A DNA stretch of 64,000 bases from Terriglobia bacterium (GTDB lineage Bacteria > Acidobacteriota > Terriglobia > Terriglobales > Acidobacteriaceae), in the NCBI GenBank assembly GCA_020073165.1, contig JAIQFP010000001.1, positions 124,001 through 188,000 of the forward strand, in the 5' to 3' direction. The translations under genes and the position numbers were made by a program. How positions within the stretch are numbered: the stretch's first letter is position 1; every line of letters begins with the position of its first letter. The notes under the pieces were generated by a model. The model was not told the origin of the DNA, ran no database searches, and saw only the letters and a program-made list of their open reading frames with translations. Below, piece after piece: positions 1-64,000 of the stretch.

Positions 1-81
1 ACCCCGCGCCGCTCTCGCGAGGATTTTCACTGGAGCGTGTCAAGCCCTTGGCGGCACGCTCCCGGTTTGTTGAGGTGTTCC

Positions 82-534
82 ATGAAGCGGCGAATCCTGT
101 TGGTGGATGACGACGTTGCCGTCCTCCTCACCCTCAAGGCAGTCTTGGAGATGGACCAGTTCGAAGTGCACACCGCTGCCTCCGCGGCCGAAGCCATGGA
201 GAAGCTGCACTCCGGCCCCTACCACATGGTGATCACTGACGCTCATATGGAGACCGAGGATGCCGGCTTCCAGGTCATCGCCGAAGCCCGCCAGCAGCCG
301 TACCATCCCGCCACCGCGTTGCTCACCGCCTATCCCCCGCATCAAGGCGGCTGGGCCAAGCAAGGCGTGCAGTCGCTGCTGGTCCAGCCCCTCGGGACAC
401 AGGACTTGGTGCGGCAGATTGAGTCGCTCCTGGTGCGCCACGAGGACGAAAAACGGCGCCTCCGCCCCACGGAGAAGTCCGTGGATCGACACGCATCGGC
501 TTGGAATCGGGAAGGCGGGAGGAAGATCAGCTAG
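82..534 (+). CDS. Single-domain response regulator (CheY-like receiver)
   Basis: A stand-alone receiver domain of 150 residues with a charged C-terminal tail and no output domain. It should accept a phosphoryl group from a histidine kinase and act by protein contact in the cytoplasm. Visible are the acidic pocket (DDD at residues 9-11), the phospho-acceptor Asp53 in VITDAH, and the switch Thr82 in LLTAY. The lysine that normally precedes proline near the end of the fold is glutamine (Gln102 in LVQPL), so phosphorylation switching may be altered. ATG 82 is preferred to an in-frame GTG at 37 because a GAGG lies 6 bases upstream and the fold starts immediately. No kinase partner is visible in the window. 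Confidence 0.85.
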   Translation: MKRRILLVDDDVAVLLTLKAVLEMDQFEVHTAASAAEAMEKLHSGPYHMVITDAHMETEDAGFQVIAEARQQPYHPATALLTAYPPHQGGWAKQGVQSLLVQPLGTQDLVRQIESLLVRHEDEKRRLRPTEKSVDRHASAWNREGGRKIS

Positions 535-605
535 CCCCGCCGATTCACTGGTGCTTGCTCAGTGCTACCCGCACCGGCCCGCAACCCGTGGCCGGCTCGT
601 TAAGA

Positions 606-920
606 TCAGGCCGAAGCCGCTTGTCGCCGCTGCTGGAAGCATTCCCGGCAGAACACCGGTCGTCCCTGCGTTGGCTTGAAGGGTACGGTGGTTTCTTTGC
701 CGCACTGCGAGCACACGGTGCGGGTCTCAACTTTGGCAAAGCCGCCGCCAGCGCGTACCGGCGCTGCCCCCAGCACCGACACCCGTTTGGCTTTGCAGAC
801 CTTGCACCGCTTGGGTTCGTTCTTGAACTGCTTGTCGTGGAAAAACAACTGTTCCCCGGCCGTGAAGACGAAATCGGCGCCGCAGTCAATGCATTTCAAC
901 ACCTTGTCCTGGAATTCCAT
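606..920 (-). CDS. Zinc-ribbon protein with CxxC pairs (CxxC-x17-CxxC type)
   Basis: A 104-residue cytoplasmic protein with three CxxC knuckles after an initial CIDC: CIDCG near residue 10, CKVCK near 40, CSQCG near 70 and CRECF near 93. The first half resembles the probable zinc-ribbon domain (zf-trcl type) followed by a second ribbon, as in the CxxC-x17-CxxC family common in Acidobacteriota and Deltaproteobacteria. Zinc binding is well supported by the cysteine spacing. The biological role is unknown; nucleic-acid binding is only a guess. It is transcribed away from the receiver gene and sits downstream of rpsU on the same strand, separated by two strong hairpins. Confidence 0.75.
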   Translation of the reverse strand: MEFQDKVLKCIDCGADFVFTAGEQLFFHDKQFKNEPKRCKVCKAKRVSVLGAAPVRAGGGFAKVETRTVCSQCGKETTVPFKPTQGRPVFCRECFQQRRQAASA

Positions 921-1107
921 TGAGAGGCTCCCTTCAGCCCTATACTCCGCGACTCTCTCGCCACCCTCAGTCCTGTGGCTCGAGTGCGCGAAGCTTTGCT
1001 CACACCCCCCTCAAACAACCCCTTGGAAACTTACCCCTGGATTCGGCCCCGCCATGCCCAGATTGGGGCATGGGTTCCTCCGGTAGCAAAACTGCAAAGT
1101 GCCGATG

Positions 1108-1134
1108 AAGTGCTTCCCAAAACGGGAAGCACTT
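1108..1134. terminator. Perfect 11-bp hairpin downstream of rpsU
   Basis: Positions 1108-1118 (AAGTGCTTCCC) are the exact inverted copy of 1124-1134, with a 5-base loop AAAAC. The hairpin lies 3' of rpsU on the minus strand and 3' of nothing on the plus strand, so it probably ends or protects the rpsU transcript. There is no long U tract, so an intrinsic terminator is not certain; an mRNA-stabilising hairpin is equally possible. Confidence 0.5.
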
Positions 1135-1145
1135 GGATAAAGCAA

Positions 1146-1173
1146 TGGGCCGCCACCTGGGAGGGGCGGCCCA
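1146..1173. terminator. GC-rich hairpin immediately after rpsU
   Basis: TGGGCCGCC (1146-1154) pairs with GGCGGCCCA (1165-1173) around a 10-base loop. It begins 8 bases after the rpsU stop codon on the minus strand and is followed by the second hairpin at 1108-1134. The tandem arrangement is typical of a terminator or 3' end protection element. A clear run of T is absent. Confidence 0.5.
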
Positions 1174-1180
1174 AAGGAAA

Positions 1181-1378
1181 TTAGTCCTGTTCTTTGCGTG
1201 CTTTCTTGCGGCTGCGTTTACGAGCCAGTGCTTCCTTCACGCGCTTCTTCTCGCCCGGCTTCAGGTAGAAGGAGTGACGCTTGACCTCCTTGATGATGTC
1301 TTCCTGTTGCACCTTGCGCTTGAAGCGGCGCAGCGCATTCTCGAGAGATTCTCCCTCTTGGAGTCTGACTTCCGCCAA
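1181..1378 (-). CDS. rpsU: 30S ribosomal protein S21
   Basis: A 65-residue basic protein that matches bS21 along its whole length: the N-terminal acidic GESLENALRRFKRK segment, the central RHSFYLKPGEKKR segment, and a lysine/arginine-rich tail (ARKRSRKKARK). S21 joins the small subunit platform near the 3' end of 16S rRNA and helps start-site selection. The start is a TTG at 1378; no closer ATG exists. The gene stands alone, with two hairpins downstream. A TTGACA at 1438-1443 (minus strand) could be a -35 element, but I see no convincing -10 partner. Confidence 0.95.
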   Translation of the reverse strand: MAEVRLQEGESLENALRRFKRKVQQEDIIKEVKRHSFYLKPGEKKRVKEALARKRSRKKARKEQD

Positions 1379-1514
1379 ACTGACTACACCCCCAAACTCG
1401 TCCTATTTGGACGCGGATAGTTATTGCAAGGTTCTTCTGTCAAGTCAAGGGCTATGTCAGGTTTTTGTACAGCGGTCCGCGCGGCCCCCATCGAGTTGGG
1501 GCCTGTGGGCGTCC

Positions 1515-1946
1515 CTAATAGACCAGTTTCAAAGCCACTTGCACCTGGCGCGGAGCATAAGCGTCCATGGCCTGCATGAAATTTGCCGGCTTCTGGTAGT
1601 GAGCAGGAAAGTAGTTGATTCCAATGCTCTTATCTATCTTGAGGAACTGTCCTGCCGTGTTCGTGAAGCCGTCATCACTGACGACCACACGCTGGTTGTC
1701 GCGGTTCAACAGGTTGAAGGACTCGATTACCAGGTCGAGCTTCACCCGATCGCCGAGGTAAAGCCGCCGAGTCAGCCGCAGGTCGGTGGTGGCGTAGTCG
1801 GGTCCCAGGAAAGCATTGCGTCCCGCGCCCGGCAGGCGATCGTTGCTGTCGTTGCCGTCTTGATTGGGGTCGCCGAAGATGCGCGCGTCCACCGGGCGGC
1901 CGCTGCCGATCGTCACCACGCCCGATATCTTCCACTCATTGAACAT
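1515..1946 (-). CDS. C-terminal fragment of the Oar-like TonB-dependent receptor
   Basis: These 143 codons are the last strands of the outer-membrane barrel of the receptor encoded just upstream. They are in the same reading frame as 1947-4694, separated only by one TGA codon at 1947-1949. The text FNEWKISGVVTIGSGRPVD is the usual late-barrel region of Oar-like receptors, and the protein ends with the aromatic-terminated barrel strand QVQVALKLVY, a normal outer-membrane C-terminus. The ATG directly after the TGA is unlikely to be a true start since the piece has no signal peptide. Either the gene is a recent pseudogene, the TGA is a consensus error, or it is read through. Confidence 0.8.
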   Translation of the reverse strand: MFNEWKISGVVTIGSGRPVDARIFGDPNQDGNDSNDRLPGAGRNAFLGPDYATTDLRLTRRLYLGDRVKLDLVIESFNLLNRDNQRVVVSDDGFTNTAGQFLKIDKSIGINYFPAHYQKPANFMQAMDAYAPRQVQVALKLVY

Positions 1947-4694
1947 TCATCCCAGCAGTTCGTGTCCCCGGTGAAAAGGTTTGGGTTCTGCAATCCAGGA
2001 CAGCGAAAAGCGGTGGCGTTGGTCGGTGACGCTGGGACCTCGCTCCGCGCTGGTGGCATAGGAATTCTGCACCGTCACCGGACGCCCTGCCACCAGCGCA
2101 TCCTGTCCGTCGTCAATCGCATGGGCATAGGTGTAAGCCAGGCGGAAATAGAGGCCGCTGGTCATACGCCGCCGCACCGAGACGGTCAGCCCGTGGTAGA
2201 CGCTGGAGGCGGCGCTCTCGAAGACATTGATTGCGCCCAACTGTGGAATCGGCCGTACCAGCGGGTTAATACACGGGGGAAACGGGCAAGTCAGAGTCGG
2301 GGAGAACTGCCAGGTAGAGAACGATGCCACGTGGTAATAACCCAGGAGATTCGTGTCGCTGGAGTCGTAGACGGGATAAGCCACTTCCACCGGCGGCGGC
2401 AGGTTTGCATCCCGGGCCCGAATCAGGTCTATCCCATGTACATACATGTAGGAGACGCCTAGCGCCAATCGGTTCGCCACCTCCCGCTCCACGCTCAGGC
2501 TGGCCTGCTGCACCTTGGGAGTCTTGAAGTCGTGCGCAAACGCCGCTACCTCGGTGCTCAGGAAGCCACGCAGACTGTCCGGTGCAGCACAAAACGTGCC
2601 GGTCAGCGGACAGCTCACCAGGGGGTTGGGATATTGCGGGAAAATCTGATGACCGTAATAGTCCGTGTTGTCCAGGAAGAGGTGAGTAGCCGCCAGACCG
2701 TTGTCGCTTACTACGGATGAGGTGTAGATCTGCGGAATGCGCGTGTAAAAGAGCCCGTATCCCCCGCGGACGACTAGCGGTCGCTGCTCGCCGATGGAAT
2801 AGGCGAAGCCGGCGCGCGGGGCAAAATTGTTGGTATCCATGGGAACCTTGCCGGAATCCGGCCACAGCGGATTCGACACCAGACCTTTTGTGCTGAAGGT
2901 CTGCAAGTCGTAGCGCACTCCCAGGCTGAGGCCCAGCCGGTTGCTGACGCGAATCGTGTCCTGCACGAACCCGGCGTACTCGTTGGTGTCGGGATGCGTA
3001 ACCACCGACCCGAAGTTCTGGATGTAGTAGCGGGGTACGTCGTGGGCGTAAGCCCGCAGTGGCGTAATTGCCATGCCCCCAACCATCGGCTCAAAGGTAA
3101 ACGGGTTCACTTTGATGTCGTCGAAGATGTACTCGCCGCCCAGCAGCGAGGGGAAGAAATTGTTGATCCGGGTGACAAGCACGTCGCCGCCGAATTTCCA
3201 GGAATGCCGTTTCCCTTCCAGGCTGACCGTTTCGGTCAGGTGCAAGCGGTGTTCGCCGGTGCGGCGCGGCAGAATGGAAGACCGCCCAAAGCCGTCAATG
3301 ATGCTGCTGACCTTGGTCAACGCTTCCGTCGAGTTGCTGCTCGATTCCTGCAGATCGCGCGAAAACTGTGCCCGCAGGTGGCTGATCAGCCGCCAGGAGA
3401 GGCTGCTGGTCAACGACAGGGAAGCGCTCTCCGTGGCCACCATCTCTTCGCCATTGTCGCTTATGGCGTAAGTGGTGATCGGGCTGGCGGGATCAAAGAA
3501 GACGTTGTTCTGCCCGTAGTAGCGTGACGTGTTCAAGCGAAACGAGAGGTAATGACGCGGGGTGAGCGACACGTCCAGCTTCATGAAACCGGTGTTCCCC
3601 AGCAAGGCTGACTGGTATTCCCCGCCCAGGGTGGAGAGTTGGTCAGCGGCGGCGAAAACCAGGGCCTTGTCACTGTCCTCGTAATCCCCGTGTTTGAGGG
3701 GTTCCTGGCCTTTCTGCGGCACCACCTTCGCAGCCCCGTTATCGAACCGCACCACCGTGGGCACATGAAAGATGTGCTGGTCGAAACCGGCAAAGAAGAA
3801 TGCCCGGTTGCGGCGGACGGGTCCGCCGAGGGTGAACCCGAATTGCTGCTGGCGGTCGTTGGGTTTGACATCGGTGAAGGCATGCTGCGCGTTCAGCGCG
3901 CTGTCGCGCAAGTAATAAAAACTGGTGCCGTGAAAGCTGTTGGATCCGGACTTGGTGACCACGTTGACGACGGCGCCGCCCGCCCGTCCCAGTTCTGCCC
4001 CGTAGGTATTCGAGGACACGCGGAACTCCTGCACCACTTCATTCGAGAACTGGTAGGGTGCCCGGTAACGGCCGCGGGCCTGGCCGAAGAAGGCATTGTT
4101 ATTGTCGGCGCCATCCACCAGGTAGCTGGACTGGTAGCCGCGAATTCCTCCGAACGCCAGGTCGCCGTTCGAGCCGGAGGTCAATCCCCGCGGATCCTGG
4201 GTCACGCCCGGGGTCAACAAGGCGAGGTCGGTGAAGCGCCGTCCGTTCAATGGCAGTTCGTTGATGGCCCGCTCATCCAGCAGGGAAGAGATCGCAGTCG
4301 GTTGCGTCTCCACCAGTTGCGGCGCCCCCGACACGGTCACGGTCTCCTTCACCCCTGCGATGGACAGCGTGAAGTTCACCTCCACCGTGCCACCCACTTC
4401 GACTTGGACTTGCGGGCTTATCTGCGGCGACATGCCCCGAAACTCCGCGCGCGCCGTGTAAACCCCCGGCGGAAGCATTTCGAAGGCAAACCGGCCTTGG
4501 CTGTCAGTCGCGGTCGAGTGGCGCAGGCCCGTGGCCGAGTTCACTGCCACCACGCTGGCCCACTCCATCAACCCGCCCGAGGAATCGGTTACAGTACCGC
4601 GGATCGCACCGGTAGAAGCGTCCTGTCCCAGCGCCGTGGCCGAAAGAAGCGCCAGGAGAAGACAAGACAGCACCGTCCACCGCAATGGCGTCAT
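1947..4694 (-). CDS. Oar-like TonB-dependent receptor, ended early by in-frame TGA
   Basis: Outer-membrane receptor of the acidobacterial Oar/CarboxypepD_reg-like type, expected to import large ligands such as glycans with TonB energy. A signal peptide (TVLSCLLLALLSATALGQ) is followed by a carboxypeptidase-regulatory-like beta domain (GAIRGTVTDSSGG), a plug with LVDGADNNNAF and GRAGGAVVNVVTKSGSN, and a long barrel. Translation stops at a TGA at 1947-1949, and the barrel resumes in the same frame in the next 143 codons. The start is unsure: ATG 4694 gives a normal signal peptide but lies in an intergenic-type repeat; ATG 4808, with GGGGTGA upstream, would add about 38 residues. Confidence 0.85.
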   Translation of the reverse strand: MTPLRWTVLSCLLLALLSATALGQDASTGAIRGTVTDSSGGLMEWASVVAVNSATGLRHSTATDSQGRFAFEMLPPGVYTARAEFRGMSPQISPQVQVEVGGTVEVNFTLSIAGVKETVTVSGAPQLVETQPTAISSLLDERAINELPLNGRRFTDLALLTPGVTQDPRGLTSGSNGDLAFGGIRGYQSSYLVDGADNNNAFFGQARGRYRAPYQFSNEVVQEFRVSSNTYGAELGRAGGAVVNVVTKSGSNSFHGTSFYYLRDSALNAQHAFTDVKPNDRQQQFGFTLGGPVRRNRAFFFAGFDQHIFHVPTVVRFDNGAAKVVPQKGQEPLKHGDYEDSDKALVFAAADQLSTLGGEYQSALLGNTGFMKLDVSLTPRHYLSFRLNTSRYYGQNNVFFDPASPITTYAISDNGEEMVATESASLSLTSSLSWRLISHLRAQFSRDLQESSSNSTEALTKVSSIIDGFGRSSILPRRTGEHRLHLTETVSLEGKRHSWKFGGDVLVTRINNFFPSLLGGEYIFDDIKVNPFTFEPMVGGMAITPLRAYAHDVPRYYIQNFGSVVTHPDTNEYAGFVQDTIRVSNRLGLSLGVRYDLQTFSTKGLVSNPLWPDSGKVPMDTNNFAPRAGFAYSIGEQRPLVVRGGYGLFYTRIPQIYTSSVVSDNGLAATHLFLDNTDYYGHQIFPQYPNPLVSCPLTGTFCAAPDSLRGFLSTEVAAFAHDFKTPKVQQASLSVEREVANRLALGVSYMYVHGIDLIRARDANLPPPVEVAYPVYDSSDTNLLGYYHVASFSTWQFSPTLTCPFPPCINPLVRPIPQLGAINVFESAASSVYHGLTVSVRRRMTSGLYFRLAYTYAHAIDDGQDALVAGRPVTVQNSYATSAERGPSVTDQRHRFSLSWIAEPKPFHRGHELLG

Positions 4695-4957
4695 CCCGAA
4701 TCCCGGCTTCAGCCGGGTGAGGGACCTCGCGCGTACTAGCAACCGGCCGACGATTGAGGATTGTGGGTGAAAGGGGAAGGAAGAGAAGCCACCAACTCTG
4801 CGCGTCATAGGACTCACCCCTGCTTGGGAGTGGACTGCAAGGGAGTCCAGACGCGACGGGCGACATTTATTTGTATAGCAATGGTGGCCGAGGAAGTCTG
4901 TGCGGATTGAACTTCTTTTTGGGATTGCTTCCCGTAGCGGGAAACCCAGCGCCTTTG

Positions 4958-5638
4958 TCAGCCCAGCTTCTGCCTCACCAACTGCTCCACTCTCTCCAAA
5001 ACTTCATCCTCGGACAGTTCAGTGGAGTCGAGCATCAACGCATCCGGGGCTGGCACCAGCGGAGACGCCGCCCGGGTTCGGTCGCGTTGGTCGCGGTCCC
5101 GCAATTCGGCGGCCGTGGCTGCAGCGGCCCGGCCTTTCAGTTGGTGTTGCAGCAGGCGTCGCTGTTCGCGCACCACCGGGTCGGCGTCGAGAAAAATCTT
5201 TACCTCCGCGGCAGGAAACACCTTGGTCCCGATGTCGCGGCCTTCCATCACCACGCCGCCGCCCGCGCCCATGGCCTGCTGCCGCGCCACCATCCATTCC
5301 CGCACCTTGGGGTGGACCGATACCCGCGACGCTGCCTCGGTCACGTCGATCTCGCGCGCCCGTTGGGTTACGTCGCGGCCGTCGAGCAACACGCGGTTGC
5401 CCCCCAGGCTGGGTTCCAGCTGGATGCGCGAATTTTGGGCGAGCTTGAACAGCGCCGCCTCCTCATCAAACGAGACGTCCCATTCGATGGCCTTCAGCGC
5501 CAACGCCCGATACATGGCCCCGCTTTCCAGGTTCACATATCCCAGCTTGCGTGCGAGACGAGAAGCGATGGTGCTCTTTCCTGCGCCGGCGGGACCGTCG
5601 ATCGCGATGATGAGTTTGCGCTGGGAGGATTCCGTCAT
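4958..5638 (-). CDS. cmk: Cytidylate kinase
   Basis: Cytosolic CMP/dCMP kinase of 226 residues, the usual bacterial length. It moves phosphate from ATP to CMP or dCMP in pyrimidine salvage and RNA turnover. The P-loop GPAGAGKST lies near residues 15-23, the substrate-binding LESGAMYRALA near 36-46, and the conserved GRDIGTKVFP segment near 133-142. The C-terminal half carries the LID region with RRLLQHQLKGR. It lies between the TonB receptor and the AlkZ-related gene on the same strand, with 75 bases to the latter. Family identity is secure. Confidence 0.95.
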   Translation of the reverse strand: MTESSQRKLIIAIDGPAGAGKSTIASRLARKLGYVNLESGAMYRALALKAIEWDVSFDEEAALFKLAQNSRIQLEPSLGGNRVLLDGRDVTQRAREIDVTEAASRVSVHPKVREWMVARQQAMGAGGGVVMEGRDIGTKVFPAAEVKIFLDADPVVREQRRLLQHQLKGRAAAATAAELRDRDQRDRTRAASPLVPAPDALMLDSTELSEDEVLERVEQLVRQKLG

Positions 5639-5713
5639 CTTGCGAGGTAATAATTGTACACGGTGGAAAAACTGCCTGGTTTGAGCGATGACGCGCGACG
5701 CGAACTGCGGGAT

Positions 5714-6598
5714 TCACCGCTTCGCGGCTTGCGGACGGCGGGAATTGGAGGCCGCCGCTTCCCTGGGCGGCGTGATCTGCACCAGCGAACGAGTACCCAC
5801 CCGCAGGAAATTTAACTCGCGCGCCGCCAACAAGGCGTTCATGGCTTCCTTTACCCGCGAGCGCGGGACGAAGTTCCCAAAAAATGTTTCCACTTCCTGC
5901 TGATCAGCCGCGATCACGCAGTCCAGATATTTCGAAAGCAGCGCCGACAGAGCTTCTCCGACCGAGAGTCCCACGCCTTCCCGCACCGCCTCGGGCGCCC
6001 AGCGATACAACACATCCCAGAACGCGCCCTCTCCCGGGTTGTAATCCACTCGCGTAATCCGTAGCTTGGACCACAGTTCCCCTAGCGCGTGATCCAGCGC
6101 GGCCAGGGATAGGCTTCCACTCAGCGTCTCGCGCAGCTTCTGCTTCGAGACCGGTCCATCGCGCCGGACCGCTTCGAAAACATCGCAAGCTAGTTGCGAG
6201 TACTCCGACCGTGGTCCGGGCTTCGGCGCTTGCTTGGGGTTACGCTCGCCCACCAGCGCATAAAAATAAGGGAAGATTGATCCCGCCACCAGGAACGCAT
6301 TGTTCTCGTCGAACAGGTTGGCTTCGTAGGCCGCGTGTTCGCGTAGCAACCGGACCATAAGGCCGGTAGCTTCCTGTGCCCGCGGATCAGAAAAAGCATG
6401 CTGCCAAGTGGGCAAATGTTCGTCCGAACCTGCCCACGCCCCGATAAACGTCGGCACCAGCACCGCTGGCCGCAGCGGGTACATCAGGCAGAAGCCCACC
6501 GACTCGATGAACGCGCGGGCATCTTCGAGGGTCCGCACCGGCGGCCCGTTGAGATGCCACTTCTCCCGCCGAAGCTGCTCAAGGTCGTGATCGGTCAT
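5714..6598 (-). CDS. AlkZ-related winged-helix protein
   Basis: A soluble protein of 294 residues. The N-terminal half (REKWHLNGPPVRTLEDA, then FIGAWAGSDEHLP) and a C-terminal half with winged-helix character (VFEAVRRDGPVSKQKL, ALGELWSKLRITR, AMNALLAARELNFLRVG) resemble proteins annotated as AlkZ-related, distant relatives of the AlkZ/YcaQ DNA glycosylases that unhook crosslinks. I do not see the QxQ catalytic motif of true AlkZ, so glycosylase activity should not be assumed. ATG 6598 is preferred over a TTG at 6610. It sits next to mutL on the same strand, 121 bases downstream of that gene, with a heptamer array in the gap. Confidence 0.6.
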   Translation of the reverse strand: MTDHDLEQLRREKWHLNGPPVRTLEDARAFIESVGFCLMYPLRPAVLVPTFIGAWAGSDEHLPTWQHAFSDPRAQEATGLMVRLLREHAAYEANLFDENNAFLVAGSIFPYFYALVGERNPKQAPKPGPRSEYSQLACDVFEAVRRDGPVSKQKLRETLSGSLSLAALDHALGELWSKLRITRVDYNPGEGAFWDVLYRWAPEAVREGVGLSVGEALSALLSKYLDCVIAADQQEVETFFGNFVPRSRVKEAMNALLAARELNFLRVGTRSLVQITPPREAAASNSRRPQAAKR

Positions 6599-6605
6599 AA
6601 GAACT

Positions 6606-6661
6606 GGCAATTAGCCATTAGAACACGAGCAATCAGCAGTCAGCACTCAGCATTCAGTCCC
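6606..6661. repeat. Heptamer array (7-base period), eight units
   Basis: Read in steps of 7 from 6606 the units are GGCAATT, AGCCATT, AGAACAC, GAGCAAT, CAGCAGT, CAGCACT, CAGCATT, CAGTCCC. The last five share the frame CAGCANT. The array fills the gap between mutL and the AlkZ-related gene and is followed by an inverted partner at 6694-6714. The same unit order recurs at 47974-48001. Confidence 0.75.
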
Positions 6662-6693
6662 TAGAGTGCGTTGCCGTCCCCACCAAGAATCTC

Positions 6694-6714
6694 TGCTGGC
6701 TGAACGCTGACTGC
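6694..6714. repeat. Heptamer array, inverted partner
   Basis: Three 7-base units, TGCTGGC, TGAACGC and TGACTGC, which are the reverse-strand form of the CAGCANT-type units at 6627-6661. The two could form an imperfect stem of about 20 bases with a loop of about 40. The array directly abuts the 3' end of mutL. Confidence 0.6.
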
Positions 6715-6719
6715 TTCTT

Positions 6720-8678
6720 TCAGACTCTCTTAAACGCCTTCCGAATATCCTTCAGCGAATACCGCAGAACCACCGGTCGCCCGTGCGGACAGCTCATGGG
6801 ACACTCGGTTTTCGCCAGCTCCGCCAGCAGCCACTCCATCTTGTTTTGCTCCAGCGGCATGTTGACCTTGATCGCGGCGTGGCAAGCAATGGAGGCGGCA
6901 ATGCGCGCCCGCACTTTCTCCAGGTTCACGCTCTGCTCTTCACGGGAAATCTGGTCGAGCAGTTCATGCAGCATATGCTCGACCTGAGTGGCCTCGACAC
7001 CGGCAGGCGCAATTTTGACCGCGATGCTGCGTGAGCCAAACGGCTCCGCCTCGAAGCCGTTCTTCGCCAGTTCATCCGAGATTTCGGCAAACACCGCTTG
7101 CTGCGCGGGATTGAGCTCAATCACCAGCGGCATGAGCAAGTGCTGGCTTTCGACCTTCTGTGCCGCTCGCTGCTTCAGGACTTTTTCGAACAACACCCGC
7201 TCGTGCGCCACATGTTGATCAATGATCCACAGCCCCTCATGATTCACCGCCAGGATGAACGACTCCCGAATCTGGCCCAGCGGCTTGAGCGACGCCAGCG
7301 AAGGAGCCAGGTCGCTCGGCGCCTCGGGCTCCTCGGGAACCGGCGGGGTGCAGCCATCGCCAGGGACGACTTGTTGCGGCACGCGAGCGACTGCCACTGC
7401 AGCGTTAGCCTCCACTGAGATGGCCTCGCCTCCAAACTGGATACGTTCGGTCTCGAGTGGAAGCTGCGGCGGCTGCAGGCTGAATGCCGGGGGTGCATAC
7501 AGCGCGCGCCAGGCGGCGATGTCCACGGCAGACACCCGCGCCCCCGGAGTGAGCCCTGGACTCGCCGTGGGATGGGCGTAGATCTCCGTAGCAAACTGCG
7601 GCACGGGCCGAGCTTTCATCAGCGCCGCCCGCACCGAGTCGCGTACGAAATCATGCATCACCGACTGCTGCCGGAACCTCACCTCCGTCTTCGAAGGATG
7701 CACATTCACATCCACCTCGCCGCTGGGCAGTTCCAGGAACAGCAGCACCACGGGATAAACCGTCGGCGGCAGGATATTGCGGTAGGCCTCGGTGAGCGCG
7801 TGCTGAATCAGCCGGTCGCGAATTAACCGTCCATTGACGAACACGAAAATCGAGTTGCGGTTCAGCTTCTGGATCTCGGGCTTGGAGACAAAGCCATGCG
7901 CCCGCATTTCGCCGGGATCTCTCGGACCTTGCTCCTCCTCTTCTTCTTGCCGCCGCCACGGTGGCGGCTGCGGCAGCCCAATCCGTTCCAGCGGCTGCTC
8001 GGCGGCGACCGGAATCAACTGGTCGAGCGTCTCCTTCCCGAACACCTGGTAAACACGCTCGCTGTAGCCCGCCACCGGCGGCGCCACCAGCATGGCATTG
8101 GTAGCCGAGTGCAACTCGAAGTGCTTGTCGGGATGCGCCAGCGCATAGTGTGTAACCAGCGAAGCAATGTGCGAAAGCTCGGTGGACTCCGCCTTCAGAA
8201 ACTTCTTCCGCGCCGGAGTATTGAAGAAAAGATCGCGAACCGTGATCGAAGTTCCCGCCGGCAGCCCGGCTTCTTCCACTTTGAAGATCTTGCCGCCATT
8301 GACCTCGACGATGGTCCCGGAACCCTCCTCGGGAGCCCGCGTCTCCAGCCGCAAACGCGCCACCGAAGCAATCGAAGGCAGCGCTTCCCCGCGAAATCCC
8401 AGCGTCGCCACATTGAGCAGGTCTTCGGCATTCTTGATCTTCGAAGTGGCATGCCGCTCAAAGGCCAAAAGCGCGTCGTCGCGCACCATGCCGCAACCGT
8501 TATCGGTGATCTGGATGAGCTTCTTGCCGCCCGCCTCCACCTGAATGCGGATGCGTGTGGATCCCGCGTCCAGCGCGTTCTCCAGCAGTTCCTTCACCAC
8601 CGACGCAGGCCGCTCCACCACCTCGCCGGCGGCGATCTTGTTGGCAACGTGTTCGGGGAGTACGTGGATGCGGCCCAT
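6720..8678 (-). CDS. mutL: DNA mismatch repair protein MutL
   Basis: MutL of 652 residues, coupling MutS recognition of a mismatch to strand incision. The GHKL ATPase head shows ENALDAGSTRI, ITDNGCGM, ERHATSKI and TLGFRGEALPSI in the first 110 residues, then the ribosomal-S5-like domain with NVHPSKTEVRF. A proline-rich linker leads to the C-terminal dimerisation domain. That domain holds DQHVAHERVLFE, which fits the metal-binding endonuclease motif DQHx2Ex4E, plus ACHAAIK and CPHGRP, so this is the nicking type found in bacteria without MutH. The gene starts at ATG 8678, 95 bases from the oppositely oriented oxidase gene. Confidence 0.95.
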   Translation of the reverse strand: MGRIHVLPEHVANKIAAGEVVERPASVVKELLENALDAGSTRIRIQVEAGGKKLIQITDNGCGMVRDDALLAFERHATSKIKNAEDLLNVATLGFRGEALPSIASVARLRLETRAPEEGSGTIVEVNGGKIFKVEEAGLPAGTSITVRDLFFNTPARKKFLKAESTELSHIASLVTHYALAHPDKHFELHSATNAMLVAPPVAGYSERVYQVFGKETLDQLIPVAAEQPLERIGLPQPPPWRRQEEEEEQGPRDPGEMRAHGFVSKPEIQKLNRNSIFVFVNGRLIRDRLIQHALTEAYRNILPPTVYPVVLLFLELPSGEVDVNVHPSKTEVRFRQQSVMHDFVRDSVRAALMKARPVPQFATEIYAHPTASPGLTPGARVSAVDIAAWRALYAPPAFSLQPPQLPLETERIQFGGEAISVEANAAVAVARVPQQVVPGDGCTPPVPEEPEAPSDLAPSLASLKPLGQIRESFILAVNHEGLWIIDQHVAHERVLFEKVLKQRAAQKVESQHLLMPLVIELNPAQQAVFAEISDELAKNGFEAEPFGSRSIAVKIAPAGVEATQVEHMLHELLDQISREEQSVNLEKVRARIAASIACHAAIKVNMPLEQNKMEWLLAELAKTECPMSCPHGRPVVLRYSLKDIRKAFKRV

Positions 8679-8741
8679 AGGTCCCTGCCAGTTTACCGCC
8701 TTGTCATTCCCAGCGCAGCGGGGAATCCCGATCGCCTCGTA

Positions 8742-8747
8742 TATAAT
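8742..8747 (+). promoter_or_regulatory. Candidate -10 box (TATAAT) for the alpha-hydroxy-acid oxidase
   Basis: A perfect TATAAT lies 26 bases before ATG 8774 in the divergent gap between mutL and the oxidase gene. No recognisable TTGACA-like -35 is present 16-18 bases upstream, so this is a partial promoter call. Confidence 0.35.
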
Positions 8748-8773
8748 CCGCCCGCGACCACGTGAAGGGACCC

Positions 8774-9955
8774 ATGTCCGAAACCAGCCCAGGCATGCAA
8801 CGCAAGTTGGATATCTACCAGTCGGGACTCGCTGGCAAGAAGCTTTCCGTCCCCATCCCCTTCACGCTCCTGGAAGCCAAGGCCAAAGAAATTCTCCCTC
8901 CGCAAGCCTACAACTACGTCGCCGGCGGCGCCGGCGGCGAGCGCACCATGCAAGCCAACCTGGACGCCTTTTCTCGCTGGCAGATCGTGCCGCGCATGCT
9001 GCGCGACGTTTCGCAACGCGACCTCAGCGTGGACGTGCTCGGCGCCCGGCTCTCTGCGCCCGTCCTGCTGGGGCCGGTCGGAGTGCAGGGGATCGTTCAC
9101 CCCGAAGCTGAGGTAGCCTCGGGCCACGCCGCGGCCGCTCTCGGCGTTCCATTCATTCTCAGCACGCTTTCCTCGCGCTCCATGGAGGATGTAGCCCAGG
9201 CTATGGGCGCCGCGCCGCGCTGGTTCCAGTTGTACTGGGGAAAAGATCCGGAAGTAACGGCCAGCATGCTGCAACGTGCCGAGAAGGCCGGATACAGCGC
9301 TCTGGTGGTGACGCTCGACACCCAGATGCTGGCCTGGCGCGAGCGTGATCTGCAAAATTCTTACTTGCCCTTTCTGCTGGGAAAGGGCCTGGCGAACTAT
9401 TTCACCGACCCCGCTTTTCGCGGCCAGCTGGCCCAGCCTCCGGAGGCTGACCCCGCAGCCGCAATTCGCTTGTGGGGCGCCGTATTCAGCAACACCGCCT
9501 TGAACTGGAAAGACCTCGACTGGCTGCGCCTCCACACCAAGCTGCCGATTGTACTAAAGGGCATTCAACATCCCGGCGATGGCAAGCGTGCCATAGACTG
9601 CGGAGTAGATGGAGTAATCGTCTCCAACCACGGTGGCCGGCAAGTGGACGGAGCCATCGCCTCGCTCGACGCCTTGCCAGCCGTGGTCGAAGCCGTCCAG
9701 GAGAAGATCGCCGTGCTGTTCGACAGCGGAATCCGCCGCGGCTCAGATGCCCTGAAGGCCATCGCCCTCGGCGCGAAAGCAGTGCTGCTGGGCCGCCTCT
9801 ACATCTGGGGCCTCGCCGTCGCCGGCGAACAGGGCGTGCGGGATGTGGTGCAAAATTTCCTGGCGGATTTTGATTTGACCCTCGGGCTGAGTGGGTATCG
9901 GTCGTGTGGAGAGCTCGATAGGTCGGCGCTCCGTCTCGAAAAGGGAAGTCACTAG
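8774..9955 (+). CDS. FMN-dependent alpha-hydroxy-acid oxidase/dehydrogenase
   Basis: A soluble TIM-barrel flavoenzyme of 393 residues in the lactate/glycolate oxidase, LldD and mandelate dehydrogenase family, oxidising an L-2-hydroxy acid to the 2-keto acid with FMN. Seen are the FMN-contacting APVLLGPVGVQG, FQLYWGKD, VVTLDTQMLAWRERD, the substrate-binding lysine in PIVLKGI, the catalytic histidine in SNHGGRQVDGA and the phosphate-binding FDSGIRRGSDALKA plus ALGAKAVLLGR. The exact substrate and electron acceptor cannot be told from sequence; lactate is the usual one. ATG 8774 is favoured over GTG 8762 because AAGGGA lies just upstream. Divergent from mutL. Confidence 0.9.
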   Translation: MSETSPGMQRKLDIYQSGLAGKKLSVPIPFTLLEAKAKEILPPQAYNYVAGGAGGERTMQANLDAFSRWQIVPRMLRDVSQRDLSVDVLGARLSAPVLLGPVGVQGIVHPEAEVASGHAAAALGVPFILSTLSSRSMEDVAQAMGAAPRWFQLYWGKDPEVTASMLQRAEKAGYSALVVTLDTQMLAWRERDLQNSYLPFLLGKGLANYFTDPAFRGQLAQPPEADPAAAIRLWGAVFSNTALNWKDLDWLRLHTKLPIVLKGIQHPGDGKRAIDCGVDGVIVSNHGGRQVDGAIASLDALPAVVEAVQEKIAVLFDSGIRRGSDALKAIALGAKAVLLGRLYIWGLAVAGEQGVRDVVQNFLADFDLTLGLSGYRSCGELDRSALRLEKGSH

Positions 9956-9972
9956 GACAGCATGTTGCTTTT

Positions 9973-10032
9973 GGGTGGCGCAGCGCTTCAGCGCTGCGAT
10001 ACCGTGCCATACGAGGAGCGGCTTTAGCCGCT
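9973..10032. repeat. REP hairpins upstream of the RAYT gene
   Basis: Two palindromes: CGCAGCGCT (9979-9987) with AGCGCTGCG (9990-9998), preceded by TTGGGTGG, and AGCGGCT (10017-10023) with AGCCGCT (10026-10032). The second ends 10 bases before the transposase start. The first is repeated, with the same GGGTGG tag, downstream of the gene and again inverted at 29276-29304. Confidence 0.8.
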
Positions 10033-10041
10033 GAGGTACGT

Positions 10042-10521
10042 ATGGCCATTCCGTATCGCGGCAACACCGGGCTCGGCACTTACTTCATCACTGCTTCCAC
10101 TGCCGGAAAACGTAGCCTGTTTCAAACCGAGAGAATGTCGCGATTATTCATTGAGGTGCTGCTTCACTACCGAGCCCAAGCAAGGTACGGACTGCACGAA
10201 TTTGTACTTATGCCCAACCACTTCCACCTGCTCATTACTCCGGCCGAGAGCTTGGAGCGCTCCCTTCAACTTATCAAAGGAGGATTCTCTTTTCGTGCCA
10301 GGAAGGAACTGGGGTTTGTCGGGGAGATCTGGCAAGGCAGCTTTTACGACCACAGCGTGCGGGACGTCCGCGATTATGACCGATGCCGAGACTACATTCT
10401 GAACAACCCCGTAAAGAGAGGGCTGGTTGCTTCGCCCGACGACTACCCTTACGGTTCTGCCGCCGGCTTTGTGTTGGACAAAGTTCCGCAGCGGCTAAAA
10501 CCGATTCTGGTGCCAGCCTGA
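10042..10521 (+). CDS. REP-associated tyrosine transposase (RAYT, Y1/IS200-like)
   Basis: A 159-residue single-strand DNA nuclease/transposase of the Y1 HUH family. The metal-binding histidine pair appears in LMPNHFHLLI near residues 56-65, and tyrosines that could be the nucleophile lie in DHSVRDVRDYDRCRDYI. RAYTs recognise and cut REP hairpins and are usually single-copy chromosomal genes rather than mobile ISs. The gene is bracketed by REP hairpins on both sides with the shared tag GGGTGGCGCAG, and the same hairpin occurs elsewhere in the window, which strongly supports the assignment. Length is normal for the family; it appears intact. Confidence 0.9.
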   Translation: MAIPYRGNTGLGTYFITASTAGKRSLFQTERMSRLFIEVLLHYRAQARYGLHEFVLMPNHFHLLITPAESLERSLQLIKGGFSFRARKELGFVGEIWQGSFYDHSVRDVRDYDRCRDYILNNPVKRGLVASPDDYPYGSAAGFVLDKVPQRLKPILVPA

Positions 10522-10553
10522 TCCGCAGCAGCTCTTGGGATATGCTGTTCTTG

Positions 10554-10708
10554 GGTGGCGCAGGCCTTCAGGCCTGCGGAGTAGCTCTCCCAATTTAGCC
10601 GCCTTTAGGCGCTGAGGCACTTGTTTGCCGCAGCACGCTCCCCTCAGCGGCTAAAGCCGGCAATCTTCATGCCCCGATTCGCAGCGCTAACGCGCTGCGC
10701 CACCCAAA
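10554..10708. repeat. REP hairpin cluster downstream of the RAYT gene
   Basis: A REP in the same orientation as the upstream one (GGGTGG tag, then CGCAGGCCT at 10559-10567 paired with AGGCCTGCG at 10570-10578), a small hairpin at 10597-10613, an AGCGGCT hairpin near 10646-10660, and an inverted REP at 10680-10699 (CGCAGCGC with GCGCTGCG) ending in CCACCC. The direct plus inverted layout is BIME-like. Confidence 0.75.
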
Positions 10709-10756
10709 AGCTCATCCCCGCCCCACCCAAGGGACACTCCAACCAATCACACCCAG

Positions 10757-12586
10757 CTAGGTCTTCTTCACCTGTATCCCCAGCTCCCGCAACTGCGCTT
10801 CGCTCACCGGAGTCGGCGCATCCACCATCAAATCGACCGCCCGCGCGGTCTTGGGGAAGGGAATCACCTCGCGCAAGCTCTCCGCTCCAGCCAGAATCAT
10901 CGCAATACGGTCGAGTCCTAGCGCGATCCCGCCATGCGGAGGCGTCCCATACTCCAGTGCTTCCAGGAAGAACCCAAACCGCGCCCGTGCCTCTTCCTCG
11001 GTCATGCCCAGCGCGTGAAAAATCTTGCGCTGGATATCCTGCCGATGAATACGAATCGACCCTGAACCCAGCTCGGTCCCATTCAGCACTACATCGTACG
11101 CCAGCGCCCGCACCGCGCCCGGATCAGACTCCAGCTTGTCCATGTCGCGCTCATGCGGCGAAGTGAACGGATGATGCGCCGCCGCCCAGCGCTGACCCTC
11201 TTCGTCGTACTCGAACATGGGGAAGTCCGTCACCCAGAGGAAGCGGTAGTCTTTGCCCGGATCGCCGGTCTTGCTGAATGCCCCATGCTTCGCCGCATAC
11301 CTCTGCGCCAGCGCCACCCGCAGCAGTCCTGCCGAGGTGTACACCGCGTGGTCGTGCTGCTTGACCTCGGGTTTGACACCGCCTTCGGAAGGATGTCCGC
11401 CCGGCTTGCCGTCGCCGGCCACGATCACAATTAGGTCATCGGCCTCAGTGCCAGCCTTTTTTCGAACCGCCGAAGTAGCCTCCGGAAAGTTTTTCTCCAG
11501 CCGCTTGAAGTCTTCAAACAGCTTCGCCCCACCCTTGGCTTTAAACAGCGGCTTGATGTCGTCACGTTCTTTCCGCGACAGCTCCCCGACTCTCGGAATG
11601 CGAATCGCCACCACCGGCAGAGTTGCGCTCACACCCAACGTCTGCAGATTTTCCGGCGCGAACGCCTCGCGCACGTCGGTCATCGCCGGCAGCCGCATGT
11701 CGGGCTTGTCGCTGCCGTACTGGCGAATGGCATCGTCATACGACATACGCGGGAACGGCGGCTTGATCTCATGTCCCCCGGCCTTGAACGCGGCCGTCAG
11801 GAATCCCTCGACCACCTCCCACACCCGCTCCGGTTGCGGGTACGACATCTCCAGATCAATCTGCGTAAACTCCGGCTGGCGGTCCGCCCGCAGGTCCTCG
11901 TCGCGGAAGCAGCGCACGATCTGAAAATACTTGTCGAAGCCCGAGATCATCAGGATCTGCTTGAACAGTTGCGGCGATTGCGGCAGCGCGTAGAACGATC
12001 CCGGCTGCACCCGGCTGGGTACCAGGTAGTCGCGCGCGCCCTCAGGCGTGGAGCGCGTCATGAACGGAGTTTCAATCTCAAAGAATCCCTGCGCCGAGAG
12101 ATAGTCGCGAATCGCAATCGCCACCCTGTGCCGCAGTTCGATGTTGCGCTGCATGGCTTCGCGGCGCAGATCAATGTAGCGATACTGCAGGCGCAGTTCT
12201 TCGTTGGGCAGCACGGTGTCACCCGGCAAGAACGGAGGCTGCTTGGCCTCGTTCAGGATGCGCAATTCTTCGGCGATCAGTTCGACCTCTCCGGTGGGAA
12301 TGTTCTTGTTTACCGTGTCCGGCACGCGCTGCCGGATCTTGCCGAGCGCCGCGATCACGTACTCGTTGCGCAACTCCCCCGCTTTGGCGTGCAGCGCGGG
12401 ATTCCTCTCCTTGTTGAACACGACCTGGGTCACGCCGGTACGGTCGCGCACGTCCACAAAGATAAGGTTGCCGAGGTCGCGGCGGCGGTTCACCCAACCC
12501 ATCAGCACCGCGGGTTTACCGGCATCGGAGAGGCGCAAGGCGCCGCACATGTGAGTCCGCCGGAGATCGCCTAAAAAGTCGAGCAA
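10757..12586 (-). CDS. aspS: Aspartate--tRNA ligase
   Basis: Class II aminoacyl-tRNA synthetase of 609 residues that charges tRNA-Asp. The N-terminal OB fold for the anticodon (VLMGWVNRRRDLGNLIFVDVRDR) is followed by the catalytic core with FETPFMTRSTPEGARDYLVP, the motif 2 loop FRDEDLRADRQPEFTQID, the bacterial GAD insertion domain, and motif 3 GIALGLDRIAMIL. Length fits the bacterial long form. Start is TTG 12586 with AAGAAGG about 7 bases upstream; no ATG lies nearby. Whether it also charges tRNA-Asn cannot be told here. Confidence 0.95.
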   Translation of the reverse strand: MLDFLGDLRRTHMCGALRLSDAGKPAVLMGWVNRRRDLGNLIFVDVRDRTGVTQVVFNKERNPALHAKAGELRNEYVIAALGKIRQRVPDTVNKNIPTGEVELIAEELRILNEAKQPPFLPGDTVLPNEELRLQYRYIDLRREAMQRNIELRHRVAIAIRDYLSAQGFFEIETPFMTRSTPEGARDYLVPSRVQPGSFYALPQSPQLFKQILMISGFDKYFQIVRCFRDEDLRADRQPEFTQIDLEMSYPQPERVWEVVEGFLTAAFKAGGHEIKPPFPRMSYDDAIRQYGSDKPDMRLPAMTDVREAFAPENLQTLGVSATLPVVAIRIPRVGELSRKERDDIKPLFKAKGGAKLFEDFKRLEKNFPEATSAVRKKAGTEADDLIVIVAGDGKPGGHPSEGGVKPEVKQHDHAVYTSAGLLRVALAQRYAAKHGAFSKTGDPGKDYRFLWVTDFPMFEYDEEGQRWAAAHHPFTSPHERDMDKLESDPGAVRALAYDVVLNGTELGSGSIRIHRQDIQRKIFHALGMTEEEARARFGFFLEALEYGTPPHGGIALGLDRIAMILAGAESLREVIPFPKTARAVDLMVDAPTPVSEAQLRELGIQVKKT

Positions 12587-12679
12587 GGAATGCCTTCTTG
12601 TCGGGATTGCGGCCTGAGCCGAATCAGAGATTATAAACGGGCGGTGGGGAAAGCGCGGTGATGAAGCGCCTCGTATCAG

Positions 12680-12827
12680 GGCATCGCTTCAGCGATGCCG
12701 TAACCACGGCCAAATCTGTGCGCCTTCAGGCGCTGCGAGCTCGGAGAGGATTTCACCCACCGCAGCCGCAGCGGCTGAAGCCGGGCTTGATTTCCGGGGC
12801 CGCGGCACGCCTGAAGGCATGCCCTGA
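12680..12827. repeat. Cluster of REP-like hairpins between aspS and the DUF4440-like gene
   Basis: GGCATCGCT (12680-12688) pairs with AGCGATGCC (12691-12699). Further short palindromes follow: GCGCCTTCAGGCGC near 12720, CAGCGGCTGAAGCCGG near 12770 and GGCACGCCTGAAGGCATGCC near 12805. The first hairpin has the same stem as one at 32835-32853. The gap between the two genes holds nothing else recognisable. Confidence 0.6.
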
Positions 12828-12849
12828 TGCGACCCGGAGCTTCCGACTC

Positions 12850-13344
12850 TCAGTCGGTGTCCAATGCACTCCACAAATTCGGAGTCTCTTGCTGGAACTT
12901 GAGCTTCCATTGCTCGCCCTGCTTTACCCAGGTGTCGCTGACGTGCACGTAGCGCGGGCGCTCGCCGGGTCTTACCGCGTCATAGGTCACCACGGCCGCG
13001 CCCTCATTGAGCGGGACCACTTCGAAGAAATAAAGGATGGGCCGTTGCTTGTCGCTGGCCGGCTTCGCAGGTTCCACATCTTCCAGCATGTCCGCCTTGC
13101 CGCTGCTGTTGCCATTGTTGTCAACGCCGACAAAATCGTCGGCGACGGTATTCTTCAGGTACTGCCGGTCTCCGCGTTCGTGGGCCGCAATAAACGCATG
13201 TTCGGTGTCGAGCAGCGTCTGGGCAAAAGGAGTGAGGCGCTGGGAGTCGGATGCGATCGCTTGCGAACCGGCAGCGCTGCTCTGGGCGAAAGAAGGCACC
13301 ACCAGCAAAAAGAACACAAACAGAAGAAGGCGCGTCTTCATCAT
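12850..13344 (-). CDS. Exported DUF4440/NTF2-like protein
   Basis: A protein of about 164 residues with a signal peptide (KTRLLLFVFFLLVVPSFAQ) and an NTF2-like alpha+beta fold: LLDTEHAFIAAHERGD, LKNTVADDFVGVDNNG and the closing VSDTWVKQGEQWKLKFQQ are typical of DUF4440/SnoaL-like proteins. The function of these periplasmic members is unknown. ATG 13344 is chosen because GGAG sits 5 bases before it; ATG 13341 is an equal alternative. It starts 8 bases after the hisS stop codon, so the two are probably cotranscribed and translationally coupled. Confidence 0.75.
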   Translation of the reverse strand: MMKTRLLLFVFFLLVVPSFAQSSAAGSQAIASDSQRLTPFAQTLLDTEHAFIAAHERGDRQYLKNTVADDFVGVDNNGNSSGKADMLEDVEPAKPASDKQRPILYFFEVVPLNEGAAVVTYDAVRPGERPRYVHVSDTWVKQGEQWKLKFQQETPNLWSALDTD

Positions 13345-13352
13345 GATCTCCA

Positions 13353-14639
13353 CTAAGAATTCCTGTTCGATTGTAACTTCTGCGGCAACTCGCCGCGGGG
13401 AACCGAAACCTGCTCACCGGTCTCCAGGTTCTTGAGCGCGAAGGCACCCGCCTTGACCTCATTCTCGCCCACTATGAGGGCAAACTTAGCGCTCATCTTG
13501 CTGGCGGTCTCGAACGATTTCTTCAGCCGGAACGTTTCATCGCCCATCTCGACCACCACATCGTGCCGGCGCAGTTCGCGGGCAATCCGCGCCGCTTCAC
13601 GGTTCATGCCCGCACCCAGCGGCGCAACGTACACGTCGGGCTTGCGCATCACCGCCTCGGCCGACTCCTTCAGCGCCAGCACCAGCCGGTCTTCGCCGAT
13701 GGCAAAGCCGATCCCCGGAGCGCTCGGTCCGCCCAGCGATTCAGAAAGTCCGTCGTAGCGGCCGCCGCCGAGAATCGCATTCTGCGCTCCCAGCGCCCCG
13801 TGCGTGAACTCGAACGCGGTACGCGTGTAGTAATCGAGCCCGCGCACCAGGCGATCGTTAAGCACGAAAGGCACGCCGACCGCCTTTAGAATGTCTTGCA
13901 CCTGCTCGAAGTGCTGGCGGCATCCCTCATCCAGAAACTGGCCGATGCGCGGCAGCGTCTCGATGATGGGCTGGTCCTCGGGCACCTTGCAGTCAAACAC
14001 GCGCAGCGGATTGGTGACCGCCCGTCGCTGGCAGTCGGCACACATTTTGCCGACCACCGGCTCCAGCGCCTTGCGCAAGGCCTCGTTGTAACCCTCGCGG
14101 TCCTTGGGACACCCGACAGAATTCAACTCCAAATTCCAATCGTTAATGCCCAGCCGGTCAAGAAAAGTCGCCAGCAGCTCCAGTACCTCGGCATCCCGCG
14201 CCGGAGACTCGCTGCCCGCCGTCGCCGGCCCAATGGCCTCCGCCCCAATCTGGTAGAACTGCCGGTACCGCCCCTTCTGCGGACGCTCCCGCCGAAACTG
14301 CGGCCCTATATAGAAGAGCTTGCTCAGACCGCGCTCCCACAGCTTGTGCTCAATGTAGGCGCGCACCACGCCGGCCGTATTCTCCGGCCGCAGGGTCAGG
14401 GACTGGCCTTTGTCCGACTGCGCGCGTCCGCGATCCTCCCACGTGTACATCTCCTTGGAGACGATGTCAGTCTCTTCGCCCACCGAGCGCGCAAACAGCT
14501 GCGTCTCCTCGAAGATCGGCGTGCGAATCTCCTGGAAGTTGTAAGCCCGGAACACATCACGCGCTGCCGCCTCGACAAAATTCCACAACGCCGTCTCCGG
14601 CGGAAGCAGGTCGCGCGTGCCTCGCACAGCCTTGATCAT
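13353..14639 (-). CDS. hisS: Histidine--tRNA ligase
   Basis: Class II synthetase of 428 residues charging tRNA-His. Visible are motif 1 around YNFQEIRTPIFEET, motif 2 FRRERPQKGRYRQFYQIG, the histidine-binding LVRGLDYYTRTAFE, motif 3 PGIGFAIGEDRL, and the C-terminal anticodon-binding domain beginning VYVAPLG. Length is standard. ATG 14639. It is followed 8 bases later by the DUF4440-like gene. The upstream gap holds a nested palindromic repeat (14671-14730) and a heptamer array. Confidence 0.95.
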   Translation of the reverse strand: MIKAVRGTRDLLPPETALWNFVEAAARDVFRAYNFQEIRTPIFEETQLFARSVGEETDIVSKEMYTWEDRGRAQSDKGQSLTLRPENTAGVVRAYIEHKLWERGLSKLFYIGPQFRRERPQKGRYRQFYQIGAEAIGPATAGSESPARDAEVLELLATFLDRLGINDWNLELNSVGCPKDREGYNEALRKALEPVVGKMCADCQRRAVTNPLRVFDCKVPEDQPIIETLPRIGQFLDEGCRQHFEQVQDILKAVGVPFVLNDRLVRGLDYYTRTAFEFTHGALGAQNAILGGGRYDGLSESLGGPSAPGIGFAIGEDRLVLALKESAEAVMRKPDVYVAPLGAGMNREAARIARELRRHDVVVEMGDETFRLKKSFETASKMSAKFALIVGENEVKAGAFALKNLETGEQVSVPRGELPQKLQSNRNS

Positions 14640-14670
14640 TCTCTCTGCTTTCTGTTGCCTAACAAAAATC

Positions 14671-14730
14671 TGTCATCCTGAGCGGAGAAAGTTCATTCGC
14701 TTGCGAATGAACTTGCGTAGTCGAAGGACC
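14671..14730. repeat. Composite intergenic repeat with a nested 12-bp palindrome
   Basis: The outer text TGTCATCCTGAGCGGAG ... GTAGTCGAAGGACC is a type of interspersed word; related fragments occur at 4690-4735, 8703-8730 and 59549-59566. Inside it sits a perfect inverted repeat, AAGTTCATTCGC (14689-14700) with its complement at 14703-14714 and a TT loop, as if one palindrome had been inserted in another. Confidence 0.55.
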
Positions 14731-14784
14731 CCGCGTTTCTCAATCCCGGCATCGGTGTTCCAGGGAATTCTCCCCATGCCCAGG

Positions 14785-14819
14785 CTGACTCCTGACTACC
14801 GACTCCTGACTCCTTCTTT
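14785..14819. repeat. Heptamer array (CTGACTC type)
   Basis: Units of exactly 7 bases: CTGACTC, CTGACTA, CCGACTC, CTGACTC and a degenerate CTTCTTT. The array overlaps the last codons of the gamma-carbonic-anhydrase-like gene, whose C-terminal residues GVRSR are therefore encoded by the repeat. Confidence 0.7.
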
Positions 14820-15320
14820 TAGATACTCATCCTTGTACCCCAGATAATTCCTCGCGTACTGCAAAATCATCTCCTGATCCTTCTCCCCCAGCTTGCGCCG
14901 AAACTTCCCCGGCGATCCCACCCACAGCGAGCCCGGCTCCACCACCGTCTTTTCCGGAATCAGAGTCCCCGCTGCAATGATCGATCCCGCCCCAATCCGC
15001 GCCCCATTAAGAATGATCGCGCCCATCCCGATCAGGCAACGATCTTCCACCGTGCACCCGTGCAAAGTCACGGAGTGACCAACGGTCACGTACTCGCCCA
15101 CAAACACGCCGTATTTCTCCTTCATGCCATGCAGCACGCTGCAATCCTGCACGTTGGAATGGGCGCCGATGCGGATGGCATACACATCGCCGCGTACCAC
15201 CGCATTCATCCACACGCTGGCATGCTCGCCGAGCGCCACATCGCCGATGATCTGCGCGGATTCATCTACGTAGCAGGAAGCCGGAATGGTTGGCGAGGTT
15301 CCTTTATAGGAACGAATCAT
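14796..15320 (-). CDS. Gamma-carbonic-anhydrase-family hexapeptide-repeat protein
   Basis: A 174-residue left-handed beta-helix protein of the PaaY/YrdA/gamma-CA family. Metal-site-like histidines are seen in IGAHSNVQDCSVLH and VGHSVTLHGC, within the hexapeptide repeats IGDVALGEHASVWMNAVVRGD to IGAGSIIAAGTLI. Members are zinc or iron proteins; some are carbonic anhydrases and others thioesterase-like or of unknown activity. The start is ATG 15320, where the fold begins; an upstream extension to 15437 has no family resemblance. The last residues lie in a heptamer array, which suggests the natural stop was replaced by repeat sequence. Confidence 0.85.
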   Translation of the reverse strand: MIRSYKGTSPTIPASCYVDESAQIIGDVALGEHASVWMNAVVRGDVYAIRIGAHSNVQDCSVLHGMKEKYGVFVGEYVTVGHSVTLHGCTVEDRCLIGMGAIILNGARIGAGSIIAAGTLIPEKTVVEPGSLWVGSPGKFRRKLGEKDQEMILQYARNYLGYKDEYLKEGVRSR

Positions 15321-15518
15321 AAGCTCGGAAAACGAACATAACACGCCGCCTGTCCGGCGCGTAAGGGGCCCGCCCTTCCAGTGGGGATCGGGGCGTCCTT
15401 TTAACAAATCAATGACAACTGGCGCAATCGGCTGCATTAAGCTCTTGCCGCGCGATTGGCGGCCCCGGCTATATCGCCAACGCCGCCCAAATCGGACGGA
15501 ATCGATTCAGGAGGAGCA

Positions 15519-16628
15519 ATGCGTTTGCGCCCAAGCTTCCAGCCGCGAACCATGGTGCTGTGGGTCGTGATGTTGCTGGCTACATGCGCCACTGTCGCCG
15601 CCCAAACCTCCATCTGGCACCCTGTTCAAGTGCCGTTTCCGCAACGGGCCGGCAACCTGCTCGCCGCCATTGATGCCGACTCCCCCACGGATGTCTGGGC
15701 CGTCGGCTTGTCGGCATTGCATTTTGATGGCAATACCTGGACGCCGTTGGCGATCAGGGGTACCGGCGTCACCCTGAACGGCGTGACCGTGATTTCCGCC
15801 GCCGACGTCTGGGGTGCCGGAGAATTCCAGGACCAGGGAGGCATCGTCCATCCCAGTCTGCAGCATTTTGACGGTACCCGCTGGGTGTCGGTCGCCAGCT
15901 TCGACCCGGGGGCCGGACTCTCCCTGAGCGCCATCGACGCCATCTCCAGCACTGATGTCTGGGCCGCCGGATGGATCGTGGATGTGGCCTGCGATTGTAT
16001 CCAGGATTTTGTCGAGCACTGGAACGGCAGCAAATGGGTCGCGCTCAGCGTTCCATTTCTTAGCGGCAGCCATTTTCTTCAGGGGATTGTGGCGCGTTCT
16101 TCCTCTGACATCTGGGTTGTCGGCTATCAAAGCCTGAACGGCGAGTTGGATGGCCAGGCGGAAACCATGCACTGGAACGGCACAGCCTGGTCGGTGGTGA
16201 CCGTGCAAAGTGCCCCGCGCAGCCGGTTCAACGCGGTGGCTGCGTTCGCCGCCAATGATGTGTGGGCCATCGGGATCACGAACCAAACCACCCTCGCCCA
16301 GCATTGGGACGGCGCCAGTTGGAAAACCGTCAGCACGCCGAGCACCAGCGACGTCAACAACAACCTGTTCGGGATGGCGGGCATCGCCTCAAACAATCTG
16401 TGGGCAGTGGGCCAGCACTATAGCGACTCGGCGAGTATCAAGCCGCTCATCCTGCATTGGGATGGGACGCAGTGGACTCTGAGTAACGCTCCGCTGGTAG
16501 GGAAAAGCGACACCCTTTTCGACGCTGTGGGCTTTGCCTCCGGAGAAGTGTGGTTGGCGGGAACTTGGATTAACAACAAATTGCCCATTTTCAAACCGCT
16601 GATCCTGTTCACGAATCAGGGACAATGA
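15519..16628 (+). CDS. Secreted protein with repeated DVWAVG/W(D/N)G blades
   Basis: A protein of 369 residues with a signal peptide (MVLWVVMLLATCATVAAQ) and about seven imperfect repeats of roughly 45 residues, each combining a DVWAVG-like turn with a HWDGxxW-like strand (for example DVWAVGLSALHFDGNTW, DVWAAGWIV, DIWVVGYQS, DVWAIGITN, NLWAVGQHY). This layout suggests a secreted beta-propeller; ligand or partner is unknown. Similar proteins are frequent in soil Acidobacteriota. ATG 15519 is well supported by AGGAGG at 15509-15514; an upstream in-frame ATG at 15456 has no such site. Stands alone, divergent from the gamma-CA-like gene. Confidence 0.75.
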   Translation: MRLRPSFQPRTMVLWVVMLLATCATVAAQTSIWHPVQVPFPQRAGNLLAAIDADSPTDVWAVGLSALHFDGNTWTPLAIRGTGVTLNGVTVISAADVWGAGEFQDQGGIVHPSLQHFDGTRWVSVASFDPGAGLSLSAIDAISSTDVWAAGWIVDVACDCIQDFVEHWNGSKWVALSVPFLSGSHFLQGIVARSSSDIWVVGYQSLNGELDGQAETMHWNGTAWSVVTVQSAPRSRFNAVAAFAANDVWAIGITNQTTLAQHWDGASWKTVSTPSTSDVNNNLFGMAGIASNNLWAVGQHYSDSASIKPLILHWDGTQWTLSNAPLVGKSDTLFDAVGFASGEVWLAGTWINNKLPIFKPLILFTNQGQ

Positions 16629-16737
16629 GGGGGGAGGATAGCCCGCACTCGCCGTTCGTCCGCATTCCAGAAAATGTTCCGGATGGCTTCGCCCGGCGAG
16701 TGAGTGGCCATTGGCAATTCCTGTTACGCGTGTGTTG

Positions 16738-18213
16738 CTAGTTCTCCGTTGGCTCCGGCACCTTCGGCTCCGACCCCACGCGTGGCGCCTTGGGAGGCTT
16801 CGGTGGAATAGGGGGCTTAGGCGCCTCCGCCATCGCCGATCCCTTGCGGATCTCGATGGTTCCGTGCTCGTTGCTGATCACCAGGCGCGGGCCGCCGCTA
16901 CCAATCGTACCGCTGGCGGTTGCCTGATCGTGGGCGTTGTCGATCTTCAAGTCGCCAAAATCGGACTCAATCTCGCCCCCACGCGACCGTGCATCCACCT
17001 GGAAAGCGGCCTGGTCCGGAAGGTAGATCGAGATATCGCCGCGGCGATTCTCCAGCTGCATGGGACCCAGCTTGCTCATGCGCACTTCCACCGAGCCATT
17101 GGAGTCTTCCAGGCGCACGTCGCCCGTCACCCCATCCATGCGGATATCTTTCGCGCGCGTGATCAGCCGTACCGGCCCGGTCACGTTGTTGGCCCGCAGG
17201 TCGCCCGAATCCAGGTCCAGGTCACCGTCGAGCTTGGAAAACTCCAGATCAGTGCGGGAAGACTTGAAAGCCACGGTCTTCGTGATTCGCGCCAGCTTGA
17301 TGCTCTCCATGAACTCGCCGTTCAAGCGCGCGCTGCCGGCGACGTCTTCCACGGAAACATCATTCACCCGGCCTTCGACGGAGACATCTCCGGCAATCTG
17401 CGACACCCTCGCCGAACTGTGCTCCAGGCTCAGACTGAGTTTGCCTTTGATATCGGAAGCAGAAACGTCGGCATGCTGGTTGGAAATGTCCACATCCCCA
17501 TCCCGTCCAGTCACGTTCACGTCGCCGCGGCGGTTGGAGATGACCACGTCCGCTTTGCGCGGAATCGTAATGTCCATATCAGCCGCCACCCAGTGGTCAC
17601 CCGCGCCCTGGACGTTGGCGTTCAGCGAGACCGTGTTGCCGGAAACCGTGATCTGCGGCTTGGTGCCGGCGTTCCACTTGTCAGCATCCCCCTGGTTCTC
17701 CGCGCTGATGCGCTTGTGCACCGTGACCTTGATTTGATTGTCATCGGACGCACTGACGTTCACCGCGCCACGGATGCTGCTCACGTTCAGGCTCGCGCCC
17801 GCCGGGAACGCCTGCTGCAACTGGTCATCGTAGCTGTAGGTGTTTCCCCACAGCGGGCCGTCGTTGTCGCCCCAATCGATGTTATCCCGCAGTTCGCCCC
17901 AGTTGAAGCGCGATGCCTGCGTGGCGGCCAGCCCGAAAACGATGAGCACGATTAACAAGAAGACTCCACCGGCGCCAATTCCGGCGGGTCGCGTCCCTTC
18001 TCTCTGCGCCTGCTGGTACTCAATCAGCTTGATCACGCCCCACAGGATGATCAGCACCGGCCAGTAGTGCGCAAACCAGGTGCCGAGCATGTACCAGTGC
18101 AGCACGCCCATGTTGGCCAGCAGCAGGAAAACGCCGATGATGATCAGTACCACCGGGCCTGCCAGCGACCGGCGCCGACGCCGGGTGGGAGGAGTTTGTA
18201 CGGGGCTAGCCAT
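16738..18213 (-). CDS. LiaF-type membrane protein with DUF4097 toastrack domain
   Basis: A membrane protein of about 491 residues. Three hydrophobic segments occupy the N-terminus: VVLIIIGVFLLLANMGVL, the HYWPVLIILWGVIKLI segment typical of DUF5668/LiaF, and GVFLLIVLIVFGLAA. The rest is a long repetitive beta-solenoid of the DUF4097 (toastrack) type with many turns such as RGDVNVTGRDGDVDISN. The tail is proline-rich. Relatives (LiaF/LiaG, YvlB) act around cell-envelope stress sensing. ATG 18213 overlaps the end of the upstream B-box gene by 8 bases. It is the last gene of the sigma/anti-sigma operon and is probably an output or feedback element of it. Confidence 0.8.
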   Translation of the reverse strand: MASPVQTPPTRRRRRSLAGPVVLIIIGVFLLLANMGVLHWYMLGTWFAHYWPVLIILWGVIKLIEYQQAQREGTRPAGIGAGGVFLLIVLIVFGLAATQASRFNWGELRDNIDWGDNDGPLWGNTYSYDDQLQQAFPAGASLNVSSIRGAVNVSASDDNQIKVTVHKRISAENQGDADKWNAGTKPQITVSGNTVSLNANVQGAGDHWVAADMDITIPRKADVVISNRRGDVNVTGRDGDVDISNQHADVSASDIKGKLSLSLEHSSARVSQIAGDVSVEGRVNDVSVEDVAGSARLNGEFMESIKLARITKTVAFKSSRTDLEFSKLDGDLDLDSGDLRANNVTGPVRLITRAKDIRMDGVTGDVRLEDSNGSVEVRMSKLGPMQLENRRGDISIYLPDQAAFQVDARSRGGEIESDFGDLKIDNAHDQATASGTIGSGGPRLVISNEHGTIEIRKGSAMAEAPKPPIPPKPPKAPRVGSEPKVPEPTEN

Positions 18214-19171
18214 GGTGCACCTCACTCGAGGGAGGCTGAATCTCCCCAGTCACGACTCCGCCGGGCCCCGCTCCGCCCGTACCGGGCGGTAGTGGGACAT
18301 CAATGTGGCCGGAAGTCGAGGCATTGCCCTGGAAGACCTTTACCAATCCGATCACCACCAGCAGGAGCGGCCACGTCCGATGGAAAGAAATCACGTCCAC
18401 TTTTTCCAGCAGGAACAGCGTACCCAGGGTAATCAGCACCGCCGGACCCATCAGCACGCGAGCGTGGCAGCGGTCACAGCCGCAGCCGCCTGGCGAACCG
18501 GCCGCACTCCAGCGCCGGATGAACAGCCAGACACCCAGGGCAATCAAGATGATGGGCCAGAGGCGATCCAGGTCGAAGAACCAAAAGCCAAGGTTGTGCA
18601 GCATGAACAGCAAGCCCAGGGCAATGAGGATGATCGCGCCGGTTGGAATCTTCGAAGCGTCCACCCTCTCCCCGGCACTGAAGGTCTTCCCTAGGCCGAA
18701 AGGATCTGGCGCCGGCTGCCCCATCTGAATGGCTCTAGCAGAACGAACCGCGTCAATGATCTGGTAAAAGTAGAAGAACGCGAGGCCCAGCCCGAGCACC
18801 GGAGCAAAGCTCTCGGGGCCGGACGACAGGCCCCAAATCAAGCCGACGAAGATCAGCAGGTGAGCGAATCCCTTGGCGTACTGGGTGTTGTATACCGCAC
18901 CCACGCCGACGGGAAAGAAGCCCGCCAGAATGCCGGCTACGGTCGGGTTAGGGCCGGAACCCGGGGTTGGCGGAACATTCATCCCCGCGCCCTGGTCCAT
19001 GACCTGTTGATAAACCGTTTGTTGGGGCTGCACACCTTCCAGGCGTGCTGCCAGGCAGTTCTCGCAGTAGATAACTCCCCGCACATCGCGCGTGCAGTTG
19101 GCGCACAGCGCTTTTCCGCAAGTGCGGCAGAATTTCTCTGCCGCAATATCGGGATGATTGGCACAGTTCAT
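18206..19171 (-). CDS. B-box zinc-finger/DUF5668 membrane protein
   Basis: A 321-residue protein. The N-terminus is a B-box-like zinc finger: CANHPDIAAEKFCRTCGKALCANC, then RGVIYCENC. It is followed by several membrane segments (VAGILAGFFPVGVGAVY; FAHLLIFVGLIWGLS; GAIILIALGLLFMLHNLGF; RLWPIILIALGVWLFI; GPAVLITLGTLFLLEKV; WPLLLVVIGLVKVF), the later ones in DUF5668 style. A cysteine-rich loop GGCGCDRCH lies between them. Its ATG overlaps the anti-sigma stop as ATGA, and its end overlaps the toastrack gene by 8 bases, so it is in one translational chain with the sigma factor. Function unknown; a membrane sensor or scaffold is a fair guess. Confidence 0.8.
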   Translation of the reverse strand: MNCANHPDIAAEKFCRTCGKALCANCTRDVRGVIYCENCLAARLEGVQPQQTVYQQVMDQGAGMNVPPTPGSGPNPTVAGILAGFFPVGVGAVYNTQYAKGFAHLLIFVGLIWGLSSGPESFAPVLGLGLAFFYFYQIIDAVRSARAIQMGQPAPDPFGLGKTFSAGERVDASKIPTGAIILIALGLLFMLHNLGFWFFDLDRLWPIILIALGVWLFIRRWSAAGSPGGCGCDRCHARVLMGPAVLITLGTLFLLEKVDVISFHRTWPLLLVVIGLVKVFQGNASTSGHIDVPLPPGTGGAGPGGVVTGEIQPPSSEVHHG

Positions 19172-19929
19172 ACAAACCTCCTGTAAGTGGTCACCGTCAC
19201 TACAGGCGGATCGTTCGGGGCAGAAGCCAGCACCGGCTGGGTTCCACCCTGACTGTAGTTGCGTTCCTGTTTTTGTTCGGGCTGTCCACTGGTGTTGTTA
19301 TTGTTTTTTCGTTCCTTGCGCTCCTCCGGAGCGGGCCCTGGTTCGGCGGGCGTGGTGGCTCGTTTGAACTCCCGCACCCGCGATTCGATTTCATACACGA
19401 AGCGAATATTCTCGTAGTACTTCACCACCCGCCCCGAGGTCTCGTAATACGTTCGTTTGACCGCGCTGGGCCGTAGGTCCACGTGCTGCACATCGCTGAG
19501 CTTGACTCCCGCCATGCTCAATGCCAGTGAGAGTGAGAAGAACGCCATGCCGAACGACATAGCGAACCGTGGTTGCCGCGCCACCGCCCACACCGGGCTC
19601 ACCAGCGTGCCGGCCCATTCCCGCATCCGCTCCGCCCGGGAAATCTGTGGTTGAGCGCTTGCTGGCTGACGCAGCCGGACTGTGTCCACCCCGGTGGTGG
19701 CGACTAGGATGTTGTGCACCAGATTGGCTGGAGGCTCCACCTCCTGCAGCGACTTCAGCCAGTGCCGGCCTTCTTTGGCTTCTGCCAACAGCGGCCCGCA
19801 CACCGGACACACCCTGCCGTGGGCCTGGAACTTCTCCAGCTTGTCCCCGCTCAAGGTCTCATCGAGGACTTCGCTGAGCAGAAGATCAAACTCGGCGCAC
19901 TGCATTCCGTTCTTGCTTTCGCCTGGCAT
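19168..19929 (-). CDS. Anti-sigma factor with N-terminal zinc finger
   Basis: A protein of about 253 residues. The N-terminus has the anti-sigma zinc-finger pattern, with a histidine and two cysteines in AHGRVCPVCG after a helix ending near residue 35. A single membrane segment (FAMSFGMAFFSLSLALSMA) follows, then a periplasmic, charged, low-complexity part with asparagine and glutamine stretches. It would hold the cognate ECF sigma factor at the membrane. The start is either GTG 19932 or ATG 19929; both overlap the sigma gene end. Its own stop overlaps the next ATG (ATGA at 19168-19171). Confidence 0.8.
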   Translation of the reverse strand: MPGESKNGMQCAEFDLLLSEVLDETLSGDKLEKFQAHGRVCPVCGPLLAEAKEGRHWLKSLQEVEPPANLVHNILVATTGVDTVRLRQPASAQPQISRAERMREWAGTLVSPVWAVARQPRFAMSFGMAFFSLSLALSMAGVKLSDVQHVDLRPSAVKRTYYETSGRVVKYYENIRFVYEIESRVREFKRATTPAEPGPAPEERKERKNNNNTSGQPEQKQERNYSQGGTQPVLASAPNDPPVVTVTTYRRFV

Positions 19930-20609
19930 CACATCACCTGCCTATAGGTACGTTGAAGCAGGCGCGCTAGTTCCGCTCGCCCGCGGTTTATTCTGGACTT
20001 CACGGTCCCTTCCGGGACCTTCAAAACAGCCGCAATTTCCCTGTAATCCATGTCTTGCAAGTCCCGCAAAATGACGGCTTCCCGCAACTCCGGCGACAAC
20101 TTCTGCAACGCCCGGTGCACCGTTTCCCCGGTTTCGCGGCTCTGCACATGGGCATCTGGAGGCGCCCCCTTGTCCGGAATCTGTTCGCTCAGTGGCATGG
20201 CATCTTCGTGCTCGGAAGGCGCAGTATCCATGGAGTCGGTCACCCGGTCCTGCTTGCTCTTGCGGAAATGGTCCACCAGCAGGTTGCGCGTAATGGTCGT
20301 CACCCAGGTCATGAACGCCCCTCGCTCCACGTCGTAGGTCTTCAGGGTGCGGTACATCTTTATGAAGACCTCCTGGGTGAGGTCCTGGGCGTCCTCGCCC
20401 GAGCCCGCAAAGCGATAGCAGATGTTGTAGATACGCCGATTGTATTTCTGCACAATCTCTTCCCAGGCCACGGCGTCGCCGGCTAGGCAGCGACGGACCA
20501 GCATGGCAACGACCTGGGCGTCTTCCAACCTGCACCCCGGGGAACTCCTGGTTTTCTCAGCCTGGAGCCGGGTCTGCAGACACACTCCGCCCCAAGTCTG
20601 ACACCACAC
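19929..20609 (-). CDS. ECF-type RNA polymerase sigma factor
   Basis: An extracytoplasmic-function sigma factor of up to 226 residues. Region 2 is clear (RIYNICYRFAGSGEDAQDL, EVFIKMYRTLKTYD, FMTWVTTITRNLLVDHFRK), as is region 4 with its helix-turn-helix (LSPELREAVILRDLQDMDY and EIAAVLKVPEGTVKSRINRG). The true start is uncertain: GTG 20609 gives an N-terminus about 30 residues longer than usual, while later TTG (20528) or ATG (20504) codons are alternatives. It is the first gene of a tight four-gene operon with its anti-sigma factor, a B-box protein and a toastrack protein, suggesting an envelope-stress circuit. Confidence 0.88.
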   Translation of the reverse strand: MWCQTWGGVCLQTRLQAEKTRSSPGCRLEDAQVVAMLVRRCLAGDAVAWEEIVQKYNRRIYNICYRFAGSGEDAQDLTQEVFIKMYRTLKTYDVERGAFMTWVTTITRNLLVDHFRKSKQDRVTDSMDTAPSEHEDAMPLSEQIPDKGAPPDAHVQSRETGETVHRALQKLSPELREAVILRDLQDMDYREIAAVLKVPEGTVKSRINRGRAELARLLQRTYRQVM

Positions 20610-20738
20610 TACTGATACGTTATTGTGGTTCCAAAAGTTCGAGCATATTTCTGAAGCAAGGCATTGTAGCAGGGGGTGGAAGCGGCGGGCGAAGAGAGGG
20701 CGAAGCTGGCGGAACGGCAGACTCCCGACCCGCCGGTT

Positions 20739-21797
20739 TCAGAAATTGGCCCCGAGGTATTCCCGCAGCCGCGTCAAACGGAATTGCGCGGTCCCGATCT
20801 CAATCTCCAAGCTCAGTTGGTCCACGGTTAACCGGTTCCGGAAAGCAATGGCTACACTGGTATCCAGCCCGGCCACCTTCTTGAGGTTGTTTTCGATTTC
20901 ATCTCCCTCCGCCTGCAACGTTTTCAGCGCCGCCTCCTGCACAGCGATACTCTCTGTGATCTGCTGCTGGAGAATATTGGCGATTTGGATCGCATCATTT
21001 TGCTGCGCCTGCTTCCAATCGCCATAGGCAGCGGCGGCCTTGTCCAAGGCGCGATTGCGCGCCCCTGAGCCAAAACTGTACTTGAAATTGAACCCGCCGT
21101 ATCCGCCCAGTGAGCCGCTGGCAAACGGGCTGGCGCTGTGATGAACTCCCACCGTGAACCCCACATCCCAATTGTCCTGGCGGCTCACCTGATGGACAGC
21201 CTTCTGCTTTTCCATTTCCAGCGTTTGTTTCCGAGCCAGCAGGCTGCGCAACGCCTCGTTGCCCAGTTCCGGGACCCACATCGTCGCCAGGGTCAGCTCA
21301 ACCTGGGCTCTCTGCACTTCCAGCTTTGTCCTCTCGTAGCGGATCGCGTACAGGTTCGCCACCGTCAGGTTTTGGGCGGCGACCAGGGCCTGGCTATCGG
21401 CGATCATGGCATCCAGCCGGGCGCCCGCTCGCTGGATCAGCGCGAGTTTGGTGCGGATGGCATCCCGTTCAATGCTGGGCAAGGCATACTGGATGCGCTG
21501 CTGCACTTCAACGGTGGCGCGATACAGTTCACAATCCTTACCCGCCGCTTTCATCACCAGCCTGGACTTGAGGTCGTCCGACAGACGATTGCTGATGCCA
21601 ACGAAAGTTTGCGGCACCCCGGCGGAAATGGGCTGCTGCGATAAACCGGATTCCAGGCTCGGCGAACGCAGATAGATTTTTTCCGCGTTGGCTTCCTGTA
21701 GCACGTAGGCGCAATAGGCCTGTTGGTCGCGGGCCGTGTCCGCGCAGACGCTGGCCGCCAGCAAAACCACCATGACCGGAGCGGCAAACTGTTTCAT
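20739..21797 (-). CDS. TolC-like outer-membrane channel/coiled-coil protein
   Basis: A 352-residue exported protein with a signal peptide (PVMVVLLAASVCA) and long alpha-helical segments rich in Q, E, L and A (for example KLEVQRAQVELTLATMW, AVQEAALKTLQAEGDEIENNL), flanking a glycine-rich short beta stretch (FGSGSLGGYGG-like, residues near 225-245). This helix-hairpin plus beta layout resembles the outer-membrane efflux (TolC) fold, though the match is weak and the protein is shorter than typical TolC. It starts 6 bases after an HlyD-like adaptor gene, which supports a role as the outer-membrane exit of an export path. Confidence 0.6.
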   Translation of the reverse strand: MKQFAAPVMVVLLAASVCADTARDQQAYCAYVLQEANAEKIYLRSPSLESGLSQQPISAGVPQTFVGISNRLSDDLKSRLVMKAAGKDCELYRATVEVQQRIQYALPSIERDAIRTKLALIQRAGARLDAMIADSQALVAAQNLTVANLYAIRYERTKLEVQRAQVELTLATMWVPELGNEALRSLLARKQTLEMEKQKAVHQVSRQDNWDVGFTVGVHHSASPFASGSLGGYGGFNFKYSFGSGARNRALDKAAAAYGDWKQAQQNDAIQIANILQQQITESIAVQEAALKTLQAEGDEIENNLKKVAGLDTSVAIAFRNRLTVDQLSLEIEIGTAQFRLTRLREYLGANF

Positions 21798-21803
21798 ACG
21801 TCT

Positions 21804-22850
21804 TCAAAACAACAGGGGTTTGTGGTCCAAAAACAGGACCTTGGACTTTGCGGAGTCCGGATTCTGCAACTCCAGTTGAATCAGGAAGCCGCGCAGATCG
21901 GTGCGAAAAATCGGGTGCGTGGCGTGCTGCTCCCCGGCAAAAACTTGTTTGACCGTGCCTACCTGGCGGCAAACCATCATGTTCAAATAGCAGTCGAAGA
22001 TGGGAACGCCGGCGGTGAGCTCGGCTTGGTTGTCGTACGGCACCAGGGCGAGAGACACACTCCCTCCGGTCATGGTCAGGTAATACGGTGTCTGTGCGGC
22101 GGTGGCGATGGCTTTGCTCAGCCGCTCAATCTGCATGGTCTCGGTTTGCACCTGCGTCTCTGCTACGTCGATGGCAATGTCCAGTTGAGCGATCTGGGAA
22201 GCCAGTTCGGCTTGCTTGTCCAGCACGTCCAGTACCGGCGTGCCGGTGTTGTTTTTTTGCATCACATTGTCCTTCAACAGGACCTCACCGATCTTGCTGT
22301 CCATGAAACTGATGTGGGTCTGGTTCAATTGCGCCTTCCACAGCGCCGCGTCGCTCTTGGTGACCAGCCCCGCCGCCAATTCCTGGTCGATGCTGGATTC
22401 GACCTGGGAAACCTGCTGATCTAGACTCACTGTCTTCAGGTTGGCTTCGCGCTTTTGCTGCCAGACGGTAGCCAGTTCGGGACCGGTGGCCCGATCGTGG
22501 CTCTGTTCCCGAGCAATGGCCGCGGCCAGCTTCGGCTCCAAAGCCTGGAGCTGGGCTTGGTGGGTCTGCATCTCCGCCAGGCTTTTCTGCTGTCGCTCCA
22601 GGTCCAGCCGCAGGTCTTCCAACGTCGCCGTGCTGGTCACCAGTTTTTGCACCAGCTCCAGGCTGTCCCGGTCCGCGGGAGAAAGGATCACCGGGGCGAT
22701 CCAGGAGCGATTGACGGCATAGAACCCCATCAACAGGGCGTACACCAGGACTCCCGCCAGCACCGAGTACAGACTGGTAATGGCGAACACCCGGTACAGA
22801 ACTACAACCGATCGGTTCAGCATCCGCCTGAAGTCATCGCAATGGTTCAT
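21804..22850 (-). CDS. HlyD-like membrane-anchored adaptor
   Basis: A protein of about 348 residues with a short cytoplasmic N-terminus, one membrane segment (SLYSVLAGVLVYALLMGFYAV), a periplasmic alpha-helical hairpin with coiled-coil character (LEDLRLDLERQQKSLAEMQ, QQKREANLKTVSLDQQV), and a C-terminal beta part. This matches periplasmic adaptor (membrane fusion) proteins such as HlyD or Alg44-type subunits. ATG 22850 overlaps the upstream glycosyltransferase stop as ATGA; an ATG at 22880 is an alternative. With the GT2 gene before it and the TolC-like gene after it, it probably helps pass a polysaccharide or its modified form across the envelope. Confidence 0.65.
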   Translation of the reverse strand: MNHCDDFRRMLNRSVVVLYRVFAITSLYSVLAGVLVYALLMGFYAVNRSWIAPVILSPADRDSLELVQKLVTSTATLEDLRLDLERQQKSLAEMQTHQAQLQALEPKLAAAIAREQSHDRATGPELATVWQQKREANLKTVSLDQQVSQVESSIDQELAAGLVTKSDAALWKAQLNQTHISFMDSKIGEVLLKDNVMQKNNTGTPVLDVLDKQAELASQIAQLDIAIDVAETQVQTETMQIERLSKAIATAAQTPYYLTMTGGSVSLALVPYDNQAELTAGVPIFDCYLNMMVCRQVGTVKQVFAGEQHATHPIFRTDLRGFLIQLELQNPDSAKSKVLFLDHKPLLF

Positions 22851-23935
22851 GAAGTCTGTGTGGAACAAGGAACCTCCCATGCTCGATCCAAATCCACATT
22901 TTCACCGGCTTCGTCGGCGCGTTCCTCGGCCGGCGCCGCCGCTTCCGCCGGTTTGGAGCGGCTTCCCCAATCGCTGTAATCCAGCGTCAGGCACGACAAA
23001 ACCGTTAGATACAAAGAACTGATCACCCACCAGAACCCAAACAGGATGAAGGCCAACGGATTGGAAACGGTTTGCTCCGGGTTGTGCCTGCGGATCACGA
23101 AGTGCAGGATGCCCCCCACCGACAGGCAGAAGCACACATTAATTGGATTAAGCCAGAATAAAGGCCAGAATAGCGGGGCGGTGAGCACAGCGATGGTGAA
23201 AACCAGCAGCATCAGCGGAGGCACCACCAGTAAATACATGCCGTTGCCATGCACCACTCCCGCATGTCGGGGCAGCGTGTGCAGGGTCATGAACAGGTCG
23301 CGGATTCCGCTTTTGCGCCACCGGATCTGCTGCTTGAAGAACTGCGGAAACCTGGTCGGCACTTTGGTCCAGCATTGCGCGTCGGTGTTGATGTAGGTGT
23401 GGTATCCAGCCAGCAAGGCGTGGTGGGTGATGAAACGGTCTTCACCCTCAATGATGTCCTCGCCGTACCAGTTGCGGTTAAGAATGGTGGGCTCGAGTTG
23501 TTCAAACAGATGACGGCGGATAGCCAGCAGATAGCCACCCACGCAGGTCACGGTCTTGGTCCAGTTTTCCGGCGCCTTCCATAGATCGAATGCCATGTAG
23601 TAGACGAAGGTCTGCGCCTGAGTAAGCAGGTTGTCATTGGGATTGCGGACGCCAACCTTGCCACCCACGATTCCCATCTTTGGATCCCGGAAACAGGCCA
23701 CCAACTCCCGGATGGTGTCTTTTGCGAAGATGCAATCCGAGTCAATGACGATCACGATGTCGGAGGACGATTCGTGCAGCGCCCCCGGCGCCCGCCAGTT
23801 AGACACCTTCCACTTGGCTGCGTCGAGCTTGCCGCCACTGAAATCGTCGAAGAAACTAGAACGCTGGGATGCTCCAGGCGACACCAGAGCCAGGCAAACC
23901 ACTACCAGCAACTGATTGGCAAACCTGATGCTCAC
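22847..23935 (-). CDS. GT2 glycosyltransferase missing its N-terminus, fused to a glycoside-hydrolase start
   Basis: The 362-residue product is chimeric. Residues 1 to about 51 are a signal peptide and the opening of a secreted GH16-like hydrolase (FFDDFSGGKLDAAKWKVSNW). From about residue 58 it becomes a processive GT2 synthase of the NodC/hyaluronan-synthase type: IDSDC (donor DXD), GGYLLAIRRHLFE, GEDRFITHHAL (catalytic base region) and QQIRWRKS, then three C-terminal membrane segments. The usual GT2 beginning with the nucleotide-binding strand is absent. The join lies near 23761-23785. Activity is doubtful unless the missing part is supplied elsewhere. It is first in an operon with the adaptor and TolC-like genes. 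GTG start at 23935. Confidence 0.8.
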   Translation of the reverse strand: MSIRFANQLLVVVCLALVSPGASQRSSFFDDFSGGKLDAAKWKVSNWRAPGALHESSSDIVIVIDSDCIFAKDTIRELVACFRDPKMGIVGGKVGVRNPNDNLLTQAQTFVYYMAFDLWKAPENWTKTVTCVGGYLLAIRRHLFEQLEPTILNRNWYGEDIIEGEDRFITHHALLAGYHTYINTDAQCWTKVPTRFPQFFKQQIRWRKSGIRDLFMTLHTLPRHAGVVHGNGMYLLVVPPLMLLVFTIAVLTAPLFWPLFWLNPINVCFCLSVGGILHFVIRRHNPEQTVSNPLAFILFGFWWVISSLYLTVLSCLTLDYSDWGSRSKPAEAAAPAEERADEAGENVDLDRAWEVPCSTQTS

Positions 23936-24019
23936 AGGGATTCCATCGGCAGAATCATGATCTTCCTAAGCCCCGTGCCGATGGCAGATTACGTAGGTAT
24001 GCACTAGCTGTGAATCGCC

Positions 24020-24064
24020 GTAGCGCCGGTGTCCCGCCGGCCGTGGGGGGCGTCCCGCCCCCAC
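24020..24064. repeat. Paired GC-rich palindromes (GCCGGC type)
   Basis: GCCGGTGTCCCGCCGGC at 24024-24041 next to GTGGGGGGCG with an almost complementary CCGCCCCCAC at 24055-24064. The first palindrome is the inverted form of those at 59569-59592 and 59686-59709, including the flanking GTAGC. It lies between glgC and the GT2 gene. Confidence 0.6.
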
Positions 24065-24113
24065 ATTCGAAGAGGCAAGTTTTCCTTGAGGGCTGAAGGG
24101 TGCGGGCTAACGC

Positions 24114-25364
24114 CTACTCGCTGGTGAAGTAATCCACCGTCACCGGGTTCTCGAACAGGGAATAGTCCCGCGTGACCACCGTGATCCCGCTCTCGGTCAC
24201 GAAGTACCGCTGGCGGTCGGCCTCGGTGTCATAGCCGACGGTCGTGCCTTCGGGAATGTGCACGTCGCGGTCAATGATGGCGCGGCGGATGCGGCAATGG
24301 CGCCCGATGTTGACGTGCGAAAACAGGATACTGTCGTCCACTTCGCTGTAAGAGTTCACCCGCACGTCAGGCGAGACCACGCTATTGCGCACCGTGCTGC
24401 CCGAAATGATGCAGCCTGAAGAAACGATGGAATCCAGCGCCTGTCCCGTGCGTCCGGCCTCGGCGAATACGAACTTGGCTGGCGGATACTGCCGCTGGTG
24501 GGTGCGAATCGGCCAGTCCTTGTCGTACAGGTTGAATACCGGGGACACCGAAACGATGTCCATGTTGGCTTCGTAGTACGCCTCGAGCGTACCCACGTCG
24601 CGCCAGTAGAGCGCTTCCTTCTTATTTTCGTCCACAAAGTCGAAGGCGTAGACGCGGTATTCGTCCACCATCTTGGGCAGAATGTCTTTGCCGAAATCGT
24701 GGCTGGAATCGGGGTCCTCCGCATCTTTCAACAACACTGGAATGAGCACATCGGTGTTGAACAGATAGACGCCCATCGAACCGCAGACCTTCTCCGGGTT
24801 GTACGGAGAACGAAGCGTGGTCTCCTGCGGTTTTTCCAGGAATCCAATCACCCGGCTGTCGCGGTCCACATCCACCACGCCGAAGCGGTAGGTTTCCGCA
24901 GGATCGATCTGAATCGTGGCCAGCGTCACGTCCGCCCCGGAATCCTCGTGCTGCTTGAGCATCCGCCCGTAGTTCATCTTGTAGATGTGGTCGCCGGACA
25001 GAATGAGCACGTGCTTGGGCTGCTCCGACCCGATGGAATAGATGTTCTGGTAAACCGCGTCGGCCGTCCCCTGATACCACTGCTCGCTCACCCGCTTCAT
25101 CGGCGGCAGAACTTCCACGAACTCGCCCATCTCCCGCGCCACAATGTTCCAGCCTTCGCGGATGTGCCGGTTGAGCGATAGCGCCTTGTACTGGGTAAGG
25201 ATGTATACCCGCCGCAGGTCGGAGTTGATGCAGTTGGAGAGCGTAATATCAATGATGCGGTAGATCCCGCCGAAGGTGACCGCCGGTTTCGCCCGGTCGC
25301 GGGTCAGCGGATACAGGCGCTCGCCTGCTCCTCCGGCCAACAGAACTCCCAGCGTATCTTTCAT
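24114..25364 (-). CDS. glgC: Glucose-1-phosphate adenylyltransferase
   Basis: ADP-glucose pyrophosphorylase of 416 residues, the committed step of bacterial glycogen synthesis (ATP + glucose-1-phosphate to ADP-glucose + PPi). The N-terminal nucleotidyltransferase shows LLAGGAGERLYPLTRDRAKPAV, FGGIYRIIDITLSNCINS, LSGDHIYKMNYG and the sugar-binding FLEKPQE. The C-terminus is a left-handed beta-helix (SGCIISGSTVRNSVVSPDV). Length is typical. No other glycogen genes are next to it; it stands alone, divergent from the folate gene pair. Confidence 0.95.
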   Translation of the reverse strand: MKDTLGVLLAGGAGERLYPLTRDRAKPAVTFGGIYRIIDITLSNCINSDLRRVYILTQYKALSLNRHIREGWNIVAREMGEFVEVLPPMKRVSEQWYQGTADAVYQNIYSIGSEQPKHVLILSGDHIYKMNYGRMLKQHEDSGADVTLATIQIDPAETYRFGVVDVDRDSRVIGFLEKPQETTLRSPYNPEKVCGSMGVYLFNTDVLIPVLLKDAEDPDSSHDFGKDILPKMVDEYRVYAFDFVDENKKEALYWRDVGTLEAYYEANMDIVSVSPVFNLYDKDWPIRTHQRQYPPAKFVFAEAGRTGQALDSIVSSGCIISGSTVRNSVVSPDVRVNSYSEVDDSILFSHVNIGRHCRIRRAIIDRDVHIPEGTTVGYDTEADRQRYFVTESGITVVTRDYSLFENPVTVDYFTSE

Positions 25365-25645
25365 CGCGCTTCTGGTCGGGTGAGGTTACGGGCCCCGGAG
25401 ACGCCGCTGGCCCGCAGCATAAGTCAAACAGCCAACGCAAGATACTAGCACAGGCACGCTCGCATGCTCCGGGCATCGGAGGCGCCGAATTTCCATGGAT
25501 GACGTCGTCCCGACACCCGGCGTAGTTCAGCCGGGTGATGAATCTTGGGTGCGGTGGGCAAGATTCGGACGCAGGCGACATCACACGCGCCGGTGACGGC
25601 CGCCACCGTCGTTTTCCCTTCCGCCAAGGCATCATCAAAGTGGCG

Positions 25646-27199
25646 ATGCCCGCCCTCGAGCCCAACCCGAACCGCTTCCGCTCGGCGCTAGAGAGCGGCG
25701 AATTCGTCCACACCGCCGAACTCGTGCTGGGCCGCGATCACACTGCCGTCGAGGCGGAGACCTTCATAAGGGACGCCTCCCAGCAGTCCGACGGCATCAA
25801 AGTTATCAGCCTCACCGACCTCCCCGGAGGCAATCCCGCCCTGCCCCCCGACGCTTTCGTCGCCTGCGTCCGCGCGCACAACCTCACGCCCATCGCCCAT
25901 CTGTCGGGCAAGGACGGCAACCGCTCTTTCCTCGAGGCCCGCCTGCACGCCCTCGCCCACCTCGGCGCGGAGAACATTCTTGCCCTCACTGGCGACGCCC
26001 AAAAAGACGCCTTCGCCGGCAAGGCCAGGCCCGTCTACGATCTCGATTCCGTCCTTATTCTCTGGCTGATCCGGGCCCTGCGCGCCGGCCTCGAATACAA
26101 CCTGGGCCCAAGAACCATCCGCACCACGCCGTTTGATTTCTTTGCCGGCGCAGTGGTGAACCCTTTCAAGGTCCGCGAGCCTGACCTCCTGATGCAGTTC
26201 TACAAGCTGCAACTGAAAGTAGCCGCCGGCGCCCAGTACATCATCCCGCAGCTCGGATTCAACCTGCGCAAGCTCTGCGAACTCAAGCAGTACATGCTCC
26301 GCGAGGGCCTTGGCCACATCCCCGTGCTCGCCAACGTCTACGTCCCGACCGCCAAAATCGCGCAGCTCATGCAATCCGGCGAGCTGCCCGGCTGCGTCAT
26401 TGCCGACGCCCTCCTCCACCGCCTGGAGCAAGAAAAGAAGCCCCAGCGCCTGGAGCGCGCCGCCCTGATGGTCGCTGCCGCCAAAGACCTGGGCTTCGCC
26501 GGCGCCCACATCGGCGGATTCGGCCTGACCCACCGCGACTTCATGACCATCCTCGAGCGCGCCGCTGCTATCGGCAACACCTGGCGCGCCCGCATGGACG
26601 AACTCGTCTTCCCCTTCCCCAACGAGTTCTACCTCCTTCCCCAATCCGCCGACGGTCTCAGTGACGCCACCGCCGACTACCAACTCACCCGCGCCCATCC
26701 GCGCCCGACAGTCGCCCAGCGCCTCTCCGCCACCGTCCACCGCCACTTCATTAAGGATGGCGCCTTCGGCCCCCGCCTCTTCGGCCCGCACCTCAGCGCC
26801 GCAGGCCACCACCGCCGCTTCTGGCACGCCCTGCTCGCCCCTTCGACTCTCTACCGCAAGGCGACACTAGGTTGCGAGAGTTGCGGAGACTGCCTCCAGG
26901 ATCATCTCAACTACGCCGGCTGTTCCATGCACGGCTGCTACAAGCAACTGCGCAACGGTCCCTGCGGAGGCGCCCGCGTGGACGGCACCTGCGAGGCCCG
27001 CGACCTCCCCTGCATCTGGAACCAGATCTACCTCGGTACCCTGGCCCTGGGCGACGATCCCGGCAAGTTCGCCCACATCCTGATCCCGCCTCGCGACTGG
27101 TCGCTCGACCGCACCAACGCCCTCGCCAACCGCTTCGCCGGACTGGATAACCTCTCCAAGAGAATTGATCTCCGCACGATTCCTGAGGACCCATGCTGA
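25646..27199 (+). CDS. Methylenetetrahydrofolate reductase with C-terminal MetV-type Cys-rich domain
   Basis: A 517-residue two-part protein. The first ~300 residues are the MTHFR (MetF) flavin barrel (GEFVHTAELVLGRD, PIAHLSGKDGNR, LALTGD, QYIIPQLGF). The C-terminal ~120 residues form the cysteine-rich MTHFR_C domain (LGCESCGDCLQDHLNYAGC, CYKQLRNGPCGGARVDGTC), known as MetV in acetogens where it is a separate subunit that docks to MetF. The enzyme should convert methylene- to methyl-tetrahydrofolate, or the reverse. It overlaps the following methyltransferase gene by 7 bases, pointing to direct handling of the methyl group. ATG 25646 is chosen; an upstream extension has no similarity. Confidence 0.85.
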   Translation: MPALEPNPNRFRSALESGEFVHTAELVLGRDHTAVEAETFIRDASQQSDGIKVISLTDLPGGNPALPPDAFVACVRAHNLTPIAHLSGKDGNRSFLEARLHALAHLGAENILALTGDAQKDAFAGKARPVYDLDSVLILWLIRALRAGLEYNLGPRTIRTTPFDFFAGAVVNPFKVREPDLLMQFYKLQLKVAAGAQYIIPQLGFNLRKLCELKQYMLREGLGHIPVLANVYVPTAKIAQLMQSGELPGCVIADALLHRLEQEKKPQRLERAALMVAAAKDLGFAGAHIGGFGLTHRDFMTILERAAAIGNTWRARMDELVFPFPNEFYLLPQSADGLSDATADYQLTRAHPRPTVAQRLSATVHRHFIKDGAFGPRLFGPHLSAAGHHRRFWHALLAPSTLYRKATLGCESCGDCLQDHLNYAGCSMHGCYKQLRNGPCGGARVDGTCEARDLPCIWNQIYLGTLALGDDPGKFAHILIPPRDWSLDRTNALANRFAGLDNLSKRIDLRTIPEDPC

Positions 27200-27987
27200 T
27201 CATCGGTGAGCTGATCAACTGCACCCGCAAGAAAGTCGGCGAAGCCGCCGAACAGCGAGACGAAGAATTTTTCCGCCAACTTGCCCGCAAGCAGGCCGCC
27301 GCCGGAGCCCATCTGCTCGACGTCAACGGCGGCCTCCCCGAAAAGGAAGTCGCCCTGCTCAGCTGGCTGGTGGACCTGGTCCAGTCCGTCGTGGACATCC
27401 CCCTCTGCCTCGACAGCGCCGACCCGCAAGCCCTGCTCCAGGCTCTGCCCCGCTGCAAGCAGCGTCCCATGGTCAACTCCATCACCGACGAGCCCACCCG
27501 CTGGGCCATGCTGCCGGTGCTCAAGGAGCACCGTCCCAAAGTGATCGCGCTCTGCCTGTCGGAATCCGGCGCGCCCACCGGCGTGGACGATCGCGTCGCC
27601 ACCGCCAGCCGCCTGCTCGATCGCCTCACCGCCGAAGGTTTTGCCTTGGACGACATCTACGTCGACCCTTGCGTGATGCCGCTCGCCACCGGCGCCCACG
27701 GCCAGAACCTCCTCGCCGCCGTCAGTCAGATCGCGGCCCGCTATCCCGGAGTCCACATCAGCGCCGGCGTCAGCAACGTCTCCTTCGGCCTGCCCGCCCG
27801 CAAGCTGCTCAACCAGACGTTTCTTCTCCTGCTCATGGCCCACGGTCTCGATACCGCCATCGTCGATCCCTGCGATTCCCAACTCATGATGAACCTCGCC
27901 GCGGCCGAAGCCCTACTCGGCCGCGATCCCCACTGCAAGTCCTACGTCCGCGCCTATCGCGAGGGCAAGCTGGGGCCGGTCACATAA
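27193..27987 (+). CDS. Methyltetrahydrofolate:corrinoid methyltransferase (AcsE/DHPS-fold)
   Basis: A 264-residue pterin-binding TIM barrel. The signature segments are those of AcsE/MeTr and related enzymes: IIGELINCTRKK, LLDVNGGLPEKE, CLDSADPQAL, MVNSIT, VDPCVMPLATG, and GVSNVSFGLPARKLLNQTFLLL. Such enzymes move a methyl group between tetrahydrofolate and a corrinoid protein. It follows the MetF-MetV fusion with a 7-base overlap, so the pair probably works as one unit. No corrinoid protein, CO dehydrogenase or acetyl-CoA synthase gene is in the window, so full Wood-Ljungdahl chemistry is not supported; a role in demethylation or methyl salvage is possible. Confidence 0.85.
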   Translation: MLIIGELINCTRKKVGEAAEQRDEEFFRQLARKQAAAGAHLLDVNGGLPEKEVALLSWLVDLVQSVVDIPLCLDSADPQALLQALPRCKQRPMVNSITDEPTRWAMLPVLKEHRPKVIALCLSESGAPTGVDDRVATASRLLDRLTAEGFALDDIYVDPCVMPLATGAHGQNLLAAVSQIAARYPGVHISAGVSNVSFGLPARKLLNQTFLLLLMAHGLDTAIVDPCDSQLMMNLAAAEALLGRDPHCKSYVRAYREGKLGPVT

Positions 27988-28205
27988 GCTGCGCGGGTTG
28001 CGGCGAAATTCTTCACCAGTTGCAAACATCCTTTTGACAAACAAGTGACAGTCTATTTTCCCGGCGCTGAATCCAATCTTTCAAACGCACTGAAGATCAG
28101 TCTTCACGACCCACCGGCGGTTGTGCTTGCAACCGATGGGACGGATGCGCTCGAAGCTCGACAGGGCAGCAGCAATAACAGGGCAACAACATCTAAGGAG
28201 ACATC

Positions 28206-28613
28206 ATGAAGAAGTTTTTGTTAGGCGCACTCATTACGCTCACCGGCCTGCTGACGCTGGCTGCGGGAGCTCAGGCCCAGACCGGCAACGTAGTGGTGCA
28301 TATCCAGCAGGATTTCATCGCCGGGGGGAAAGCCTTTCCCGCGGGGACCTACCGGATTTACCCGGATCTCTCGGGAAGCGGTCAGGTTCTGCTTCTACGC
28401 GGCGATCGTGGATCGGCTTTCGTGCTTCCTATGGTGCACGACGCGTCTTCTCCGGAGCAGCTGTCGGTGAAGCTGACCCGGGTGGACGACGTGTACTACC
28501 TGAGCGAGGTGACGACGGACTTTGGGGTCTACACTCTGGCCCCGGCGCCGGCCGTCACTCGGATGGCCAAGGCCAGAGACCTTGACCAGACGGCTTCCTC
28601 CGGAAGCAATTAA
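28206..28613 (+). CDS. Small exported protein of unknown function
   Basis: A 135-residue protein with a clear signal peptide (MKKFLLGALITLTGLLTLAAGAQA) and a beta-rich mature part (VVVHIQQDFIAGGKAFPAGTYRIYP). This shape, with the phrase FPAGTYR, recurs in many small exported acidobacterial proteins of unknown role. It has a strong ribosome site (AAGGAG at 28196-28201) and a textbook intrinsic terminator downstream, so it is a monocistronic and probably well expressed gene. A TTGACA at 28038 lies far upstream but no clear -10 was found at normal spacing. Confidence 0.75.
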   Translation: MKKFLLGALITLTGLLTLAAGAQAQTGNVVVHIQQDFIAGGKAFPAGTYRIYPDLSGSGQVLLLRGDRGSAFVLPMVHDASSPEQLSVKLTRVDDVYYLSEVTTDFGVYTLAPAPAVTRMAKARDLDQTASSGSN

Positions 28614-28652
28614 TTCATCCCCAGTACGATTTATCTGAATTCTCCCCCAGGT

Positions 28653-28691
28653 ACCCCACATCTCGGCGGTTCGGGATGTGGGGGTTTTTTT
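28653..28691 (+). terminator. Rho-independent terminator
   Basis: CCCCACATC (28654-28662) pairs with GATGTGGGG (28675-28683) around a 12-base loop and is followed by seven T residues (28685-28691). It lies 40 bases after the small exported gene and is the clearest intrinsic terminator in the window. Confidence 0.92.
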
Positions 28692-28757
28692 GACTAGAGC
28701 CGGACGAACTTGCTGCTGTGACCCCCATCACGGTGGCATTGTCCGGTCTGACATAGG

Positions 28758-28991
28758 ATGAGTGACATGCATCCCGACCCAGCCTCCCGTGAAAAAGTAT
28801 GTGCCCGGCTCAAGCAGATCGGATATTCGCGCTCCAGGTCCGTGAAGTTGTACGGAGAGGTTCTCGAGCTATTGTCGGACCCCTACCTGGACGGGGACGA
28901 CTTCGTGGTGGACGTCCGCTCGCAGCGCACGGCGGGCAACCGGGTGGTGCGCATTCCGAAATTCATTGTGTACTCTGCCCGTGCCGCCTAG
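28758..28991 (+). CDS. Small hypothetical protein
   Basis: A 77-residue protein without signal peptide or membrane segment (KVCARLKQIGYSRSRSVKLYGEVLELLSDPY). It reads as a genuine globular miniprotein, basic then acidic, but I recognise no family. ATG 28758 is the first start; ATG 28767 is an alternative, with GGATGAG before it. Its 3' end overlaps, tail to tail by about 29 bases, the remains of the frameshifted gene on the other strand. Confidence 0.6.
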   Translation: MSDMHPDPASREKVCARLKQIGYSRSRSVKLYGEVLELLSDPYLDGDDFVVDVRSQRTAGNRVVRIPKFIVYSARAA

Positions 28992-29275
28992 GGCCGGCTG
29001 TGCCATGGTTTGGCATGGCTTCGCGGGGCGGAACCACCTTCAGTTTAGGATCCTGCAAAATTCGATGCAGCTCGGATGTAAGGGCGTTGATGTCCGTGTC
29101 GCCGCGGACAGCGCGCTGAGTGAGGTCGTAGAGTTGTCTGATTTTTTCCCATTGATTGGCCTGGCGCTCGGTGAGAGTAATCGGGGGCGCCGGCGGGAGG
29201 GTAGGAGTTGCCGAGGAGGATGCAGAGGAGGCTTTCCGGGGGGAAGGCGGCGGGGTTGAGGCCGAGGCTTTTCAT
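28963..29275 (-). pseudogene. Frameshifted small gene (about 104 residues)
   Basis: From ATG 29275 the minus strand encodes KSLGLNPAAFPPESLLCILL and on to NSYPP, which reads as a natural protein. At a run of five G at 29183-29187 the sense moves to another frame, which then gives ITLTERQANQWEKIRQLYDL and SELHRILQDPKLKVVPPREA up to TGA at 28963-28965. Both halves look like real helical protein, while the original frame after the run turns into arginine/histidine-rich nonsense. A one-base indel in the homopolymer explains it; it may be true decay or a consensus error. Family unknown. A REP hairpin directly precedes the start codon. Confidence 0.6.
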
Positions 29276-29304
29276 CGCAGCGCTGAAGCGCTGCGCCACC
29301 CAAA
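29276..29304. repeat. REP hairpin, inverted copy of the RAYT-linked REP
   Basis: CGCAGCGCT and AGCGCTGCG with a GA loop followed by CCACCCAAAAT. Except for the loop it is the reverse complement of the REP before the transposase gene near 10 kb, including the GGGTGG tag. It sits between the frameshifted gene and the molybdenum hydroxylase gene. Confidence 0.8.
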
Positions 29305-29308
29305 ATCA

Positions 29309-31507
29309 CTAGGCTTTTAGTTTTTCCGGAGCGATGGGCAGGCGGCGGATGCGCTTGCCGGTGGCCGCGAAGATGGCATTGGCCACGGCGGGCGCGATCG
29401 GGGGGACGGCGGTCTCGCCGAAGCCGCCGGGGGGATGCTCCGAGGGGACGATGTAGGTCTCAACGGCCGGCGATTCGTTCATGCGAATCACTTCGAAGTC
29501 GTGGAAATTTTCCTGCACCGCGGCCCCATTCTTGAAATCAATCCGGCCATGCAGGGTCGCCGATAGTCCCCAGATGATGCCGCTTTCCGCCTGGCCTTCG
29601 AGCCCTGCGGGATTGATGACCAGGCCGCAATCCACGGCGCAGACCACGCGATGCACGCGGATGTCGCCCGCTTGCCTGCCCACCGACACCTCCGCCACCT
29701 GGGCGATGTAGCAATCCTGGTCGTAGACGTTGCAGGCGATGCCTCGGCCATGCAGGCGGCCGTCGGTGGGAGCGAGGGGCCGCTTCCAGTCCGCTTTTTC
29801 GGCGGCGAGTTGCAGCACGCGGAGCAGGCGGCTGCGATCGATCCTGGCATAGCCTACTGTGAGCACGTCTCCGGGCTGGAGAAGGTGCAGGCGAAACTCC
29901 AGCGGGTCCTGGCCGGCGGCGTGGGCCATCTCGTCGAGGAAGGATTCGCGGGCAAAGACCGTCGGCGGATACATCACGGCGCGCCACGGCCCGGTCGGCA
30001 CCGGCGAGTTCAGGGGAACGAAGTCCGCCTTGAGGTGGGGGAAGTTGTAAGGATTGTCGAACGATCCCCAGGGACTGCCGTCGTTGAAATAGTACTTGGG
30101 ATCCGCCAAGTCCTTTTCGCTGGGCAAGCCGATCACAGACAGGTCCGGGCCAACCGATTTCTGAATCCAGGCAAGGGGGCGGCCGGACTCGTCCAGGCCT
30201 CCGGCGATGCGCTCGAGATCGTTGGGATGGAAGTAGCCAAAACGCATGTCGTCGCTGCGGGTCCAGAGCAACTGCACGGGATGGCCGATGGCGCGGGAGA
30301 GCTCCACGGCCTCGACGGCGTAGTCCACGAAAAGACGGCGGCCGAAGCCTCCGCCTAAAAGAGTGACGTGGACCTGGACGGAATCCTCGGGGATGCCGAG
30401 CAGGCGGGCGGCTTCGGACTGGGTGCGCTCGGGCGCCTGGGTGGGAACCCAGATCTCGCAGGAGTTGCCGCGGACGTCGGCGATGCAGTTCATGGGCTCG
30501 AGCGGAGCATGGGCCTGAAAAGGGAACTCGTAAGTGGCTTCGAGTTTGCGGGGGCAGGACTGGATGGCCTTGGGGGCATCGCCGTCGTTGCGGACGAAGA
30601 ATCCTGGTTGGGCTAGGGCGGCTTCCATCTGCTGGAGGAGGCGGTCGGAGTCGAAGTCGGCGTGTGGACCGGGATCCCAGTCGATGTGGAGGGCGTCGCG
30701 TCCCTGCAGGGCGGCCCAGGTGTGGTCGGCAACGACTGCTACTCCCGGGGCCATGCCACTCTTGATGGGAACGACTTGGCGGACGCCGGGGGTGGCGAGG
30801 GCTTTGGCGGCGTCGAAGGTGGCGAGCCGGCCTCCGAGATACGGGCAGCGGGCCATGACGGCGCAGAGCATGCCGGGAAGGCGGACATCGATTCCGTAGG
30901 TGGCCTGGCCGGTCACGATGGGGGCGCCGTCGGTGCGCTTGACGCGGGTGCCGATGACGCGGAAATCTTTGGGATTCTTGAGTGGAGGATTGTCGGGGAC
31001 TTTTTGCCGGGCAGCGGATTGGGCGAGATCGCCGTAGGTGAGGGCGCGTCCGCTGGGGGAGTGAATGACTTTGCCTTGCTGGGCGCGGCAGGTGGATGGG
31101 GGGACGTTCCACTTTTCGGCGGCGGCGGCGATCAGCATCTCGCGGGCGGTGGCGCCGGCTTTGCGCAGGGCAGAGTAGGTGCCGACGGTGCTTCCGCTGC
31201 CGCTGGTGCGCAGGCGAATGCCCTTGAAGTGGCCTCCGGGCATGGCTTGCTGGTACTGGATCTGGGCCCAGTCGGCTTCGAGTTCTTCGTTCAACATCAT
31301 GGGGAGGGTGGTGCGGACGCCCTGGCCCATTTCTGAGCGGGTGATCCAGAGGCGGACGACGTTGTCGGGAGTGATGCTGATGTAGGCGCTGGGCTCGAAG
31401 ATGGGGGCGGCCTGGGCGGCGGCGGAGGTGGGGAGTTCCAGCCAGATCACCAGGCCGGCGCCGGCGAGGGTGCCGGCTTTCAGGAATTCGCGGCGGGTGG
31501 CGGTCAT
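29309..31507 (-). CDS. Molybdopterin-binding subunit of a xanthine-dehydrogenase-family hydroxylase (IorB-like)
   Basis: Large subunit of 732 residues of a two-subunit molybdenum hydroxylase like isoquinoline 1-oxidoreductase. A Tat signal ([19 protein letters not shown]) shows export of the folded enzyme. The molybdopterin-binding blocks include [56 protein letters not shown] and the C-terminal [19 protein letters not shown], which holds the catalytic glutamate. The substrate, an N-heterocycle or aldehyde, is not predictable. It overlaps the 2Fe-2S subunit gene by 4 bases. No FAD subunit is nearby, consistent with IorAB-type enzymes that pass electrons to a cytochrome. Confidence 0.9.
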
Positions 31508-31971
31508 GTCTGGCTTACCTCGCGGGCAGCGCGATGAATGGCGCGACGCATGCGCTGGTAGGTGCCACAGCGGCAGACGTGGTCGGACAGCTCGCTGTCA
31601 ATGTCCTGATCGGTAGGCTGTGGTTTACGGCGGAGCAGGGCGGCGGCTTGCATGATCATGCCTGCCTGGCAGTAGCCGCACTGGGAGACGTCTTCTTCCA
31701 GCCAAGCCTTCTGGCAGGGGTGGGTGCCGTCGGCGGAAATACCTTCGATGGTGGTGTAGGTCTTGCCGAGAGTTGCGGAAAGTGGAATCTGACAAGACCG
31801 CACTGGCACACCGTCCTCGTGGACCGTGCAGGCGCCGCAGACTCCCATGCCGCATCCGTACTTGGTTCCGGTGAGGCGGAGGAAATCGCGAAGGGCCCAG
31901 AGCAGGGGTATGCCCGGGTCGGCGTCGATGCGGTGCTTCTCACCGTTCACGAGCAGGGTGAAGGTGGACAT
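31504..31971 (-). CDS. 2Fe-2S subunit of the molybdenum hydroxylase (IorA-like)
   Basis: A 155-residue iron-sulfur protein. The plant-type ferredoxin cluster is seen in [14 protein letters not shown] and the following VRSCQ, and the second, helical cluster domain in CGYCQAGM and CRCGTYQRM. It passes electrons from the molybdenum site of the partner subunit to an external acceptor. It has no signal of its own and would be exported with the Tat-bearing partner. Its stop overlaps the partner's ATG (ATGA at 31504-31507), which indicates coupled synthesis. Confidence 0.92.
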
Positions 31972-32021
31972 TTGTAGAGTGGACTGTCAGCCGGGGAAAA
32001 GGTTAGCTGGAGTCGGGGAAC

Positions 32022-32039
32022 GCCGGCATGAATGCCGGC
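32022..32039. repeat. Short perfect palindrome (GCCGGCAT)
   Basis: GCCGGCAT (32022-32029) and ATGCCGGC (32032-32039) with a GA loop, followed by ACCACAC. It is related in style to the GCCGGC palindromes near 24 kb and 59.6 kb and lies between two minus/convergent genes. Confidence 0.5.
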
Positions 32040-32061
32040 ACCACACAAGGCTAAGGCGGGT

Positions 32062-32349
32062 TTACGCGGCGTCGTCCTCGATCTTGATGCGCAGGGACTT
32101 GAGGAAGCGCAGGTCCTGGTCGCTGATCTTGAACTCGGGATTGCTGGCGAGCGTGGTCACGAGGGAAGTCTTGTCAGGGGATTTCTCGCCGGGTTTGCTG
32201 ACGCCGATGGTGGCTTCGAGGACCAGGAAGATGTCATAGCCGCCTTCCTTGATCTTGGAAACGACTTCCGCGATCTGGTCGGAGTCGGCCAGCGACTCGT
32301 TGATCGCTTCGCCCAGTTCCTTCATCAGCTGTTTCAGTTGCTGGTCCAC
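32062..32349 (-). CDS. Small hypothetical protein
   Basis: A protein of about 95 residues, soluble and helical at the N-terminus (DQQLKQLMKELGEAINESLADSD), with a central EGGYDIFLVLEATIGVSK and an acidic end. It has no motif that I can assign. GTG 32349 is preferred because AGGGGG (from 32354 on the minus strand) sits about 5 bases before it; an upstream GTG at 32367 is less well placed. It is divergent from the small membrane protein gene at 32461. Confidence 0.65.
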   Translation of the reverse strand: MDQQLKQLMKELGEAINESLADSDQIAEVVSKIKEGGYDIFLVLEATIGVSKPGEKSPDKTSLVTTLASNPEFKISDQDLRFLKSLRIKIEDDAA

Positions 32350-32460
32350 ATGGCCCCCTGTTCCCACTCCTCACCCAATTGGATGCGTGCAGACGTCACA
32401 ATGTCGCGTGACGTTTCTCCTCGCGCGGGGTTATTGTAACCCCGAAGATTGATAAAATCG

Positions 32461-32808
32461 ATGCCCATGGCGAACGTCTCGACCGCGCGCAAAGTGGGCA
32501 TCGTGGCGCGCGTGGCCGCGCAGCAGATCGGGCGCAGCCGCCACGTGGGTGCCCTGCTGCGGGCCGGCCGGGGCGTGGCGGGGCATCTGGGACGGGTGCT
32601 GGGCCAGCTCTGGCTGGAAGTTACAGGCTTTGTTTTCCTGGCGTTAGCGGGGATCGGCGTGATGGCCGTGGTGCGCGAGTACACCCGCTACCAGGCCGGC
32701 AAAGCCACTGTCGGACGAGTGATTCTGGCGGTATGCTTTACCGCGGTGTTCGGATGGTTCGGGGTGAGTTCGTTCTGGCGGGTGCGGAAGCGGAGACCCA
32801 GCGCCTAA
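32461..32808 (+). CDS. Small inner-membrane protein
   Basis: A protein of about 115 residues with a basic N-terminus (RKVGIVARVAAQQIGRSR) and two membrane segments (LEVTGFVFLALAGIGVMAVV and VGRVILAVCFTAVFGWFGV), ending in an arginine-rich cytoplasmic tail (RVRKRRPSA). No family is recognised. ATG 32461 and 32467 are both possible starts. The stop codon runs into a REP-like palindrome at 32800, so the 3' end has been touched by repeat sequence. Confidence 0.6.
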   Translation: MPMANVSTARKVGIVARVAAQQIGRSRHVGALLRAGRGVAGHLGRVLGQLWLEVTGFVFLALAGIGVMAVVREYTRYQAGKATVGRVILAVCFTAVFGWFGVSSFWRVRKRRPSA

Positions 32809-32855
32809 AGGCGCGCAAAATCGGCAGTGCTTAGGCATCGCTAAAGCGATGCCCT
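32800..32855. repeat. Two REP-like hairpins
   Basis: AGCGCCT-AA-AGGCGC near 32800-32813 and GGCATCGCT (32834-32842) paired with AGCGATGCC (32845-32853). The second has the same stem as the hairpin at 12680-12699, with AA rather than TC as the loop, and the same following bases CTGATAC in opposite orientation. Confidence 0.6.
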
Positions 32856-32876
32856 GATACGGATCACTGGCGGGTG

Positions 32877-32898
32877 GAGAGGCAGCAAGCTGCGTCTC
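32877..32898. repeat. Palindrome of the GAGACGCAGC family
   Basis: GAGAGGCAGC, AA loop, GCTGCGTCTC, then TACAG. One mismatch in the stem. A perfect copy, including the AA loop and TACAG tail, lies at 61947-61968 before metK; here it precedes the mutase gene. Confidence 0.7.
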
Positions 32899-32919
32899 TA
32901 CAGAGAGAGTGAGGGGGGT

Positions 32920-34557
32920 ATGGCCGACAAAGTGAAGACCGAGGAAGAAGCCAAAGCCGCTGCGCCGCCGCCCGCGGCGGAGGAGCAAGCCTCATCGCAC
33001 ATTCCGGTGCGCCCGCTGTATACGCCCGCCGACATGGAAGGCTGGGACTACGACCGGCAGGTGGGGTATCCGGGGCAGTATCCGTACACGCGGGGGGTGC
33101 AGGCCACCATGTACCGCGGGCGGCTGTGGACCATGCGGCAGTACGCCGGCATGGGCGACGCGGAAGAATCCAACAAGCGCTACAAGTATCTGCTGGCCAA
33201 CGGGACGACAGGATTGTCGGTGGCGTTTGACCTGCCGACGCAGATTGGGCTGGACTCGGATAATCCGCTGGCGGGCGGGGAAGTCGGCAAAGTGGGCGTG
33301 GCGATTGACTCCATCGAAGACATGCAGCGGCTGTTTGATGGCATTGCGCTGGCCAAGATCTCGACTTCGATGACCATCAACGCGACGGCGTCGATTCTGC
33401 TGGCGCTTTACGTCGCGGTGGCCAAGCGGCAGGGCGGGGACCTGCGCAAGCTGTCGGGCACGGTGCAGAACGATGTGCTCAAGGAGTACATCGCGCGGGG
33501 GACGTATATCTATCCGCCGCAGCAGGCGATGCGGATTATTACTGACCTGTTCGCCTGGACCAACGAGCACGTGCCGGAGTGGAACACCATTTCGATTTCC
33601 GGGTACCACATGCGGGAGGCGGGGTCCACGGCGGTGCAGGAAGTGGCGTTCACGCTGGGGAATGGCATGGCGTATGTGCAGGCGGCGATCCATGCGGGGC
33701 TGGATGTGGACAAGTTCGCGCCGCGGCTGTCGTTCTTCTTCAATGCGCACAGCAATTTTCTGGAGGAAGTGGCGAAGTTCCGGGCGGCGCGGCGTATGTG
33801 GGCGCGCATCATGCGGGAACATTTCAAAGCGAGGAATCCGAAGTCGTGGATGCTGCGGTTTCATACGCAAACGGCGGGCTCGACGCTGACTGCGCAGCAG
33901 CCGGAGAACAACATTGTGCGCACGGCGATCCAGGCGCTGGCGGCGGTGCTGGGCGGGACGCAGTCGCTGCACACGAACTCCTACGACGAAGCGCTGGCGC
34001 TGCCCACCGAGCAGGCGGCGCGGATTGCGTTGCGGACGCAGCAGGTCATCGCGTTCGAGTCGGGGGCTCCGCAGACGATTGATCCGCTGGCCGGGTCGTA
34101 TTACATCGAGTCGCTGACCAATGAAATCGAACGGCGGGCGGCGGCGTATCTGGAAAAGATTCAGGCGCTGGGCGGGATGCTTAAGGCCATCGAGCGCGGG
34201 TATGTGCAACAGGAAATCCAGAACGCGGCGTACGAGTACCAGCAGCAGGTGGACCGGTTGGAAGCGGTGGTGGTGGGGGTGAACCGCTTCGAGGTGGAGG
34301 AAGAGAGGGCGATTCCGATTCAGCGGATCGATCCCGGGCTGGAGTCAAAGCAAGTCGAGCGTTTGCGGGCTCTGCGGGCACGGCGCGATGCGGGGCCTTG
34401 GAAGGATGCGCTGGGCAAAGTGGAAGAGGCGGCGCGCTCCGGGACGAACCTGATGCCGCACATCTTGCGGGCGGTGGAAGCCTGCGCGACGGTGGGGGAA
34501 ATCTCCGATACCATGCGCAAGGTGTTTGGGGAGTATAAGGAAGCGGTGGTGATCTGA
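32920..34557 (+). CDS. Methylmalonyl-CoA-mutase-type large subunit (acyl-CoA mutase)
   Basis: A 545-residue TIM-barrel subunit of a B12-dependent acyl-CoA mutase. Seen are [83 protein letters not shown] and [20 protein letters not shown]. It lacks the C-terminal cobalamin-binding domain (no DxHxxG), so it must pair with a separate small B12 subunit, as in archaeal-type methylmalonyl-CoA mutase or isobutyryl/ethylmalonyl relatives. Substrate is not decided by sequence alone. The first ~27 residues are a low-complexity A/E/P tail. It may work with the beta-oxidation genes further right. ATG 32920 with GGGGGG close upstream. Confidence 0.9.
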
Positions 34558-34724
34558 TTGTTGGCACGCGACAACGCTTCAGTCCTGCTGTTGTGCCCCG
34601 CCAGGCGCCGATCTCGATGGGGTTCGGTGCGCGGCAGGCCGGTACTGAGCTCACATTTCTCTCCCCGCCTAGCGCCACAAGTAGGGCACCGCACCGCTAG
34701 TACTTGTTTCTCGGTGACTTTCAT
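34320..34724 (-). CDS. Small zinc-finger protein (phage/soil type) read on into antisense sequence
   Basis: The first ~43 residues ([20 protein letters not shown], then CELSTG and [10 protein letters not shown]) match a small zinc-finger family with CPxCGA, a second cysteine and a PHxxR ending, widespread in soil bacteria and phages. Such proteins normally stop soon after this motif. Here the frame stays open for about 90 more residues, of which about 80 lie opposite the end of the mutase gene and look like non-natural sequence. Probably the native stop was lost, so the protein may be degenerate. ATG 34724. Confidence 0.5.
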
Positions 34725-35151
34725 AGCTACATAATGCGCGTTTACTCGGCGGCAAGATGGTCAATTTTGACCAGTACATTCGAGCTGTCCCAGTGCGCCG
34801 TGAATGCTGTAAATGGGCGAGAATTCTCTTCTCACTCGAATCAGAACCACTTGGCCGTGGAGTGCAACTCGTAGATGTGGCACGCCGGATTTCGCTGTTC
34901 ATCCGTGCACAGCGGATCCGATGATTCTGGACGTATTGTCAGCAATTCGGAAGTTATCTACGGCGATCCCAGGGCCGCCGGCCGCTGCGAACGCAGCTGA
35001 CCTGCCGGCGAAGGCGACGGTCCACCCGTTTTCTGCACAGGCTGCGGACTAGACGCCTACAATGCACAAGCCAGCGGTCCGAATCGGAATTCGCTTCAGG
35101 AAAGCTGCAGAATTGGTTCGCACTTCAGATCGAGCCGAAGAAGGAGCAGTC
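34725..35151. other. Long intergenic region before the amidohydrolase
   Basis: About 430 bases with no convincing gene on either strand. It holds a palindrome TGGTCAA-TT-TTGACCA at 34758-34773, which could be an operator, and a ribosome site for the next gene at its end (AAGGAG from 35140). Base composition is less GC-rich than the flanks. No promoter boxes were found with confidence. Confidence 0.4.
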
Positions 35152-36429
35152 ATGCGACCTGCAAAGGTCATTTCATGCATCCTCAGCATTGTTGGCGTCT
35201 GCGTCCTGGCACCTCGAATTCCTGCACAGACGCTTGCGTCGCGCCAACGCCTGGTAATTGCCGCGAGCGTGGTGGTCGATGGCAAGGGTCACATATTCCA
35301 TGACGTTCGGATCGTGATCGAGGGTTCAAAGATTGTTGCGATGGGTCCTAAGGTCGAGGGGCCGGTGGACTATGACCTGCGCGGACTGACGGTGTTGCCG
35401 GGCTGGATTGACGCGCATGTGCACATTACATGGAGCTTCGGCAAGGACGGGAAAAATGCGGGCACCGAAGGGACAACACAAGAGGATGCCTATCGAGCAG
35501 CATCGAATGCATGGGTGACGCTGATGGCAGGATTCACGACGGTGCAAAGCGTGGGCGCGCCAAACGATATTCCGCTTCGTGATGCCATCGCAAAAGGAAT
35601 ACTCCCCGGTCCGCGCATCCTAACGGCGGCCGAGCCGCTCGAAGGGCGAGGCGAGACGACCGGCACCCCCGATGAAATCCGCGCTTATGTGAGGAAACAA
35701 AAGGAGGCGGGCGCAGACCTGATCAAAATCTTCGCCTCGGAGTCCATCCGCAAGGGTGGAGGGATGACGCTTTCGCAGGAGCAATTGAATGCGGCCTGTG
35801 ATGAAGCCAAGAAGCAGGGGCTGCGCACCCTGGTGCACGCTTACAAAGAGGCGGTCCGCGCCGCAACTCTGGCGGGATGCACCCAGGTGGAGCACGGTAC
35901 GCTGGCCACCGACGACGACTTGAAGTTGATGGGGGAAAAGGGCACTTATCTGGACCCGCAGGCCGGGCTGGTCATTGAGAACTACCTGCTGAACAAGGAT
36001 AAGTATCTCGGCACAACCGGCTACACTGCGGAGGGATTTGCGGCGATGGAGACGATCCTTCCGATGGAGCACGAGCTGGTGCGGCACGCAATGAGAACTC
36101 CGAAACTGAAGGTGGTTTTTGGCACGGACGCCGTGGCGGGCGCGCACGGGCGCAACGCCGAAGAGTTCATCGACCGCGTGCGCGACTGCGGTGTGGACCC
36201 GATGGCCGCGATGGTCTCTGCCAACTCGCTGGGAGCGGAAGCGCTAGGCCTAGGCGATCAGATTGGCTCGATCGCGCCCGGCCTGCAGGCGGACATCATT
36301 GCGCTCGATGGAGATCCATTGAAAGACATCACGGCGGTTCGGCGCGTCGTATTTGTGATGAAGGGCGGCGTGGTTTACAAGAACGCTGCGCGCGGCGCGA
36401 TTCCTGTTTATGCAGGCGTCCAGCCTTGA
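35152..36429 (+). CDS. Exported amidohydrolase-family metal-dependent hydrolase
   Basis: A 425-residue enzyme with a signal peptide (VISCILSIVGVCVLAPRIPAQ) and the imidazolonepropionase/prolidase-like amidohydrolase fold. Metal-ligand motifs are GWIDAHVH, the putative bridging lysine region ADLIKIFAS, LVHAYKEA, QVEHGT and VFGTDAVAG, ending in the usual IAPGLQADIIALDGDPLKDI. Substrates may be cyclic amides or dipeptides, as for related Acidobacteriota enzymes; no closer call is possible. ATG 35152 is fixed by AAGGAG upstream. The codon use appears less GC-biased than in the flanking genes, a possible sign of transfer. Confidence 0.88.
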   Translation: MRPAKVISCILSIVGVCVLAPRIPAQTLASRQRLVIAASVVVDGKGHIFHDVRIVIEGSKIVAMGPKVEGPVDYDLRGLTVLPGWIDAHVHITWSFGKDGKNAGTEGTTQEDAYRAASNAWVTLMAGFTTVQSVGAPNDIPLRDAIAKGILPGPRILTAAEPLEGRGETTGTPDEIRAYVRKQKEAGADLIKIFASESIRKGGGMTLSQEQLNAACDEAKKQGLRTLVHAYKEAVRAATLAGCTQVEHGTLATDDDLKLMGEKGTYLDPQAGLVIENYLLNKDKYLGTTGYTAEGFAAMETILPMEHELVRHAMRTPKLKVVFGTDAVAGAHGRNAEEFIDRVRDCGVDPMAAMVSANSLGAEALGLGDQIGSIAPGLQADIIALDGDPLKDITAVRRVVFVMKGGVVYKNAARGAIPVYAGVQP

Positions 36430-36764
36430 TTCGACCTTTGAGAGTCGGCTTGGCTTGGCTGAAGGTATCCACGATCACTCCTGGGTCGTCGCCAATCGGG
36501 AAGTAGTCCGGTCCCGCCATCAGGAGGTTAGTACGGGAAGTCGGCATGGCGGCGGGAATCCGGAAGCTGGTGCCGGGGCGAGGATCCCTCGATGCTGGGG
36601 CGTTTAGCGATACTAATCTTCCAAGGTAGCTCAAGAATGGTGCCGCGTCGGTTCCTGCCATATGCTTTGTTGTGGAGATAGCAATTTCCGAATCGGCGAC
36701 CATCCGACCAGAACCCAGCGCGAGAGTAATAAAAGCCGCCGCATTGGTAAAATGTTAGCCACGA
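36430..36764. other. Intergenic region, possible gene remnant
   Basis: About 335 bases between the amidohydrolase and mtgA. On the minus strand an open stretch from 36703 reads SFRIPAAMPTSRTNLLMAGP and DYFPIGDDPGVIVDTF, which looks protein-like but matches no family that I know; downstream it becomes arginine-rich and overlaps the amidohydrolase end. It might be the fragment of a lost gene. No RNA structure or promoter stood out. Confidence 0.25.
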
Positions 36765-37463
36765 TTACCAACCCATTTGGCCCATTCGCTTAAGGATAAT
36801 CGCGCTGTAGTTATTCATGCGCTCGGGTCGTCGCTTCAGGGGAGCCGGCAGAATTGCAGCGAGCCGTGCCGCCTGTTGCCGGTCGATATTCCGGGCTGCG
36901 GTTTCGTCGTAGTAACGACACGCCGACTCTGCACCATAAATACCAGGGCCCCATTCGACCACGTTGAGGTATATCTCCAGAATGCGCCGTTTGCCGAGGG
37001 CGAATTCGGCCACCGGTACCAGTGCGACCTCTGCGCCCTTGCGGAGGATAGAGCGGCCCGTTCCGAAGAATAGGTTTTTTACGAGTTGCTGCGTAATGGT
37101 GGAAGCTCCGCGAGTGCGATCGCCCTCCAAATCGTCTTCGGCAGCGATTTGGATCTCGTGCCAATCAAATCCATGGTGCTGGTAGAAGTGCGCGTCCTCT
37201 GCGGCGATTACAGCGTGCTGGAGATCGGGCGAGATTTGGCTGAGCGGAATGAATTTGTAGCGTTCGCGATACGGCGTGTGGTGAATCCAGGCCTGCAAGC
37301 GGCGCTGGATGTGCACCGCGGTCGTCGGTGGGTCGATCCAGCGGGCGGCCACAAGGATCAGCGCGGCAAGCGACCAAAGAAGCACGACGCCGATGACAAG
37401 CCATCGAATAAAGGATCGGAGGAATCCCGTCCCAAGCGGGGCCTTGATGTGTGTGTCCGGCAT
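36765..37463 (-). CDS. mtgA: Monofunctional peptidoglycan glycosyltransferase
   Basis: An inner-membrane GT51 enzyme of about 232 residues that polymerises lipid II into glycan strands. One membrane anchor (WLVIGVVLLWSLAALILVAA) is followed by the GT51 motifs: AEDAHFYQHHGFD with the catalytic glutamate, RGASTITQQLVKNLF, RKGAEVALVPVAEFALGKRRILEIYLN and WGPGIYGAESACRYYD. No transpeptidase domain is present. Length is that of MtgA. ATG 37463 is chosen over GTG 37472. Stand-alone gene. Confidence 0.92.
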   Translation of the reverse strand: MPDTHIKAPLGTGFLRSFIRWLVIGVVLLWSLAALILVAARWIDPPTTAVHIQRRLQAWIHHTPYRERYKFIPLSQISPDLQHAVIAAEDAHFYQHHGFDWHEIQIAAEDDLEGDRTRGASTITQQLVKNLFFGTGRSILRKGAEVALVPVAEFALGKRRILEIYLNVVEWGPGIYGAESACRYYDETAARNIDRQQAARLAAILPAPLKRRPERMNNYSAIILKRMGQMGW

Positions 37464-37741
37464 TGCAGTCACATTTCAGAATAATAGCCTGTGACGCGGA
37501 TTGGCCTCCGGAAGTCGGCATAGCTAAAGTGATCTGCCAGGGCTCGCCCGACCGTTCCGAATTACTCCCGAGTGACGGGCCACTCGGAAGTTATTCATGG
37601 GGAGTCTGGCCGGAGGGAAGAAGTGGATTGTTGATGTAGACCGCGATTACCCCAACTGAGAATGTCAGCTGCAATGGCAACGTCGCGCCAGCTGTCGAGA
37701 GCTCGACGCGGAGGATGCAAGGGACGAAGTCCGCACTTTTA

Positions 37742-38671
37742 TTAGTCGGCCGGTAGCGCCGCTGCATGGGTGAGTTGTGGTTTGTGCGATTTGGACGGCC
37801 GGGCGGGTGCCTCGACGCGCAACCACTTGCGAATCTCCGGCAGAGCCGCGCGGGTCACCGCTTCTCCGGCACGCACCAGGTCTTTGCTGTGTTCGAAGTC
37901 GTCGTACTTGTAGCCGCTGATATCGGGTTCGAGCACCAGGTCGGCGGCTTTCTGCCAGACCCCGCAGTTCATTTCCTGGGCGATGGCAAAGCACTGCCCG
38001 ATGACGTCGAACAAGTGACGCGGACCGCCTTCGCCGTTGGTCCATCGGCCCTTGAGATGCACGGCCAGTACTCGCTCAGCTCCCATCTCGCGAAGAGGGT
38101 TGGTTGGGACGGCGTGTGCCAACATGCCGTCGACCAGCAGGCGTCCGCGAATCTTTACCGGCAGAAACATTCCGGGATAGGCGCAACTGGCACGTACCGT
38201 GTCGATGAGCGGGCCGCTGTGGAATACCGCGCCTTCGCCGGTGGCAAAATCGGTGGCCGTCACTGCCAGCGGGATACGCAATTCTTCGAAGGTCTTGACC
38301 TTCAGGATGCTACTCAGGAAGCCGATCATGCGCTGGTTGCTGGCGAAGCCGTAGCGAGAAAGCGTCCAGCGGGCGAAATGCTTGAAGCGGACGCGGGTGG
38401 CAATCTCCTCCAGTTCGGCAATCGTGACACCGCTGCAGTAGGCAGCGCCGATCAGTGCGCCCACACTGGTGCCAGCGACAAACTTGATGGGAATGTTTTC
38501 TTCTTCGAGAACTTTGAGAACGCCGACGTGGGCGATGCCGCGGGCAAAACCTCCGCCCAGCGCTAACCCAATGGCGGCAGGATCGTGGACCGGCCCGGCC
38601 TCGGAAGGACGCCCTGACAGCTCGCGCCCAAAGGCCTGTACAGAACGAATAATCTTGCCCAGACTCTTCAC
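37742..38671 (-). CDS. Patatin-like phospholipase (RssA-like)
   Basis: A 309-residue serine hydrolase of the patatin family. The oxyanion loop GLALGGGFARG, the nucleophile elbow GTSVG and the catalytic aspartate in LLVDGMLAHAVP form the Ser-Asp dyad. The fold continues with FKTFEELRIPLAVTATDFATG-like segments, as in RssA/NTE-type proteins. It should cleave acyl chains from membrane lipids; there is no signal peptide, so it acts in the cytoplasm or at the inner membrane face. GTG 38671 start, weak ribosome site. It is divergent from the NUDIX gene. Confidence 0.9.
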   Translation of the reverse strand: MKSLGKIIRSVQAFGRELSGRPSEAGPVHDPAAIGLALGGGFARGIAHVGVLKVLEEENIPIKFVAGTSVGALIGAAYCSGVTIAELEEIATRVRFKHFARWTLSRYGFASNQRMIGFLSSILKVKTFEELRIPLAVTATDFATGEGAVFHSGPLIDTVRASCAYPGMFLPVKIRGRLLVDGMLAHAVPTNPLREMGAERVLAVHLKGRWTNGEGGPRHLFDVIGQCFAIAQEMNCGVWQKAADLVLEPDISGYKYDDFEHSKDLVRAGEAVTRAALPEIRKWLRVEAPARPSKSHKPQLTHAAALPAD

Positions 38672-38852
38672 AGGGACCCCACATCAACCCCGGCTCGTGC
38701 CCGGTACCTCTAAAGTCTAATTAGCAAATAAGATGCCAGTTTGGGACTAAGGGTTCAATGGCCCGACGGTGGGGGCCCATTACGCCGGGGATGTTACCTC
38801 GCTGACCCTGCTCCCGGTGACTAACTCCCTTAATCCTGATAACTTGGGGCGC

Positions 38853-39341
38853 ATGGTGCGGGAGATCTCGGCGGGTGGGGTAACCGTGCGGCGGGCTGCT
38901 CAAGGCTGGGAAATGGCCGTGATTGAGCCGCAGAAGGAGCCGTCCGCCTCTGCTCCGAGAGGCAAGAAAAAGTCACAAAAAGTCTTACTGGCTTTGCCCA
39001 AGGGTCTGGTGGATCCGGGCGAGAAGCCGGAGCAGACAGCCATCCGCGAAGTGCGCGAAGAAACCGGGATCACTGCTACCCCGGTCGCCAAGCTGGCCGA
39101 CATCAAGTACGTTTACGTGCGCTCCTGGGGCGACAAGGAGCGGGTATTCAAAATCGTCAGCTTCTACTTGCTGCGCTACGTGTCGGGCGAGATTGATGAC
39201 ATCAAGCCGGAGATGCGCATCGAGGTCAAGCAGGCCCTTTGGATTCCTCTCGAGGAGGCGGCGCGCAGGCTGGCGTATCGCGGGGAACGGGAAGTCGTGG
39301 TGCGCGCCCAGGGGTATCTGAAATCACATCCGGAGGTTTGA
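38853..39341 (+). CDS. NUDIX hydrolase
   Basis: A 162-residue hydrolase with the full Nudix box, G(x5)E(x7)REVREETGI, seen in GLVDPGEKPEQTAIREVREE. It begins VREISAGGVTVRRAA, as in Nudix proteins that cleave nucleoside diphosphate derivatives such as ADP-ribose, Ap4A or oxidised nucleotides. Substrate cannot be told. ATG 38853 is chosen because the fold starts there; an upstream in-frame start at 38769 adds a stretch without similarity. It is followed 4 bases later by the VIT1-like gene, so the two form an operon. Confidence 0.88.
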   Translation: MVREISAGGVTVRRAAQGWEMAVIEPQKEPSASAPRGKKKSQKVLLALPKGLVDPGEKPEQTAIREVREETGITATPVAKLADIKYVYVRSWGDKERVFKIVSFYLLRYVSGEIDDIKPEMRIEVKQALWIPLEEAARRLAYRGEREVVVRAQGYLKSHPEV

Positions 39342-39345
39342 TCGC

Positions 39346-40041
39346 ATGCCTACAACGCCGCACCTCGAGAAACATTTCACCGCGGGAAATTTTGTTCGCG
39401 ACGTCGTGATCGGGATGTCCGACGGGCTGACCGTGCCGTTCGCCTTGGCCGCAGGACTTTCCGGCGCCGTGCAGAACACACGATTGATCGTGGTGGGCGG
39501 GCTCGCCGAGATTGCGGCGGGATCCATTGCCATGGGATTAGGCGGGTATCTCGCGGCCCGCGGCGATGCCGAGCATTACGAGCAGGAACGCGCGCGAGAA
39601 TGGCGGGAGGTGAAGGAGATTCCGGAAGAGGAGATGGCGGAAGTCAGCCGGGTATTTCAGGCGTACGGCATTACAGCGGAGCAGAGCCAGCCGGTGGTCG
39701 AAGCGCTCAGCCGCCGTCCGGACGCGTGGGTCGACTTCATGATGCGGTACGAACTCGGTCTGGAGGCGCCGGATCCTCGCCGTGCGGTCACCAGCGCGGC
39801 CACCATTGCCGCCGCCTACATTGCCGGCGGCTTCATACCCTTGTCGCCCTACATGGCGCTGGGGAGCGCCACCCAAGGGCTGATAGTGTCGGCCGCAGTC
39901 ACACTGGTGGCGCTCGGAGTTTTCGGTTTCATCAAAGGGAGGTTTACCGGTACTCCAGCGTTCCGCAGCTCGTCACAAACAATGGTGACCGGTGCACTTG
40001 CATCCGCAGCGGCATTCGTGCTTGCCAAGTTGATCGCATGA
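39346..40041 (+). CDS. VIT1/CCC1-family iron/manganese transporter
   Basis: A 231-residue membrane protein of the vacuolar iron transporter family. VIGMSDGLTVPFALAAGLSG and GGLAEIAAGSIAMGLGGYLAA are the two first helices with the metal-binding methionine and glutamate, followed by a charged cytoplasmic helix pair (EEEMAEVSRVFQAYG) and three more helices (AAYIAGGFIPLSPYMALG; GLIVSAAVTLVALGVFGF; MVTGALASAAAFVLAKL). It should export Fe2+ or Mn2+ from the cytoplasm. GGAGG lies 9 bases before ATG 39346, overlapping the NUDIX end; the pair is one operon. Confidence 0.9.
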   Translation: MPTTPHLEKHFTAGNFVRDVVIGMSDGLTVPFALAAGLSGAVQNTRLIVVGGLAEIAAGSIAMGLGGYLAARGDAEHYEQERAREWREVKEIPEEEMAEVSRVFQAYGITAEQSQPVVEALSRRPDAWVDFMMRYELGLEAPDPRRAVTSAATIAAAYIAGGFIPLSPYMALGSATQGLIVSAAVTLVALGVFGFIKGRFTGTPAFRSSSQTMVTGALASAAAFVLAKLIA

Positions 40042-40063
40042 TGCTGAATCTAAACGATTTCCC

Positions 40064-40092
40064 TTGACTCGATGGGCCGTCCCGTCTAGCAT
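40064..40092 (+). promoter_or_regulatory. Candidate promoter before a strong hairpin
   Basis: TTGACT at 40064-40069 and TAGCAT at 40087-40092 are spaced by 17 bases. Transcription would start near 40099, only about 9 bases before the hairpin at 40108. Matches are 5/6 and 4/6 to consensus. Confidence 0.4.
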
Positions 40093-40107
40093 GTAGATAA
40101 CTTAATA

Positions 40108-40168
40108 GGGCGCGTGTCGTTGCCATCCTCACCCCACATCTAATACGACACGCGCCCGCAGTGTTTTT
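40108..40168 (+). ncRNA. Perfect 13-bp stem-loop with T run: small RNA, leader or terminator
   Basis: GGGCGCGTGTCGT (40108-40120) is exactly complementary to 40145-40157, with a 24-base loop, and is followed 6 bases later by five T residues (40164-40168). It could simply end the NUDIX/VIT1-like operon 66 bases upstream. Because a promoter-like pair lies just before it, a short transcript of about 70 bases, or an attenuator leader for the gene at 40195, is also possible. Confidence 0.45.
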
Positions 40169-40194
40169 GGCCGGTTTTCTCCCCTTCCCGCATA

Positions 40195-40698
40195 ATGAGA
40201 GCTGTGAACTCTTCATTGCTCGGCTCCGCTGTGGCTCCCGTTTTGCGCCAGCGCTCGCGGCGGCATGCCTTCGACTTCGCTCCGGGCAAACTGGTCGCAG
40301 GGCTGCTTCTGGCGTCTTTGCTTCTGGGCCTGCGGCTTGAGGCCAAAAGTAAGCCGACCGCGTTGCCCATGGATCGCGACTACGTCTCGGCCCTGGCTGC
40401 GGCCAATCAATTTCTCCACGCCTGGCAAGCCCAGGATCATGAGGTGGGCCTGGTCATGCTCAGTGACGCTGCCAAGCAGCGCAGCTCGGAAGAGCGCTTG
40501 CAGAGTTTTTTCGCTCCAGCTTCCGGGACCCAGCAGGCTTTCGAGATCAGCCGCGGGAAGAAGCTGGGGCCGGGGCGCTACAGTTTCCCCGTCGTCCTGC
40601 TGGAAACTACTCCCGGCCACGCCGCACACCGCCGCCTCTCACACATCATTGTGACCAGGGCTGGTAAAGAGGAGTGGGCAGTGGATAAACTTCCATAG
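40195..40698 (+). CDS. Membrane-anchored or exported hypothetical protein
   Basis: A 167-residue protein with a long basic N-terminus, one hydrophobic segment (LVAGLLLASLLLGLRLEA) acting as signal or anchor, and a soluble part with an NTF2/DUF4864-like feel: DRDYVSALAAANQFLHAWQA, DHEVGLVMLSDAAK and, at the end, VTRAGKEEWAVDKLP. The closing W(A/R)VDxL phrase is common in such periplasmic stress-related folds, but I cannot name a function. No ribosome site is evident before ATG 40195. It lies 74 bases before fadN on the same strand and might be cotranscribed. Confidence 0.65.
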   Translation: MRAVNSSLLGSAVAPVLRQRSRRHAFDFAPGKLVAGLLLASLLLGLRLEAKSKPTALPMDRDYVSALAAANQFLHAWQAQDHEVGLVMLSDAAKQRSSEERLQSFFAPASGTQQAFEISRGKKLGPGRYSFPVVLLETTPGHAAHRRLSHIIVTRAGKEEWAVDKLP

Positions 40699-40772
40699 GA
40701 CAGGTTTTTCCAGAAACTGGCAATCAACAACCCTTCGCACACCCTTGTGCCCTTTGTGGCTAAGAGGTTCCT

Positions 40773-43196
40773 ATGAAGCGCATTCATAAAGTTGCCGTCC
40801 TGGGCGCTGGGACCATGGGCGCCCGCATCGCTGCCCACTTCGCCAACGCCGGCGTTCCCAGCTACCTGTTTGACATCGTTCCCCCTGACGCGGATGGCCC
40901 GGCGCGCAATAAAATCGCCGCCGCCGGGCTGGACGCTGCCAAGAAGTCCAAGCCCGCTGCTTTCATGGAGCATTCGCTCGCCCGGCTGGTGACGATTGGT
41001 AACTTCGAAGACGACCTGAAGCGGCTGGCAGAGGTGGACTGGATCATCGAGGCTGTGGTCGAGAACCTCGACCTGAAGCGCGGGCTGCTCAGGAAGGTGG
41101 AGGCCGTGCGCAGGCCGGGCACCATCATCACCACCAACACCAGCGGCCTGCCGGTAGGGAAGATCGCGGAGGGCTTTTCCGACGATTTCCGCCGCTCGTG
41201 GTTTGGCACCCACTTTTTCAATCCGCCGCGCTATATGCGGCTGCTGGAAATCATTCCCACACCCGAGACCGATCGTGCGGCGCTCGAGGCCATTGCTCAT
41301 TTTGCGGACGTGCACCTCGGCAAGGGCATTGTCATGGCCAAGGACACGCCCAACTTCATTGGAAACCGCATCGGGACATTCTCGGTGCTGAATGTGATCC
41401 GCCTGATGCAGGAGATGGACCTCACCATCGAAGACGTGGACGCGCTCACCGGGCAGGCGGTGGGCTGGCCGAAGTCGGCCACCTTTCGCACTATTGACCT
41501 GGTGGGGCTCGACATTCTGGGGCACGTGGTCGGCAACATGACCCAGAACGTGAAAGACGAGCGCAGCGACCTCCGGCTGCCCGACTTTTTCCGCCAGATG
41601 ATCGAGCGCAGATGGCTGGGCGACAAGACCAAGGCTGGCTTCTACAAGAAGGTGAAGGGCGGCGAGGGCAAGGAAGACGAACGCTTTGCGCTGGACTGGA
41701 AGACGCTGGAATATCATCCGCGGCACCGGCCCAAGTTCGCCGCGCTCGAGATGGCGAAGAACGTCGAAGAACCTGGGGCGCGCGTTCGCATGCTGCTGGG
41801 CCTCGATGGCAGCGGGCCGCAGAAGGGCGACAAAGCGGGCCAGTTCCTGTGGGCAGCGTTGTCGGATCTTTGGACATATTCCGCCAATCGCATTCCTGAA
41901 ATCTCTGACACGGTGGTCGAGATCGATCGTGCCATGCGGCTGGGCTTCAACTGGGAGCTGGGGCCGTTTGAATTGTGGGATGCCGCAGGGGTCGAGGCCA
42001 CCGTCGCCCGCATGAAAAAAGAAGGGCGTCCGGTTGCGGCCAATGTGGAGAAGCTGCTGGCTTCCGGGAAGAAATCGTGGTATCTCGACGATCCTCATAC
42101 TCCTTCGGGGCGCATGTACTGGGACCTCGATCACGAGAACTGGAAGCCGGTGCAAGTGCCGAGCGGGGTCTGGTCGGTGGAGGTGGCGAAGAAGTCCAAC
42201 GGAGTGGTCAAGAAAAATGCCGGGGCGTCGCTGGTCGATCTGGGCCATGGCGTGGGCTGCATCGAGTTCCACTCCAAGATGAACTCGTTGGGCGCAGACA
42301 TCATTCAGCTGATATTGCAGACGCTGAAGCCGGGCGGGCCGGGGGACAACTTCGACGCGTTTGTCATCACCAATGATGCTGGTAATTTCTCGGTCGGTGC
42401 GAACTTGATGCTGCTGCTCATGTCCATTCAGGAGGAGGAATGGGATGACGTAGACCTCGCCATCCGCACCTTCCAGGGCGCGACCCAGGCGATCAAGTTT
42501 TCGCTGAAGCCGGTGGTGGTGGCGCCGTTTGGCCTGACGCTGGGAGGCGGTTGCGAGGTTTCGCTGCATGCTGCAGCTCGCCAGCCGCACGCTGAGTTGT
42601 ACATGGGACAGGTCGAAGTCGGTGTAGGCTTGCTGCCCGGGGCGGGCGGTTGCAAGGAACTGCTGCTGCGGGCTGTGGACAGCGCCGCCTCGGTTCGAAA
42701 AGACGGGCGCGGCGAGTCGGCCGAGCTGATGGACGCCATGAAGAAAGTTTTCGAGCTGGTTGCCACGGGGAAGGTTGCGACCTCGGCCCACGAGGCCCGC
42801 AGCTACGGCTTGCTCGCGGACTCCGACCGCATCACTATGAACCGGGAGCGGGTGCTGGCCGACGCCAAGGCCCGTGCTCTGGAACTGGTGCACACCGGCT
42901 ACGAGCCGCCGCTGCCACGAACTGATATCCCGGCTCCCGGGGAAAGTGTTTTGGCCTTGCTCAAGCTGGGGGTGTACCTGATGCACGAGGGCGGCTACAT
43001 CTCCGAATACGAAGTGAAACTCGGAAACAAGATCGCCGAAGTGATGTGCGGCGGCAATGTGACCTCGGGGACTCCGATCAGTGAGCAATACGTGCTTGAC
43101 CTGGAGCGCGAGGGGTTCAAGTCGCTGTGCGGGGAGAAGAAGACGCAGGAGCGGATTCAGTACACGCTAAAAACGGGAAAGACGCTTAGAAATTGA
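40773..43196 (+). CDS. fadN: 3-hydroxyacyl-CoA dehydrogenase/enoyl-CoA hydratase fusion
   Basis: An 807-residue bifunctional beta-oxidation enzyme with domains in the FadN order: NAD-binding dehydrogenase first (VAVLGAGTMGARIAAHFANAG, TNTSGLPVGKIAE, GTHFFNPPRYMRLLEII), then the dehydrogenase C-domain (AKDTPNFIGNRIGTF), and last an enoyl-CoA hydratase/crotonase domain (AFVITNDAGNFSVGANL, GLTLGGGCEVSLHAAARQPH, VEVGVGLLPGAGGCKELLL). This order is opposite to E. coli FadB and equals B. subtilis FadN. It hydrates enoyl-CoA and oxidises the 3-hydroxyacyl-CoA. A GAGG precedes ATG 40773. fadA and fadE follow, with small genes in between. Confidence 0.93.
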   Translation: MKRIHKVAVLGAGTMGARIAAHFANAGVPSYLFDIVPPDADGPARNKIAAAGLDAAKKSKPAAFMEHSLARLVTIGNFEDDLKRLAEVDWIIEAVVENLDLKRGLLRKVEAVRRPGTIITTNTSGLPVGKIAEGFSDDFRRSWFGTHFFNPPRYMRLLEIIPTPETDRAALEAIAHFADVHLGKGIVMAKDTPNFIGNRIGTFSVLNVIRLMQEMDLTIEDVDALTGQAVGWPKSATFRTIDLVGLDILGHVVGNMTQNVKDERSDLRLPDFFRQMIERRWLGDKTKAGFYKKVKGGEGKEDERFALDWKTLEYHPRHRPKFAALEMAKNVEEPGARVRMLLGLDGSGPQKGDKAGQFLWAALSDLWTYSANRIPEISDTVVEIDRAMRLGFNWELGPFELWDAAGVEATVARMKKEGRPVAANVEKLLASGKKSWYLDDPHTPSGRMYWDLDHENWKPVQVPSGVWSVEVAKKSNGVVKKNAGASLVDLGHGVGCIEFHSKMNSLGADIIQLILQTLKPGGPGDNFDAFVITNDAGNFSVGANLMLLLMSIQEEEWDDVDLAIRTFQGATQAIKFSLKPVVVAPFGLTLGGGCEVSLHAAARQPHAELYMGQVEVGVGLLPGAGGCKELLLRAVDSAASVRKDGRGESAELMDAMKKVFELVATGKVATSAHEARSYGLLADSDRITMNRERVLADAKARALELVHTGYEPPLPRTDIPAPGESVLALLKLGVYLMHEGGYISEYEVKLGNKIAEVMCGGNVTSGTPISEQYVLDLEREGFKSLCGEKKTQERIQYTLKTGKTLRN

Positions 43197-43205
43197 ATCG
43201 AGCCG

Positions 43206-43487
43206 ATGATTACGCGACTTCAACAGGTAAGCGAGCTTCTGCGGAAGGAGGATATCGAAGGACTCATCTCGATGGGTGCGCCAGAGAACGAGTACGATTC
43301 AGAGGCGGAAATGACTACTGATCGCGTCGGAGAGGCTGAGCGAGGATCCTCCAACCGGCGAGTCTCCAAGGACCAGGTGATTTCAATCGTCGCCAGCGTT
43401 TGGAAGGAGATGTTCGATCTTTCGGATGAAGAACTAATACAGCGGCACGGTACGGTCGAGAGTATTGCGGCCAGGATCACACAGTGA
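43206..43487 (+). CDS. Small hypothetical protein, DUF1871-like
   Basis: A 93-residue soluble protein. The text GLISMGAPENEYDSEAEMTTD is like the DUF1871 family phrase LxxGAPxDEYxxE, and the end holds a helical VISIVASVWKEMFDLSDEEL. Families of this kind often sit in contact-dependent immunity or toxin/antitoxin cargo, but no function is established. It begins 10 bases after fadN and precedes the broken hicA, so it could be part of the same small insertion between fadN and fadA. Confidence 0.55.
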   Translation: MITRLQQVSELLRKEDIEGLISMGAPENEYDSEAEMTTDRVGEAERGSSNRRVSKDQVISIVASVWKEMFDLSDEELIQRHGTVESIAARITQ

Positions 43488-43553
43488 CCTGCATCGTGAC
43501 CTGACTTCGGCGGCCCAGGGGGCTGCAAAGAGCGAAGTGCTGAGGATGTCGCG

Positions 43554-43739
43554 ATGAAGGTTCGAGATGTGATCAAGCGGCTGGAAGAAGACGGTTGGCG
43601 GCTGGTTCGGACCAAGGGCAGCCACCGCTAGTTTCACCATCCTTCTAAGCCAGGAACTGTAACGGTGGCTGGGCATCCGTCGGTGGACATTCCACCCGGA
43701 ACGTTGAACAATATTCTGAAGCAGGCGGGTTTGAAATGA
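43554..43739 (+). pseudogene. hicA: HicA mRNA interferase with in-frame TAG
   Basis: Translation gives MKVRDVIKRLEEDGWRLVRT then KGSHR, a TAG at 43629-43631, and FHHPSKPGTVTVAGHP up to ILKQAGLK in the same frame. That is a complete HicA double-stranded-RNA-binding fold with its catalytic histidine in GSH, interrupted by one stop where relatives usually have glutamine (GSHRQF), so a single CAG-to-TAG change explains it. The end overlaps the hicB start as ATGA. The toxin is thus probably inactive, unless the stop is a consensus error. Confidence 0.85.
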
Positions 43740-43948
43740 AATATCTCATCGTCTACGAAAAATCCGATACGGGATGGGGTGCATACGCTCCCGATCTTCC
43801 CGGTCTCGGCGTTGCCGGAAGAACGCTCGACGAAGTGAAGGAACTAATTCGCGAGGCGATTGAATTTCACCTGGAGGGCATGCGCCAGCACGGCGATCCG
43901 ATTCCAGCTCCCAGCGCCACGACCGAGTACATTACGACTTCTGTTTAG
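43736..43948 (+). CDS. hicB: HicB-family antitoxin (partner of broken HicA)
   Basis: A 70-residue HicB N-terminal domain ([40 protein letters not shown]) without the C-terminal DNA-binding part found in longer HicB proteins. It normally neutralises HicA. The ATG overlaps the hicA stop, the standard hicAB layout. With HicA broken, it is an orphan antitoxin that may still bind the second HicA encoded 3.5 kb further right, although cross-talk is not shown. Confidence 0.88.
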
Positions 43949-43984
43949 ACGGCGTTGGCTCCGGTCAAGAAGGTTTGGCTAAGT

Positions 43985-44012
43985 GCCAACTGCCAATTGC
44001 TAATTGTCGATT
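43985..44012. repeat. Heptamer array (GCCAATT type)
   Basis: Four 7-base units in register: GCCAACT, GCCAATT, GCTAATT, GTCGATT. It ends 1 base before the ribosome site (AGGAG) of fadA and so lies in the probable 5' leader of that gene. Confidence 0.65.
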
Positions 44013-44025
44013 CCAGGAGTTTCCT

Positions 44026-45204
44026 ATGCGTGAAGTCATCATCGCTTCTTCTGTGCGCACCCCGGTAGGGAGAGCCTTCAAAGGCACGTTGCGCGCGACT
44101 CGTCCGGATGAATTGGCTGCGGTTGCCATCAAGGGCGCGCTGGAGCGCGTGCCGCAGGTCGATCCCAAGGAGATCGAAGACGTCATCCTCGGCTGTGCCA
44201 TGCCTGAGGCTGAGCAGGGGATGAACGTCGCTCGTGTTGCCTCGCTGCGAGCAGGCTTGCCAGTCGAGGTGTCGGCTTTGACCATCAACCGCTTCTGTTC
44301 TTCGGGGCTGCAGGCCATAGCCTTGGCGGCGGAGCGCATCATGGCGGGGGGCGCCGAGGTGATCGTGGCCGGCGGCACCGAATCCATGTCCATGATCCCC
44401 ATGGGTGGGAACAAGATCTCTCCCAATCCCTGGCTGGTGGAGCACCACCCGGGCTCGTACTTGTCGATGGGGCTGACTGCCGAACGGGTGGGGCAGCGTT
44501 TCGGTATCACTCGCGAGCAGGCGGACGAGTTTTCGTATCACAGCCATCAGAAGGCGCTGGCGGCGATCCAGGCGGGCAAGTTTGCCGACGAGACCGTTCC
44601 TGTGCCGGTGAGCTTCACCACGCCGAACGGATCGAAGCCGAAGCGGCAGGAGATCATCTTCAAGGTGGACGAAGGCCCTCGCGCCGATACTTCGCTGGAG
44701 GCTCTGCTGTCGCTCAAGCCTGCGTTTCATCTGAAGGGTACGGTGACTGCGGGCAATTCTTCGCAGATGTCCGATGGGGCGGCGGCGGCGGTTGTCATGT
44801 CGGCGGATCGAGCGAAGGCGCTGGGGATCAAGCCGCTGGCGCGCTATGTTTCGTTTGCGACTGCGGGATACAAGCCGGAGGAGATGGGCATTGGTCCGGT
44901 TTTCGCGATTCCCAAGGCGCTGAAGATGGCGGGGCTCAAGCTTTCTGATATCGACGTGATTGAGTTGAACGAGGCTTTCGCGGCACAGTCGCTGGCCGTG
45001 ATCAAAGAAGTCGGGCTCGATCCCGCGAAAGTGAATCCCAACGGCGGCGCGATTGCGCTGGGACATCCTCTGGGCTGCACCGGCGCGAAGCTGACCGCCA
45101 CCATCATTCGCGAACTGAAGCGCCGCAACGCTCGCTACGGCATGGTGACCATGTGCGTAGGCGGCGGCATGGGAGCGGCGGGAATTTTCGAAAACCTCAA
45201 TTAA
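44026..45204 (+). CDS. fadA: Acetyl-CoA acyltransferase (thiolase)
   Basis: A 392-residue thiolase II that cleaves 3-ketoacyl-CoA with CoA into acetyl-CoA and a shortened acyl-CoA. The nucleophilic cysteine is in [17 protein letters not shown], followed by [13 protein letters not shown], the NEAFAAQSL box, [17 protein letters not shown] with the catalytic histidine, and the second cysteine in [17 protein letters not shown] 44026 has AGGAG 7 bases upstream. It follows fadN (with a small insertion of hicAB and a hypothetical gene) and precedes fadE, the same order as the B. subtilis fadNAE operon. Confidence 0.95.
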
Positions 45205-45351
45205 GAGCGCGGCGACACGTACCATTTCGGGCAAAAGGCCCCTAAAAGACGGTGCCGGTCCGTGTATCCTTCTGCCTTTTGAAGCATTAGAATTGACTGT
45301 GTTCCCCTGCGTCCTCTGCGTGTGTTTCCGTTTTCATTGAAAGGGGTAATC

Positions 45352-47148
<1,797 letters not shown>

Positions 47149-47269
47149 AACGGAAAACCGCCGAAGACGCAAACAACGCCGCGGAGGGACGGGCCTCTCA
47201 TGGCGAAACTACCAGGTTGTCGGCACCTACGTGGTAATTTAGAAGCGCGAATTCTGCAGGAGCTGCGAT

Positions 47270-47479
47270 ATGCCAGTAGGTACTTTTACCGCTGTCTTGC
47301 ACAAAGAGGGTGAACTGTACGTTGCTGAATGTCCTGAAGTAGGCACGGTGAGCCAAGGCACGACCGTCGAAGAGGCCGTGGCAAATCTGCGGGAAGCAAC
47401 GGAGTTGTACTTGGAGGAGTTTCCCCCCGGAGACCTCGGTCGTCCCCTGGTTACAATCTTCGAGGCTCGGTTTGCCTAA
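47270..47479 (+). CDS. hicB: HicB-family antitoxin
   Basis: A 69-residue HicB-type domain (FTAVLHKEGELYVAECPEV, GTVSQGTTVEEAVANLREAT) ending in PLVTIFEARFA. It should bind and block the HicA toxin coded immediately downstream, with which it overlaps by 8 bases. The order hicB-hicA is the reverse of the module 3.5 kb to the left. AGGAG sits 7 bases before ATG 47270. Confidence 0.88.
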   Translation: MPVGTFTAVLHKEGELYVAECPEVGTVSQGTTVEEAVANLREATELYLEEFPPGDLGRPLVTIFEARFA

Positions 47480-47699
47480 GTTGCCGCTTGTCTCGGGTGA
47501 GAAGGCACTCCGCGTCCTGGAGCAGTTGGGTTTCGTTCGGGTACGGCAACGCGGTAGTCACGTTGTGCTCAAGCGATCGCTCGCCTCAGGTACAGTCGGT
47601 TGCGTTGTCCCACTGCATCCCGAACTGGCCACTGGGACGCTGCGCGGAATTCTGAAGCAGGCCGGAATCAGTCCGGAGGAATTTGTCGAGAAGCTCTAG
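47472..47699 (+). CDS. hicA: HicA mRNA interferase toxin
   Basis: An intact 75-residue HicA: KALRVLEQLGFVRVRQRGSH holds the catalytic histidine, followed by VVLKR and the closing ATGTLRGILKQAGISPEEFVEKL, typical of the family. It cuts mRNA when freed from HicB. Start is TTG 47472 inside the hicB end. The stop overlaps tail to tail by 4 bases with a small gene on the other strand. In contrast to the leftward copy it has no premature stop. Confidence 0.9.
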   Translation: MPKLPLVSGEKALRVLEQLGFVRVRQRGSHVVLKRSLASGTVGCVVPLHPELATGTLRGILKQAGISPEEFVEKL

Positions 47700-47950
47700 T
47701 TCCTTGCCTTCAGCTCTTCCATCACGCTCTGGATTAGCTCTTTCGCGTCGGTGAGGTTTTTCATGATGATCTGGATATCCATCACCGGTTTGCCTGGCCA
47801 GCGCTGGCTCTGGCAATAGACGCCGTGCTGGCCGACCAGGGCCATGGCGTCAGTGATCATGTCCATGGTGACGGCTAGGCGGCCTCGGGGGACACCCATC
47901 ATGGTCTCAAAGTGCTCCAGTTCTTCGTGCTTTTCGTTGAATACCGGCAT
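47696..47950 (-). CDS. Small hypothetical protein
   Basis: An 84-residue soluble protein (PVFNEKHEELEHFETMMGVP, DMITDAMALVGQHGVYCQSQ, IIMKNLTDAKELIQSVMEEL). It reads as a real, compact alpha/beta protein, but I recognise no family. ATG 47950 is preferred over a start at 47986 since the latter reads through repeat-like sequence. A heptamer array starts 24 bases upstream. Confidence 0.6.
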   Translation of the reverse strand: MPVFNEKHEELEHFETMMGVPRGRLAVTMDMITDAMALVGQHGVYCQSQRWPGKPVMDIQIIMKNLTDAKELIQSVMEELKARN

Positions 47951-47973
47951 GGGGTGATTGTAGCGTGCGGAGG

Positions 47974-48001
47974 GAGCAATCAGCATTCAGCATTCAGTCC
48001 C
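47974..48001. repeat. Heptamer array (CAGCATT type)
   Basis: Units GAGCAAT, CAGCATT, CAGCATT, CAGTCCC, identical in order and register to the second half of the array at 6606-6661. An inverted array at 48131-48165 faces it across about 130 bases. Confidence 0.75.
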
Positions 48002-48130
48002 TGGGCAGTCTGCCAGCTCTGTTTCGGACAAATCACCTCAGCCGTGTTTGCTATCCGCCGGGGGCAATCGATAGTCTAAGAACCTGCCCTCAGTACCAGA
48101 AAGACGGCGTACCCTCGCGGAACTGTCTTT

Positions 48131-48165
48131 GGCTGAATGCTGAGCGCTATATGCTGACTGCACAA
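48131..48165. repeat. Heptamer array (GCTGAA type), inverted partner
   Basis: Units GGCTGAA, TGCTGAG, CGCTATA, TGCTGAC, TGCACAA, the opposite-strand form of CAGCATT-type units. It ends just before the ribosome site (AAGGAG) of the DUF2911 gene. Confidence 0.65.
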
Positions 48166-48176
48166 AGGAGACTCTC

Positions 48177-48713
48177 ATGAAGCAACGCATTGCTCTTCTC
48201 ACACTGGTCCTTGTCGCGGTTGCCACGCTTGCCTTCGCTCAGCAGGACAAGAGCAAGCGCGCCAGCCCGCCGGCCCAGGCGGTGTGCAAGTTCTCGGATG
48301 GCAAGAGCATCACGGTGGACTACTCCAGCCCGCGTGCGAAAGGCCGCAAGATCTACGGCGGACTCGTGCCCTACGGCGAGGTCTGGCGCACCGGCGCCAA
48401 TGAAGCGACGTCGTTCGTAACCACTGCTGACTTGACAGTTGGCGGCAAAGATGTCCCCGCCGGCAGCTACACCATCTTCACCGTACCCACGGCGGACAAG
48501 TGGACGCTGATCATCAACAAGAAGACCGGGGAATGGGGCATTCCCTACAAATACGAAAGTGACGAACTGGCGCGGGTGGACATGGGCGTTGGCAAGACGC
48601 CGGTTCCAATCGAGAACTTCACCATTTCATTCCACGAGATGGGGAATGGATGCCATATGTATCTGGACTGGGAGAACACCCGGGCTACGATCGAGTTGAC
48701 GGAGAAGAAATAA
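48177..48713 (+). CDS. Exported DUF2911 protein
   Basis: A 178-residue protein with a signal peptide (IALLTLVLVAVATLAFAQ) and the full DUF2911 fold: ITVDYSSPRAKGRKIYGGLVP, GEVWRTGANEATSF, GSYTIFTVPTADKWTLIINK and WGIPYKYESDELARVDM. The family is widespread in Acidobacteriota and Bacteroidota; its function is unknown, probably periplasmic. AAGGAG precedes ATG 48177. The only neighbours are repeats, and an inverted repeat lies 3' of it. Confidence 0.9.
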   Translation: MKQRIALLTLVLVAVATLAFAQQDKSKRASPPAQAVCKFSDGKSITVDYSSPRAKGRKIYGGLVPYGEVWRTGANEATSFVTTADLTVGGKDVPAGSYTIFTVPTADKWTLIINKKTGEWGIPYKYESDELARVDMGVGKTPVPIENFTISFHEMGNGCHMYLDWENTRATIELTEKK

Positions 48714-48724
48714 CAAAACCTCTA

Positions 48725-48802
48725 GACCACAAAGGACACAAGGATCCACGAAGGATTGAGGGTTGACGGGCTGCTTCGGGTTTCTGCGTGGCCTTTGTGG
48801 TC
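48725..48802. repeat. ACCACAAAGG-type interspersed word with inverted arms
   Basis: GACCACAAAGG (48725-48735) is the exact inverse of CCTTTGTGGTC (48792-48802). The left arm continues ACACAAGG, the right arm is preceded by TCTGCGTGG. Related words lie at 40740-40765 and 45299-45333, and a fragment at 50645. It sits between two convergent genes and could form a long-range stem. Confidence 0.55.
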
Positions 48803-50636
48803 AATTGTTTCCTGCCAGCCTGCTCGCTGCGTCCTGCGCTTGCTGGAGATCGGGGTTGATTTTCAGCGCCTCGCGATAGGCTGCCAAAGCCTCGGTCGGC
48901 ATGTGCGCCATTTCGAGCGCGTGCGCCAGACGCAGGTATCCGTGATCGGTGGGACGAAGCTGAAGCGAGCGGCGATAATTCGCAATCGCCCCGCCCAGGT
49001 CGGCTTGCTTTTCCTTCAGCCGGCCTAATCCAAGGTAGGCATTGAACTGGTTCGGATTCAGGCGCAGAGCCTGGTCGTAACTCTCTTGCGCTTGCGCATC
49101 GTCGCCGAGGTCACGATAGGCCCCGCCCAGGTTGGCGTAGGTTGACGCCAGCAAGCCCGCATCCGTGGTGAGACGGATGGTGGTCAGGTACTGTTCGACG
49201 GCTTCGCGAAGCTGGTTGTGCTCCTGCAAGTAAGCGCCCAGGTTGGAGTGGCTCATGGGATCGCGCGGGTTGATTTCGGCGGCGGCTTCGAAGTGAGGAT
49301 AGGCTTCGTCAAGCCGGCCCAGGAGCAGCAAAGCTCCGCCCAGGTTGTCTTGCGCGATGAAGTTGTTGCGGGTCACGGCCAGCGTGTGCGCCCACAGGTT
49401 GTAGCTGCTCGACCAGTAGCTCAACTGGCGCAGGGTGACGAACCCGAGCGCGAGCAGCACGCATACGGCGGGAATTACGCGGGCGGTTAGGCCGAGCTTG
49501 CGTGTGTCAGCCAGATCGGACAGACCGAACGCAACCATGATGAAGATTCCGATCAGCGGGATGTAGGCGTAACGATCTGCCATGGCCGCATCGCCCACCT
49601 GCACCAGTCCAATCACAGGCACCAGCGTGCCCAGGAAGCAGAGCCAGCCGACCAGCAAATAGCGCTTCTCGCGGAGCTTGAGCACGAGCCCGGTAATGGC
49701 CAGCAACGCGAATGCTGACAGCAGCACCTGCCAGGCGGGCAGTGAGTTTCCGGGATGGGGGTAAAGTGGCGCCAGATGAGTGGGCCACAGCATCTTCCAG
49801 AGGTACATGGCGTAGGCGACGATTGCGTTCTCCATGCGCACGGGCAGCGAGAATTGCATGATGGAGCGCACGGCACCGCCCGCCTGCTGGGCTTTCATGG
49901 TGAGCACGGCGCTGGCGGCGGAGAGTGCGAGCAGAGGGACCTTCTCCAGCGCCAGCCTGGAGATCGGCGCTTGTGGAACGCCCATCCTGCCTAGCGGCCA
50001 ATAATCGAGCAGCAGCAGCACGCAGGGCAGGGTTATTACCATGGGCTTGGACATCAAGCCCAGGGTGAACAGCACGGCTACAGGCAGATACCGCCGCCAG
50101 CCTGGCTTCTGCGCGTACCAGCCATAGGCGCCAATCGCCAGCAAAAAGAAGAATGTGCAGAGGACGTTCTTGCGCTCAGCTACCCAAGCCGCCGACTCAA
50201 CGTTCATGGGGTGAAGCGCGAACAGGGCGGCTACGAAGAGGCTTGGGCCCGTGCGCCCCGTCCCACGGACCAGCAGCAAAAACAGCAGCGCGGCGCTGAG
50301 AGCGTGGATCAGCAGGCTGGTGAAATGGTGTCCGGCGGCGTTCAGATGGAAGAGTTGGTAGTCGAGCGCATGCGAAATCCAGGTCAGCGGGTGCCAGTTG
50401 GCCTGGTCGGTCGAAGTCAACGCCCAGGTGATCGTGTCCCAGCTAAGGCCGGCGCGAATGTGGGGATTCTCGGTGACGTAGCGATCGTCGTCGTAGTTGA
50501 CGAAGGGATGGCGGTTGACGGGGTTGTAGAGTGCGAGAGTGGCGACGACGATCAGGAGGCATATGACTACGTTCCGCTTCTGTGGTGAAGCGAACAGGCC
50601 CTCAGGTCTTGATTTTTTTGCGGGAGTTGGCAACAA
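48801..50636 (-). CDS. Polytopic GT-C-like membrane protein with C-terminal TPR repeats
   Basis: A 611-residue protein: about ten membrane segments in the first 400 residues, preceded by a periplasmic loop with VNRHPFVNYDDDRYVTENPH, whose acidic DDD cluster is like the catalytic acidic pair of GT-C O-mannosyltransferases. The C-terminal 200 residues are tetratricopeptide repeats (NSHSNLGAYLQEHNQLRE-like, LLASTYANLGGAYRDLGDDA, FNAYLGLGRLKEKQADLG). This combination is close to TMTC-type transferases. It may O-glycosylate exported proteins, though no substrate is known. TTG 50636 start without a clear ribosome site. Confidence 0.75.
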   Translation of the reverse strand: MLPTPAKKSRPEGLFASPQKRNVVICLLIVVATLALYNPVNRHPFVNYDDDRYVTENPHIRAGLSWDTITWALTSTDQANWHPLTWISHALDYQLFHLNAAGHHFTSLLIHALSAALLFLLLVRGTGRTGPSLFVAALFALHPMNVESAAWVAERKNVLCTFFFLLAIGAYGWYAQKPGWRRYLPVAVLFTLGLMSKPMVITLPCVLLLLDYWPLGRMGVPQAPISRLALEKVPLLALSAASAVLTMKAQQAGGAVRSIMQFSLPVRMENAIVAYAMYLWKMLWPTHLAPLYPHPGNSLPAWQVLLSAFALLAITGLVLKLREKRYLLVGWLCFLGTLVPVIGLVQVGDAAMADRYAYIPLIGIFIMVAFGLSDLADTRKLGLTARVIPAVCVLLALGFVTLRQLSYWSSSYNLWAHTLAVTRNNFIAQDNLGGALLLLGRLDEAYPHFEAAAEINPRDPMSHSNLGAYLQEHNQLREAVEQYLTTIRLTTDAGLLASTYANLGGAYRDLGDDAQAQESYDQALRLNPNQFNAYLGLGRLKEKQADLGGAIANYRRSLQLRPTDHGYLRLAHALEMAHMPTEALAAYREALKINPDLQQAQDAASRLAGNN

Positions 50637-50664
50637 AGGGATTTAACCACAGGGGGCGGAGCGA

Positions 50665-50699
50665 GATTGTTGATTATTGATGGTCGACGGACGATTGAA
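50665..50699. repeat. Heptamer array (GATTGTT type)
   Basis: Five 7-base units: GATTGTT, GATTATT, GATGGTC, GACGGAC, GATTGAA. It is faced by an inverted array at 50734-50761; together they bracket the 3' end of gcvPB. Confidence 0.65.
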
Positions 50700-50733
50700 A
50701 CCCGGTAGTAACGTTTTCGGGTTCTTCGAACCA

Positions 50734-50761
50734 ACAATCAGTTCTTAGTCAACGATCAGTT
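50734..50761. repeat. Heptamer array, inverted partner
   Basis: Four 7-base units: ACAATCA, GTTCTTA, GTCAACG, ATCAGTT; read on the other strand they are AACTGAT, CGTTGAC, TAAGAAC, TGATTGT, the same style as 50665-50699. Its end overlaps the last two codons of gcvPB. Confidence 0.6.
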
Positions 50762-52246
50762 TCCCGGTTTCCAACGCAGGATAGGCTTCCGCGCCGCGGT
50801 TGTCTCGTCCAGGCGGGAGACGCGCGTCGAGTGCGGAGCATCCAGCACCATCTGCGGGTCTTCCTCCACTTCCCGGGCGATCGCCTTCATGGCCTCGATG
50901 AACAAATCCATCTCTTCGACCGACTCGCTCTCGGTGGGCTCGATCATGAGCGCGCCGTGCACGATCAGGGGGAAGGAAACCGTGTAGGGGTGGAAGCCGT
51001 AATCGATCAGGCGCTTGGCAATGTCTCCGGTCTTCACACCCTTCTTCTGCTGCAACTTGTCGCTGAACACCACTTCGTGCATGGTGGGGGTGGAGTAGGG
51101 CAGATCGTAGATGCCTTCCAGCCCCTTGCGGATGTAGTTGGCGTTGAGCACGGCGTCTTCGGTGGTCTGGCGCAGGCCGTCGGGGCCATTGGCCAGGATG
51201 TAGGCAAGCGCGCGAACGAACATGCCAAAGTTTCCGTAGAACGCGCGTACGCGGCCCACGGATAGGGGTCGGTTGTATTCGAAGGCCAGGGCGCCGTCGG
51301 GTTTGGTGATCACCACCGGCTTGGGCAGGAAGGGCTCCAGAGTCTGCTTTACTGCGACCGGGCCGGAGCCGGGACCTCCGCCACCGTGCGGCGTGGAGAA
51401 CGTCTTGTGCAGGTTGAGGTGCATGACGTCCACGCCGAAGTCGCCGGGGCGCACCTTGCCCACTAGCGCGTTCATGTTGGCGCCATCCATGTAGAGCAGG
51501 CCGCCCTTGGCGTGCATGATTTCGGCGATCTTATGGATCTCCTGCTCGAACACGCCTAGCGTGTTGGGATTGGTGAGCATGAGTGCGGCGACGTCTTCGT
51601 CCATCTGGGCCGCGAGCGCGGCGACGTCCACCATGCCTTTGGGGTTCGATTTCAGGTTCTCGACCGAGTAGCCGACCATTGCGGCCGTGGCCGGGTTGGT
51701 GCCGTGGGCGGAGTCGGGAATCAGGACCTTCTTGCGGGGGTTGCCCTTGGCCTGATGGTAGGCGCGCACAATCAGCAGGCCGGTGAGTTCCCCGTGGGCC
51801 CCGGCGGCAGGTTGCAGGGTGATGGCGTCCATGCCGGTGATTTCGACGAGGCAGTCGCTAAGCGTCTTGAGGATGCGCAGCGCGCCCTGGGAAATTTTCT
51901 CCGGCTGGTAGGGATGCCCGTTAGCCAGGCCCTCGAAGCGGGAGACGACTTCGTTCACCCGGGGGTTGTACTTCATCGTGCACGAGCCCAGCGGATACAT
52001 GCCGAGATCAATGGCGTAATTCCAGGTGGAAAGCCGGGTGAAGTGGCGGATGATTTCGATCTCGCTGACTTCGGGCATGTTGCCCAGGTCTTTGCGTTCG
52101 GCGGAGCCCAGCAGTTTAGCGGTGTCCACTTCGGGGACATCGAGCGGGGGCAGCTTCCAGGCAGCCTTGCCGGCCGACGATTTCTCGAAGATCAGGCCTT
52201 CATTCTGGTTGACGTGGCGAGTGGCTTTACGGGTCATGTGCTTCAT
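50756..52246 (-). CDS. gcvPB: Glycine dehydrogenase (decarboxylating) subunit 2
   Basis: The PLP-binding subunit (496 residues) of split glycine decarboxylase (P-protein). The PLP lysine is in [20 protein letters not shown], with [42 protein letters not shown] and [12 protein letters not shown] nearby. With GcvPA it decarboxylates glycine and loads aminomethyl onto lipoyl GcvH. ATG 52246 overlaps the gcvPA stop as ATGA; a longer in-frame stretch upstream to 52804 is only antiphase reading of gcvPA. Last gene of gcvT-H-PA-PB. Confidence 0.95.
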
Positions 52247-53622
52247 CGCGCCACCCCCTGAGCCTCGGGTTCTTTGCCGGCTCGCACCGAACGCTCGCTT
52301 TCGGCCACCATGGCCACCGCAGTGTCGATTGAAGTGCGCGGCGTCATCTCGGTGCAGCACCACAGGGCCGCGTTGCCGAATTCGGGATAGAACTTCTTCA
52401 GCGGCAGTCCGCCGACCATCTTGTGTCCGAGCAGTCGCGTATTGATGGCATAGGGATCTTCGCTGGTCTGCACCACGAATTCGTTGAAGCGGGGCGTGCC
52501 GGAGAACAATACCTTGGCGTGTTTGCCGAACTGTTGCGCGGCGTAGGCGGCCTTGGCCAGGTTCTGCTTGGCCAGTTCGCGCAAGCCGATCTTGCCGTAA
52601 ATAGTCATGAAGATGTTGGCCATGAGCGCGACCAGGGCCTGGTTGGTGCAAATGTTGGAGGTAGCCTTCTCGCGGCGGATGTGCTGCTCGCGCGTCGCCA
52701 GGGTCAGAACGAAACCGCGCTTGCCGGCCCGGTCGGTGGTCTGGCCGACCAGTCGGCCGGGCATCTGGCGGACGAATTGTTCGCGGGTGGCAATCACCCC
52801 GCAATAGGGCCCGCCGAAGCCGAGCGGTACGCCGAAGGACTGGGCCTCCATGGCGATGATGTCAGCTTGCCGGGGTGGTTCAACGATCCCGAGCGAAACC
52901 GCTTCGGCGATCGAGACCACCAGCATCGCTCCGTGTTTGTGAGCGATTTCGGCGACGGCGGCTACATCCTCGATGGTCCCGAAGAAATTCGGCGATTGAA
53001 TCAGGACGCAGGCGGTGTCGGAATTGATTGTCTCCTCGAGCGCCTTCAAATCGATCCGTCCAGTCGAGGCGAACGGGGCGGCGCTTAGCGGCATGCCTTG
53101 CTGCGAGGCGTACGTGGCCAGGACCTCGTGATATTCGGGATGCAGGCTGCGGGCAATCACCACCGAGCGGCGTCCCGTGAGGCGCACGGCCATCATCACG
53201 GCTTCGGCGGCAGCGGTCGAACCGTCGTACATGGATGCGTTGGCTACTTCCATGCCGGTCAGCTCGCAGATCATGGTCTGGAATTCGAAGATGGATTGCA
53301 GCGTGCCCTGGGAAATCTCCGCCTGGTACGGCGTGTAGGCGGTCAGGAATTCGCCGCGGGAGATGAGCGAATCGATAATGACCGGCCGGTAGTGATAGTA
53401 GGCGCCGGCGCCAAGAAACGTGGCATAACCGTCTCCGTTTTCGCGGGAGCGCTCGCGGTACCAGTCCACAATCTCGGATTCGGCCATCTGGCGGGGAACC
53501 TTCAGATCACGCTGAAGGCGGTATTCGGCGGGGATGGGCGCGAACAGGTCATCGATCGAGCGCGCGCCAATGGCTTTCAGCAAGGCTTCGCGGTCAGCAG
53601 GCGATTTGGGCAAATAGCGCAT
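52243..53622 (-). CDS. gcvPA: Glycine dehydrogenase (decarboxylating) subunit 1
   Basis: The N-terminal half subunit (459 residues) of split P-protein. Typical segments are [59 protein letters not shown] and [22 protein letters not shown], with [19 protein letters not shown] near the C-terminal part. It acts as a heterotetramer with GcvPB. AGG lies 5 bases before ATG 53622. Its end overlaps gcvPB by 4 bases and it follows gcvH by 43 bases. Confidence 0.95.
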
Positions 53623-53665
53623 GGGAACCTAGTTAGATGTAGCGGGCGGACAGTTCGAACCTTCC

Positions 53666-54055
53666 CTAGTGCCCGCCTTCCTCGGCGATGAACTTTTCAT
53701 AGTCCGCCGCAGAGAGCAGGGAATTGAGTTCGGACGGATTCTTCAGCGTGACCTTGAGCATCCAGGCGCTATGCGCGTCTTTATTGATCTTTTCAGGCGC
53801 CGTTGCCAGTTCGCCATTGATCTCGGTCACGGTACCGGAGGCCGGGGCGTACAGGTCAGAGACGGCCTTCACCGACTCTACCGTACCGAAGGTTTTACCG
53901 GCTGTGATCTCCGACCCAACCTTGGGTAACTCGACAAAGACGATATCGCCGAGCGACTCCTGGGCGTAGACGGTGATGCCGATGGTGGCATTCTTGCCGT
54001 CGGCTTTGATCCATTCGTGCTCTTTCGTGTATCTGAAGTCGGTAGGGTAGGGCAT
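53666..54055 (-). CDS. gcvH: Glycine cleavage system H protein
   Basis: A 129-residue lipoyl carrier. The lipoyl lysine lies in TVESVKAVSDLYAPASGTVT, and the N-terminus MPYPTDFRYTKEHEWIK is the family start, so ATG 54055 is correct rather than the in-frame upstream start. It shuttles the aminomethyl group from the P-protein to GcvT and then to the L-protein. No lipoyl dehydrogenase (L-protein) is in the operon; a shared one elsewhere is usual. A heptamer array fills part of the 54-base gap to gcvT. Confidence 0.95.
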   Translation of the reverse strand: MPYPTDFRYTKEHEWIKADGKNATIGITVYAQESLGDIVFVELPKVGSEITAGKTFGTVESVKAVSDLYAPASGTVTEINGELATAPEKINKDAHSAWMLKVTLKNPSELNSLLSAADYEKFIAEEGGH

Positions 54056-54066
54056 GATGGCTTCTT

Positions 54067-54094
54067 GCTCCTGGCTGCTGGCTTCTAGCAAACA
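54067..54094. repeat. Heptamer array (GCTNCTG type)
   Basis: Units GCTCCTG, GCTGCTG, GCTTCTA, GCAAACA in strict 7-base register, lying between gcvT and gcvH inside the operon, thus in the transcribed spacer just upstream of the gcvH start. Confidence 0.6.
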
Positions 54095-54109
54095 GAAACC
54101 GGTATTTCA

Positions 54110-55255
54110 CTAAGCTTTCTTCGGCCGCTTGTAAAAAGGTGTCGGCACGACCTGTGCCCGCACTCCCTGGCCGCGGATTTCCACTTTCACCGTCGAGCCG
54201 ACAGCAGAAAACTGCGTTGGCACGTACGCCAGCGCAATGTTCTTCTTCAAGAAGGGCGCGAACGAGCCGCTGGTGACGTAGCCGATTTCGCGTCCGCTCT
54301 CGTCGAGAACCTTGTATCCGTCGCGGGCGATGCCCCGCTCGACCATCTCGAGACCGACCAGAGTGCGTTGCAGCCCGCCCGCCTTTGCTTTCTCCAGCGC
54401 GTCGCGGCCAATAAACTCCGATTTCTCCATCTTGCAGAAGCGGTCGAGGCCGGCTTCCCAGACGTTGATGGTGTCGGAAATCTCGTGGCCGTAGAGGGGG
54501 AGCTTGCCTTCCAGGCGCAGGGTGTTACGAGCACCGAGCCCGCAGGGCACAACCCCAAGTTCTTTTCCCGCTTCCAGGACCTTGTTCCACACCATGGCGC
54601 TGGTAGCTTCCTCGGCGGGGACATAGATTTCGAAGCCGTCTTCGGCGGTGTAGCCGGTACGGGCGATGAGAATGTTCTTCAGGCCGCAGACCGTGCCACG
54701 CGTTACCCAGTAAAACTTCACCGCAGACAGATCGGCGTCAGTCAGCTTCTGCAGCAGGTTGACGCCCTTCGGGCCCTGGATTGCGATCTGGGTGAAGTCG
54801 TCGGAGAGATTCTCGACCTTGCAGTGGAACTGGCGGGTGTTGTCGCGTACCCAGTTGAAGTCCTTCTCGCGCGTGCCGGCGTTGATTACCAGCAGGTAGT
54901 CGTCCTCGCCCAGCCGGTGGACGATGACGTCATCCACAAAACTGCCTTGCGGATAGAGCAATGCGGAATATTGCGCCTGGCCAATGGCAAGCCGGGAAGC
55001 GTCGTTCATGGAGATGTGCTGGACGGCGGCGAGGGCGTCAGAGCCGGCGAGACGGATATCGCCCATGTGGCTGACGTCGAAAATTCCGACGCCGCTGCGG
55101 ACCGCGTTGTGCTCGGCGATAATCCCGCCTGCGGAAGGGTACTCGACGGGCATGTCCCAGCCGTTGAATTCGACCATCTTGGCGCCCATCCGGCGATGGA
55201 CGGCATTGAGCGCGGTCTTGCGGATGGTCGGCGTCGTCGCCTCAACAGCGGGCAA
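54110..55255 (-). CDS. gcvT: Aminomethyltransferase (glycine cleavage T protein)
   Basis: A 381-residue tetrahydrofolate-dependent enzyme that releases ammonia and forms methylene-tetrahydrofolate from aminomethyl-GcvH. Conserved parts are VEFNGWDMPVEYPSAGGIIAEH, GIFDVSHMGDIRL with the catalytic aspartate, ALLYPQGSFVDDVIV, IARTGYTAEDGFEIYVPAEE and LGARNTLRLEGKLPLYGHEI. TTG 55255 has GAGG 6 bases upstream. It opens the gcvT-H-PA-PB operon. The 5' region was read for a glycine riboswitch and none was seen; a TTGACC at 55335-55340 on the minus strand is a possible -35. Confidence 0.95.
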   Translation of the reverse strand: MPAVEATTPTIRKTALNAVHRRMGAKMVEFNGWDMPVEYPSAGGIIAEHNAVRSGVGIFDVSHMGDIRLAGSDALAAVQHISMNDASRLAIGQAQYSALLYPQGSFVDDVIVHRLGEDDYLLVINAGTREKDFNWVRDNTRQFHCKVENLSDDFTQIAIQGPKGVNLLQKLTDADLSAVKFYWVTRGTVCGLKNILIARTGYTAEDGFEIYVPAEEATSAMVWNKVLEAGKELGVVPCGLGARNTLRLEGKLPLYGHEISDTINVWEAGLDRFCKMEKSEFIGRDALEKAKAGGLQRTLVGLEMVERGIARDGYKVLDESGREIGYVTSGSFAPFLKKNIALAYVPTQFSAVGSTVKVEIRGQGVRAQVVPTPFYKRPKKA

Positions 55256-55399
55256 TGAAGACCTCGATCAGAAGCAGTGGCTGAGCTGCCGGGATAGTGA
55301 GACTCATTACCCTATCATGCGGTTTTTCGGCGGGTCAAACGCGGGAGGCTCTGGGCTCCAGGCTCTCGGCTTTGAGCCAGAGCAGGCTTATGATGAAGC

Positions 55400-55996
55400 A
55401 TGAATTTAGGCAATGTTGCTATTGCTTGCTTGGTTGCGGTTTGCGTGGTCAATCCCGCTGCGGCGCAGCGCCCGTCCACCCACACCTACAAGGGCCAGGA
55501 TGGAACCTTTGCGATCGAGTATCGCGATCCGCTGATTGCCTGCAGAAAGGCGGCGCAGAGTTGGGAGCCCATGGAATCGTGCGATGCCTGCGGAGATTCG
55601 GATATCGCCTGCGTCGCGTACCCAACCGAAAAAGTCGCGGGGACCAATTTTGTGTCCGGCACTTTTTCGGTCGGCGAAATTCCCGACGCAAGGGACCAAA
55701 CCGCATGCTTGACCGGCATGGGTGTGCCCGATTTTCCCACTCCGGCGAGCCGCAAGATTCATGGAGTGACATTCAGGGTCGTGCATCGAGATGGAGTGGC
55801 GAGCGGCACCGCAGCGGAAACTTACCAGTACCGGGCTTTCCACGGCAGCAAGTGCTACGAACTGAATGTCGGCACCAGTTCGATGAATCCCGAGATCGCC
55901 GATCCCGGCGTGATCAAGAAACTGCCTGAATCGACGCGCCGCAAGATCGACGCCATCCTGGAACGAGCCCTCGACTCGTTCCGCTTTCTGAAATAG
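55400..55996 (+). CDS. Exported hypothetical protein
   Basis: A 198-residue protein with a signal peptide (NVAIACLVAVCVVNPAAAQ) and a mature part with several cysteines (IACRKAAQ, ESCDACGDSDIACVAYP, TACLTGMG, SKCYELNVG) that could form disulfides in the periplasm. The middle HGVTFRVVHRDGVASGTAAE and the end ERALDSFRFLK look like real beta/alpha protein, but no family was recognised. It is divergent from gcvT and converges on the KdpD-MgtE gene. Confidence 0.65.
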   Translation: MNLGNVAIACLVAVCVVNPAAAQRPSTHTYKGQDGTFAIEYRDPLIACRKAAQSWEPMESCDACGDSDIACVAYPTEKVAGTNFVSGTFSVGEIPDARDQTACLTGMGVPDFPTPASRKIHGVTFRVVHRDGVASGTAAETYQYRAFHGSKCYELNVGTSSMNPEIADPGVIKKLPESTRRKIDAILERALDSFRFLK

Positions 55997-56001
55997 CCTT
56001 C

Positions 56002-58125
56002 CTAGAGCAAGATTCCCCGCAGAATGACGCTGGCGACAGAGAAGTAGATGACTAATCCGCTGACATCAACCAGGGTTGCAACGAAGGGGGCCGAGGCGCT
56101 TGCAGGATCGAGCCCGCAGCGGCGCAGCACAAACGGCAACATAGACCCGGCCGTGGTACCAAACAGCACCACGCCGATGAGGCTACATCCGATGGTGAGT
56201 GCGACCACCAGATAGTGCGGCCCGTAGGTCCCGCGTACCGTATGCCAGAGGAAAATTCGCGAGACGCCGATTATGCCGAGTATCGTTCCCAATGCAAGGC
56301 CAGCCGCCAACTCGCGCCGTATGACACGGAACCAGTCCCGCAGACGAATTTCTCCCAACGCCATGGCGCGAATGACCAGCGTCGTGGCTTGCGAGCCGGA
56401 GTTCCCACCGCTGCTGATGATCAGTGGGATGAAGAGGGCGAGCACGACAGCGCGCTCGATTTCCTTGGAAAAGAAGCCCATGGCGGTCGCGGTCAGCATC
56501 TCGCCCACAAACAGAATGGCGAGCCATCCGGCTCGTTTGCGCACCATCTGCCCGAACGTGACTTCCAGGTACGGGCCCTCCAGCGCTTCCATACCGCCGA
56601 TCTTCAGAATGTCTTCGCCGGCTTCCTCCTGAACGATTCCCGCAACATCCGCGCTGGTGACTATGCCCAGCATGTGTCCCTCTTGATCGAGTACGGGCAC
56701 TGCCAGCAGGCGTCGCTTAGCCAGCAATTGCGCGACTGTTTCCTGGTCCGTATCTTCCTCGACAAAAACATAATCGGTGTGCAACACCTCGCGAACTCTC
56801 CTGGATCGCTCCGCCGAAATGAGCTCGCGGAAGGAAACTACTCCCAGGAGGTGTTGCGCGTCGTCCAGGGCGTACGCGTAGTAGATCATTTCCACGTCCC
56901 CGGCCTGCTGCCGGATCCGGACGATGGCCTCTTCCACGGTGATGTCCGGGGAGATATGGACGTAGCCAGCGTGCATCAACGCGCCGGCTTCGTCTTCCGG
57001 ATAGGGAGACGCCGGGCGGCCCAGGCGGCTGCGTTCGGCAACGACCGTGACTTCCATCTCGTTCGCGTGCTGCAGCACCTGTTCGGTGAAGTCAAGGCCA
57101 GGAAGCCAACGCCTTCTGGGACTGGTGTCGCGGTTGAGGAATACCTGGGTGACGCCGTTCTTGCGCGCATAGTCAACCAGGATTTGAGCGCGGTCCTTAC
57201 CGTGGATGATCTTGGTGCCAATGTGAAGGTTCTCGGCAAAGCGGAGGTGGCGCTCGATAGTTGGGCGGTCTTCTGCAGGCAAAGCCTCGGATTCCTGTTT
57301 GGAGTAAACGTACACTGCCATACAAACCGCCTGCAGATGGTCAGCCACACGCCGGGCGCGGCGCAGCAGCATGGCAGTCGAGGGATCAGCCGTGATGTTG
57401 ACAAGAATCTTCTGAGCATGCAACTCAGACGGTTTCGTCTTTCCCGTCTGCCGCGCTTCCAGCGCCTGGGCTGTCTGCCGAATGGCCAGCTCACGCAAGG
57501 CAAAGAGAACGGGTTCCTGAAAGATCCTCTCCGCTTCAGTCTTCGCTCTCTCAGGGGGGTATATCGCACCCCGCTCCAGGCGATGCAGCAGCGCTCGCGG
57601 AGTCACATCCACGATCACAACCTCGTCGGCCTGCTGGAAAAACCAGTCCGGCACCGTCTCACGCACTCGCCGCCCGGTGAGTTGCCAGATCTGGTCGCTC
57701 AGGCTTGCCAGATCCTGCACGTCCATGGTCGTCACCACATCGATGCCGGCTTGGAGCAGGGCTTGAACGTCTTGCCAGCGCTTTGGGCGCGCCGAGCCGG
57801 GGGCGTTGGAATGGGCCAATTCGTCCACCACGCAAACCCGAGGACCCCACTTCAAGACAGCTTCGACGTCGAGCTCTTCGGTTGTGCCACTACGATGTGT
57901 GATACGCATGAGCGGAATGGTCTGCAATCCATTGAGCAGCTCGCGAATGTCGTTGCGGCCGTGGGGGTCCACAACCCCGACCACGAGATTGACTCCGCGT
58001 GCCTTCACCGCCCGCGCGTCTTCGAGCATCTGATAAGTTTTTCCGACACCGGGAGCGTAGCCGAGATAGATTTTGAGATGGCCATCAGCAGTTAGGTGAG
58101 TCATGGCAATTTGTTTTTCACTCAA
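56002..58125 (-). CDS. KdpD sensor domain-USP-CBS-MgtE fusion (magnesium channel)
   Basis: A 707-residue fusion. Residues ~15-225 are the KdpD N-terminal sensor domain (Walker A GYAPGVGKT at 22-30; VVDELAHSNAPGS at 99-111). Residues ~237-375 are a universal-stress-protein fold, as in KdpD. Residues ~385-505 are a CBS pair (VPVLDQEGHMLGIVTSADV). Residues ~530-707 are the MgtE/SLC41 channel: about five membrane helices with SSGGNSGSQATTLVIRAMA and, in the last, APFVATLVDVSG with the pore aspartate. The usual MgtE cytoplasmic N domain is replaced by KdpD-USP, and there is no histidine kinase. TTG 58125 overlaps the upstream KdpD-like gene (TTGA); ATG 58104 is an alternative. Function inferred: Mg2+ passage gated by nucleotide/turgor-type signals. 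Confidence 0.9.
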   Translation of the reverse strand: MSEKQIAMTHLTADGHLKIYLGYAPGVGKTYQMLEDARAVKARGVNLVVGVVDPHGRNDIRELLNGLQTIPLMRITHRSGTTEELDVEAVLKWGPRVCVVDELAHSNAPGSARPKRWQDVQALLQAGIDVVTTMDVQDLASLSDQIWQLTGRRVRETVPDWFFQQADEVVIVDVTPRALLHRLERGAIYPPERAKTEAERIFQEPVLFALRELAIRQTAQALEARQTGKTKPSELHAQKILVNITADPSTAMLLRRARRVADHLQAVCMAVYVYSKQESEALPAEDRPTIERHLRFAENLHIGTKIIHGKDRAQILVDYARKNGVTQVFLNRDTSPRRRWLPGLDFTEQVLQHANEMEVTVVAERSRLGRPASPYPEDEAGALMHAGYVHISPDITVEEAIVRIRQQAGDVEMIYYAYALDDAQHLLGVVSFRELISAERSRRVREVLHTDYVFVEEDTDQETVAQLLAKRRLLAVPVLDQEGHMLGIVTSADVAGIVQEEAGEDILKIGGMEALEGPYLEVTFGQMVRKRAGWLAILFVGEMLTATAMGFFSKEIERAVVLALFIPLIISSGGNSGSQATTLVIRAMALGEIRLRDWFRVIRRELAAGLALGTILGIIGVSRIFLWHTVRGTYGPHYLVVALTIGCSLIGVVLFGTTAGSMLPFVLRRCGLDPASASAPFVATLVDVSGLVIYFSVASVILRGILL

Positions 58126-59144
58126 TGTGGGAAAACGCGGACGTCCATGCCTTCAGCGGCCCGGATCAAGCGGCTTACAGGACTTCCCCACAAGAGGGTT
58201 CTCCAATCTTTCCTCATGCTGTGCCCGACAAAGATTTGGGTAACCCCGTGTGAGCGGGCATATTGCACGATGGTTTCGACCGGGTCATCCCCTTCCAGCA
58301 CATCGACCCGGGCACCCGCTCCGCGAGCGTGCGCCAGGCTCTCTTCCACATCTCTTTGTTCCTCGGGGGAAAGGTTGGGCTGCTTTACAGAGACCGCCAT
58401 GACGTCACAGTGAAAGCGGGCCGCGCTTTGCCGGGCGCTGGCGATCATCCGATCCGCGTTCGCGCGCGCCGTGAGACAAATCAGAAAACACTCGTGGGTC
58501 CGCCATCCCGGCTCAATCTCATGTGCCTGCAAGTAGCGCTGCAGGCCGGCGTCAATCACGTCCGCGGAAAGGACCAGGGCCATCTGGCGGAGCTCGGAAA
58601 GCTCCGGCGGCGCCCCTTCCGTAGGAGCATCTACGACGACGATTTCATCCGCCGTGTTAAGAAACTCCCGGGGAATGGTTTCAGTGACTTGTTGCCCGGT
58701 GAGTTTCTCCACCGCCTCGCGCTGGTCGTCAATGTGCTGCAGGTTCACAGAGGCAACCACGGTGATTCCTGCCGATAGAAGTTCATCGACATCTTGCCAG
58801 CGATGGGCGTGACGGCCCCACAGGCTGTCATACGCCAGGCCATCAATGATGCATACCTGCGGATGGCGGCGAAGGATCGCCTCTACGTCAATCACGGGTA
58901 CGCCTTTTTCGTCGAGAGTAGGGACGACTTCCAGCGAGTTCAACAGCGGCTTAATTTCAGGCGGTACCTCTGGTTGGAGAGCTCCCACTACCACATCCTG
59001 CCCGCGTTCCTTTCGCCTCCGCGCTTCATCGAACATGCGAAACGACTTGCCGACACCAGAGGCGTAGCCCAGAAATACTTTCAGGCGGCCGCGCGGGGAG
59101 TCCGGCGGTGCGGCGCCGTGCAGGTTTGGATCGGAACCAGGCAT
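58122..59144 (-). CDS. Stand-alone KdpD-type sensor plus USP domain, no kinase
   Basis: A 340-residue cytoplasmic protein with the KdpD N-terminal domain (GRLKVFLGYASGVGKSFRMF) followed by a USP domain (CFLICLTARANADRMIASAR, VTQIFVGHSMRKDWRTLLWG). It ends there: no membrane helices, no histidine kinase. The P-loop is intact, but the Walker B-like segment VDELAH of KdpD is IDGLAY here, so the acidic residue and histidine are lost; ATP handling may differ from the paralog. It overlaps the KdpD-MgtE fusion by 4 bases, so the two are made together and may form a complex. ATG 59144 is chosen over starts at 59174 and 59195. Confidence 0.85.
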   Translation of the reverse strand: MPGSDPNLHGAAPPDSPRGRLKVFLGYASGVGKSFRMFDEARRRKERGQDVVVGALQPEVPPEIKPLLNSLEVVPTLDEKGVPVIDVEAILRRHPQVCIIDGLAYDSLWGRHAHRWQDVDELLSAGITVVASVNLQHIDDQREAVEKLTGQQVTETIPREFLNTADEIVVVDAPTEGAPPELSELRQMALVLSADVIDAGLQRYLQAHEIEPGWRTHECFLICLTARANADRMIASARQSAARFHCDVMAVSVKQPNLSPEEQRDVEESLAHARGAGARVDVLEGDDPVETIVQYARSHGVTQIFVGHSMRKDWRTLLWGSPVSRLIRAAEGMDVRVFPH

Positions 59145-59286
59145 AGCCTGACGATTGTAGCGCCCGCCGGGCATGGTGGAAATACGTGTTCGCACTCAGA
59201 CATAGAGTTGTTGTTCCCCACAACCGAGAGCCAGCGGTTACCAACGGCACTTTCCCCCTTTCCGCCGCTCGCGCTACATTTTGCCC

Positions 59287-59484
59287 ATGGCCACCACCAC
59301 GAAACCCCAGTACCGCTGCATGCAGTGCGAGATGATTGAAGAGAAGTGCTCCTGCGAGAAGTACTGTTGCCTCTGCCAGGGTCAGGTGGATATCCGGCTC
59401 TGCCAGGACGGCCTGTACTACTGCCCACCCTGCCGCGAAGCCTGCAACTACAAGGTGGCGGACAACTCCAACCGGCAGTCCTGA
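59287..59484 (+). CDS. Cysteine-rich miniprotein
   Basis: A 65-residue protein with eleven cysteines in CxxC and CxC spacings (YRCMQCEMIEEKCSCEKYCC, LCQGQ, RLCQDGLYYCPPCREAC). No signal peptide, so a cytoplasmic zinc-binding protein with two small knuckles is likely. The family is unknown to me. ATG 59287 is the better start; a TTG at 59281 is in frame. Divergent from the KdpD-like gene. Confidence 0.65.
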   Translation: MATTTKPQYRCMQCEMIEEKCSCEKYCCLCQGQVDIRLCQDGLYYCPPCREACNYKVADNSNRQS

Positions 59485-59568
59485 ATTCCCACGAATCCCG
59501 ACTGCGGCTCGCTTTTGGATGTGCGGGCGAGACGACGCCACCCCTTCGACTCCGCTCAGGGCAGGCTT

Positions 59569-59592
59569 GGCCGGCGGGACGCCGGCGCTACG
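59569..59592. repeat. GCCGGCGGGACGCCGGC palindrome, copy 1
   Basis: GGCCGGCGGGACGCCGGCGC followed by TACG. The core CCGGCG-GGA-CGCCGG is self-complementary. An identical copy lies at 59686-59709. Just left of it is a CCCTTCGACTCCGCTCAGGG word of the dispersed type at 59551-59570. Confidence 0.75.
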
Positions 59593-59603
59593 TTACCAGC
59601 TTG

Positions 59604-59638
59604 CTTCATCATTCCGTGCTGGGCGATGCCGGTATGTC
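59604..59638. repeat. Degenerate duplicate of the cyclase gene 3' end
   Basis: About 33 bases that align with 59714-59748, the last codons of the diguanylate cyclase gene, with roughly six differences. On the minus strand it still encodes TGIAQHGMMK against IGIAQRGVMK in the gene. It sits directly after palindrome copy 1, as the true end sits after copy 2. Confidence 0.65.
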
Positions 59639-59685
59639 GCGGGTGTGCAGGTATATCAATCGTCGGCTGCGTAAACAGGGTTGGT

Positions 59686-59709
59686 GGCCGGCGGGACGCC
59701 GGCGCTACG
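59686..59709. repeat. GCCGGCGGGACGCCGGC palindrome, copy 2
   Basis: Same 24 bases as 59569-59592. It lies 1 base beyond the stop codon of the diguanylate cyclase gene on the minus strand and could act as a 3' hairpin for that transcript. Confidence 0.75.
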
Positions 59710-59710
59710 G

Positions 59711-60763
59711 CTACTTCATTACTCCACGCTGGGCTATGCCGATATTGTCTCTGGTCGTGTTCTTCACCAGGTACATCATTTCGTCGGCCTGGCGGATCAC
59801 GTCGTGCGGGGTCTTGGCGTCGTGCGGGTAGGTGGCCACGCCAATCGAGGCGCGGACGTTCAAGTTCAGTCCTTCTTCCTGGCAGAACATGCTGGTGCGC
59901 AGGTTGTCGCGTAGACGCTTGGCCACGACCAGGGCGGCGTCTTTCCCGGTCTGCGGCAACAGAATCACAAATTCATCACCACCGTAGCGGAAGGCATAGT
60001 CAATCAAGCGCAACTGCGCCTTGATGAGGTAGCCAATCTCGGCCAGCAGCTTGCTTCCAATCAGGTGGCCGTGGGTGTCGTTGACCTGCTTGAAGTGGTC
60101 CAGGTCAATGAACAGCACGGTGAATTCATAGCCGAAACGCGCGGAGCGGTAGACCTCGGTTTCCAGCGTCTTGTAGAGATGCCGGGCGTTGTACAGGCCG
60201 GTACAGTCGTCGGTGATGGTGAGTTCCTGAATTTTTTCCACCGAACGGGCGTTCTCGATGGCAATCGCGGCGTAGTCGCACAGGGACTGCAGGAAAAACA
60301 GTTCGGGGTCGGTGAATCCATCCATACTGACGTTGACCAGCTGGATGACGCCCAGAACGCGGTGCTTGGAGCGAAGAGGCACGCAGATAATGGAGCGGGT
60401 CTCCCACTTGGTCATCTCGTCAATGCGTTTGGCGAAGCGTGGATCGGTGTAGACGTCGGGAACGATCAACCGTTCCCCGTGTTTGGCCACCCAGCCGGCG
60501 ATCCCTTCGCCCACCTTGAGGCGGACATTCTTTAAGGCCTCAGCAGCGCTCCCCACGGCGATGGCGAAATAGAGTTCTTCCTTTTCCTCGTCCACCATGA
60601 GGAGCGACCAAGTGTCGGGACGGAAGTACTCCGCCATTTTCTCCATGATGGTTTGCAGGATGGAATCAAGGTCCAGGGAAGACGTGAGGGCCTTGGCCAC
60701 ATCATGGAAGATGTTCAGTTCCTGGCTTTGCCGGTTACGGTCGGCGTCGGTGGCCTTGGTCAT
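59711..60763 (-). CDS. GAF-GGDEF diguanylate cyclase
   Basis: A 350-residue soluble protein making cyclic di-GMP from GTP. The N-terminal GAF domain (ILQTIMEKMAEYFRPDTWSL, VGEGIAGWVAKHGERLIVPD, IICVPLRSKHRVLGVIQLVN) senses a small ligand. The GGDEF domain has DLDHFKQVNDTHGHLIGSKL and the active site RYGGDEFVILL. The inhibitory site RxxD is present (RLID, five residues before GGDEF), so product feedback is likely. ATG 60763. A partial copy of its 3' end lies just beyond it. Confidence 0.93.
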   Translation of the reverse strand: MTKATDADRNRQSQELNIFHDVAKALTSSLDLDSILQTIMEKMAEYFRPDTWSLLMVDEEKEELYFAIAVGSAAEALKNVRLKVGEGIAGWVAKHGERLIVPDVYTDPRFAKRIDEMTKWETRSIICVPLRSKHRVLGVIQLVNVSMDGFTDPELFFLQSLCDYAAIAIENARSVEKIQELTITDDCTGLYNARHLYKTLETEVYRSARFGYEFTVLFIDLDHFKQVNDTHGHLIGSKLLAEIGYLIKAQLRLIDYAFRYGGDEFVILLPQTGKDAALVVAKRLRDNLRTSMFCQEEGLNLNVRASIGVATYPHDAKTPHDVIRQADEMMYLVKNTTRDNIGIAQRGVMK

Positions 60764-61058
60764 TTACTGCGTCCTCAGCTGTGGGCGGAAGTTCTCGAAA
60801 TTATAAGTTTCCCGAAGCAGCACGGGCAATGAACCTTGGTAACCCGAACCCCGCAAGCCACGTGCCGGAAGGGCGAAAAGCAGACCCAGGACCGCGGACC
60901 TCACCTCAGACTCGGCCCAAGTCCAAGTGGCTAAAACGGTTAGTCTGCCCGGCTCCCCAGTCGCAGCAATTTCATCGTCCCTACAGGCGACACAGAACAT
61001 ATATATTTAGGGGCGTAGCCCGGCGGGAGGTGATTCCTGCCGGCAGGAGAACCGTCGA

Positions 61059-61937
61059 ATGGATTCATTCGGCGCCCGGCTGAAGCGGGAGCGCGAGCGG
61101 CAGGGCATATCTCTGGACGACATCTCCGTCTCCACCAAGATCGGCACCCGCATGCTGCACGCCCTGGAAGAAGACCATTTCGACCAGCTTCCTGGGGGGA
61201 TCTTCAATCGAGGATTTGTTCGTGCCTATGCCCGGCATCTCGGCATGGATGAGGAACAAGTCATCGCCGACTACCTCGCCGCCAGCGGTGACAGCATTCC
61301 GGGAAGAATTCCTGAGTCTGAGGAAGTAGCCGAGGTGGTTGAGGTCCAGGGGGAAGAGGAGCGCTCCGGCGCGGGCGGCGTGCCTTGGGGAATTTTCGCG
61401 ATCATCGTCCTGGTCGTGGCCGTCGGCGTGGCCATCTGGGGCTCCTACTCGAGAGAGAAACGCAAGCCGGCGGCTGAAGCTGGTGCGCCCAAGATCAGCC
61501 AACCCGTGCAGGTCACCCCTGTGGCGGTTCCGGTTGCCGCCTCGCCAAAACCGCCTTCCGCCGTGCCGGGTCCATCTTCGCCGGCCGTGGCCGCCAAGCC
61601 TGCCGCAAAGCCCGCCTCTCCGGCACCCGGCGCTTTTGTGGTAAGGATCAGCGCGCGCGAAGATTGCTGGGTCTCGGTTACGGCCGATGGAACAAAGATT
61701 ATGCAGGACACGCTGGCCGCGGCTTCCGAGAGGTCGGTCGAGGCCCGCCGACAGATCGTGATCCGGGCAGGCAACGTGGCTGCCCTGGACCTGTTCTTCA
61801 ACGGGAGGAAGCTTCCCTTGCAAGGAGACCGTGGGGAGGTAAGAACGCTAACCTTCGACTCCAGTGGCCTGCAGCCGGCGCCCGCAAAGCCTCCCGAAAC
61901 CGAGCCTACAGCGCCGCCGCCATCGGGGCCAAGCTGA
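61059..61937 (+). CDS. RodZ-like helix-turn-helix membrane protein
   Basis: A 292-residue protein with a cytoplasmic HTH_25 domain (FGARLKRERERQGISLDDIS, TKIGTRMLHALEEDHFDQLP, GGIFNRGFVRAYARHLGMDE), a single membrane helix near 107-131 (GIFAIIVLVVAVGVAIWGSY), a proline/alanine-rich linker and a periplasmic DUF4115 domain (VVRISAREDCWVSVTADGTK, VIRAGNVAALDLFFNGRKLP). This is the RodZ layout, linking MreB to the cell wall machinery. AGGAGA lies about 8 bases before ATG 61059. No mre genes are nearby. Confidence 0.9.
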   Translation: MDSFGARLKRERERQGISLDDISVSTKIGTRMLHALEEDHFDQLPGGIFNRGFVRAYARHLGMDEEQVIADYLAASGDSIPGRIPESEEVAEVVEVQGEEERSGAGGVPWGIFAIIVLVVAVGVAIWGSYSREKRKPAAEAGAPKISQPVQVTPVAVPVAASPKPPSAVPGPSSPAVAAKPAAKPASPAPGAFVVRISAREDCWVSVTADGTKIMQDTLAAASERSVEARRQIVIRAGNVAALDLFFNGRKLPLQGDRGEVRTLTFDSSGLQPAPAKPPETEPTAPPPSGPS

Positions 61938-61946
61938 GGGGGAATG

Positions 61947-61968
61947 GAGACGCAGCAAGCTGCGTCTC
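61947..61968. repeat. Perfect GAGACGCAGC palindrome
   Basis: GAGACGCAGC (61947-61956), AA loop, GCTGCGTCTC (61959-61968), then TACAG. Ten perfect base pairs. Only 10 bases after the RodZ-like gene, it may serve as its terminator-like hairpin. A near copy precedes the mutase gene at 32877-32898. Confidence 0.75.
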
Positions 61969-62213
61969 TACAGATGAGGGGTGTTGGGCTGCCCTTTCGA
62001 CCGAGGTTCTTCGCCGTTGAACCCCTGCGCCTTTCCACTGGCCGCAAATCGGCCTGCTTTAGTTGTTTACACCTGCCTTCCAGCCCAAAACCATTGCGCC
62101 CAGATGCCTTCTCTGGTAGCTTTTTAGAGACGCGAAGGCATGGATTCGCGGCCGTTGCTGTTCTGATCCTCCCGCCAGACCCAACGTCCCAGATCGTTAT
62201 AAGGAGAAGCTGC

Positions 62214-63398
62214 TTGCCATCCAGAAATCGCTATCTTTTCACGTCCGAATCTGTGACGGAAGGCCATCCCGACAAGATCGCCGACCAGATCTCCGACGCT
62301 ATTCTTGACGCCTGCCTGCAGGAGGATCCGGCCAGCCGGGTAGCCTGCGAGACCCTGATGACCACGGGCCTGGCCTTCATCGCCGGCGAGATCACGACCA
62401 AGGCGTATGTGGACTTTCCCGCCATCGTGCGGGGCACCGTGATGGCGGTGGGCTACACCGACGCGGCCTATGGTTTCGACCATGAGACTTGCGCGGTTCT
62501 GTCCTCCATTCACGAGCAGTCGCCCGATATTGCTATGGGTGTTGATCCCGGCGGGGCCGGCGACCAAGGCATGATGTTCGGCTTCGCCACCCGGGAAAAC
62601 CCCGAGCTGATGCCCACGCCCATCTTGCTGGCGCACCGCCTGACCATGCGTCTGGCCGAGGTGCGTAAGAGTGGCCAACTCGACTTCCTCCGTCCCGATG
62701 GCAAGTCGCAGGTGACGGTGGAGTACGACGAGCACAAGAAGCCGGTGCGCGTCGACGCGGTAGTGGTTTCCACGCAACACTCCGAGAATGTGGACAACAA
62801 GAAGCTGCGCGCCGAAGTCTTGCAGCATGTGATCCAGCACGCCATCCCAGCCCACATGCTCGACGCCGACACCAAGTACCACATCAATCCCACGGGAAGG
62901 TTTGTGGTGGGCGGGCCCATGGGCGATACCGGGCTGACCGGCCGCAAGATCATCGTGGACACGTACGGCGGCATGGGGCGGCACGGCGGCGGCTGCTTCA
63001 GCGGCAAAGATCCGACCAAAGTGGATCGCTCGGCGGCCTACATGGCGCGCTACGTGGCCAAGAACGTGGTGGCTGCGGGATTGGCCGACCGTTGCGAAGT
63101 CCAGTTGGCCTACGCGATTGGTGTCGCGGATCCTGTCAGCGTGCTGGTGGATACCTTCGGCACGGCCAAAGTGGATCCAATGATCATTCCTGACCTGGTG
63201 CGGGCGCATTTCTCGTTGACGCCCAAGGGCATCATCGAATCCTTGAACCTGCGCCGTCCCATCTACAAGAAGACCGCAGCCTACGGTCATTTCGGCCGCA
63301 ACGATAAGGACTTTACCTGGGAAGCAACGGACAAAGCCGCCAAGCTGGCCAGTGATGCGGGCCTGCGTGAGCCAGTGGCGCACGCGGTGAAACGCTAG
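62214..63398 (+). CDS. metK: S-adenosylmethionine synthetase
   Basis: A 394-residue enzyme making S-adenosylmethionine from methionine and ATP. Signatures are [34 protein letters not shown] and the P-loop-like [20 protein letters not shown], plus a full three-domain length. TTG 62214 is the start: it directly precedes the family N-terminus [11 protein letters not shown] and has AAGGAGAA 6 bases upstream. The reading frame is open back to 61944, but this stretch has no similarity and includes a repeat, so it is non-coding leader. metK is followed 209 bases later by ahcY. No SAM riboswitch was recognised in the leader. Confidence 0.95.
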
Positions 63399-63607
63399 TA
63401 GGAATCAGTCGAGAGGCGGCGTGAGAGTGAAGCCAGGGCGTAAGCCCCGGGTCAATGGTGGGAACGAGCAAGCCCAGCGGGGCGGAGGAGAAGTTACTCG
63501 CCTCTAGATTGAAGCTAGCCTCAATCCTTCCCCATGTTTCATGTATCCTGATTGCTAACGTTTAGACGGAACTCAAAAGAAATTCTTAGAAGCGCCACAG
63601 GAGAGGT

Positions 63608-64000
63608 ATGTCGACCACACCGACGCAAGTAAATTGTGACATCAAGAACATCGAACTGGCCGATCTGGGCAAGAAGCGCATTGACTGGGCCAACCAGTCG
63701 ATGAAGGTGCTGCAGATCATCCGCAAAGAGTTCATCAAGAACCAGCCGCTGAAGGGCATTCGTGTTTCGGCTTGCTTGCATGTGACGGCGGAGACCGCGA
63801 ACCTGGCCATTTGCTTGCGCGATGGCGGCGCGGATGTCGCCTTATGCGCGTCGAACCCGCTCTCTACGCAGGACGATGTCGCCGCCAGCCTGGTGCGCGA
63901 TCATGGGGTGCCTGTGTTTGCCATCAAGGGCGAGGACAACGATACCTACTACAACCACATTCTGGCGGCGATCGACCACAAGCCACACATCACCATGGAC
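63608..64000 (+). CDS. ahcY: Adenosylhomocysteinase (N-terminal part, runs off the window)
   Basis: The first 131 codons of S-adenosylhomocysteine hydrolase, which splits SAH to adenosine and homocysteine and relieves methylation inhibition. The text IELADLGKKRIDWANQSMKV, KGIRVSACLHVTAETANLAI and LRDGGADVALCASNPLSTQD are the family N-terminus. It is cut by the window end. AGGAGAGG directly precedes ATG 63608. Placement after metK makes a SAM cycle pair. The 209-base gap was checked for an SAH riboswitch with no convincing match. Confidence 0.95.
   Translation, partial: MSTTPTQVNCDIKNIELADLGKKRIDWANQSMKVLQIIRKEFIKNQPLKGIRVSACLHVTAETANLAICLRDGGADVALCASNPLSTQDDVAASLVRDHGVPVFAIKGEDNDTYYNHILAAIDHKPHITMD

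Follow-up and report, generated by a model that had tools for sequence, protein, structure and literature searches.

The closest described systems are the MgtE Mg2+ channel of T. thermophilus (PDB 2yvx/2zy9) and the short KdpD/Usp serine kinases; papers given by PMC number are cited from excerpts. In T. thermophilus MgtE, D432 belongs to site Mg1, E258 to Mg2, D259 to Mg3 and D226/D250 to Mg5, while the N domain contributes D91 (Mg4), D95 (Mg6) and E59 (Mg7), and mutating any single site of Mg2-Mg7 blocks closure (PMC5882242). Its CBS domains hold an ATP site formed by Y170, R187, D188 and F227 (PMC5529423). In E. coli the KdpD domain acts as an atypical serine kinase on S162 of KdpB, and changes in Walker A (G-X5-GKT), D109, E110 or W39/R190 abolish or nearly abolish kinase activity (PMC11018627). 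The same paper also describes a short KdpD from D. geothermalis that is stimulated by c-di-AMP, not by K+, and places the suggested K+-sensing sites of E. coli KdpD in its TM/GAF part. The Usp domains of c-di-AMP-binding KdpD proteins of Firmicutes carry the motif (A/G/C)XSXSX2N(Y/F), with an altered binding mode noted for some homologs (PMC8214093), and in B. subtilis MgtE was reported as a c-di-AMP binder and Mg2+ shifts inversely to K+ under osmotic stress (PMC8844918). The component domains are known; of their union, like the first-pass annotation of this DNA, we found no account in the open-licence literature searched.

We analyzed a 64,000-nt stretch of a Terriglobia genome (the window; genome G000). 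An open frame on its minus strand, 56002-58125, spans 707 codons and joins a KdpD N-terminal domain, a Usp domain, two CBS domains and an MgtE channel (Table 1). The KdpD-MgtE fusion is genuine, a single conserved protein. All five fusion proteins that we identified begin MTH and are 700 aa long, which points to ATG 58104, and not TTG 58125, as the probable start codon.

Table 1. Features of the fusion gene and its partner in the window. Pfam and structure-search coordinates use the 707-residue numbering; residue numbers elsewhere refer to the 700-aa form.
Feature	Window position	Strand	Basis
Fusion gene KdpD-Usp-CBS-CBS-MgtE, 700 aa + stop	56002..58104	-	ATG start
KdpD domain	57463..58086	-	PF02702, E 1.7e-80, residues 14-221 of 707 (Pfam); nearest solved structure of the head, KdpD N-terminal region 2r8r, E 4e-65, fusion residues 13-220 (sequence search)
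Walker A G-X5-GKT (GYAPGVGKT), residues 15-23	58036..58062	-	
Walker B Asp-Glu, residues 94-95 (E. coli D109/E110)	57820..57825	-	Alignment
Usp domain, residues 230-358, limits by eye	57031..57417	-	PF00582, E 0.0057, sub-cut-off; NF038185
Two CBS domains, residues 373-500	56605..56988	-	Pfam CBS, E 2.4e-16, two stretches; T. thermophilus MgtE alignment from 127
MgtE membrane channel, residues 516-700	56005..56559	-	PF01769, E 3.1e-37, residues 566-697 of 707, 128.1 bits (cut-off 27.6); TIGR00400 whole-family score 287.3 bits (cut-off 232.75)
Pore aspartate codon, D680 (T. thermophilus D432)	56065..56067	-	
Partner gene A, KdpD-Usp, ≤357 aa, Walker B Asp-Gly, predicted inactive kinase	58122..59195	-	

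The domain order that the first-pass annotation had read from the letters was borne out by Pfam and by solved structures, with the Usp match alone falling short of the Pfam cut-off (17.6 bits against 24). The Usp region is also covered by an NF038185 match and by the alignment to E. coli KdpD (its residues 23-390, 39%), and strands and helices alternate there in a low-confidence structure model. NF038185, the 'KdpD-like non-kinase' family of NCBIfam, spans residues 7-357 of the 700-aa form (8.3e-86), and the score of 288.6 bits lies under the curated cut-off of 550, as does that of the canonical short KdpD encoded in G000 (386.6 bits). For the channel half, the nearest solved structure in a sequence search was T. 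thermophilus MgtE, over residues 373-704 of the 707-codon frame (E 6.7e-72). The structure model of the fusion itself was poor (pLDDT 63.1, pTM 0.33, built from 8 sequences); Foldseek retrieved MgtE, 2r8r and CBS structures with it, and we did not rely on its geometry.

Other elements named at first pass were found as well. Both the SSGGNSGSQ motif and the pore aspartate are present, the latter aligning to D432. The histidine kinase part had been called absent, and a Pfam scan gave no HisKA, HATPase, GAF or DUF4118 match at E ≤0.01. The classical MgtE N domain had been called replaced, and the scan reported no MgtE_N (PF03448) in the window protein; this domain was found in 10/10 unfused relatives scanned and, in shortened form, in both of the kdp-operon copies scanned. 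KdpD-Usp occupies its position, since the alignment to MgtE begins only at MgtE residue 127. A 626-aa open frame also runs antisense across the fusion gene (56215-58095), and it is probably a GC-rich shadow frame. No riboswitch reached gathering score in the whole window or in loci L064, L141, L104 and L105, and none appeared at 59100-59760 of the window even at E ≤1.

The fusion is known from five genomes: that of the window, G748 (locus L064), G768 (L141), G947 and G953. All five proteins are 700 aa, align without gaps and are 79.0-86.9% identical in pairs; the full fusion in L064, from a Terriglobia MAG, is 85% identical to the window protein. At the junction, 10 of 14 positions are identical across all five. 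Halves that are always separate genes had been named beforehand as the observation that would speak against the fusion, and five genomes carry it. Because the five carry the fusion without gaps, a frameshift or an error of assembly is improbable, and we rejected an artefact or a chimeric assembly on this ground. Most relatives do have separate genes, which is what a sequencing, assembly or pseudogene artefact would predict, but we regard such an origin as scarcely credible for a frame that is the same and gap-free in five genomes, is free of internal stops in all three coding sequences examined, and has whole-frame dN/dS values of 0.057, 0.059 and 0.076 (three pairs among three genomes, with synonymous sites near saturation). 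Some individual domains gave no computable dN/dS value, and the short linker reached up to 0.47 in one pair.

Our genome counts are lower bounds because the samples overlap and few candidates were scored per genome (two in the phylum, class and G768-relative samples, five in the G748-relative sample). Among the matches listed, the window's own was the only full-length match in 396 phylum genomes and, at E ≤1e-75, in 399 class genomes. The fusion was found in two of 199 relatives of G748 (G748 and G768) and in four of 399 relatives of G768 (G768, G748, G947 and G953), and a contig scan for six short patterns, all taken from one protein, returned 6 loci, of which 1, L064, was a full fusion. Outside the fusion clade, the KdpD-Usp and MgtE halves were separate genes in the sampled genomes. 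Among the matches listed, standalone KdpD-Usp proteins (gene B, ~370 aa) were mostly 46-54% identical, and the nearest unfused MgtE proteins were 60-67% identical. Three fusions formed one clade both in an MgtE tree of 78 rows (support 100/100) and in a quick tree of the KdpD half with 51 rows (SH-aLRT 100). The five genomes look like one clade, and the simplest reading is that the fusion arose once.

Long MgtE frames (670-1178 aa) in other members of the phylum were considered as KdpD fusions and rejected. At eight such loci (L070, L071, L072 and L074-L078) only the MgtE half of the fusion was matched, and Pfam scans of L045, L050, L070, L071 and L075 gave MgtE_N, CBS and MgtE and no KdpD, with one additional sub-threshold FliG_N match in L075. 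Open frames of 890-1176 aa ending in MgtE_N-CBS-MgtE were seen at L070:2031-5474, L072:3883-7383, L074:2804-6331 and L075:4932-7601. Several hundred residues ahead of MgtE_N had no Pfam match (L070, L075 and, as L050, part of the L072 frame); this segment is either an extension of the MgtE protein or merely an upstream open frame.

From residue 127 of T. thermophilus MgtE to its end, the fusion has the same CBS pair and channel, and the D432, E258, D259 and D247 positions are retained in 5/5 fusions. It differs in having R at 226 and G at 250 (Mg5), again in all five, and in carrying KdpD-Usp instead of the N domain. D91, D95 and E59 are gone along with that domain, so the residues of Mg4, Mg6 and Mg7 are lost. 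By analogy with the T. thermophilus channel, the usual closure by Mg2+ is not expected of the fusion, and something else should therefore control its pore.

We rejected loss of Mg5 as a fusion-specific trait. Neither D nor E stands at position 250 in 8/75 unfused relatives, including four of the closest (L083, L084, L088 and L090), and 226 and 250 are changed in those four as well as in L066, L104 and L105. The CBS ATP site of the fusion keeps its Y and R and has Glu for D188 and Leu for F227, as in many unfused relatives. A loss of this site through takeover by KdpD was likewise rejected as specific to the fusion, F227L being present in 53/75 unfused proteins.

The preferred reading, to which we assign a probability of about 0.48, is that the protein is an MgtE-type Mg2+ channel gated by KdpD-Usp, with this head in place of the Mg2+-sensing N domain and probably with the product of gene A as a partner. 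A short KdpD (ATP/serine-kinase domain plus Usp) would substitute for the Mg2+ sensor and would probably work with the adjacent KdpD-like pseudokinase A. A nucleotide or second messenger (ATP, or a K+-linked one, perhaps c-di-AMP) would bind the head, and the signal would be relayed through the CBS domains and the plug helix to open or close the pore. Mg2+ influx would then track the K+/osmotic state of the cell and not cytosolic Mg2+ alone. Alternatively, the two halves could function independently and be joined for co-expression alone, as might be expected of a fusion limited so far to one clade whose halves lie apart in most relatives. We consider this improbable, as the joint removes the N domain, the normal contact partner of the CBS domains, and as the 700-aa length in 5/5 proteins and the conserved junction also speak against it.

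Gene A lies directly upstream of the fusion in 5/5 genomes, and in the window 17 nt separate its stop from the fusion ATG. The first-pass annotation had proposed that the fusion is a one-component device. This proposal is weakened because a partner KdpD-Usp gene precedes the fusion in all five genomes, and the fusion may not be a one-component device. Among A-type proteins the Walker B motif is disabled in 23/24 rows. In these rows K37 is kept (24/24), T38 is Ser (24/24) and E110 is replaced in 23 (22 Gly, 1 Pro), with 1 keeping Glu. Since the Walker B Glu is lost and K37 kept, these residues predict an A without kinase activity that may have retained ATP binding. Standalone B proteins have E110 and R190 in 21/21 rows; both row sets include a few near-copies. 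Genes of type A were seen beside kinase-competent B in L104-L115, L119-L121, L141 and others.

The ATP-site motifs of the fusion are intact, as had been noted for its P-loop. In the alignment to E. coli KdpD, the equivalents of G30, G36, K37, T38, D109 and E110 are present in 5/5 fusions, R190 is retained in the 3/5 checked, and Tyr stands at the W39 position. The fusion shares with the short KdpD/Usp serine kinases (D. geothermalis KdpD; NF038185) a KdpD and a probable Usp domain without a histidine kinase, and, by the same alignment, their kinase residues save W39. It differs from them in being joined to CBS-MgtE, in having a pseudokinase gene in front and in scoring below the NF038185 cut-off.

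This conservation of kinase-essential residues, with Tyr for W39 excepted, could mean that the KdpD domain works as a serine kinase on the channel itself, on A or on another target, an activity absent from the first-pass annotation, the more so as the Walker A and DE motifs and the R190 residues checked are kept in the fusions and E110 is universal in the B rows and gone from nearly all A rows. Conserved Walker motifs, however, are also compatible with plain ATP binding, and the known KdpD substrate is S162 of KdpB, not a channel; we judge an active channel-linked kinase unlikely. We are doubtful of a broader version, in which a Mg2+ channel with its own serine kinase, controlled by a second messenger, and a pseudokinase would couple K+ signals to the only recognised MgtE-, CorA- or MgtA-type uptake.

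Genes at kdp loci, named through comparison with E. coli, combine the same parts in other arrangements. In other genomes B genes often sit right behind a second KdpD-Usp gene, A. The A-B pair follows kdpA-kdpB-kdpC in L107, L108, L109, L111, L112, L113 and L114 and precedes kdpABC in L106, and no kdpABC was seen within the stretch fetched for L110, L119 and L120. In L104 (G595) and L105 (G465) the order is kdpA-kdpB-kdpC-mgtE-A-B with mgtE unfused, a porin gene being inserted between kdpC and mgtE in L105. Like the fusion locus, these sets combine MgtE, A and B genes; there, however, mgtE stands apart as a gene of its own, upstream of A and together with kdpABC, and encodes a shortened N domain. 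Its product (L104:7998-9182, L105:5091-6275) is 395 aa long; its alignment with T. thermophilus MgtE starts at chain position 92, and D91 and D95 are kept. The occurrence of mgtE near A/B pairs in two genomes, together with the fusion, supports a functional link and does not prove it. The Mg3 residue of these MgtE proteins is lost too, Gln standing at 259, and positions 214 and 255, which we take to be Mg2+ ligands, are no longer acidic.

Near the fusion itself the kdp genes vary. The fusion of L141 (G768) has its own A immediately upstream and faces a convergent kdpABC-methyltransferase-A-B set. At L064, A and the fusion are preceded by KdpE-like and histidine kinase genes, and the same contig carries kdpABC at a distance of ~57 kb. 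In the stretches checked beside the fusion, 16 kb of the window, 19 kb of G947 and 13.7 kb of G953, no kdpABC gene was seen. The kdpABC genes of G000 sit on a different contig, near a short KdpD gene of their own that has the DE motif (L081).

These neighbourhoods bear on a reading in which the fusion acts in the opposite direction, as a membrane-anchored brake on Kdp: the head would phosphorylate S162 of KdpB, and the MgtE part would make this Mg2+-dependent, so that Mg2+ would act on the K+ pump. The TGES motif of KdpB is present in G000, G768, G748, G595 and G465, and kdp loci of G595, G465 and G768 include either the fusion or its parts as unfused genes. The K+ pump already has a candidate kinase, however, because of the canonical short KdpD with DE near kdpABC in G000 and the plain A-B pair behind kdpABC in G768, and where no second MgtE or CorA was found, using the channel as an anchor would seem costly. 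We regard a brake on Kdp as rather unlikely.

G000 (35 contigs, 100% complete) encodes a single PF01769 protein, the fusion, and G748 also has one. These two genomes, which the PF01769 and CorA searches covered out of the five with the fusion, have no CorA (PF01544; 0/2), and all 14 controls gave a signal. No Mg2+ P-type ATPase (TIGR01524) scored above cut-off in G000, G748 or G768 (0/3), a model for which 14/14 controls gave a signal and only 2/14 scored above cut-off. The best G000 match had 63.4 of 610.75 bits; partial matches were seen in G768 (two, 351 and 303 bits) and G748 (one, 237 bits). Of the importer families covered, namely MgtE, CorA and MgtA-type, the fusion is the sole member recognised in G000.

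Control of the preferred KdpD-Usp-gated channel by ATP, K+ or c-di-AMP had been proposed at first pass. Direct K+ sensing is unlikely, because the TM/GAF part to which the suggested K+ sites of E. coli KdpD belong is absent here and because D. geothermalis KdpD was stimulated by c-di-AMP and not by K+ (PMC11018627). Control by c-di-AMP is possible because a diadenylate cyclase is present (PF02457, in 2/2 genomes tested), but the fusions do not match the Firmicute binding motif: they show NITADP(S/A)TAML or similar at that site, as judged by eye beside E. coli KdpD in an alignment without an S. aureus row. We retain c-di-AMP as one candidate ligand, with ATP as another.

If the preferred reading is true, the coupling of K+ and Mg2+ would be covalent here, with the KdpD portion of a regulator of the K+ pump and a Mg2+ channel in one protein, which suggests that K+ signalling and Mg2+ uptake are wired together within one molecule. 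This would bear on the unsettled question of how cells link K+ and Mg2+. A cation channel and a kinase also share one chain in TRPM7 of animals (PMC13299664). The fusion, with its putative kinase, would in principle be the equivalent in bacteria. ATP, c-di-AMP, kinase activity and Mg2+ current can all be assayed together on one protein, the fusion, and the KdpD kinase/pseudokinase pair (B and A), which occurs in many of the Kdp neighbourhoods fetched, merits separate study. To our knowledge, the channel and kinase folds of TRPM7 are unrelated to those of the MgtE-KdpD fusion.

Several neighbouring genes were also noted. Upstream of A in the window, on the same strand, lies a GAF-GGDEF gene of the diguanylate cyclase type (59711-60763). 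A BBP2 beta-barrel porin gene adjoins the kdp genes at L105:3660-4853 and L081:4594-6408. A methyltransferase gene accompanies kdp, A and B genes at L105:8531-9205, where its product has a hydrophobic N-terminus, and at L141:4655-5344, and the cluster of the L105 methyltransferase has further members in L104 and L073.
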